From Deltaproteobacteria bacterium (GTDB lineage Bacteria; Desulfobacterota; Syntrophobacteria; Syntrophobacterales; Thermodesulforhabdaceae), in the NCBI GenBank assembly GCA_019309115.1, contig JAFDGW010000029.1, forward strand, positions 1 through 32,584: a DNA stretch of 32,584 nt, read 5' to 3'. Position 1 is the first letter of the stretch, and each line of letters starts with the position of its first letter. Under the pieces are notes generated by a model. That model had not been told where the DNA came from. It worked only from the letters and a program-made list of their open reading frames with translations, and made no database searches. This document shows positions 1-32,584 of the stretch, one piece after another. The position numbers and the translations under genes were made by a program.

Positions 1-143
1 AAACCTCTACAACCTATTAAAAAAATTAGATAAATAAAATCTGTAGTGTCGAAAACAAAACCAACTTCTAATGATTTCAGTATGTTACAAAAAATTTTGA
101 CAAACTTGGGTTAATAGTCCGTTGCAGTCTCATATAGCTTACC

Positions 144-173
144 TTGACGACATTGTTTTTACGTTCATATATT
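144..173 (+). promoter_or_regulatory. possible sigma-70 promoter in AT-rich flank
   Basis: TTGACG at 144-149 and TATATT at 168-173 are separated by 18 bases in an AT-rich stretch. Nothing recognisable is transcribed from it: downstream lie only the 200-242 hairpin and the antisense 3' end of plsB. It may be a chance match. The rest of 1-199 shows no gene. Confidence 0.25.
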
Positions 174-199
174 ATTTCAATAGCAACACTCTGTCAGGT

Positions 200-242
200 T
201 GCGGTCTCCTCCCCTCCCTTACGGAAGGAGTCTCCGACCGCA
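200..242 (-). terminator. GC-rich hairpin downstream of plsB (possible terminator)
   Basis: Read on the minus strand, the transcript just after the plsB stop can fold into a two-tier hairpin. The outer stem is TGCGGTC/GACCGCA (200-206 with 236-242). The inner 8-bp stem, with two G-U pairs, joins 211-218 and 223-230 and closes on a GUAA tetraloop. No U-tract follows, so it is not a textbook intrinsic terminator; it may be a 3' stabiliser or a Rho-assisted end. A solitary CRISPR-like repeat is a weaker alternative, covered in the findings. Confidence 0.4.
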
Positions 243-272
243 GGGGAGGTAAGATGAATTGAAACTTGCCAT

Positions 273-2918
273 TTATGGAACTACGTTCCTACCGAGAAAC
301 TTGTCAATTATTTTTAAAAGGTTCTGGCCTTCATTGAATTCTGCTCCCTTGATAAAGTATTCCTTTGGCGGTTTCATGTAATCTTTTTCATGTTCTACCT
401 TTTTTGCAATGATTTTTCGTTCTTCCAGATAGCGCATGGCATTTTGATACATAATTTTGGAGACCGCTTCGGGACGCTCAATTAGACCAAGCTTTAGAGC
501 TTTTCTACCTTCAGCAAGGATTTTCTTAACGAAGTCTTTATCAAGGTATTGTTCTTTCTTGTCTAGCATGCGCAAACTGCGAAGACATACTCTATAGCCT
601 TCGAGGTAGTTTGCAATTAAAGAAGAAAAAGCCCGACACGCTTCGAGACCTTCGTGTGACAGGAGATAATTGGCATGATTTCCCACCTTTGCCTTCAGCC
701 AGCTCGTTTCTAGGAAAAAGTTAAAAACCCGTTCCACCTGTTTTTCATCTGATACATCAGCGTCGTACGCGAATTCGTATTTGAAAAGGTGTTTTAGCGT
801 TTTGTAATCCTCGATAACAGCGAATTTGTTCGGTTCGAAGGTTCTCTGGGCTAACAAAGAAGTTGCTACAAAAGAGGCGGGTAGAAAAAAGTGTATTATG
901 TTGTTTTTATAGTATTCGAGGGTATGCCGTTTCTTTTCTTCGATTGATATAAGCTCTTCTTCTGCCTCATCATCTTGATCACGTATTCTCTCAATAATTT
1001 TTGATTTCTCCAGATCGGCAAGAGTGTCTTCTAGCATCACGCTGTAGTTACTGAAGGTCCTAGCAAAGCGCACTCCTATGAACTTTAGGTATTCATATAA
1101 AATTCCGGCTGCTCTTTCTACGGACGATCTCTGGATACCGCTACGGGATGTTGTAAGGAGCGATGAAGATACCAGTGAATGAGGGGTAACGAGGCTGACC
1201 TGGTTGATGCTGTTTATTATTCGGAAGGAGAAGTCACGGTACATAGCGTGCCGCTCTCGCGGTCTCATGCTCTTCATGTCCAATTTGTTGCGTTCTAGGT
1301 ATTGTACTAGAGATATTGGCTTTGCAAACCGCACGTAAACTCTGCCGTATCGTCGTTTGAGAAAACGGCGCAAACCGAGGAGTTGCTTTACATTTTCCGA
1401 TGTTTTTGCTCCTCCAGTAACCTCATGCACATAAGCTTCCTCTTCTGGTATGCGGTCGTAGCATATTGCTGTCGGAACGAAAATTAGATCATCACAGTAG
1501 CCTTCTTCAACGGCCTGTATGAGAATAGAGAGCAATCCCAGCTTGGGTAAAATCAGCTTCCCCGTTCGGCTTCTTCCCCCTTCTATGAAGAATTCTATGT
1601 TGTGGCCCAGGTGCACCATAGTTTTTACATATGATGAAAACACCTCGGCATAAAACCGTTGGCCTCTAAAAGTGCGCCTTATAAAAAAAGCTCCGCCACG
1701 TCGAAAGATGGGACCAAGGGGCCAGAATGCTAGGTTTTTCCCCGCAGCGATAAAGGGAGGATGAAGGTTATTCTGAAAGAGGATGTAGGAAAGTATAAGG
1801 TAGTCGAGATGGCTCTTGTGGCTGGGAATGTAAACGATGGTGTGTTCCCGGGCTGCTTTTTTGACCTTCTTTAGGCTTTCTTTATCGACTTCAATACCTT
1901 CGAACATGTTGTTCCACACCCATGTCAGCAATCTGCTCATAAGCTTTACGAGGGTGTAGTTGTAGTCGGCGGCTATTTCTTCCAGATAGGTGTCTGCTTC
2001 CTTGCGGATCTTCCAGATTTCCTGACCCGTGGATTTGGCCCGCCTCCTCATGTACGTCTGCAGTCTGGGATTGTTAAGTATGATTTCTTTGAGTTCCAGC
2101 TTGGACTTGAGAGCTGGCCCGACGATAGCTCTATGTATTCGGTCAATGGAATTTATAAGCTCGCGACGAATCTGGAAAATTTGAGCACGACGCTCCGATG
2201 ATACCGACGACAATTCTGGCAGGACATCCTGCAGGTTTACAGGGTCTCCAATTTCTATTACCGCATGGCGATAGCCACGCACAAAAGAAATAAGCTTGCG
2301 TACCGGTCCGGTATTTTCACCTGAAAGCCACTTTAAGTGAGGCACAGGGCTTTCTCTACCGGGATGCCTTGAATATAGAACAGCACATGGAACCAGGAAA
2401 ATAGGTCTGTCCAGGCTTTTTTGGAGATCCAGAAGGTGCTGTATCGGATCTTCTCCGAACATGATAGCTCGCTGATGGTAACCTTTTTCACCTACCAGAA
2501 ACATAATGCCTGTATTACTCGATTTTACTTGACCTTCGTAAAAGCCTTCTTCATAAGGATTTGGCAGGCTGCTACGGCGTAAATAGTGTGCCAGATGTTT
2601 AAATCTCAATTTCCATGCTTTCCAAAAGGGGTGAAAGCCGTAGATCCGTGTATCAAATGCAAACTGTGGATGGGGCAACCCCATCTGAAACAGTCTTGTT
2701 TTGAGATACAACAAATCAAATTTGGACTTGTATTTCAGGCAATAGATAACAATTCCTTTCTTACCTAAATCTTCTAGCGTTTCCTGCTGATCCACAGGCA
2801 TTGTCCCGAATCTTATCAGGCGTTCCATTATGGGGCGCAGAAAGTAGCGAGGTCGCTCTGGTAAGATTTGCCCAAACCGCTCTGTGTCCTGGTTATTTTC
2901 CTGAAGCCTGTCGTGCAT
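273..2918 (-). CDS. plsB: glycerol-3-phosphate 1-O-acyltransferase, PlsB-like
   Basis: Membrane-associated acyltransferase expected to transfer an acyl chain to the sn-1 position of glycerol-3-phosphate, the first step of phospholipid synthesis. Counting from the upstream ATG at 2924, the four family blocks are in order: HKSHLD (369-374, catalytic His and Asp), GGAFFIRR (410-417), FIEGGRSRTGK (446-456, substrate binding) and FVPTAICYDRIPEE (482-495). At about 880 residues it is slightly longer than the E. coli enzyme (about 800). Residues 60-230 look like a degenerate acyltransferase-like fold without an HX4D motif. The start at 2918 is preferred because AGAGG lies 7 bases before this ATG but abuts the one at 2924. 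A DHAPAT-type substrate preference cannot be excluded. Confidence 0.88.
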   Translation of the reverse strand: MHDRLQENNQDTERFGQILPERPRYFLRPIMERLIRFGTMPVDQQETLEDLGKKGIVIYCLKYKSKFDLLYLKTRLFQMGLPHPQFAFDTRIYGFHPFWKAWKLRFKHLAHYLRRSSLPNPYEEGFYEGQVKSSNTGIMFLVGEKGYHQRAIMFGEDPIQHLLDLQKSLDRPIFLVPCAVLYSRHPGRESPVPHLKWLSGENTGPVRKLISFVRGYRHAVIEIGDPVNLQDVLPELSSVSSERRAQIFQIRRELINSIDRIHRAIVGPALKSKLELKEIILNNPRLQTYMRRRAKSTGQEIWKIRKEADTYLEEIAADYNYTLVKLMSRLLTWVWNNMFEGIEVDKESLKKVKKAAREHTIVYIPSHKSHLDYLILSYILFQNNLHPPFIAAGKNLAFWPLGPIFRRGGAFFIRRTFRGQRFYAEVFSSYVKTMVHLGHNIEFFIEGGRSRTGKLILPKLGLLSILIQAVEEGYCDDLIFVPTAICYDRIPEEEAYVHEVTGGAKTSENVKQLLGLRRFLKRRYGRVYVRFAKPISLVQYLERNKLDMKSMRPRERHAMYRDFSFRIINSINQVSLVTPHSLVSSSLLTTSRSGIQRSSVERAAGILYEYLKFIGVRFARTFSNYSVMLEDTLADLEKSKIIERIRDQDDEAEEELISIEEKKRHTLEYYKNNIIHFFLPASFVATSLLAQRTFEPNKFAVIEDYKTLKHLFKYEFAYDADVSDEKQVERVFNFFLETSWLKAKVGNHANYLLSHEGLEACRAFSSLIANYLEGYRVCLRSLRMLDKKEQYLDKDFVKKILAEGRKALKLGLIERPEAVSKIMYQNAMRYLEERKIIAKKVEHEKDYMKPPKEYFIKGAEFNEGQNLLKIIDKFLGRNVVP

Positions 2919-2924
2919 TTTCAT

Positions 2925-3374
2925 ACCTCTTTTTACCCAGATGCGGGATAAATCCTTTTAAGGAGGTTCTATGATTCTGGATTTGTTTGTAATTATGTTC
3001 TCATTGATGAAGCCAGGCTGGAGTTTGGAGCTAAATTAAATATTATGATCAGGAGAACGGAAGCAGATAAAATCATTATAACCGCTGCTGTTGAATTCGT
3101 CACTGGTTTCAGAACCTCCCTTTTGTTATTCGTTTGGCTCTGAATCACATTTTCGTTGAGGCAACCTTTGATATATCAAGCCAGGTAGTGTTGCAAGAAC
3201 ATCTTTCTGAAGCAGGTATTGCCGTGGCTAAGCCTATAATGAAGACGAAAGCATTGGTGGAGAGCTTACAAGGATATTGGCTGGCGGCGAACTTACACAT
3301 ACTGCCCGCCGCCAAGCCTTTGAATTTCTAAGGATAGACGTACCCAAGCGAGATGGGAGCGGTGGAGATAGATA
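2925..3374. other. 450-base gap, no confident gene
   Basis: No confident gene lies between plsB and the FBP aldolase/phosphatase gene. The stretch holds the weak 36-residue minus-strand frame at 2993-3103, short plus-strand frames without a recognisable family, and an 8-bp GC inverted repeat (TGGCGGCG at 3282-3289 with CGCCGCCA at 3307-3314). That hairpin has a 17-base loop and no U-tract in either direction. The plus-strand frames break at stops and could be the remains of a decayed gene. The plsB promoter should lie here, but no convincing boxes were found. Confidence 0.4.
2993..3103 (-). CDS. possible 36-residue single-pass membrane peptide
   Basis: A GTG-initiated frame upstream of plsB on the same strand would encode a 36-residue peptide with one hydrophobic segment (AAVIMILSASVLLIIIF). 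A GGGAGG lies 11 bases before the GTG, which is long spacing. There is no family match and the frame could be chance. It is listed because it is the only reading of this gap with a protein-like character and a ribosome-binding site. Confidence 0.2.
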   Translation of the reverse strand: MTNSTAAVIMILSASVLLIIIFNLAPNSSLASSMRT

Positions 3375-4472
3375 CTATCTTACAACAAACTTCTTTTCTA
3401 AATCTTCAAGCTTTTTAACAATTCCACCGTATTCCAACTCTGAATAAGGCAGCATGGCGTTTCCGAAAAATCCCTGTCGTCTGATTTCTATTGCCTTTTC
3501 AGATATTTTTTCACGTACATAATCCCAGAAAGGATGATCAAACGCATCGACCGGTGCAGTTAGCTTCCCTTCGTGAACGCAATAAGCTGCACAAGACACC
3601 ACGGGTGGACCATCAAAAAAGGAAATGGTGGAATTTTGTTTCACCGGCATAAGTGGTCCAGAATGGCTTCCTCTCATAAAACCGGCAACGTAGTGTCCAA
3701 GATGAAATGGTGCCAGCACTTCACCTGTTGCCGGGAAAGCTCCCTGCACCCTCACCAGCATTATCGGATCATCCTTTCCGGTGTACTTCCCGGCTATGTT
3801 GTGAAGTCTGGTAGTGCTAACAGCAGCAGCCTGTTCGCCCGTTTCTCTTGAATAGATTGCTTCGATAACAAACCTTTCGGGATCTCTTAGCAACGCGGCT
3901 ATGTCGTAAAGCTCTTCGGGAGCATTGAGCTCTATAACCTTGTCCGCTTCTACATGCTCAACGTCCATTATCACGAACTTAAACCCCTTGAACATGCCGG
4001 GGGATAAAATAAGGCCAGAACAATACATAGGATCAGCAAAAGCCAGGTATAATGGTAGGTTATAAGCACCGGGGTCCGTTTTGTCAGCTGCGAAAAATAG
4101 AAATGGTTCGGCCGTTCGCTCTTCAAATTCCATCTCGGCGACAGCCGGCCCTAACCCTTTTACATTCCCGGAGAAGGCGTCCTTAAGCAGGTCTTGACCG
4201 GCTCCATAAAGACCCTGATCTTTTGCTACTTCCGTGGCTGCCTTGAAAGCATTCCAGGCAAGTTCATGGACCTCCGTACTCCCTGTGCCTTGCTCATGAG
4301 TGCACAAGATGGCTATATCATCTCCCGTGAAAGTTACGCGGTAATCAATCAACAAGCCCTTGTGATGCTGCTCGATGTGCTTTTCTACGGCCTGCAAAAC
4401 CCGATTGCTAGGTCTAATGTGCCCTCCTACACTCCCAATATCTGCCTTAATCGCCGTAACCGTAATCTTCAT
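3375..4472 (-). CDS. fbp: fructose-1,6-bisphosphate aldolase/phosphatase (class V FBPase)
   Basis: Bifunctional gluconeogenic enzyme that condenses triose phosphates to fructose-1,6-bisphosphate and dephosphorylates it to fructose-6-phosphate, so the heat-labile intermediates are channelled. Family marks are the N-terminal metal/phosphate site KADIGSVGGH (residues 9-18), FTGDDIAI, the TGKDDP lysine region (known in archaeal homologues to hold the Schiff-base lysine) and the C-terminal LEYGG tyrosine region. At 365 residues it matches the usual 360-400. The ATG at 4472 is chosen because AAAGGAGG lies 8 bases upstream; a 16-codon extension to 4520 has no such site. The family is typical of archaea and deep-branching thermophilic bacteria, suggesting an autotrophic or gluconeogenic, possibly thermophilic host. 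It appears monocistronic. Confidence 0.92.
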   Translation of the reverse strand: MKITVTAIKADIGSVGGHIRPSNRVLQAVEKHIEQHHKGLLIDYRVTFTGDDIAILCTHEQGTGSTEVHELAWNAFKAATEVAKDQGLYGAGQDLLKDAFSGNVKGLGPAVAEMEFEERTAEPFLFFAADKTDPGAYNLPLYLAFADPMYCSGLILSPGMFKGFKFVIMDVEHVEADKVIELNAPEELYDIAALLRDPERFVIEAIYSRETGEQAAAVSTTRLHNIAGKYTGKDDPIMLVRVQGAFPATGEVLAPFHLGHYVAGFMRGSHSGPLMPVKQNSTISFFDGPPVVSCAAYCVHEGKLTAPVDAFDHPFWDYVREKISEKAIEIRRQGFFGNAMLPYSELEYGGIVKKLEDLEKKFVVR

Positions 4473-4559
4473 ACAAAAACCTCCTTTTGTTTGAAGAAAC
4501 TCAAAAAAACTTTCTAACATTAATAGCGCTCTGTCTTGTGAACTTACACAAAAAGCTAT

Positions 4560-4593
4560 ACTATACCTATAGTCAGGATGTGTTCGAATTCAA
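4560..4593 (-). promoter_or_regulatory. candidate sigma-70 promoter of the FBP aldolase/phosphatase gene
   Basis: On the minus strand TTGAAT (4588-4593) is followed after 16 bases by TATAGG (4566-4571). An overlapping alternative is TTCGAA with TATAGT (4560-4565) at 17 bases. Either would give a leader of about 80-90 bases before the ATG at 4472. The match is moderate. Confidence 0.35.
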
Positions 4594-4671
4594 GATGAGA
4601 TTGCGAAAAAAGTAACTTTTGCCAATTATTGCTGTGAGTAGCGAGCAAACATAACCAGCTAGCAGCATTTT

Positions 4672-5559
4672 TTAAAGCTCTGTTACCGGGATTGTTATCA
4701 AACAGTGCCGAAACGTGAATCCCGCCCGTGGCTTTATTCTAAATTCTTGGATGAGAGGGTGCAGATCATTTCCGAGCAGACTGCAATAGTAAGCTTCAAT
4801 AGAGGACATACTTGAAGTTTCGTAAAAGCAAATGTAGCCACCTGGCTTCACAACCTTAGCTGCGCACTCCAGAAGCCTCTTTATGTATGCTGTTGCCCTG
4901 GTTTCATTGTCAAGTCTTAAGTATTCGTAGATATTAGAAAAATACAGAATATCAGCGCAGTTATCCTGTAAGTGGCCCAAAAAAGTTTCAATTGGCAGAT
5001 TTATAAGGGGGTAATTTTTTATTCGCTGGCGCAAGATTTCGTATTTATCTGGGCTTTTTAGATAAAAAGTTTGCCATGCTAGCAATGTGTCAGTGGGTCT
5101 CACAAAAGATGCTATTTTTTCGTAGCCTTGTTTCCAATAATTTCTGGCTTCTTCGCTCAAAAACCGGAAAGCCGATTGTACCATTTCAATTGGTAGAGTC
5201 CTTTGGTTGATGAGGGCTGAGTAAGCAATCTGAAAGTGGTGAAAGGAGACGGTTTTGATTAGCGCTCTTTTTAATTCGTTCCACATGCAGGCGTGAATAG
5301 AAATATCGACTGCTATAACCTTGTCGTATCCTTGGTAAAGAAAAAACAGTGGATTATCACCACTTCCTGCTACTGTAATGACGATTTCATCTTCTTCTCT
5401 TGAAGGTGCCAAACGCCAGGCAAACCACGGACATTCCGTGGCAAAAAGGTACGGTGCTGAAAATTGGTGAAACCGTTTTCCTCTAAGGGAAATATATTTC
5501 CATATTTTGCTGCTCCATCGGTATAATTTGTCCTGGTTAGAGTCGAATATTAAGTTCAT
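4672..5559 (-). CDS. DUF3419 family protein (BtaA-like SAM-binding)
   Basis: The protein resembles the DUF3419 family, which includes BtaA, the S-adenosylmethionine:diacylglycerol 3-amino-3-carboxypropyltransferase of betaine-lipid synthesis. The SAM-binding hallmark is visible as ITVAGSGDNPLFFLYQGYDK followed by an acidic VIAVDIS strand (about residues 60-87), with a second Rossmann-like strand at VKPGGYICFYE near residue 240. A partner methyltransferase (BtaB) is not adjacent, so the acceptor and product are unknown. The ATG sits 23 bases inside the upstream 110-residue gene and has no good ribosome-binding site, which points to translational coupling. The family call is good; the reaction is inference. 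Confidence 0.65.
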   Translation of the reverse strand: MNLIFDSNQDKLYRWSSKIWKYISLRGKRFHQFSAPYLFATECPWFAWRLAPSREEDEIVITVAGSGDNPLFFLYQGYDKVIAVDISIHACMWNELKRALIKTVSFHHFQIAYSALINQRTLPIEMVQSAFRFLSEEARNYWKQGYEKIASFVRPTDTLLAWQTFYLKSPDKYEILRQRIKNYPLINLPIETFLGHLQDNCADILYFSNIYEYLRLDNETRATAYIKRLLECAAKVVKPGGYICFYETSSMSSIEAYYCSLLGNDLHPLIQEFRIKPRAGFTFRHCLITIPVTEL

Positions 5560-5869
5560 TTAGCATGTTATCAGCATAGTCAATGATATAGTCTCGTTGT
5601 GCTCTATTGGCATAGGTGATACAACTACACCGAATTACCTTACGGCTTCTAATGAGCCACTCAAATCCAATGTACCTTCGTGTTAGGTTCACGGCAAAGT
5701 AATAAGGCTGGCAGGCTTTGTGGTCTTTTTGTATCTGGGTATAGAGTTCTTCAGGGATGTCAATCCAGTAAAGGCCTTCCATTCCCGTGGTATCGGCTTT
5801 ATCGTCCAAATACTCTTTGATTTTATGGTAGTCGTCCTCACGTAATTGGTCAATTACGTATTGCCTCAT
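5537..5869 (-). CDS. small protein of unknown function coupled to the DUF3419 gene
   Basis: This 110-residue protein was not recognised. It is soluble and rich in aromatic residues (several Tyr and Trp), with a CSC pair near residue 82 and an N-terminal acidic helix. The ATG at 5869 has AGAGGGGG about 10 bases upstream. Its end overlaps the start of the DUF3419 gene by 23 bases, so the two are almost certainly co-translated and probably act together. No metal site or catalytic motif is evident. Confidence 0.7.
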   Translation of the reverse strand: MRQYVIDQLREDDYHKIKEYLDDKADTTGMEGLYWIDIPEELYTQIQKDHKACQPYYFAVNLTRRYIGFEWLIRSRKVIRCSCITYANRAQRDYIIDYADNMLNELNIRL

Positions 5870-5972
5870 GGCGAAAGTTCCCCCTCTGTTGTTTTAAATA
5901 CCCACTTGGGCTTTTACAGAGCGGTTTGCAAAAAGTCAAATAACCTCAGGGGCCATTCATGAAATCGGCGGT

Positions 5973-6365
5973 TTACGAAACCATAACCTTGACCCTACGA
6001 GTTCTGGGTCCGTCGAACTCGCAAAAAAATACGCGTTGCCATGTTCCGAGGCTCAGCTTGCCGTTATCTATTATGATTTGTACACTACTGCCCACCAGAG
6101 ATGCCTTAATGTGCGCTGCCGAATTGCCCTCTAGATGTTTATAGCCTGCACGCCATGGAACCAGTTTTTCAAGTGATTCCAGTACATCCTGCATTACAGC
6201 CGGATCGGCACCTTCGTTTATGGTAACGCCTGCTGTCGTATGAGGTACGTAGATCACACAAATTCCTTCGGAAACCCCGGATCGGGAAACAATGTTTTGT
6301 ACTTCTGAGGTTATGTCCACAGCGTCATTTCGTGATCGAGTTCTTACGGAAAACTCGCCTATCAT
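5973..6365 (-). CDS. YjbQ/UPF0047 family protein
   Basis: A 130-residue single-domain protein of the YjbQ (UPF0047) family, small beta-barrel oligomers; E. coli YjbQ has weak thiamine-phosphate synthase activity, but the physiological role is unsettled. Conserved blocks are HTTAGVTINEGADP (near 45-60), NSAAHIKASLVG (about 82-93) and GTWQRVFFCEFDGPR (about 108-122). The length is normal for the family. It starts 16 bases after the stop of the upstream 422-residue gene, so the two probably share a transcript. Confidence 0.88.
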   Translation of the reverse strand: MIGEFSVRTRSRNDAVDITSEVQNIVSRSGVSEGICVIYVPHTTAGVTINEGADPAVMQDVLESLEKLVPWRAGYKHLEGNSAAHIKASLVGSSVQIIIDNGKLSLGTWQRVFFCEFDGPRTRRVKVMVS

Positions 6366-6381
6366 CCCGGCGCACCCTCCT

Positions 6382-7650
6382 TCAATCTGATGGAACTATC
6401 AGTCCCGAATCCAATCGACGATATCCTGGAAGCCCTTCCTCGTCAACCAAGTCTCTTTCTTTGGCTTCCGACATTTCTGGAAACAGTTCACCAAGCATTT
6501 CGGCAAGTTCTTCATCCATTTTGATCAGGGCGTTGATGGTATAGGAAATAAGAAAGTTTCTGATTGGGGATATTGATCCCTCTTCGCAGTGCTTCGCAAT
6601 GTCGTAAATGGTTCGAGCAATTGACTTTTCCTGGTCGTGAATAAACTTAACTGCATGAGCCTTCAAGTTAAGACCAAGCAGTTTCAATCTGCGAGGGTCG
6701 GCGTTTTCGAAAAATTCATTGATCACTTTTTCCACACGATAGCGTTTTGCATGAGCAGGGCTTTCGATCGGAGATTTCAACAAAGTAAGTACGTTGTTGA
6801 GTAGGTCTAGGGAGTCATTGTGATAGCCAAGTCTAAAGTATGATTTATTTTCTGTTAACTTACGGATAACCACCTGAGGATCTTCAGGTTCCACATCAGC
6901 AAGCACTTCAAGGAAATATTGGTCTCGGTTTTCTGGTACATGTGGAGCAAGCAATCTCTTAACTTCAAAAATCTTGGTTCTATCTCCGGGATCATAGCGC
7001 CCTTCGAAAATTTCCAAGTAGTCGTTGAAAATTACAGCTCCATGGTACATTGGAACACGGTACAAGTCGGCATGTTTGGTAATCTCATTTAGCATTTCTA
7101 GCACTTTTCGCTTCGAATTCCATACCCAGTAACAACCTAAGGTTGATTTGGTGGCGCTTTCCTCTACAAAGACCAGACCGGCGTCGTAAGTTAAACTGGG
7201 TTCGAAAAGAAATATCAGTCCATCCCAACCGGTGCCACTGTCAAGATGCACCATTGCTTCACCCGCGCAAACGTCTTCGTTTGGTATATCAATAAGCACT
7301 CGTTTCTCAGTTGATCCGGAACTTTTCGTTTCAGGGTCAAGGTTTATTCCTTTTTGCTTTAACCTAAATTCGGCCCTTTTAACCACTTTTACGTAAGGTT
7401 TTTCCGATATGGTATTGCGGAAATGTTTGAAAACTTCTAGTGAAGCTGGGGTCGGAGCTTTGCTTATCCTTTCCAGCAACGCCGCTCTAAGCCTTTCTTC
7501 TTCAAATCGTTTGGAAAGAGATTCTACGAACCTGGAAAATGACTCGCCTTCTGGATCCTGAACAGACAACCTATCTATTATACTTTCCAGTTCTTTTTCT
7601 TCTTCAGGGCTTACTTGAAGAGGTTCCGATTTCTTCTTTTTCTTGCCCAT
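6382..7650 (-). CDS. unrecognised 422-residue protein
   Basis: Not recognised. The start is placed at 7650 because AGGAGA precedes that ATG; a 37-codon extension to 7761 would run through the terminator hairpin at 7681-7715 and into the previous gene. The N-terminus is lysine-rich (GKKKKKSEP) and charged, residues 10-80 look helical or coiled, and the central part has alternating hydrophobic strands and aromatic residues (GCYWVWNSKRK). No signal peptide, transmembrane span or cysteine cluster is visible. It is followed 16 bases later by yjbQ. It lies only 31 bases beyond a strong terminator, so it depends on read-through or on a promoter overlapping the hairpin. Confidence 0.75.
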   Translation of the reverse strand: MGKKKKKSEPLQVSPEEEKELESIIDRLSVQDPEGESFSRFVESLSKRFEEERLRAALLERISKAPTPASLEVFKHFRNTISEKPYVKVVKRAEFRLKQKGINLDPETKSSGSTEKRVLIDIPNEDVCAGEAMVHLDSGTGWDGLIFLFEPSLTYDAGLVFVEESATKSTLGCYWVWNSKRKVLEMLNEITKHADLYRVPMYHGAVIFNDYLEIFEGRYDPGDRTKIFEVKRLLAPHVPENRDQYFLEVLADVEPEDPQVVIRKLTENKSYFRLGYHNDSLDLLNNVLTLLKSPIESPAHAKRYRVEKVINEFFENADPRRLKLLGLNLKAHAVKFIHDQEKSIARTIYDIAKHCEEGSISPIRNFLISYTINALIKMDEELAEMLGELFPEMSEAKERDLVDEEGLPGYRRLDSGLIVPSD

Positions 7651-7680
7651 ACTATTCTCCTGATGCACATCCTCTTCACT

Positions 7681-7715
7681 AAAAACCCCCATAGGTATCT
7701 GACCACCTATGGGGG
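7681..7715 (-). terminator. strong Rho-independent terminator
   Basis: On the minus strand an 11-bp perfect stem (CCCCCATAGGT with ACCTATGGGGG, 7705-7715 and 7686-7696) with an 8-base loop is followed directly by five Ts (7681-7685). It lies 30 bases beyond the stop of the Hdr-like selenoprotein gene and 31 bases before the ATG of the next gene, so it could also act as an attenuator for the latter. Confidence 0.88.
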
Positions 7716-7744
7716 AGCATAGTATCCGGCAATTGTGTGTTAAT

Positions 7745-8950
7745 TTACTCCTTTGGTTCAATAATCAGTGAATCTGCAACCAATTCCCACAAGTATTTGA
7801 CCTCGATGCCAAGGTCATACTCTTTGCATAGGCTCTTCATAATCTGATCCCGGCAGTTATGGCATGGTGTAATTAATAGCTCGGCTCCGGTGTCCTTAAT
7901 CTGTTTTGCCTTAACTCTTCCGTAAAAGATCCTCTCCTCATTGTAAGGGGATGCCCAAGCTCCACCGCCGCCACCGCAACAGAAATTATTAGCTCTATTG
8001 GGGTTCATCTCCACAAAATTTTCACAACATTGCTGAAGAATCCAACGGGGTTCCTCATAATAGCCATGCCCGAAGGTTTTTTCACTCTTTCTACCGTAGT
8101 TACATGGATCGTGATAGGTAGTAAGTTGCGGGTGCTTTGACTTATCTACTTTTATACGTCCCTCTTCGAGGTATTGTTTCAGAAGGTCATGTACGCTCAG
8201 GTACTTAACGCCTTCATTTTTAAACCATTTCTCGAGACCAAACCTGGTCGCGTAATAAGCATGTCCTCATTCAGGCAGCAGAAGATACTCACATTCCAGC
8301 TCTTTGTAATTCTTTACAATCCTTCCGACTATTTCCTTCATTGCTTCGTCATCACCGGAAAAAAGCCCCCAGTTCACACCTTCCCAGTTTTCCGATGCAA
8401 CGGTCCACGATTCGCCAGCAGCGTAAAAGATTTTCCACCAGAAGGTCATATCTTCAGGTTCACCGAATGGCTCTTTTGAGTTTATTGTAACAAGTATGCG
8501 AGCTCCCTTCTCGTCAACGGGAACTTTAAAGCCCGGCAACTCCTCAGCGAGCTCTTCTCCTACATCTTCTAGAAGAAACAGGAAATCTTCCTTAGGGATA
8601 CCCAGGTTATTTCCGGTCTTGAGGCACATTTCGACGCCTTTGTGAAGTGTACCTGGCACCTGATCCCTGGGCCTCATCCATCGCGCCGACCGAATAAGAG
8701 TAAGCAAATCTACTCCCATTGGGCACGCATATTCACATCTTCCACACATTGTGCATACCCAGGGAAATTTTGAGTTGACGATTTCATCATCAAGCCCAAG
8801 AATAGCAAGTCTTACAATTTTACGAATATCCAACCCATCAACCCCTGTAACCGGGCATCCACCGGCACAGGTGCCACAGGTTAGACATCGTTCGGCGTAT
8901 TGGCTCGCCAGCTTACGGCGCTCCCTTTGTGTGAGCAGCAACGGTTCCAT
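7745..8950 (-). CDS. HdrD/GlpC-like iron-sulfur selenoprotein (UGA at 8267-8269 read as Sec)
   Basis: One 401-residue frame with a single internal TGA. Residues 1-90 carry two [4Fe-4S] ferredoxin motifs (Cys 22, 25, 28, 32 and 66, 69, 72, 76). The C-terminal half holds a cysteine-rich CCG domain: YHDPC at 283, CCGGGGG at 324-330 and PCHNC at 362-366, the CX~40CCX37CXXC pattern of HdrB/HdrD, GlpC and DsrK-type subunits. The TGA is codon 228 in LLLPE-U-GHA, where relatives have ECGH, so the stop replaces a cysteine and the frame continues with strong conservation for 173 codons. A SECIS-like hairpin follows. The protein probably moves electrons to or from thiol/disulfide or quinone-type substrates; the partner is unknown. 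GGGGGAGAGG precedes the ATG. Conventional gene calling would split it at 8267. Confidence 0.87.
8236..8249 (-). promoter_or_regulatory. SECIS-like hairpin downstream of the Sec UGA
   Basis: On the minus strand GACCA and TGGTC form a perfect 5-bp stem with a GGTT loop, starting 17 bases after the UGA and placing the loop 22 bases after it. Bacterial SECIS elements are small stem-loops at this distance with a G at the start of the apical loop, the contact for SelB. The stem can be extended with a 2-base bulge. The hairpin lies within coding sequence, as bacterial SECIS elements do. Confidence 0.65.
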
Positions 8951-9018
8951 AAAACCTCTCCCCCGTGAATGTTTTCACATTATACTTTGTTTCCCTAACG
9001 GCTTTTTACATTTTTGCT

Positions 9019-9047
9019 ATAATACTCGCAAAATTATCGAATAGCAA
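9019..9047 (-). promoter_or_regulatory. candidate sigma-70 promoter of the Hdr-like selenoprotein gene
   Basis: TTGCTA (9042-9047) and TATTAT (9019-9024) on the minus strand are spaced by exactly 17 bases. They lie in the 158-base gap between rluD and the selenoprotein gene, giving a leader of about 60 bases. A second TATAAT at 8979-8984 lacks a partner -35 box. Confidence 0.5.
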
Positions 9048-9108
9048 GCAACAACCGACTTCCACTAGACCGACATTCAACGTATATCTGTATTCACCGG
9101 ATATTTCC

Positions 9109-10080
9109 TCAGCTTAGCTGAACCGTGGGCTTGAGAATCCGATCAAAGGTTTTCTCCAGATCACGCATGTCATCCGGCAAATCCGATGAAAAGGACAGGA
9201 GCTCGTTTGTGACCGGATGCCTGAATTTCAGCGTCTTGGCGTGAAGCATCTGACGAGCTATTGATTTAAGGTATTTTCGAATTTCTTTATTTTGGACATT
9301 TTTCAATCGACGAAAGTGCCTGCCGTAAATTTCGTCTCCTAGTATGGGATGATGAATGTGAGCAAGATGAACACGGATCTGGTGAGTCCTTCCGGTGAGT
9401 ATTTTCACAAGGAGCTTCGCAAATCCAGGCCATACCTTATCGATTTGCCACTGGCTTACCGACGGACGGCCATAAGGAATAACGGCCATTTTTTTTCTGT
9501 TCTTAGGGTGGCGACCTATAGGAGCATCTACGATACCATGATCTTCCTTAGGGTTGCCCCAAACAAAAGCAACATAATACTTTTCTACAGTTCGGTTTTG
9601 AAACTGGGCTGCAAGGCCCCAATAAGCTGGATCTGTCTTTGCTACCACAATCAACCCTGATGTGTGCTCATCCAAACGATGCACTATACCAGGTCTTTCC
9701 GGTGCGCCGACAGAAGCAAGCTTCCCGCAATGGGCAAGTAGTCCGTGTACCAGTGTTTCCTCTTCTCTGCCCGCTCCGGGATGAACTACTAGGCCAGGTT
9801 GTTTATCCACAACTATGATATGGTCGTCTTCAAACAAAATGTTAAGGGATATTTGTCGAGGAGTCAGATCAATAGCGCCGGTCGAGTAATCAGGCAGTGT
9901 TATGTCTATCAGATCTCCAGGTTTGAGAATATAACCTGGTTTAGTAGCATTTCCATTGACGTGAATCCACCCCGCCAAAATAAGCCTTTTTATAAAATTC
10001 CTGGATACATCAGGAATATGGCTGGATACAAATGTATCCAGCCGATAGCCAGAACCCTGCTCATCTACGACCAACCGCAA
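9109..10080 (-). CDS. rluD: RluD-type 23S rRNA pseudouridine synthase
   Basis: Isomerises uridines to pseudouridine in 23S rRNA (positions 1911/1915/1917 for E. coli RluD). An S4 RNA-binding domain occupies about residues 12-60. The RluA/RluD catalytic motif HRLDEHTSGL (134-143) has Asp137 as the catalytic residue, and GRTHQIRVHLAH follows in the second half, with HPILGDEIYG completing the family signature. The length of 323 fits the family. The start codon is TTG at 10080, supported by GAGGT five bases upstream. Assignment to RluD rather than RluA/RluC rests on the S4 domain and length and is not certain. Confidence 0.9.
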   Translation of the reverse strand: MRLVVDEQGSGYRLDTFVSSHIPDVSRNFIKRLILAGWIHVNGNATKPGYILKPGDLIDITLPDYSTGAIDLTPRQISLNILFEDDHIIVVDKQPGLVVHPGAGREEETLVHGLLAHCGKLASVGAPERPGIVHRLDEHTSGLIVVAKTDPAYWGLAAQFQNRTVEKYYVAFVWGNPKEDHGIVDAPIGRHPKNRKKMAVIPYGRPSVSQWQIDKVWPGFAKLLVKILTGRTHQIRVHLAHIHHPILGDEIYGRHFRRLKNVQNKEIRKYLKSIARQMLHAKTLKFRHPVTNELLSFSSDLPDDMRDLEKTFDRILKPTVQLS

Positions 10081-10171
10081 GGCTTACCTCAGTGCTGTGG
10101 TTGCAACAGCTACTCAAAAACATAGACATTCATACATACAAAGCAGCTGCTGCTCTACAGGCTCCGCTTAG

Positions 10172-10200
10172 ATTATACCACCTGTGGCTTTTCAGCGAAA
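10172..10200 (-). promoter_or_regulatory. extended -10 promoter upstream of rluD
   Basis: On the minus strand TGGTATAAT (10172-10180) is a perfect -10 box with the extended TGn element. A weak -35, TTTCGC at 10195-10200, lies 17 bases upstream. The leader to the TTG start of rluD would be about 85 bases. Confidence 0.5.
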
Positions 10201-10280
10201 CCTGAAAGGTGACCACCTGCACCTCTTTCCCACCTGCATATAACAAATGGGACAGTGCTGAAAAAGCTATATTAACATTC

Positions 10281-10299
10281 AGGAGAGAACCTCTCTCCT
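10281..10299 (-). terminator. hairpin downstream of the PIN-TRAM gene
   Basis: A 7-bp inverted repeat (AGGAGAG / CTCTCCT) with a 5-base loop lies 67 bases past the stop of the PIN-TRAM gene, in the 286-base gap before rluD. No U-tract follows on the minus strand, so its role as a terminator is weakly supported. Confidence 0.3.
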
Positions 10300-10366
10300 A
10301 ATACTTTACCAAACACCGTTTACAGCTTGATTATGTTTATGTCAAGTGGCTATGTTTAGATGTATA

Positions 10367-11395
10367 TTATGAAGCTCTTCCTCCATCTACGTTCTTAAGA
10401 GTGGTGAATATCATTCGTCCTCCCGGAGTCTGAAGAACACTCGTAACAGCGGCCTCTACCTCCTTACCCAGATATCTACTCGCGTTTTCAACCACCACCA
10501 TTGTTCCATCTTCTAGATAGGCGATTCCCTGTCCTTCTTCACGGCCTTCTTTGAGTATCTGCAATCTTAAAGTTTCACCTGGCAGCACCTGAGGCCGCAT
10601 GGCGTGTGCCAGCCTGTGCATGTTAAGAACCTGTATGCCGTGGAGTTCTGCTACTTTGGCAAGGTTGTAATCGTTGGTTAATATCTTTCCGTTTACGCGT
10701 TCCGCCAGAGCAACCAGTTTGGTATCCACACCCAAAGTGTCCGATGTGTTCTGCCGGTCTATTCTTACTTCCACGGTGTTGAGATCTTGCAGTCTTTTCA
10801 AGATTTCCAGCCCTCTGCGTCCCTTTGCTTTGCGAAGTGGATCCTGACTGTCCGCTATATGCTGGAGTTCCTGCAGGACAAATTCCGGTACTATGAGAGG
10901 GCCTTCAATGAAGCCGGCTTCTGCGACATCAGCAATACGGCCGTCTATGATAACGCTAGTGTCCAGTATTTTGGGGCTCTCTGGCTTGTTCCAGCTCTTG
11001 CCGAACCAAGGTACTCCGGCCATAAGTTCCGCAAACTTGAAGCTTCCAAGTACCATTCCGATGTAACCAAAAATACATGACAGTATTACATAGATGCTCA
11101 CTTGCACCGTCGGATTTTGAAGGCTTGTAAAACTACTTCCAATAAGCCGTGCTACAAAAAGACCAAGTATGAGTCCACTAGTCCCACCAAGGATTATTTT
11201 GAGCGGTACACGTTTGATAACCTTTTCAAAGGCCAAAACGAGCAGGGCAAAAATGGTGCCTGCTAGCGCTCCAATCCATTCGGCCCATGCGTAAGTACTT
11301 AACACACTTACCTGCGTAGCTATAAAATAACCACCGACGGCGCAAATTAGAACAATCAATAGTTTCAGCACGAGCCATACACTCGAAACGTTCAT
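10367..11395 (-). CDS. membrane PIN-TRAM domain protein (YacL-like putative RNase)
   Basis: Four hydrophobic segments fill about the first 125 residues, then comes a PIN nuclease domain beginning ILDTSVIIDGR (first acidic residue of the active site) and including PEFVLQELQHIAD and KILTNDYNLAKVA, and then a C-terminal TRAM RNA-binding domain (GETLRLQILKEGREEGQG...). This is the architecture of B. subtilis YacL-type proteins, thought to be membrane-anchored ribonucleases. The start at 11395 has GCGAGGTGA upstream and gives 342 residues; a 23-codon extension would overlap carD. It sits directly after carD, the same pairing as in many Gram-positive and deltaproteobacterial genomes, so the two are probably co-transcribed. 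Confidence 0.88.
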   Translation of the reverse strand: MNVSSVWLVLKLLIVLICAVGGYFIATQVSVLSTYAWAEWIGALAGTIFALLVLAFEKVIKRVPLKIILGGTSGLILGLFVARLIGSSFTSLQNPTVQVSIYVILSCIFGYIGMVLGSFKFAELMAGVPWFGKSWNKPESPKILDTSVIIDGRIADVAEAGFIEGPLIVPEFVLQELQHIADSQDPLRKAKGRRGLEILKRLQDLNTVEVRIDRQNTSDTLGVDTKLVALAERVNGKILTNDYNLAKVAELHGIQVLNMHRLAHAMRPQVLPGETLRLQILKEGREEGQGIAYLEDGTMVVVENASRYLGKEVEAAVTSVLQTPGGRMIFTTLKNVDGGRAS

Positions 11396-11439
11396 CAAAT
11401 TCACCTCGCTATCCCTACTTTTTGCGCCCCTATAGTTTA

Positions 11440-11931
11440 TCATTTCCTTCTGCTGGAGAAACACTCGTTTATTCGTCGTTCTATCACCTCCTCTTTTTCG
11501 TTTTCCACCAGCGCGATTTCTTTGACTATTAAACTTTTGGTCGTGTCCAGCATCTTGCGTTCACCAAATGACAAATTCTTGTCTTCTTTGAGCAAATTGA
11601 GATCCCTAAACACCTCAGCCAGTTCGAATATCGACCCGGATTTTACCTTTTCCATGTACTCTCGATACCTCTTGTTCCAAGTGGACGCACTGACGGAGAT
11701 TTCCTTTCTCTTTAGGATTTCAAACACCTTAGGAACATCCTTCTTTTCTATCAGCTGTCGTACTCCAACGTGGTTTGCATTCTGCACCGGAACCATTATG
11801 CGCATGTCGTTATCAAGTATGCGCATAATGTAGAAATCCTTTTTTTGACCATCCACAGAAGTGCTTTGGATTCCTTCGATTTTGCCTATACCCTGAGCCG
11901 GATAAACTACTAAATCTCCTTCTTTAAACAT
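11440..11931 (-). CDS. carD: CarD/CdnL family RNA polymerase-binding regulator
   Basis: CarD-type regulator that binds the RNA polymerase beta subunit through an N-terminal Tudor-like domain and stabilises open complexes, notably at rRNA promoters. The N-terminal domain is clear (GDLVVYPAQGIGKIEGI and FYIMRILDNDMRIMVPV, residues 5-60), followed by a helical DNA-contacting domain with W84, matching the conserved promoter-contacting Trp region. At 163 residues it has the standard length. GGGGGT precedes the ATG. The next gene on the strand is the PIN-TRAM protein. Confidence 0.9.
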   Translation of the reverse strand: MFKEGDLVVYPAQGIGKIEGIQSTSVDGQKKDFYIMRILDNDMRIMVPVQNANHVGVRQLIEKKDVPKVFEILKRKEISVSASTWNKRYREYMEKVKSGSIFELAEVFRDLNLLKEDKNLSFGERKMLDTTKSLIVKEIALVENEKEEVIERRINECFSSRRK

Positions 11932-12030
11932 TCACATAACCCCCTTTTCTTAAATCTTTAACTTAAAAAGTTTAACATTTGTGAACAGAGAAGCAAAGGA
12001 ACAATTGTTTGACAAGGAATCTTAGAATGT

Positions 12031-12408
12031 TCAATGCGATATGGAATGACGGCACGTAGGGCAAAGCATGAGCCATGCGATTTTTTCATCGGCGAGACCG
12101 GTATCTTCCAGCCGTCTTATAATATATTTCAACATCATTTTCGGCGCGAAGAACCTACCGCAAGCCTCACATTCTGCCATTTCGAACCATAGCTTTACCG
12201 ATTTCTTCTCAGGTGTGTCGTTCGTTAGTGTGAGGGCGTGAGTTGGACAAATATCTACACACTTTGTGCATTGCATGTCGCAACCTGGAGGAAATTCCAC
12301 CGATATCTCGGATTCTGCTTCTTCGATCTTAATGTAATCCTCAGGGCATGCAAGAGAACATGCCCTACAGCCTATACATTTCTCTGAACTGACTATAAGT
12401 TTTCTCAC
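12031..12408 (-). CDS. small two-cluster ferredoxin with zinc-type C-terminal tail
   Basis: A 125-residue protein with one standard [4Fe-4S] motif (Cys 11, 14, 17, 21) and a second, slightly atypical one (Cys 43, 47, 50, 54, with CX3C spacing). A C-terminal part contains two CXXC pairs (80/83 and 116/119) separated by a helix, resembling a zinc ribbon or rubredoxin-like knuckle. It is the last gene of the formate dehydrogenase operon, starting 4 bases after the preceding ferredoxin gene, so it most likely carries electrons for that enzyme. No specific name is justified. Confidence 0.82.
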   Translation of the reverse strand: MRKLIVSSEKCIGCRACSLACPEDYIKIEEAESEISVEFPPGCDMQCTKCVDICPTHALTLTNDTPEKKSVKLWFEMAECEACGRFFAPKMMLKYIIRRLEDTGLADEKIAWLMLCPTCRHSISH

Positions 12409-12412
12409 CTTG

Positions 12413-12862
12413 CTACCTCACGGGTGAAAAAAAGCTAATCCTGGTTTGCTTTTCATAGGCTTCTATACTTTCGTAAACGATGGCGCCTGATGGGCAAGTT
12501 AAAGCACAGATCGGTGTTTTCCCATCCAGAACAAGGTGCTGGCATCCATCGCATTTAGACGGTTTTTGTTTTTCCACCATGGTTATTGCTCCAAATGGAC
12601 AGGCCAGTTCGCAAAGTCCACAGCCTGTGCACAGATTTTCGTCGATTATAACCATGTCTCTTTCATCATACCTAATTGCTTCCCTGTAGCACACATGAAT
12701 ACATGGAGCGACTTTACAGTGCCGGCAGGATACGGGCCACGCAATACACTCTGTCTCTACGACCGTTATCCTGCTTTGTCCCCCATGTTCCCTGGCACAG
12801 GCTACTTCACAGGCCCGACACCGAATACATCGCTCGGCACGTATGAGTAGTAACCTTTTCAT
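12413..12862 (-). CDS. HycB/HydN-like four-cluster ferredoxin subunit
   Basis: An electron-transfer subunit of the DMSO reductase beta-subunit type. All sixteen cysteines for four [4Fe-4S] clusters are present: 12/15/18/22, 46/49/54/58, 78/81/84/88 and 104/107/119/123. At 149 residues it is compact, close to HydN and HycB of formate hydrogenlyase systems. It lies 4 bases after the fdhF-like stop and 4 bases before the next ferredoxin gene, so it should be the direct partner of the catalytic subunit. There is no membrane anchor, which suggests a cytoplasmic complex. Confidence 0.87.
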   Translation of the reverse strand: MKRLLLIRAERCIRCRACEVACAREHGGQSRITVVETECIAWPVSCRHCKVAPCIHVCYREAIRYDERDMVIIDENLCTGCGLCELACPFGAITMVEKQKPSKCDGCQHLVLDGKTPICALTCPSGAIVYESIEAYEKQTRISFFSPVR

Positions 12863-12865
12863 ATC

Positions 12866-14890
12866 TTATACAACCTCCAACCGACATTCTGCGTCCTTAA
12901 ACCCCGGAGTCCTTGAGCTGGTATCTAGGCCTACCGTAACCACATCATTGACGCCAGGAAAATGGAAGGGAAGAAAAAGCGTTTTCGGGGGGACACTAAC
13001 ATCTAAACGAATTTGAAATATACCTTCACCCGATTCCCCTATTAGTTTTACTTCATCGCCGTTTTTCAAACCCAAAGCAGCTGCATCTTCTGGATTGATA
13101 GACACCGATGCTATCGGTTCGTAAGGAAAAAGTTCTGACAGACGTCTGCTCATTGAGCCTGAATTGTAATGAACGACTAAACGTCCGGTTATCAGTTTGA
13201 AAATGTTATTTTTTCCAATTTTTCCTTTATCCTCGATTGCGAATTGCGGAGTGTGAAACTTGAATCTACCGCTTTGATGCAGAATTGGCGTTCCGGGATG
13301 GCTTTCGTTCTGACATGGCCATATAAGTCCATTTTTACTCAATCGCAGGCGCTCGGGGGTAATACCCCCGTATTGCGGAACTACCCTATTTATTTCGCGA
13401 AGTATTTCATCCGGCCTCGGAGTATAACCCCATATTTTCAATCTTTTACCCAGTTCCCCAATAATCCACAGATCCGGTTTTGCATCTCCATCTGGATCCA
13501 GCGCTTTTTCCGACCATTGCACGCGCCGTTCGGTGTTCGTATAACTTCCTTCCTTTTCTGCCCAGCATGCCGCGGGCAAAAGGATATCCGCATATCGGGC
13601 AGTTTCCGTCATGAAGAGATCAATCACCAACAGAAACTCCAGCTTCTCTAGCGCCTTTTTCACTCCCGACGCTTCCGGATCCGATACCACGGGATTCTCT
13701 CCCAATATCACCATTGCTTTTATTTTTCCGTTTAATGAGGCATTAGTCATTTCTGTGACGGTGTAACCCGGGCCAAGCGGTAAATCCGATTTTTCCCAAA
13801 CTCTGCTTAGCTTTTTGAGTTCCATATGATTTGACGCGTCCGCATAGCCAGGAAGGTAATCTGCAAGCGCTCCCATATCGCAGGCACCCTGCACATTATT
13901 CTGACCTCGAAGAGGGAAAATACCAGACCCGGGAGCACCTACTTTCCCGCAAAGCAGTGCCAGATTTGCACATGCCCGAACATTTTCTGTGCCGTTCCTG
14001 TGTTGCGTAATTCCCATGCAATAGATAAGTGCTGCACTGTAAGCTTCAGCATAATAACAGGCAGCGGCCACAATTTCACGCTCGGACAATCCAGTGAATT
14101 TAACTGCTTCTTTAAGGTCGAAAGAATGCAACCACCGATATAAATCATCAAACCCCTCTGTTCGTTCTCTTACAAACTGATAATCACATAAACCTCTATC
14201 AACTATGACCTTCATCATTGCGTATAACAGGTATGGGTCCGATCCAGAGCGTAGCTGCAAGTGCAGATCGGCTATCCTGGTGGTGATTGTTCGTCGTGGG
14301 TCTGCGACTATAACCACGGCACCTCTATCTTTTGCATCCCATACCCACCTGCTGACGACCGGGTGAGTTTCGGCGAAGTTGGATCCCAAGACGAAGATAC
14401 AGTCGGAATTTGCCAGGTCCGAGATGGGATTCGTCATAGCGCCTGAACCAAGCATATCCTTCAGCGCAACGAGCGATGGAGCATGGCAGAGGCGTGCGCA
14501 GTGGTCAATATGAGGTGATCCGAACAGGCGAGCAAGTTTTTGGAACAGGTAAATTTCCTCATTGGTTGCCCGTGCCGACGCCAGAAAGCCGACGGAGTCA
14601 GCACCATATCGTTTTTTTATGTCTAAAAGCCTTTCCGCAGCAAGGTTGAGAGCATCATTCCAAGGTAATTCAATCCATTCATTTTCACTTTTTACCAGCG
14701 GGTGTTTCAATCGATCGGGATGTTTGACAATGGATATCGAGCTATTTCCTTTGGGACACAGTGCACCAAGAGCAACTGGGTGATCAGAAATGTATTCAAT
14801 GTTCAGGGAATTGCTTTTTGTAACTATAAAAAAAGCACATCCTGCTCCACAAAAAGGGCAAATTACTTTTGACTTGCTACCGGTCTTCAT
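12866..14890 (-). CDS. fdhF: formate dehydrogenase catalytic subunit, FdhF-like, Cys form
   Basis: Molybdenum/tungsten bis-MGD enzyme that should oxidise formate to CO2 or run in reverse. The N-terminal [4Fe-4S] site is Cys 11, 14, 18 and 45 with CPKG including Lys47. The active-site motif HCARLCHAPS puts Cys135 where E. coli FdhF has Sec140, followed by the conserved His136. The MGD-binding domains follow, with a C-terminal molydopterin dinucleotide-binding domain at about 560-674 (ITGRLVVHYNSGSMSRR). No Tat signal is present, so it is cytoplasmic. At 674 residues it is slightly shorter than E. coli FdhF (715). The ATG overlaps the upstream CooF-like stop by 4 bases. Another molybdopterin oxidoreductase function is possible, but the Cys-His motif favours formate. 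Confidence 0.88.
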   Translation of the reverse strand: MKTGSKSKVICPFCGAGCAFFIVTKSNSLNIEYISDHPVALGALCPKGNSSISIVKHPDRLKHPLVKSENEWIELPWNDALNLAAERLLDIKKRYGADSVGFLASARATNEEIYLFQKLARLFGSPHIDHCARLCHAPSLVALKDMLGSGAMTNPISDLANSDCIFVLGSNFAETHPVVSRWVWDAKDRGAVVIVADPRRTITTRIADLHLQLRSGSDPYLLYAMMKVIVDRGLCDYQFVRERTEGFDDLYRWLHSFDLKEAVKFTGLSEREIVAAACYYAEAYSAALIYCMGITQHRNGTENVRACANLALLCGKVGAPGSGIFPLRGQNNVQGACDMGALADYLPGYADASNHMELKKLSRVWEKSDLPLGPGYTVTEMTNASLNGKIKAMVILGENPVVSDPEASGVKKALEKLEFLLVIDLFMTETARYADILLPAACWAEKEGSYTNTERRVQWSEKALDPDGDAKPDLWIIGELGKRLKIWGYTPRPDEILREINRVVPQYGGITPERLRLSKNGLIWPCQNESHPGTPILHQSGRFKFHTPQFAIEDKGKIGKNNIFKLITGRLVVHYNSGSMSRRLSELFPYEPIASVSINPEDAAALGLKNGDEVKLIGESGEGIFQIRLDVSVPPKTLFLPFHFPGVNDVVTVGLDTSSRTPGFKDAECRLEVV

Positions 14891-15384
14891 TGGATATAGC
14901 CCTTCAAGTACTCTGTGATGGCTTCTTTTCTGACCATTTCGGAAAATTCATTTTCCTCTGTATAAACCAACGCGTTAGTGCGACAAGCCTCCACACACGC
15001 AGGAATTTCCCTATCGGGACATCTGTCGCATTTGACAGCAATTCTTCTTTCCGCTTCCTCGCCTATAACGCCGTAAGGACAAACCATGGCACACATCCAA
15101 CAACCAATGCATTTTTTTGGATCGTGGGTAACAACGCGGGTTACAGGATCCTGACTGAGAGCCCCGGTTCGACAGGCCTTTACGCATGGAGCATCTTCAC
15201 AATGCCGACACAAAAAAGGGATTTTGCGACCGGCTATATATTCCACATAAACCCTGCGCTTCGGTTTCGGAGTTTCATGTATAGCCAGTTCCAGCTTTTT
15301 GGCTTGAGAATGTTCAACAGCGCAGGCAAGTTCACAGCTGCGGCATCCGATGCACCTATCCAGCCTGACAAAAATTTCCTTCAT
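14887..15384 (-). CDS. CooF-like four-cluster ferredoxin, first gene of the fdh operon
   Basis: A 165-residue polyferredoxin with sixteen cysteines for four [4Fe-4S] clusters (11/14/17/21, 59/62/67/71, 92/95/98/102, 119/122/130/134). The spacing resembles CooF and HycB, electron-transfer subunits of CO dehydrogenase and formate dehydrogenase. It overlaps fdhF by ATGA and is the first gene of the operon, with GGGAGGAG five bases before the ATG. The context favours shuttling electrons for formate oxidation. CooF proper is normally beside CO dehydrogenase, which is not in this window, although cooC is about 9 kb away. Confidence 0.85.
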   Translation of the reverse strand: MKEIFVRLDRCIGCRSCELACAVEHSQAKKLELAIHETPKPKRRVYVEYIAGRKIPFLCRHCEDAPCVKACRTGALSQDPVTRVVTHDPKKCIGCWMCAMVCPYGVIGEEAERRIAVKCDRCPDREIPACVEACRTNALVYTEENEFSEMVRKEAITEYLKGYIQ

Positions 15385-15595
15385 GGGAACTCCTCCCTGT
15401 CCATTGAAAGTCGGCCTCTAAAAACCTTCTATTAGACGTGAGATCCAAGCATCACTACGGAACCTACGCCAGAATGATAACATTGTATCACCCCTGGTCA
15501 AAGCTGTATTCCATATATAAGCAAAAGCGTCCCGCGGTATTTCTTGAGAGCAATGTTCGGTTGCTAGAGATCTACAGCAATTTGAATTTTGCCTT

Positions 15596-16720
15596 TCAAA
15601 TATCTTCCCCAATAAACAACCCTTTTTTATTGAGGAGCTCGGCGTTATCGTTGGTTATACGGACCATGTTTTCCAGCCTTACCCCGCCTTTGCCAGGAAT
15701 GTATATTCCGGGTTCAATTGTAACCACCATATTTGGACGCAATTCTACCGGCTTGTCTTTGCGCAGTCCGGGAAGTTCGTGAACAGCCAGTCCGACTCCG
15801 TGTCCCAGTCCGTGTCCAAAGTACTGTCCGTAACCGCCTTTTTCTATAACACTTCTAGCTACTTGGTCCACCTCTGTAGATCTAACACCGGGCTTTATGA
15901 ACGATTGCGCTTCAAGCTGAGCCTGCCTGACCACCCTGTAAATTTCCCGCCATTTTATATCCATTTTGCCAATGGCGAATGTTCTGGTCATATCGGAACA
16001 ATAACGATCCAGTTTTGCGCCTATGTCGATAATTATGGTTTCGCCTGCTCGAGGTTTCCTGGTGGTTGGAACAGCGTGAGGTTTCGCAGCGTTCGGTCCC
16101 GTTGCTACTATCGGTGAGAAAGCCAGGGCTTCAGCCCCAGATGTTCTGATTTTTTCCTCCACAATCCAAGCCAGCTCCTTTTCTGAATAGCCTTTATCCA
16201 GAAGCGAAAACACCGTTTCCATTACAGATTCGGTAATCTCCAGAGATCGTTTAATTAACTCGATTTCTTCTTCCGTTTTAACGGCTCGCATATTCTCAAT
16301 TACACCTGAATATCCGACTACTTCTAACCGGGCATTTTTATCCCTGAGATGTTTTTTCAAGGAATCGTAAAAGGCAATAGTTACGTAATCCTTTTCTAAG
16401 GCAACGCGACGAATGTCTAGTTCGGTGAGTAGCTCAGCAATGGTCAAGCTCATTTCCTTATCGTACAGCAAAACTTCGAAGTTTGGACATTCACTTTCGG
16501 CTTCCTCACTGTACCGAGAATCGGTTATAAGGAACCGGTCTTTCATGGTTATCAGCAGACGACCTGCCGATTCGGTAAAGCTGACATCGTCCCCACAAAA
16601 TCCACTCATGTAAAAACGATTTTCAGGACCGGACACAAGGAAACCGTCTACACCTTCCTGTTCCATCCAGTTTTTAAGGCGATTTAGTCTTTCTTCAATA
16701 AACGGCGTGTTGCTGGCCAC
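15596..16720 (-). CDS. Xaa-Pro aminopeptidase / M24 family metallopeptidase
   Basis: Cytoplasmic two-metal peptidase of the pita-bread (M24B) fold, cleaving Xaa-Pro bonds at N-termini or in dipeptides. An N-terminal creatinase-like domain (about 1-130) precedes the catalytic domain. Metal ligands are visible in IIDIGAKLDRYCSDMTRTF (two Asp), GHGLGHGVGLAVHE (His), TIEPGIYIPGKGG (Glu) and the final GVRLEN (Glu). The GTG at 16720 is preferred: GGGAGAG lies exactly 5 bases upstream. The ATG at 16750 would add 10 residues but has a poor site. PepQ-like and PepP-like roles cannot be separated here. Confidence 0.88.
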   Translation of the reverse strand: MASNTPFIEERLNRLKNWMEQEGVDGFLVSGPENRFYMSGFCGDDVSFTESAGRLLITMKDRFLITDSRYSEEAESECPNFEVLLYDKEMSLTIAELLTELDIRRVALEKDYVTIAFYDSLKKHLRDKNARLEVVGYSGVIENMRAVKTEEEIELIKRSLEITESVMETVFSLLDKGYSEKELAWIVEEKIRTSGAEALAFSPIVATGPNAAKPHAVPTTRKPRAGETIIIDIGAKLDRYCSDMTRTFAIGKMDIKWREIYRVVRQAQLEAQSFIKPGVRSTEVDQVARSVIEKGGYGQYFGHGLGHGVGLAVHELPGLRKDKPVELRPNMVVTIEPGIYIPGKGGVRLENMVRITNDNAELLNKKGLFIGEDI

Positions 16721-16862
16721 TTTCACTCTCCCTATTTGCTTATATGCCATTGGTACACCATAAAATGCTCAATTTTTTCCGAGGCGCAACAGCAAAATTC
16801 GGGTTTTCTTAAAAGGAGAAATTTGATACCAGAAAATTCACGTTCATCGGAGGTGTGAAGCT

Positions 16863-17243
16863 ATGACTCAGGTGGGAGATGTTGTTCTGGTATATGTTGA
16901 AAATAAGCCGGCCTTTTTTGCGAGAATTGAATCTATCACTCCGGATGTAAAGCCGGAGTGGTTCCAGGTTAAGCTTTTGGTTCTTCAGGTTCCGTTGGTC
17001 GTTGTTACATGGATTTTACGAGAACCTTATATAAATGGCGTTGAGTTCACCATGGGAGGGCGTCCGATCAGAATAGAAAAAGTAGTTGCGCCCGAAGAAT
17101 TTCTATCCGAAGAGGCAGAAGCAGGATCGGAAGATACAGGAGAAGAGCCTGCTGAGAAAAAGAAGAAAAAAACTTCCGGCAAAGGGAAAAATAAGGGTGC
17201 GAAGGTGATCTCCCTTAGTGGCCGAATGAAAAAGAAATCCTAA
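16863..17243 (+). CDS. unrecognised small protein with lysine-rich tail
   Basis: A 126-residue protein, not recognised. Residues 1-80 form a compact beta-rich region (GDVVLVYVENKPAFFARIES, then hydrophobic strands and EPYINGVEFTMGG), reminiscent of a small SH3- or Tudor-like barrel. A long acidic then very basic tail follows (EEAEAGSEDTGEE, then KKKKKTSGKGKNKG), probably disordered and nucleic-acid binding. GGAGGTG stands 7 bases before the ATG. It precedes lepB by 19 bases and should be co-transcribed with it. Confidence 0.75.
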   Translation: MTQVGDVVLVYVENKPAFFARIESITPDVKPEWFQVKLLVLQVPLVVVTWILREPYINGVEFTMGGRPIRIEKVVAPEEFLSEEAEAGSEDTGEEPAEKKKKKTSGKGKNKGAKVISLSGRMKKKS

Positions 17244-17262
17244 ACGAGAGGAAAATTAGAAT

Positions 17263-17925
17263 ATGGCGGAGGTTAAAGCAGAAGCCGAAAAGAAATCGGT
17301 TCAGCGAGTTATTTGGGAATATACTCAGTCAATTGCAATAGCTCTGATTCTTGCAATGATAATAAGAGCCTTTGTTGTCCAGGCATTCAAGATTCCATCG
17401 GGTTCCATGATCCCCACGTTACTTGTAGGTGATCACATCCTGGTCAGTAAATTTGCTTACGATATTAAGGTGCCCTTTGTGAACACAGTAATATGGCACA
17501 GAGCAGATCCAAAAAGGTTCGATGTGGTTGTATTTCGTTATCCGATTGACCCAAGCAAGGATTTTATAAAAAGAGTAATTGGGCTCCCGGGCGATAAAAT
17601 TTTCATTAGAAATAAGAGGGTGTATGTAAACAACAAGGAGCTACACGAGCCTTACGTGCAGCATACCGACCCCAGAATTTTCCCGCCTGAAGTAAGCCCG
17701 AGGGACAACATGGGACCAATCGTCGTACCTGCTCACAGCCTGTTTGTAATGGGAGACAACCGTGACGAAAGCTACGACAGCCGCTTCTGGAAGTTTGTGG
17801 ATTTTTCTGCTTTGAAGGGAAAAGCTTTCATAATTTACTGGTCCTGGAACAGCCACGGTACTATGTCACTTGATCCGAATCATTTCTTTATCCGTTGGAA
17901 TAGGATAGGACGCTTGATACACTAG
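17263..17925 (+). CDS. lepB: signal peptidase I
   Basis: Membrane-bound endopeptidase that removes signal peptides from secreted proteins on the outer face of the inner membrane. A transmembrane helix spans about residues 23-40. The catalytic serine is Ser48 in IPSGSMIPTL and the general-base lysine is Lys103 in FIKRVIGLPGD; the C-terminal GDNRDESYDSR box is at about 164-174. The length of 220 fits the short single-anchor form. It follows the lysine-tailed gene and converges on the NamZ gene, with only 17 bases between their stops and no evident terminator hairpin. Confidence 0.95.
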   Translation: MAEVKAEAEKKSVQRVIWEYTQSIAIALILAMIIRAFVVQAFKIPSGSMIPTLLVGDHILVSKFAYDIKVPFVNTVIWHRADPKRFDVVVFRYPIDPSKDFIKRVIGLPGDKIFIRNKRVYVNNKELHEPYVQHTDPRIFPPEVSPRDNMGPIVVPAHSLFVMGDNRDESYDSRFWKFVDFSALKGKAFIIYWSWNSHGTMSLDPNHFFIRWNRIGRLIH

Positions 17926-17942
17926 ATTTTTTAGAAACCAGA

Positions 17943-19112
17943 TCATCGATACAGACGGCAATCTTCTCTGAGCTCCATGTATTGTGCCAGATCTTTTTGC
18001 CATGATTGTTCTATTTCTTCCAGTGGGGCCAGTTTTTCCACAAGGTTTCTGATACGTTGGCTTCCAAGGATGATGTCAATGGGAAGTTTTTCATATTCGT
18101 ATTCATAAGGCGGTGGTAACCATTCAAATTGATGAGGATATTCTTGTATTATTGCCTGTAGCACCATAAGTCCAAGTGTGTAAGGTTTAATTTTTTGTGG
18201 GTCAATAACATGTATCTGAAATCCGCCACAGCGTTGACCTTTCCATTTGTCCGCAACGGGTTCGAAGAATATCGGCCTAATTACAACCCCATACTGTTCC
18301 ATCTTTTTCATGACTTTTTCAAGCCTGTACGGATCTATGAATGGTGCTCCGAAAATCTGAAAAGGGAGAGTAGTGCCGCGACCTTCGCTCAGATTTGTTC
18401 CTTCAAGGCAGACCATGCCTGGATAAACGATGGCAGTTTCAAATGAGGGCATATTGGGGGAAGGAAGGACCCATGGTAGTCTGGTTTCTGGGAAAATCTG
18501 AGATGCCCTCCAGCGTTCCACCGTTATTATCCGAAGGTCGATGTCCAGCTCTTTTTCCTTCACGATCCATCTAGCATATTCCCCCATAGTGAGCCCATGA
18601 CGCATGGGGATTCTGTACCTGCCGACGAATGAGCGAAACCGGTCTTCAACCACATTTCCTTCAACCTGAGAACAGCCCAATGGATTGGGACGATCCAGGA
18701 TTACCACAGAAATGCCGCTTCTAGCACACGCTTCCAGCGTTAACCCCATGGTAGAGGTATAGGTATAAACCCGAGCGCCGACGTCTTGCAAATCAACGAG
18801 CACAAAATCCAGACCTTCCAATACTTCAGGTGGAGGGCTTTTCATTGGGCCATACAGGCTGTAAATAGGGATTTGCAACCGCGGGTGAAGCTGGTGATCC
18901 GATTCTATCATGTTGGCTTGCTTTTCTGGGAAAAATCCGTGCTGAGGTGAGAAAAGGCATTTAAGGTTTGCACCGATTTTTACAAGTTCTTCCGGCAGTG
19001 GTTTGAGGTTGCTCGTTACACTTGCATAGTGGCAAAGAAGCCCTAGCCTGGAAGAGAATAGCCATCGTGGCTTGTCTCTTAACAGTACTTCACATCCGAG
19101 AACAGGGCGCAT
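17943..19112 (-). CDS. DUF1343 / NamZ-type exo-beta-N-acetylmuramidase family protein
   Basis: A DUF1343 protein. The family includes B. subtilis NamZ, an exo-acting N-acetylmuramidase that releases MurNAc from peptidoglycan fragments. Typical blocks are FSPQHGFF, PIYSLYGP, VLVDLQDVGARVYTYTSTM, VILDRPNPLG, LTMGEYARWI and LEGTNLSEGRGTT. At 389 residues the length is normal. No signal peptide is visible at MRPVLGCEV, so it may act in the cytoplasm on recycled muropeptides. It starts 12 bases after the stop of the upstream gene, so the pair is probably an operon. The enzymatic role is inferred from the family. Confidence 0.88.
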   Translation of the reverse strand: MRPVLGCEVLLRDKPRWLFSSRLGLLCHYASVTSNLKPLPEELVKIGANLKCLFSPQHGFFPEKQANMIESDHQLHPRLQIPIYSLYGPMKSPPPEVLEGLDFVLVDLQDVGARVYTYTSTMGLTLEACARSGISVVILDRPNPLGCSQVEGNVVEDRFRSFVGRYRIPMRHGLTMGEYARWIVKEKELDIDLRIITVERWRASQIFPETRLPWVLPSPNMPSFETAIVYPGMVCLEGTNLSEGRGTTLPFQIFGAPFIDPYRLEKVMKKMEQYGVVIRPIFFEPVADKWKGQRCGGFQIHVIDPQKIKPYTLGLMVLQAIIQEYPHQFEWLPPPYEYEYEKLPIDIILGSQRIRNLVEKLAPLEEIEQSWQKDLAQYMELREDCRLYR

Positions 19113-19124
19113 CTCCAGAGTGCC

Positions 19125-19667
19125 TTAAAAATCAACAAGGTTACTCTTTTCGAGGCTTTTTACTATCTGAAGGGCGCTTTGTTGAGCTGTGTCGTCGTTC
19201 TGGTTCGAAAACACCGTAACCCTTCCGGAAGGAAGTATAGCTACTTGAAACAAATACCCTTCAGCATCTGGAACTTCTATTTCGAGCACCATACCCCCTT
19301 TTTCCAATTCTTGCTCTCTTACAAGCTTATAGGTTTCCTTCAAGACTTTTTCTGCCGATTTCACGAAAACCGTTCCAGCGTAAGATTTAAGAATGTTGCG
19401 AATCTCAGATGGCCAGGTTTTAACTTTCTTGACCATAAACGGGTTGGGCTCAAAATCCAATATGCCGTCTTTGAAAAAAATCTTTCCCGCTTTGCACTCC
19501 ATGATAAGCCCGGAAAAGGTATCTACCCTATGAGGTGCTTCCCCCATTTTTTTCTTTATATACCGGGTTAGTATCAACTGTACGTTTTTCGGTGGCAAAA
19601 GCTTTAGTAGCGTTGCTTCCTTTGCCTGGCCGATAGCAAGTGGTTTTCGAGGTTCCTGGGATGACAA
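19125..19667 (-). CDS. unrecognised 180-residue protein, co-transcribed with the NamZ gene
   Basis: Not recognised. The start is placed at a TTG (19667) because GGAGGTG lies 7 bases before it; the ATG at 19694 would put that site inside the gene. The protein is soluble with an alpha/beta character and no cysteine motif. Its C-terminal half ends in strands such as GYLFQVAILPSGRVTVFS. It precedes the NamZ gene by 12 bases and is divergent from the glcD-like gene across a gap of about 80 bases. Confidence 0.7.
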   Translation of the reverse strand: MSSQEPRKPLAIGQAKEATLLKLLPPKNVQLILTRYIKKKMGEAPHRVDTFSGLIMECKAGKIFFKDGILDFEPNPFMVKKVKTWPSEIRNILKSYAGTVFVKSAEKVLKETYKLVREQELEKGGMVLEIEVPDAEGYLFQVAILPSGRVTVFSNQNDDTAQQSALQIVKSLEKSNLVDF

Positions 19668-19745
19668 TTTTTCACCTCCGTCTTTCGTTACCATTCAAAA
19701 ACAGGGTAAGATAGCAGGCACGAAAATACCAGCGTGGAGGCATCC

Positions 19746-21152
19746 GTGGAAGAGAAAATTCGCCGTGAACTTGAGTCCATTTTTGGGACAGAAAGACTCT
19801 ATTTTCTGCCAGAAGATGTTTTACCTTACGGGATTGACGCCAGCAGACTTGAAGGCTTTCCTGGGTATGTGGTTTTTGCCGAAAAAGCCGAAGAGGTAGT
19901 AGAGCTTTTTAAATTGGCCAATAGTTATGGTTTGCCTGTGTATCCTAGGGGAGCTGGAAGTGGAATGGTTGGCGGGGCAGTGCCTGTGGAGCGCGGCGTC
20001 GTGTTGTCTCTTGAACGTATGAACCGAATAATTAGTATTGACGAAAAAAACATGATCTGCGAGGTAGAACCAGGAATTGTAACCGGCGAGCTTCAAAAAC
20101 AGGTGGCCTCGATTGGCCTTTTTTATCCTCCTGATCCTTCCAGTCTTAGTTTTTCAACAATAGGTGGAAATGTTGCGACCGGCGCCGGCGGTCCAAGGGC
20201 TGTGAAATACGGGGTGACCAGGGACTATGTAATGGGCATTGAGGCTGTTGCTCCTTCTGAGGGAATCATAAGAACGGGAAGCAAGGCGATAAAGTCGGTG
20301 GTTGGATACGATTTGACCCGTCTTCTCGTGGGTTCAGAAGGAACTCTAGCCGTATTTACCCGAATATTACTGAGATTACTGCCTGCCCCCGACCCCCCGT
20401 GGGCAATGCTTGTTGCCTTCCCGGATGCTAATTCTGCCGTAAACTGTGTATGCTCAGTACTCCGCGCGGGATTGACTCCGTCGGCAGCAGAATACATGGA
20501 CAGGGACATACTGAATGCGGTCGCTCAGTACTCTGATTTTTGCTTTGCCGCAAACGTTGGGAGCTTACTGTTGTTTGAAGTAGATGATTCAATGCGTTTC
20601 CGAAAATTCATAGTTGACGCAATTCGTCAAATCTCCATAGACCATGGAGCTATAGAGGTACAGCTTGCTACGGACGAAGATGAAATAGAAAAGCTGTGGA
20701 ACATTCGCCGATCCATATCACCGTCACTGTCGCGCATCAGACGGGGTAAGATAAATGAAGACGTTGCAGTTCCGAGGCAGTCCATTCCGGAACTTGTTTC
20801 CAGAGTAAAGGAAATATCAAAGAAATTTTCCATACCCATTCCGGTTTTTGGGCACGCTGGTGACGGTAATCTTCACGTTAATATTATGTACGATCCGGCA
20901 GATGATGGCGAACGGAAAAGGGCAGGACAGGCTGTTGAAGAACTTTTTTACGAGGTGCTCCGGATGGGCGGTACCATATCGGGGGAGCACGGGGTCGGAA
21001 TTGCCAAGTCTCCTTTCATTACCAAAGAATTGGGGCCTTCGGTTATGGAACTGATGTGGCGGATAAAACTAGCCTTTGATCCCCATAACATCCTGAATCC
21101 CGGAAAGATGTTTATTCCCAATCGGGCTTTCTTGAATGTAAAAAAACCATAA
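19746..21152 (+). CDS. glcD: FAD-linked oxidase, GlcD / D-lactate dehydrogenase type
   Basis: Flavoprotein of the vanillyl-alcohol oxidase (FAD_binding_4) superfamily that oxidises 2-hydroxyacids such as glycolate or D-lactate. The FAD-binding domain shows PRGAGSGMVGGAVPVERG (about 67-84), LSFSTIGGNVATGAGGPRAV and YGVTRDYVMGIEAV. The C-terminal cap has HAGDGNLHVN and GEHGVGIAK, which hold conserved active-site residues of the family. A GTG at 19746 with TGGAGG 5 bases upstream is the better start; the GTG at 19734 would overlap that site. Neither GlcE nor a GlcF-like subunit is adjacent. The downstream glycerate kinase and pyruvate kinase suggest use of glycolate or glycerate-type substrates; the exact substrate is inference. 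Confidence 0.88.
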   Translation: MEEKIRRELESIFGTERLYFLPEDVLPYGIDASRLEGFPGYVVFAEKAEEVVELFKLANSYGLPVYPRGAGSGMVGGAVPVERGVVLSLERMNRIISIDEKNMICEVEPGIVTGELQKQVASIGLFYPPDPSSLSFSTIGGNVATGAGGPRAVKYGVTRDYVMGIEAVAPSEGIIRTGSKAIKSVVGYDLTRLLVGSEGTLAVFTRILLRLLPAPDPPWAMLVAFPDANSAVNCVCSVLRAGLTPSAAEYMDRDILNAVAQYSDFCFAANVGSLLLFEVDDSMRFRKFIVDAIRQISIDHGAIEVQLATDEDEIEKLWNIRRSISPSLSRIRRGKINEDVAVPRQSIPELVSRVKEISKKFSIPIPVFGHAGDGNLHVNIMYDPADDGERKRAGQAVEELFYEVLRMGGTISGEHGVGIAKSPFITKELGPSVMELMWRIKLAFDPHNILNPGKMFIPNRAFLNVKKP

Positions 21153-21171
21153 AAAGTATCGAGTAGGAGCC

Positions 21172-22503
21172 ATGAAGGTAAAAAAATGTGAAATTCTTCA
21201 GGAGTTGTTTAAGACAGGAATTGATGCGGTTTCTCCGGAAAGGGTGGTAAAAAGAGCGGTAAAGCGGGATGGAAACGTCCTTCATGTTGATGGGAAGTGT
21301 TATTTCCTCAGAGATTTTGAAAGAATTTACGTAATAGGGGCTGGTAAAGCCACTGCTCCTATGGCCAGGGTTCTTGAGGAATTACTTTATGATCGCATCG
21401 CTGGTGGTGGTGTTGTAGTTAAGTACGGACATGGGTTGCCCTTGGAGAAAATTGCGGTTTATGAAGGAGGACATCCAATACCGGACGAATCAAGTTATCG
21501 TGGAACGGAAAGTGTTCTGAACGTGGTCAGGGATGTTTCAGAAAGGGATCTTGTGTTTTGTATTTTTTCGGGCGGAGGCAGTGCTCTGTTTGTTTCACCT
21601 CTTGAACCCCTGACTCTGGCAGACAAACAAGTTACAACCGATGCGCTTCTCAGGGCCGGCGCTCCAATTGAAGCCGTGAATACCGTTCGAAAACATTTGT
21701 CTAAAGTCAAAGGTGGTCGTCTGGCTCGTTTTATCTATCCCGCCTGTGTTATTACCGTGCTTCTTTCCGACGTGATCGGAGACAGGCTTGATGTAATTGC
21801 ATCGGGACCTACCGTTCCGGACACGACCACCTACGATGATTGCTACAGGGTGCTTCATGATTACGGAATATGGGATGAAGTCCCTGAAGCGGTGCAACGT
21901 ATTGTAAATCAGGGAAGAGCAGGCTTAATAGAAGACACCCCAAAATCAGGAGATCCTGTTTTTGAAAAGGTGCAAACCACCGTTGCCGGAAACAACCGTC
22001 TTGCTCTGGGGGCTGCGGCGGAAGTGGCCCGCAGAAACGGCTACAACGTAGTCGTGGTGACTTCTCGGCTACAGGGTGAAGCCCGTGAAGTTGCCAAAGT
22101 CCTTGCTGCGATGGTTGAAGAAATCCTATTCGGTCAGGGAATTGAAAAACCCCCGGTTTGTTTGCTCTTTGGCGGTGAAACGACCGTAACCGTGAAGGGA
22201 AGTGGAACAGGCGGGAGAAACCAGGAGCTTGCCCTGGCGCTGGCAATTGCATTGAAAAATGTTCCGGGCTGGAGTGGTTTTTCAGTCGGAACCGACGGCA
22301 CGGATGGACCCACCGATGTTGCTGGTGCCATGGTGGACGGTGAAGTTTTCAAAAAGGCTGTGGCGAAAGGATTAGATCCACATGCATTTATCAGAAACAA
22401 TGATTCCTACAACTTTTTCAAACAAATGGGTCTTCTTGTGAAAACCGGTCCTACTAGGACGAACGTTATGGATATGATTTGTTTGCTCATTGATGGAATG
22501 TAA
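21172..22503 (+). CDS. glycerate 2-kinase, MOFRL family
   Basis: Phosphorylates D-glycerate, normally to 2-phosphoglycerate, feeding lower glycolysis. The N-terminal DUF4147 domain shows VIGAGKATAPMARVLE, GGHPIPDESSYRG and CIFSGGGSALF. The C-terminal MOFRL domain includes LLFGGETTVTVKGSGTGGRN, QELALALA and GTDGTDGPTDVAGA. The length of 443 is normal. GGAG precedes the ATG. Its stop shares one base with the pyruvate kinase start, so the two should be coupled. Homologues in the serine and methylglycolate pathways are the alternative context. Confidence 0.92.
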   Translation: MKVKKCEILQELFKTGIDAVSPERVVKRAVKRDGNVLHVDGKCYFLRDFERIYVIGAGKATAPMARVLEELLYDRIAGGGVVVKYGHGLPLEKIAVYEGGHPIPDESSYRGTESVLNVVRDVSERDLVFCIFSGGGSALFVSPLEPLTLADKQVTTDALLRAGAPIEAVNTVRKHLSKVKGGRLARFIYPACVITVLLSDVIGDRLDVIASGPTVPDTTTYDDCYRVLHDYGIWDEVPEAVQRIVNQGRAGLIEDTPKSGDPVFEKVQTTVAGNNRLALGAAAEVARRNGYNVVVVTSRLQGEAREVAKVLAAMVEEILFGQGIEKPPVCLLFGGETTVTVKGSGTGGRNQELALALAIALKNVPGWSGFSVGTDGTDGPTDVAGAMVDGEVFKKAVAKGLDPHAFIRNNDSYNFFKQMGLLVKTGPTRTNVMDMICLLIDGM

Positions 22504-23948
22504 TGGTTCGGAGTCGAACCGTGAATCCGCGAAGCAGAGCGAGAAAAACCAAAATTGTAGCCACTTTGGGTCCGGCTTCTTCGTCACCGGACATTATTCG
22601 GCAACTGATTCTTGCGGGAGTTAACGTGTTCAGACTTAACTTTTCCCATGGAGACCACGAATTCCACGGACGTATGATAGAAGCTATCCGTTCCATATCG
22701 GCGAGTGAGGGAGCCTGTGTGGGCATATTGCAAGACCTGGGAGGCCCAAAGATTCGGCTGGGAGAACTGGCAGAGCGGAGTGTTTGTTTGAAATCTGGAG
22801 ATACCATCCAACTGATTCCCGGAAAGGCAAGCAGTGTTCCAACGGTGCTGCCAGTGGAGTACGACTATCTACTCGAAGAAGTAGGTGTGGGGGATAGAAT
22901 TCTTCTAGCAGATGGAACCATTGAGCTTGTTGTGGAAAGAAAGGGGGAGGGTTCATTAATCGCTCGGGTTATCGTTGGAGGTGAAGTGAGGTCTCACAAG
23001 GGCGTCAACCTTCCGTCCGGCGGCCTTAAGGTTCAAGCTATTACAAGTAAAGATATGATAGACTTAGAGTTTGGAATCGAAAAAGGCGTCGATTTCGTTG
23101 CTATATCCTTTGTAAGACATGAAAAGGATCTGGACCCTGTTTTGCGAAGGTTTAAGAACCTGGATAACAGGCCTCTTTTGATCGCAAAGATTGAAAAGCC
23201 TCAAGCCCTTAATCGACTGAACCAGATTCTAGAACGCGCCGACGGTATTATGGTCGCCCGAGGGGACCTCGGTATTGAGATGCCTCTTGAGAAGGTGCCT
23301 CTGGCCCAGAAAACTATAATCAAAAGTGCCGTCAGGCTCGCAAAGCCCGTCATTACCGCAACGCAAATGTTGGGAAGCATGACCAATAGTCCACGGCCCA
23401 CAAGGGCGGAAACGACGGACGTGGCAAATGCAATACTGGATGGGACGGATGCGGTCATGCTTTCGGAGGAGACTGCCATTGGGCGCTATCCCGTTGAGAC
23501 TGTCAGGATGATGAATCGGATAGCTGTTGAAACGGAAAGTCATTTTGAAAACTTTTTTATCCGCCGCCATACGGACGTTGAAGACGGAAGCATAGAAGGT
23601 GCAGTGGGGCAGGCGGCGTGGATGGCGGCAACGAATTTGAGGGCGGCAGCACTAGTGGCTTCAACAGCATCTGGTGCAACGGCGAGGCTTATGAGTAAAT
23701 ATCGTCCTAAAACCCCCATTGTGGCAACTACCCATAAGGAAACAACTTACCGTCAGCTATCTCTCAGCTGGGGTGTTATTCCGCTTCTTACCGGAAAATT
23801 CAAAAATACCGATGATATGTTCAACGTAGCTAGAAAGTGGATGCTGGAAAAGGGCTATGCGGGGAAAGGCGATTGCATTGTGGTTACCGCTGGTGTGCCC
23901 GTGGGGGTAGCCGGTACAACTAACCTGATTAAGGTTATCAGGCTGTAA
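22503..23948 (+). CDS. pyk: pyruvate kinase
   Basis: Converts phosphoenolpyruvate and ADP to pyruvate and ATP. The barrel motifs are all present: KIVATLGPAS, VFRLNFSHG, LLIAKIEKPQAL (catalytic Lys), MVARGDLGIEMPLEKVP, and KPVITATQMLGSM with RPTRAETTDVANAILDGTD. A C-terminal allosteric-type domain covers about residues 360-481. At 481 residues the length is standard. The ATG overlaps the glycerate kinase stop by one base. A 6-bp perfect hairpin (GGTTCG with CGAACC, 22505-22520) begins at the G of the start codon, and no ribosome-binding site is evident, so translation probably depends on the preceding gene. Confidence 0.95.
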   Translation: MVRSRTVNPRSRARKTKIVATLGPASSSPDIIRQLILAGVNVFRLNFSHGDHEFHGRMIEAIRSISASEGACVGILQDLGGPKIRLGELAERSVCLKSGDTIQLIPGKASSVPTVLPVEYDYLLEEVGVGDRILLADGTIELVVERKGEGSLIARVIVGGEVRSHKGVNLPSGGLKVQAITSKDMIDLEFGIEKGVDFVAISFVRHEKDLDPVLRRFKNLDNRPLLIAKIEKPQALNRLNQILERADGIMVARGDLGIEMPLEKVPLAQKTIIKSAVRLAKPVITATQMLGSMTNSPRPTRAETTDVANAILDGTDAVMLSEETAIGRYPVETVRMMNRIAVETESHFENFFIRRHTDVEDGSIEGAVGQAAWMAATNLRAAALVASTASGATARLMSKYRPKTPIVATTHKETTYRQLSLSWGVIPLLTGKFKNTDDMFNVARKWMLEKGYAGKGDCIVVTAGVPVGVAGTTNLIKVIRL

Positions 23949-24050
23949 AATGGCTAAATACGGTGGACGGGGGTATCGTGAACTGTTTATTTCACTGATT
24001 GGCGGTTTGAGTAATTAAGTTATTTTTCAAATGCCTCGCACGTGAAATAG

Positions 24051-24079
24051 TTGACGGAGCGAGAAAGTCTCAATAGGAT
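24051..24079 (+). promoter_or_regulatory. sigma-70 promoter of the cooC-pur-mur operon
   Basis: TTGACG (24051-24056) and TAGGAT (24074-24079) are spaced by exactly 17 bases, a good sigma-70 match. It drives the long plus-strand operon that starts at the TTG at 24126, with a leader of about 40 bases. This is why the upstream TTG at 24051 should not be taken as a start codon. Confidence 0.7.
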
Positions 24080-24125
24080 TAGCGCGCTTTTTAAGAGAAG
24101 AAAACCTGGAAAGGAGGAAATAACA

Positions 24126-24890
24126 TTGGGATACTTAGTATCGATTGGTGGCAAGGGTGGAACGGGTAAGACCACGGTTGCCGGGCTTTTAATTCGTTAT
24201 ATGCTAGAAAATAATATGAAGCCAGTGCTGGCAATTGACGCCGACCCGAATTCCAATCTTAATGATGTGCTGGGAGTAGAGATTACGACGACAATCTCCG
24301 ATGGGCGGGAGCGCATGAAAAAGGATGTTCCCACGGGCATGACGAAAGACGTGTTCATGGAAATCCAAATGGAGCAAGCGCTTGTAGAAGCGGACGGGTT
24401 TGATCTCATTGCAATGGGGAGGCCCGAAGGACCTGGCTGTTATTGTGCGGCAAATAGCATTCTCACGGAACTGCTGGACAGGTTGATGAACAACTATCCC
24501 TACCTGGTAATAGACAATGAAGCCGGCATGGAACATTTCAGTCGCCTTACGCAGAAGGACATCGATCTTTTATTGCTCGTCTCAGACCCCAGCAAAAGAG
24601 GACTTACTGCTGCCTGTCGTATTTCGCAACTTGTAAACGAGCTCCCCATAAAGGTTGGAGATCGTTACCTGATCGTTAACCAGGTAGTCACTCCCCCATC
24701 AAAATGGCCTCAGGAAGTGGTTGGTGCTTTTGGTGACAATATTGTAATACTCCCCGCTGATCCCCTTATTTCACAGTATGATCTTGAGGGAAAACCTACT
24801 TTCGAACTGCCGCCGGATTCAGAAATAGTACAGAAAAGCTGGCGTTTTTTTGAATCCGTTTTTGGCAACCAGAAGGGAGAGCGAAAATGA
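24126..24890 (+). CDS. cooC: CooC-type nickel-insertion / CO dehydrogenase maturation ATPase
   Basis: P-loop ATPase of the MinD/CooC family that helps insert nickel into the C-cluster of CO dehydrogenase or acetyl-CoA synthase. The deviant Walker A is [10 protein letters not shown] at 8-17, DADPN follows at 38-42, and the family-specific metal-binding CXC is GCYCAANS with Cys 105 and 107. The TTG at 24126 is the start: AAGGAGG lies 8 bases upstream and the resulting 254 residues equal the usual CooC length. No CO dehydrogenase gene is in the window. It is the first gene of the long operon and overlaps the purine gene by 4 bases, an odd pairing. Confidence 0.9.
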
Positions 24891-25483
24891 TTCGTATAAA
24901 AAGGGCTCTGATAAGTGTTACGGACAAAGGGGGACTGCCTGAGTTTGGAAGATTTCTTCAGGAGTCCGGTGTACATATTCTTTCAACTGGCGGTACGGCC
25001 AAGCTTTTGAGAGAAAGCGGTGTAGATGTTACCGATGTGTCTGACTATACAGGTTTTCCGGAAATCATGGACGGGCGAGTGAAAACACTCCACCCGAAGG
25101 TACACGGAGGCATACTTGCTATAAGGGATAAGGCCGACCATGCCAATGCAATGCGGCAGTTGAACATAGAGCCTATAGACATGGTGGTAGTGAATCTTTA
25201 CGCCTTCGAGGAAACAGTGGCAAAACCCGGTTGCAGCCTCGACGATGCTATAGAAAACATAGACATTGGAGGTCCAACGCTTATAAGGGCCGCAGCCAAA
25301 AACTTCAAGTACGTAGTCGTTGTAACAAGCCCTGACGATTATCATGTTGTGATGGATGAGATGAAGCGGTTTGATGGCCACGTATCGAGACAAACCAGCT
25401 TTTCATTGGCACAAAAAGCTTTCTGCCTGACTCACAAGTACGATGGTGCTATCTGTTCCTATCTGGAAACACAAAAGTTATGA
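24887..25483 (+). CDS. purH: stand-alone IMP cyclohydrolase (N-terminal half of PurH)
   Basis: Closes the ring of FAICAR to give IMP, the last step of de novo purine synthesis. The protein covers only the MGS-like IMPCH domain: [62 protein letters not shown], and [17 protein letters not shown], ending after [19 protein letters not shown]. The AICAR transformylase domain of ordinary PurH (about 310 residues) is absent and is not downstream in this operon, so that activity must be encoded elsewhere. It overlaps cooC by ATGA and precedes purD by 15 bases. Confidence 0.93.
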
Positions 25484-25498
25484 GGAGATAGACATTCA

Positions 25499-26794
25499 AT
25501 GAAGGTACTCGTTGTAGGTAGCGGCGGGCGCGATCACGCCATAGCTTGGAAGTTCGCTCAGAGTCCCAGGGTTAAGAAGGTCTATGTGGCCCACGGTAAC
25601 GCAGGAATTTCTCAGACGGCCGAGTGTGTCAATGCAAAAACTATCGAGGAAATGGCCGACTTTGCCGAAAAAAAAGGCATAGATCTGGCCTTTGTCGGTC
25701 CGGAAAAGCCTCTTTCCGCCGGTATTGTTGATCTTTTCAGGGGGAAAAATATCCCTATCGTAGGTCCTGATAAGAAGGCCAGCAGACTGGAATCCAGCAA
25801 GTGTGACACTAAGGTATTGCTTCGAGAATTGGGCATTCCCGTTCCTGAATTCGCCGTTTTTGACGATCCTGACAAAGCGAGGGATTACGTGCGTTCCGTG
25901 GGATACCAAGTAGTTGTTAAAGCAGATGGTCTTGCTGCCGGAAAAGGATCTCTGGTTTGTGACACCGTTGAAGACGCCGAAGAAGCGATTCACCTCATTA
26001 TGGAAAAACGCATTTTTGGAGATTCAGGAAATCGCGTTGACATAGAAAAGCGTCTCTATGGAAGGGAACTTTCATTTTTCTGTTTCACCGACGGTTACAC
26101 CATCGTTCCAATGGTGGCGGCTCAGGATTATAAGCGGGCTCGTGATAATGACGAAGGAAAAAACACAGGCGGCATGGGATCTTACAGCCCTCATCCCTGG
26201 CTGACCGACGAATTATCTGAAAAGATTATGACACGCGTAGCCCGACCGTTAATTAAAGGTATTCGCGAAAACAAGGGCATACTTTACCAGGGGGTTATTT
26301 ATCTTGGTCTGATGCTGGTGGAAGAGAATGGAGATATAACACCGTATGTGCTGGAAATAAACATACGGTTGGGTGATCCCGAAGCTCAGGTTATTCTTCC
26401 TCGCATGAAAACGGATATCGTCGATGTTTGTGAAGCGATTTTGGAAGGTCGCTTAAAAGGTGTCAGCTTGGAATGGGATCCCGATTACAGGCTCTGCCTG
26501 ATCGCGGTGAGCGGAAGATGCAGAGGTAAAAAAGGCTGGTACAAGGGATATCCGGATCGGTACAGAATTGGCGTTCCTATAGAAGGCCTGGAAAGTGTGG
26601 ATCCGGAATGTTTGGTTTTCCACTCCGGAACGGGTTTTGACGAGTCTGGAAGGCTTATAACGACGGGGGGACGTGTCTTTGGAATAGTCACTCGTGGAAG
26701 AACACTCGCAGAAGCTAGAGAAAAGGCCTACAGGGAGATGAAAAAAGTTCACTTTGAAGGCATGTACTATCGTGGCGACATCGGGCTGGAATGA
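25499..26794 (+). CDS. purD: phosphoribosylamine-glycine ligase
   Basis: ATP-grasp ligase that joins glycine to 5-phosphoribosylamine, an early step of purine synthesis. Recognisable parts are KVLVVGSGGRDHAIAWK, AFVGPEKPLSAGIVD, the ATP-grasp core VVKADGLAAGKGSLV, GRELSFFCFTDGYT, GGMGSYSPHPW and VLEINIRLGDPEAQVILPR. The length of 431 is standard. The ribosome-binding site GAGGAG is 11 bases upstream, longer than usual. It lies between the IMP cyclohydrolase and purE. Confidence 0.96.
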   Translation: MKVLVVGSGGRDHAIAWKFAQSPRVKKVYVAHGNAGISQTAECVNAKTIEEMADFAEKKGIDLAFVGPEKPLSAGIVDLFRGKNIPIVGPDKKASRLESSKCDTKVLLRELGIPVPEFAVFDDPDKARDYVRSVGYQVVVKADGLAAGKGSLVCDTVEDAEEAIHLIMEKRIFGDSGNRVDIEKRLYGRELSFFCFTDGYTIVPMVAAQDYKRARDNDEGKNTGGMGSYSPHPWLTDELSEKIMTRVARPLIKGIRENKGILYQGVIYLGLMLVEENGDITPYVLEINIRLGDPEAQVILPRMKTDIVDVCEAILEGRLKGVSLEWDPDYRLCLIAVSGRCRGKKGWYKGYPDRYRIGVPIEGLESVDPECLVFHSGTGFDESGRLITTGGRVFGIVTRGRTLAEAREKAYREMKKVHFEGMYYRGDIGLE

Positions 26795-26809
26795 ACGGAG
26801 GAAATGGAA

Positions 26810-27322
26810 ATGTGCGGTAAGGTTGTTTCGATAGTTATGGGGAGTGAATCGGATCTGGCGGTTATGCAAGCGGCTGCTGATGTTTTAAGAGATTTCGACG
26901 TGGGTTATGAAATGAGGATCCTTTCTGCCCACCGTGTGCCCGATGTTGTGGCCAAGTTTGCTTCGGATGCGCCATCCAGGGGCATAAAGGTTGTTATTGC
27001 CGGAGCGGGGTGGGCCGCTCATCTGGCCGGAGCAATAGCGGCTCATGCAACTATTCCAGTGATCGGAGTTCCCATCGATTCGTCTCCCCTAAATGGATGG
27101 GATGCCCTGCTATCCACCGTCCAGATGCCTCCTGGGGTTCCCGTCGCCACGGTGTCTGTTGGCAAGGGCGGTGCAAAAAATGCTGCCTACCTCGCCATTG
27201 AAATACTCGCCCTTGCCGATGATAAGCTTAGAGAACGATTGCAGAAGTTTCGCCAGAAAATGAGAGAAAGCGTGCTTGCTGGCGATTCAAAAATTCAGAG
27301 ACAATTTGCTGGCGAGGTATGA
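26810..27322 (+). CDS. purE: N5-carboxyaminoimidazole ribonucleotide mutase (PurE)
   Basis: Rearranges N5-CAIR to CAIR, or carboxylates AIR directly if it is a class II enzyme. Signature blocks are IVMGSESDLAVM, ILSAHRVPD, AGAGWAAHLAG, PVIGVPIDSSPLNGWD, ALLSTVQMPPGVPVATV. The length of about 170 is normal. The second in-frame ATG at 26810 is chosen because GGAGG lies 8 bases before it; the ATG at 26804 is only 2 bases from that site. It overlaps the TsaC/YrdC gene by 4 bases. Whether it is class I or class II is not settled by eye. Confidence 0.94.
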   Translation: MCGKVVSIVMGSESDLAVMQAAADVLRDFDVGYEMRILSAHRVPDVVAKFASDAPSRGIKVVIAGAGWAAHLAGAIAAHATIPVIGVPIDSSPLNGWDALLSTVQMPPGVPVATVSVGKGGAKNAAYLAIEILALADDKLRERLQKFRQKMRESVLAGDSKIQRQFAGEV

Positions 27323-27957
27323 AGCCAAATCGAGTGGTTGTTCCATCTGATCCAGGTGTTCTTGAGCAGAACAGGGAAAAATGGCGAAAGTTGCTGGATC
27401 AAGGAGCCATTTTTGTTTTTCCTACGGAAACGTTATATGGAATTGGGACGTCGGCAAAACACGATAAGGGAGTGCTGAAGATTTTTGAACTGAAGGGAAG
27501 AAAACCGGATCACCCTCTGCCTCTCATAGCAGCCAACCCGGGTGCAGCTTTTTCCATGTGGAAAAACCCACCTGATTGGCTTGCAAACCTTGCCAGATCT
27601 TTTTGGCCTGGTCCGGTTACATTTGTTTTTCGAGCGTCTGAAAACGTTTCGCGATACGTTACGGGTGGACGTGGGACAGTCGGGATAAGAGTTTCGCCTC
27701 AGCCTATCGCCAGGCTACTTGCGGAGCTAGCAAGCGGAGCAATTATTGCCACAAGTGCCAACGTATCAGGAGGCGAACCTGTGCTCGAACCCGAGGAATT
27801 AAGCGAATCCTTTCGAAAGGGCGTGGACGTGATCATAGACGTCGGCCCTCTGAGTTCGAAGACCCCCTCGACCGTTGTTGACTGCACGATTTATCCTCCC
27901 AAGCTTATTCGAGAGGGAGTTGTGCCCTTTAGTGAGATCCTGAAGGCTCTGACATGA
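27319..27957 (+). CDS. tsaC: YrdC/Sua5 family L-threonylcarbamoyladenylate synthase
   Basis: Makes threonylcarbamoyl-AMP for the t6A37 modification of ANN-decoding tRNAs. The conserved pieces are AIFVFPTETLYGIGTSA, ELKGRKPDHPLPLIAAN, a FWPGPVTFVF strand, GTVGIRVSPQP and ATSANVSGGEPV. At 212 residues it is a TsaC-type single domain without the Sua5 C-terminal domain. It overlaps purE and the MurG-like gene by 4 bases each. YciO-like proteins are an alternative, though the KGR and SAN motifs support TsaC. Confidence 0.9.
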   Translation: MKPNRVVVPSDPGVLEQNREKWRKLLDQGAIFVFPTETLYGIGTSAKHDKGVLKIFELKGRKPDHPLPLIAANPGAAFSMWKNPPDWLANLARSFWPGPVTFVFRASENVSRYVTGGRGTVGIRVSPQPIARLLAELASGAIIATSANVSGGEPVLEPEELSESFRKGVDVIIDVGPLSSKTPSTVVDCTIYPPKLIREGVVPFSEILKALT

Positions 27958-30068
27958 TAACCCTGATTACAGTAATAGCGGCCTTGTACGTTATGGCCTT
28001 TCTGGCCTTTCGTGTTGTTGGATTGGTAAAAGAGAAGCGGGGAAAACCTCCTCTTGTGATACTAGCTGGTGGAGGTACGGGAGGGCACGTTTATCCACTG
28101 CTTGCTATTTATGAAGAAATTGCAAAGCGGCACCCTAACTACCGCTTCCTTTACATTGGCGTTCCTAACAAGGCAGAATCGCACATTGTTCCACGTGAGG
28201 GAATTGAACTCTGGTACACGTACTCAATCGGCTATCCGGGCCTGAAAAATCCAATTATTCTAGCAAAGTTCCTCATAATTTTGCTCGCCGGAAGTTTAAA
28301 ATGTGCCATCAAATTCACCATCGAACAGCCTAAATATTTGGTATCCACTGGAGGTTACGTTAGCGCTCCGGCCATTGTGGCAGCAGTTGTGCTGCGAAAG
28401 GTCTTCCGTATCAGGATTGGGATATTTCTACACGAGCAGAACACCGTACCAGGGCAGCTCAATCATTTTTTTGGTAGGTGGGCTGATATAGTATTTGTAA
28501 GTTTCAGGGAAACCATGTCTTTCTTCCCGGAAAACGGTGTTTTTTCAGGCTATCCTGTAAGACGGCGGGTTCAGGAAATGCTGAGCCGGTCGGAAGAGAA
28601 TTCGGCAATTTCCGTTCCTCACGGTAAAAAAGTGGTGTTCGTTTTTGGTGGATCCCAGGGAGCAAGGACGATCAACAGGGCTCTTGTTGATGCCATCCCG
28701 TACCTGTACCCTTACAGAAAGAAGATTTTTATTATTCATGGTCGCGGACTTGCCCGCACGGAAGAATACGATGCCGTAAAGGATACAGAAGATCGTATTT
28801 CGCGTCTGGATGATGAGATAAAAAAGGAATTGGAGTCCTTTTATTACAGTCAAGCCTATTTTCACAACATTGGAGCAGTTTACAGGATTGCCGATCTGGT
28901 TGTTGCGAGAAGTGGTGCCGGAACTCTGAATGAAATAGCGGCCTTGGGTAAGCCAGCTTTGCTGATTCCTAAAAGCGGGCTTCCGGGAGACCATCAGGTG
29001 ATCAATGCCAGAGCGATGAAAAACGCTGGTGCAGCTCAGGTGTTATACGAGGACGTCAGAAGGGAACCGGACGGCAGGGTTGTTGAATTTGTTGACGGTC
29101 AGACGTTAGCATCTGCCATTTTGAGGCTTTTACAAGATCCGTCGTTATTGTCGTCAATGGCCGTTGCGGCAAAGTCTTTCTTTCGGGGAAATGCCGCTGA
29201 AACTATCGTGGATTGCATTGATTATCCGTCAAAAGCAAGGGATTTGCATAAAAGCTCCGTTAAACTGTCTCGCTTGAGTGTGGAAAGTTTGCCTTCTAAC
29301 GATCGAGTTCTGAAGTTGTTGTCCATCAATTATTCGGAAAATCCGGAAACCTTTAACCCCTATCAGGTTTTTGACCCGGAGGATGTGGAGTACTTTCGTT
29401 ACCGTGCCGTTAGGTTGCTTTATCATCCAAAGTGGCAGATTCGCAACGTAGGGGTTAAGCTCGTGGGGTATTTGCTGCACAGGGATAAAGTCTCCGAGAT
29501 TCTTCGTATGATAACAGATAGAACCCCAGTCTCGCTATGGCTAAGGTTGCTGGGGGGCGACTATCGGGAGGTTGGTTTTATCAGACGGAACAGCATTAGG
29601 GCGTTGCAAATTATGGATATCTTTAACGCGGATGTGGAGGAGGCTCTAATGATAGCAATTGATGACCCATATTATGAGGTTCGCTCTGAAGCGTGTAGGG
29701 CTGTGTGTCACTTTTCGAACAAGCTTGCCGGTAAAGACAAGTGGCTTCAAAAAATTCTTGAAAGGTTTAACGATCCATCATTTGAAGTTGTTTGTGAAGC
29801 GGCAAAGGCGATGGGTTATATTGGCATAGACGGACGGGCGGTGGAAGCGCTCTTACAGTTCGCAATGCACCCTCTTTGGCAGGTTCGTTATGCTGCGCTT
29901 CTTGGCATCCTGCGCCTTTTAGAACGTAGAGTTATCTGTCCCTGCGACGGTTTGGTAGAGCGGCTTGGATCTTTTATATTAACGTCAACGGATTTTGTGC
30001 CGCACTTTCGTTTGAAGGAAACGTACAGACAGATAGTATCACTTTGTGGCACTACGTGTGATGAGTAA
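27954..30068 (+). CDS. MurG-like glycosyltransferase fused to HEAT-like C-terminal domain
   Basis: Residues 1-25 form a transmembrane anchor. Residues 33-425 form a GT28/MurG fold with the main donor and acceptor motifs: GGGTGGHVYP (39-48), TGGYVSAPA (132-140), HEQN (160-163), GGSQGA (232-237), RSGAGT (319-324, canonical RSGALT) and GDHQVINA (345-352). Family members transfer GlcNAc from UDP-GlcNAc to lipid I. Residues 455-704 are an added helical, HEAT-like region with repeats around DPEDVEYFRYRAVRLL, DDPYYEVRSEACRAV, NDPSFEVVCEAAKAMG and HPLWQVRYAALLGIL. Ordinary MurG is about 360 residues, so this 704-residue fusion is unusual. A longer charged insert (269-295) also differs. It is followed after 12 bases by the MraY-like gene. 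Confidence 0.87.
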   Translation: MITLITVIAALYVMAFLAFRVVGLVKEKRGKPPLVILAGGGTGGHVYPLLAIYEEIAKRHPNYRFLYIGVPNKAESHIVPREGIELWYTYSIGYPGLKNPIILAKFLIILLAGSLKCAIKFTIEQPKYLVSTGGYVSAPAIVAAVVLRKVFRIRIGIFLHEQNTVPGQLNHFFGRWADIVFVSFRETMSFFPENGVFSGYPVRRRVQEMLSRSEENSAISVPHGKKVVFVFGGSQGARTINRALVDAIPYLYPYRKKIFIIHGRGLARTEEYDAVKDTEDRISRLDDEIKKELESFYYSQAYFHNIGAVYRIADLVVARSGAGTLNEIAALGKPALLIPKSGLPGDHQVINARAMKNAGAAQVLYEDVRREPDGRVVEFVDGQTLASAILRLLQDPSLLSSMAVAAKSFFRGNAAETIVDCIDYPSKARDLHKSSVKLSRLSVESLPSNDRVLKLLSINYSENPETFNPYQVFDPEDVEYFRYRAVRLLYHPKWQIRNVGVKLVGYLLHRDKVSEILRMITDRTPVSLWLRLLGGDYREVGFIRRNSIRALQIMDIFNADVEEALMIAIDDPYYEVRSEACRAVCHFSNKLAGKDKWLQKILERFNDPSFEVVCEAAKAMGYIGIDGRAVEALLQFAMHPLWQVRYAALLGILRLLERRVICPCDGLVERLGSFILTSTDFVPHFRLKETYRQIVSLCGTTCDE

Positions 30069-30080
30069 TCGGAGAGATAA

Positions 30081-31187
30081 ATGTTTTACACCATAGGGCG
30101 ACTTCTTTACGAATATTCCGATGTGTTTTCTTACTGTCGTCTCTTTAATTACATAACCTTCAGATCAATTGCAGCAGCTCTTTCCGCGGTCATTTTCGTA
30201 TTTCTGTGCAGCAGACCGTTTATAATGTTTCTGCACAGGAAGAACATTCGAGATCAGGCCAGGGATATCGGTCTGCCCGAAGTGACTGACAAAAAGGGCA
30301 CTCCGACCATGGGCGGCGTATTGATAATAGGTGGAGTGATCTTTTCGCTTTTCCTATGGGCTAACTGGAAAAGTCCCTTTGTCTGGTGCACCGTTGCAGC
30401 TACACTCTGGTATGGTTTGCTCGGGTTTGCCGATGACATCCGTAAGATAATGCGTCGAAGCGGAGATAAGGGGCTATCGGAACGAGCGAAGCTCGTCTTT
30501 CAGTCCGTTTTTGCAGTTATTTTTGGGTACTACATAACTGGTAGTAGTAGCCCCCTCAAGCTGCACAGCCTGGAGTTTTATCTTCCTTTTGTGAAACACC
30601 CTGTTGCTCAGTTGCACCCTGTTGTGTACATATGTTTCCTTTATTTGTTCATCATGTTCGTTACCAATTCGGTGAATCTGACTGATGGCCTTGACGGCCT
30701 TGCAATAACATCGTCACTTTTCGTTCTGGGAGTACTCGGAATATTTGGTTACGTCATGGGGAACAGGATCTATTCCGATTATCTTTACTTTCCTTATGTG
30801 CCCGGTTCGGGAGAGCTTACCATTGTAGCAGCAGCTTTTGTTGGAGCAGGCCTCGGATTCCTTTGGTACAACGCGTATCCGGCCCAGATTTTCATGGGCG
30901 ACACCGGATCGCTGGCGATTGGAGGGGCCATAGCGACAATGAGTGTTTTACTGAAGCAGGAAATGCTTTTTCCTATTGCTGGTGGGCTTTTTGTTGCCGA
31001 AGCCTTGACCAGTCAGATTCAGGACAAGATTGGGGTCAAGCTGGTAGGGAGACGTATATTTTACAGGGCGCCGCTGCATCATGCTCTCCAGTATCGGGGT
31101 TTGGCAGAGCCAAAGGTCGTCGTAAGGCTTTCCATTATTTCTGGGATTCTAGCACTTATAGCCCTTTCGAGTCTGAAGATACGATGA
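30081..31187 (+). CDS. MraY-like phospho-N-acetylmuramoyl-pentapeptide-transferase, divergent
   Basis: Polytopic membrane enzyme of the PNPT superfamily, which transfers a phosphosugar from a UDP-sugar to undecaprenyl phosphate. MraY marks are DKKGTPTMGGVLI (70-82), DD at 118-119, NLTDGLDGLA (199-208), YNAYPAQIFMGDTGS (263-277, Asp274) and a C-terminal VVVRLSIIS. The MraY histidine motif reads PLHHALQ (331-337) where canonical enzymes have HHH, so the third histidine is Ala335. The length of 368 is close to the usual 360. It sits between the MurG-HEAT gene and the ThiF gene, overlapping the latter by 4 bases. Whether this is the cell's only MraY or a paralogue for another lipid-linked sugar cannot be told here. 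Confidence 0.9.
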   Translation: MFYTIGRLLYEYSDVFSYCRLFNYITFRSIAAALSAVIFVFLCSRPFIMFLHRKNIRDQARDIGLPEVTDKKGTPTMGGVLIIGGVIFSLFLWANWKSPFVWCTVAATLWYGLLGFADDIRKIMRRSGDKGLSERAKLVFQSVFAVIFGYYITGSSSPLKLHSLEFYLPFVKHPVAQLHPVVYICFLYLFIMFVTNSVNLTDGLDGLAITSSLFVLGVLGIFGYVMGNRIYSDYLYFPYVPGSGELTIVAAAFVGAGLGFLWYNAYPAQIFMGDTGSLAIGGAIATMSVLLKQEMLFPIAGGLFVAEALTSQIQDKIGVKLVGRRIFYRAPLHHALQYRGLAEPKVVVRLSIISGILALIALSSLKIR

Positions 31188-31879
31188 AAGAAGTTATCGA
31201 ATTACTGGTAAAGCATGTACGTCCTTTCAAGGTTGGGAGCAGAGAATATACCGTTGTTGACGATTGTGTCATACTGGAGGTTGCCAGGGATCTGGCATTG
31301 CCGCCGTGGAAGGTGGCAGGCGATGGCTTGGAAGAAGGGATTGTGCCTTTGAGGTATGCAAAAAATCTCGGAGCTCTGTCGACATGGGAACAGGCTAGAA
31401 TTTGCAGAAGCTGCATGCTCATTTGCGGTTGTGGTGGTCTTGGTGGTGTGATAGTGCACCTCGCTGCGCGTCTTGGTTTTGGGAGGTTGGTTTGCGTGGA
31501 TCCTGACAAATTTGTTCCTTCCAATGCCAACAGGCAGTGGTTTTATTTTTCATTTACCGACGGAAAATCTAAAGCCAGGTCCGTTGCTGAATTTGTGGAA
31601 AATATAAACCCTCTAGTAGCAGTTAATTGTATGGAAAGCAGGGTGAGTAGTGATCACCTGAAAGGGGTTGACGTTGTAATAGACGCCCTCGACAATGTTC
31701 CGGACAGAGTTGAACTGGCCAGGTTCTGCGAAACCAGAAGGCTTCCCTTGATTCACGGCGCTGTCAGGGGGTGGTGGGGGCAGGTGTGTACATTGATTTC
31801 TGAGCACGTGAGAATTATGTCCGAAATTTATTCTGAAAGCAGGGGTAGTGGACTGGAGGAGGTTGACAACAGTTGCTAA
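31184..31879 (+). CDS. ThiF/HesA/MoeB-type E1-like adenylyltransferase, apparently 3'-truncated
   Basis: An E1-like enzyme that would adenylate the C-terminus of a small sulfur-carrier or ubiquitin-like protein. The nucleotide-binding core is GCGGLGG (82-88), CVDPDKF with Asp106 and Asp108, NANRQ (114-118), lysines 128 and 130, and DALDNVPDR (167-175). There is no CXXC zinc pair. The protein stops at residue 231 after LEEVDNSC, just where family members continue with a conserved NPSFTP-like segment and a C-terminal helix. An AT-rich IS607-type element begins within about 30 bases, so the true 3' end was probably displaced by insertion. The ATG at 31184 overlaps the MraY stop; a longer in-frame extension to 30863 lies inside mraY and is not credible. 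Confidence 0.8.
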   Translation: MKEVIELLVKHVRPFKVGSREYTVVDDCVILEVARDLALPPWKVAGDGLEEGIVPLRYAKNLGALSTWEQARICRSCMLICGCGGLGGVIVHLAARLGFGRLVCVDPDKFVPSNANRQWFYFSFTDGKSKARSVAEFVENINPLVAVNCMESRVSSDHLKGVDVVIDALDNVPDRVELARFCETRRLPLIHGAVRGWWGQVCTLISEHVRIMSEIYSESRGSGLEEVDNSC

Positions 31880-31911
31880 ATAGTGCGCATTAGCATACGT
31901 TAATATGTACG

Positions 31912-32532
31912 ATGAGTTCAATGTTGTTAAGTGCACAGCAAATAAAAGAGCTTTTTGGTATTCACAGGAACACTCTGCTGAAATGGGAGAAGGGGGGTCT
32001 TCTACAACCTGTAAGGACGCCGGGTGGTAGGAGAAGGTATAGGAAAAAAGATATAGAGAAGCTACTTGGGATTTGTGAAGAAGAGATAGAGAAAGCTGAT
32101 GTAATTTTGTATGCACGTGTATCAACAAAAAAGCAGAAAGAGTATTTAAGGAATCAGATTGAAAGACTTGAATGCTTTGCAAGGGAGAAAGGTTGGAATT
32201 ACGAAGTAATCTCAGAAATAGCAAGCGGAGTTAATGAAAAGAGGGGAGGTTTAAAGAAGCTTTTAAACAAAGTTAAAAGAGGAGAAGTTAAAAAGGTAGT
32301 GATTGAATATCCTGATAGGTTAGCGAGATTTGGTTATGAGTATTTGAAGTTTTTCTTAGAAAGTTCTGGAGTGGAACTTGTAATAGTTAATGGAAAAGAA
32401 AATGAAGAAGATAGACACAGAGAACTTGCTGAGGATTTAATAGCTATAGTGACTTTCTTTGCAGCAAGAATTTATGGTTCTCGTGAAGGGAAAAAGAGAA
32501 ATGATAACTCTTTCATGCAAACTGGAGTTTAA
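31912..32532 (+). CDS. tnpA: IS607 family serine recombinase TnpA
   Basis: Site-specific recombinase that mobilises the element. A MerR-type helix-turn-helix occupies residues 5-50 (AQQIKELFGIHRNTLLKWEK, then TPGGRRRYRKKDIEKLL). A small resolvase domain follows, with YARVSTKKQ containing the catalytic Ser71, and the arginine-bearing YPDRLARFG near 153-161. At 206 residues it matches IS607 orfA. Another start at the ATG three codons later (31921) is possible; neither has a strong ribosome-binding site. The gene overlaps tnpB by 32 bases. Confidence 0.94.
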   Translation: MSSMLLSAQQIKELFGIHRNTLLKWEKGGLLQPVRTPGGRRRYRKKDIEKLLGICEEEIEKADVILYARVSTKKQKEYLRNQIERLECFAREKGWNYEVISEIASGVNEKRGGLKKLLNKVKRGEVKKVVIEYPDRLARFGYEYLKFFLESSGVELVIVNGKENEEDRHRELAEDLIAIVTFFAARIYGSREGKKRNDNSFMQTGV

Positions 32533-32584
32533 AACGGCAAAAGAAGTATTGGAACTTCTACGAAACTTTTCGTCGTGCGTACGG
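32501..32584 (+). CDS. tnpB: TnpB, N-terminal fragment cut by the window edge
   Basis: A frame begins at the ATG at 32501 inside the end of tnpA and runs open to the window edge for 28 codons, MITLSCKLEFKTAKEVLELL at its start. Its position, overlap and beta-strand start fit TnpB of IS607, an RNA-guided nuclease of the Cas12 lineage that helps retain the element. A weak purine-rich site (AAGGGAAAAAGAGAA) precedes it. Identity is inferred from context because the catalytic region is not visible. Confidence 0.65.
   Translation, partial: MITLSCKLEFKTAKEVLELLRNFSSCVR

Follow-up and report, generated by a model that had tools for sequence, protein, structure and literature searches.

A reading frame that breaks off at a UGA codon and then continues through conserved codons raises two questions, namely whether the gene is intact and, if so, what its product does. 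Such a frame lies on the minus strand at positions 7745..8950 of a 32,584-nucleotide contig stretch (hereafter the window) from a deltaproteobacterium of the Thermodesulforhabdaceae. Here, we describe the evidence that the UGA is read as selenocysteine (Sec), then consider the fold and cluster ligands of the predicted protein and the gene neighbourhood of its relatives. The iron-sulfur protein probably reduces disulfides as one arm of an electron-transfer complex by which sulfate-reducing bacteria save energy.

A conserved frame with one in-frame UGA

The frame starts with an ATG at 8950, ends with a stop codon at 7745-7747 and holds, as the preliminary description had claimed, a single in-frame TGA at 8267-8269. 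Read through this codon, the product has 401 residues, with Sec228 in the motif E-U-G-H (within LLLPEUGHAYYA). The frame continues for 173 codons beyond the TGA, and Pfam finds the CCG domain there intact, again as claimed. Another in-frame TGA is located upstream of the ATG, so that the frame opens near the proposed start. A plain ORF list contains only a 227-aa fragment ahead of the UGA (8267-8950).

This breakage by a standard ORF caller, which sees two fragments, is what speaks for the simplest alternative, in which the UGA really does end translation and the gene is either a pseudogene or affected by a sequencing error. The codons found at this site in relatives argue against it. Codon 228 is TGA in every examined homologue of at least 65% identity, as well as in several homologues at 55-60% and several paralogues at about 40%, with TGC in the remainder. 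Among 78 GTDB loci, which are those covering the site and partly overlap the first homologue set, the codon is TGA in 53, TGC in 22 and TGT in three, and no other codon occurs. An orthologue with exactly one TGA is present in dozens of the 98 genomes around the window's own, and the same TGA thus recurs in dozens of assemblies and in several families; with these independent assemblies taking the place of raw reads, a sequencing error is excluded in practice. Residue 228 is invariant as Cys or Sec in two alignments, and aligning the ECGH site, as had been suggested, gave Cys or Sec in every homologue examined. The accompanying claim that relatives have the Cys of ECGH where this gene has TGA stands for homologues in general, but the nearest relatives have UGA as well and the Cys versions are more distant. 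On the tree, at least nine changes between Sec and Cys are needed (by a quick method, with several forks open).

Compared with the relative L015, the codons ahead of the TGA show 113 synonymous and 13 non-synonymous differences, and those behind it 80 and 21, respectively, which indicates purifying selection on both sides of the codon, including the part beyond the supposed stop. On the conservation of the TGA and the selection after it we reject a pseudogene or sequencing error, the chance of which is negligible.

Downstream hairpin and selenocysteine machinery

A bacterial SECIS-like hairpin had been proposed downstream of the UGA, and it lies where it was claimed to be: GACCA-GGUU-UGGUC (8236..8249, minus strand, hence read from 8249 to 8236) begins after 17 intervening bases and occupies +18 to +31 after the UGA. 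The full stem is formed by 51 of 56 distinct Sec sequences, versus one of 31 distinct Cys sequences. The hairpin sequences represent two registers of one hairpin, and the comparison is even-handed because the better register was used for both groups alike. Several pairs of the stem show G-C/A-U/C-G exchanges, with loops of the GGCU/GGUU or G-N-N type; in L073, L074 and L077, for example, compensatory changes give AACUA/UAGUU in place of GACCA/UGGUC. The Cys gene L053 encodes the same ATRYGL residues as the Sec genes L047, L049 and L054 and has lost the stem through synonymous changes. A single-sequence folding test based on synonymous codons is weakly significant (Sec mean z -1.8, median P 0.07) and some Cys genes (L051, L052 and L057) score in it too, and for these reasons we use the covariation count, and not folding energy alone, as evidence. 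No Rfam family matched at its gathering score within the window.

The same genome encodes SelA, SelB (as its C-terminal domain), SelD and, on contig C70, a tRNA-Sec with anticodon TCA, so that all four of the genes selA, selB, selC and selD, whose presence had been named as a check, are found; ARAGORN detects no tRNA within the window itself. The genome's selD gene (L011, G000:C9:36673-37593) has one in-frame TGA of its own, and SelD is therefore probably a selenoprotein itself.

These findings also bear on the idea that Trp or some other residue is inserted at the UGA, through a change of the code or general read-through and without Sec. We reject it as very improbable, since the alternative at the site is always Cys and never Trp, the hairpin is confined to UGA genes (apart from the single Cys sequence counted above) and the genome has complete Sec machinery. 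The gene is almost certainly a selenoprotein gene with Sec inserted at UGA 228, and this reading appears to be about as strong as sequence evidence permits.

Protein family, fold and cluster ligands

The Pfam domains of the product are Fer4_8 and CCG. Domains and alignments together indicate an HdrD-like protein, composed of an HdrC-type ferredoxin part (8711..8896, minus strand) with two 4Fe-4S motifs (C22, C25, C28, C32 and C66, C69, C72, C76), followed by two CCG domains, of which the C-terminal one is encoded at 7841..8119 (minus strand). The best NCBIfam scores are 218 bits for HmcF, 187 for TmcB and 174 for DsrK, far below the respective cut-offs of 750, 735 and 400, and the two models for GlpC of the anaerobic glycerol-3-phosphate dehydrogenase score 36 and 23 bits (cut-offs: NF008369, 278 bits; TIGR03379, 279.9 bits). 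The initial label of an HdrD/GlpC-like protein is thus apt as a statement of relationship but fails as one of membership in any of these curated families.

The AlphaFold model (pLDDT 91, pTM 0.89), for which structural matches were also sought with Foldseek, superimposes on EtfD with a Z score of 25.0 over 371 residues (rmsd 3.0) and on HdrB with Z scores of 18.7-19.9. In EtfD of Mycobacterium smegmatis (PDB 9ojn), the cluster of the first CCG domain is bound by C503, C538, C581 and C584, and that of the second by C637, C672, C673, C709, C712 and H583 (PMC13083937). Profile alignment to EtfD pairs U228 with C581, H230 with H583, A231 with C584 and W182 with C538; the place of C503 is poorly aligned, and N157 is our guess from strand positions. 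The five cysteines at the ligand positions of the second noncubane cluster (C283, C324, C325, C363 and C366) are all invariant. The ligand set is accordingly complete in the second CCG domain, whereas in the first it is gone except for the Cys or Sec at position 228. The protein thus shares with EtfD the fold, the five cysteines of the second domain and the His at the H583 position, and differs from it in being predicted to be soluble and in having lost the other ligands of the first domain.

Gene neighbourhood and detached operon

The role of the protein, left open in the preliminary description, can be given a specific proposal from its conserved gene neighbourhood. Counting the window, there are 21 orthologue loci of at least 79% identity. 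In 16 of them the gene comes immediately after hydB-hydG, in the same orientation, and FeS, mvhD and hdrA precede that pair, except that the contig of L144 stops short of hdrA-mvhD. Most of the 16 operon-linked loci continue downstream with a gene for an unknown protein and one for a YjbQ-like protein, the latter name being our reading of the sequence. The window retains this pair with unchanged order and comparable spacing (6382..7641 and 5973..6365, both minus strand), but has an RluD-like gene upstream. The protein encoded at 6382-7641, whose gene lies comparably far downstream in many relatives, has no Pfam or NCBIfam match and diverges fast (24-32% identity). Paralogues of 62-68% identity show another order, in which the gene lies directly ahead of hdrA-mvhD, in agreement with the published five-gene operon glpC-hdrA-frhD-frhG-frhA of S. 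fumaroxidans (PMC1794560).

In this genome, contig C72 carries a ferredoxin-type gene, fdhA, hdrA (1064 aa), mvhD, FeS, a hydB-like and a hydG-like gene. This operon ends after hydG, the next gene being unrelated and on the other strand; it contains no copy of HdrD, and HdrB and HdrC subunits were not found in it either. The selenoprotein gene has thus become separated from the operon, and the proposed partnership rests on the relatives, in which an operon of the Flx-Hdr type, joining hdrA to partner genes of the NAD(P)H and Fe-S types, is found; the one in this genome is on a different contig. No such operon was seen beside the gene in L044-L046, L065, L146, L147, L156 and L159. From the conserved operons, the protein is in all likelihood a subunit of an HdrA-MvhD complex. 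The genome also contains DsrC and a DsrMKJOP-like cluster, which makes a sulfate-reducing life style likely.

Two other assignments have to be weighed. The protein might be an electron carrier of the HmcF/TmcB/DsrK type that feeds DsrC from a membrane complex instead of serving HdrA-MvhD, as could be argued from the best family scores, from the ECGH motif (with Cys) in the genome's own HmcF-like and DsrK-like proteins, and from the gene being unlinked to the operon here. The scores fall far short of the cut-offs, however, the genome has separate genes for the HmcF-like and DsrK-like proteins, and orthologues are part of soluble HdrA operons, so that we consider this improbable. Alternatively, the protein could serve the Wood-Ljungdahl pathway, as part of a complex linked to MetF or CODH, instead of a complex that reduces DsrC. 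In one family (L045 and L065) the gene does lie near MetF-like, CooC-like and HmcF-like genes, but the gene names in L045 are our sequence reading and not the result of a profile search, and most orthologue loci adjoin hydB/hydG-hdrA-mvhD; this, too, seems rather unlikely.

Several further features were noted along the way. In L045, an HmcF-like gene (6496-7671, minus strand) that adjoins the selenoprotein gene also has a UGA at its ECGH site and a hairpin of its own. Within the window, the region 12031-15384 (minus strand) encodes a second formate dehydrogenase alpha subunit (674 aa, TIGR01591 above cut-off, no in-frame UGA) together with small ferredoxin-type genes, another FdhA-like gene being that of the C72 operon. 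A CooC-like ATPase gene followed by a PurH-like N-terminal gene (24051-25483, plus strand) resembles a pair that L045 and L046 carry next to the selenoprotein gene. The window also encodes, upstream of a MraY-like gene, a fusion of HEAT repeats to a MurG-like glycosyltransferase (family 28 N and C domains; 27954-30068, plus strand), and the contig end carries a resolvase with an N-terminal MerR-type helix-turn-helix (31912-32532, plus strand), as in IS607-type transposases.

Proposed role and mechanism

Taken as a whole, the observations are very likely best explained by a Sec protein that acts as the disulfide-reducing arm of an HdrA-MvhD complex. In the proposed model, SelB and the short in-gene SECIS hairpin would insert Sec at UGA 228, and the protein would serve as the equivalent of HdrBC in a soluble, flavin-bifurcating complex. 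Electrons from NAD(P)H, via the HydB/HydG-like subunits, and/or from formate, via FdhA, would pass through MvhD and the HdrA flavin to the two ferredoxin-type clusters of the selenoprotein and from there to the noncubane cluster in the second CCG domain, the proposed site of reduction of a disulfide, which is most likely the one in DsrC. We slightly favour a disulfide or DsrC as the substrate.

Among the closest described systems is FlxABCD-HdrABC (Ramos 2015, cited in PMC10553843), to which the operon is likened by description. Both combine HdrA with subunits of the NAD(P)H and Fe-S types, and Flx-Hdr complexes are described as linking NADH, ferredoxin and DsrC, with electron transfer between the three proposed (PMC10553843). 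The operon described here differs in that one HdrD-like selenoprotein takes the place of the HdrB and HdrC genes, and in the presence of mvhD and, in this genome, fdhA.

As Sec228 stands in for a ligand of the first CCG cluster, which has been lost, it is proposed to face the remaining cluster, where it would either capture the other half of the split disulfide or ligate a cluster iron. That it is a direct partner of the cluster is a tentative suggestion. More doubtful is the full version of this idea, in which Sec228 would functionally replace the entire first noncubane cluster, a single noncubane cluster and a selenolate splitting the disulfide between them (or the selenolate ligating a cluster iron); the complex would be Flx-like, with a reductase arm encoded in trans in this genome. 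To our knowledge, an arrangement of one noncubane cluster and a selenolate has not been described for HdrB.

Relation to known selenoproteins and significance

The preliminary description was right not to present the class as new. A selenoprotein family of Fe-S oxidoreductases (GlpC) was predicted in 2006, with three GlpC counted (PMC1794560), and a 2026 review lists it with the motif UGH, PTHR43551 and WP_174406253.1, its function being largely uncharacterised (PMC13188914). Likewise, HdrD4 of Desulfobacterium autotrophicum contains Sec (PMC2702500), and by this description it resembles the present protein as a soluble, HdrD-like selenoprotein. The gene is therefore an added member and not a new class. 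Matched by motif and domains and not by a reference sequence, it shares with the GlpC family the UGA at the UGH site, the Fe-S oxidoreductase build of Fer4 and CCG and the occurrence in deltaproteobacteria; the 62-68% paralogues share also the position beside hdrA-mvhD, whereas in the present orthologue group the gene comes after hdrA-mvhD-FeS-hydB-hydG, and in this genome it is linked to none of them. Our literature search found no paper joining selenocysteine with DsrK, and the sole match for selenoprotein and 'CCG domain' concerns methanogens. What is added here is the operon assignment, its breakage in this genome and the ligand argument.

On this proposal, a largely uncharacterised selenoprotein family would gain a definite place in soluble HdrA-MvhD complexes, whose reductase arm it would form. 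With Sec standing where a cluster ligand has been lost, the protein would offer a testable mechanism, in which one cluster and a selenolate split a disulfide, and annotation pipelines that truncate the frame at the UGA would report HdrA-MvhD complexes without their reductase subunit.
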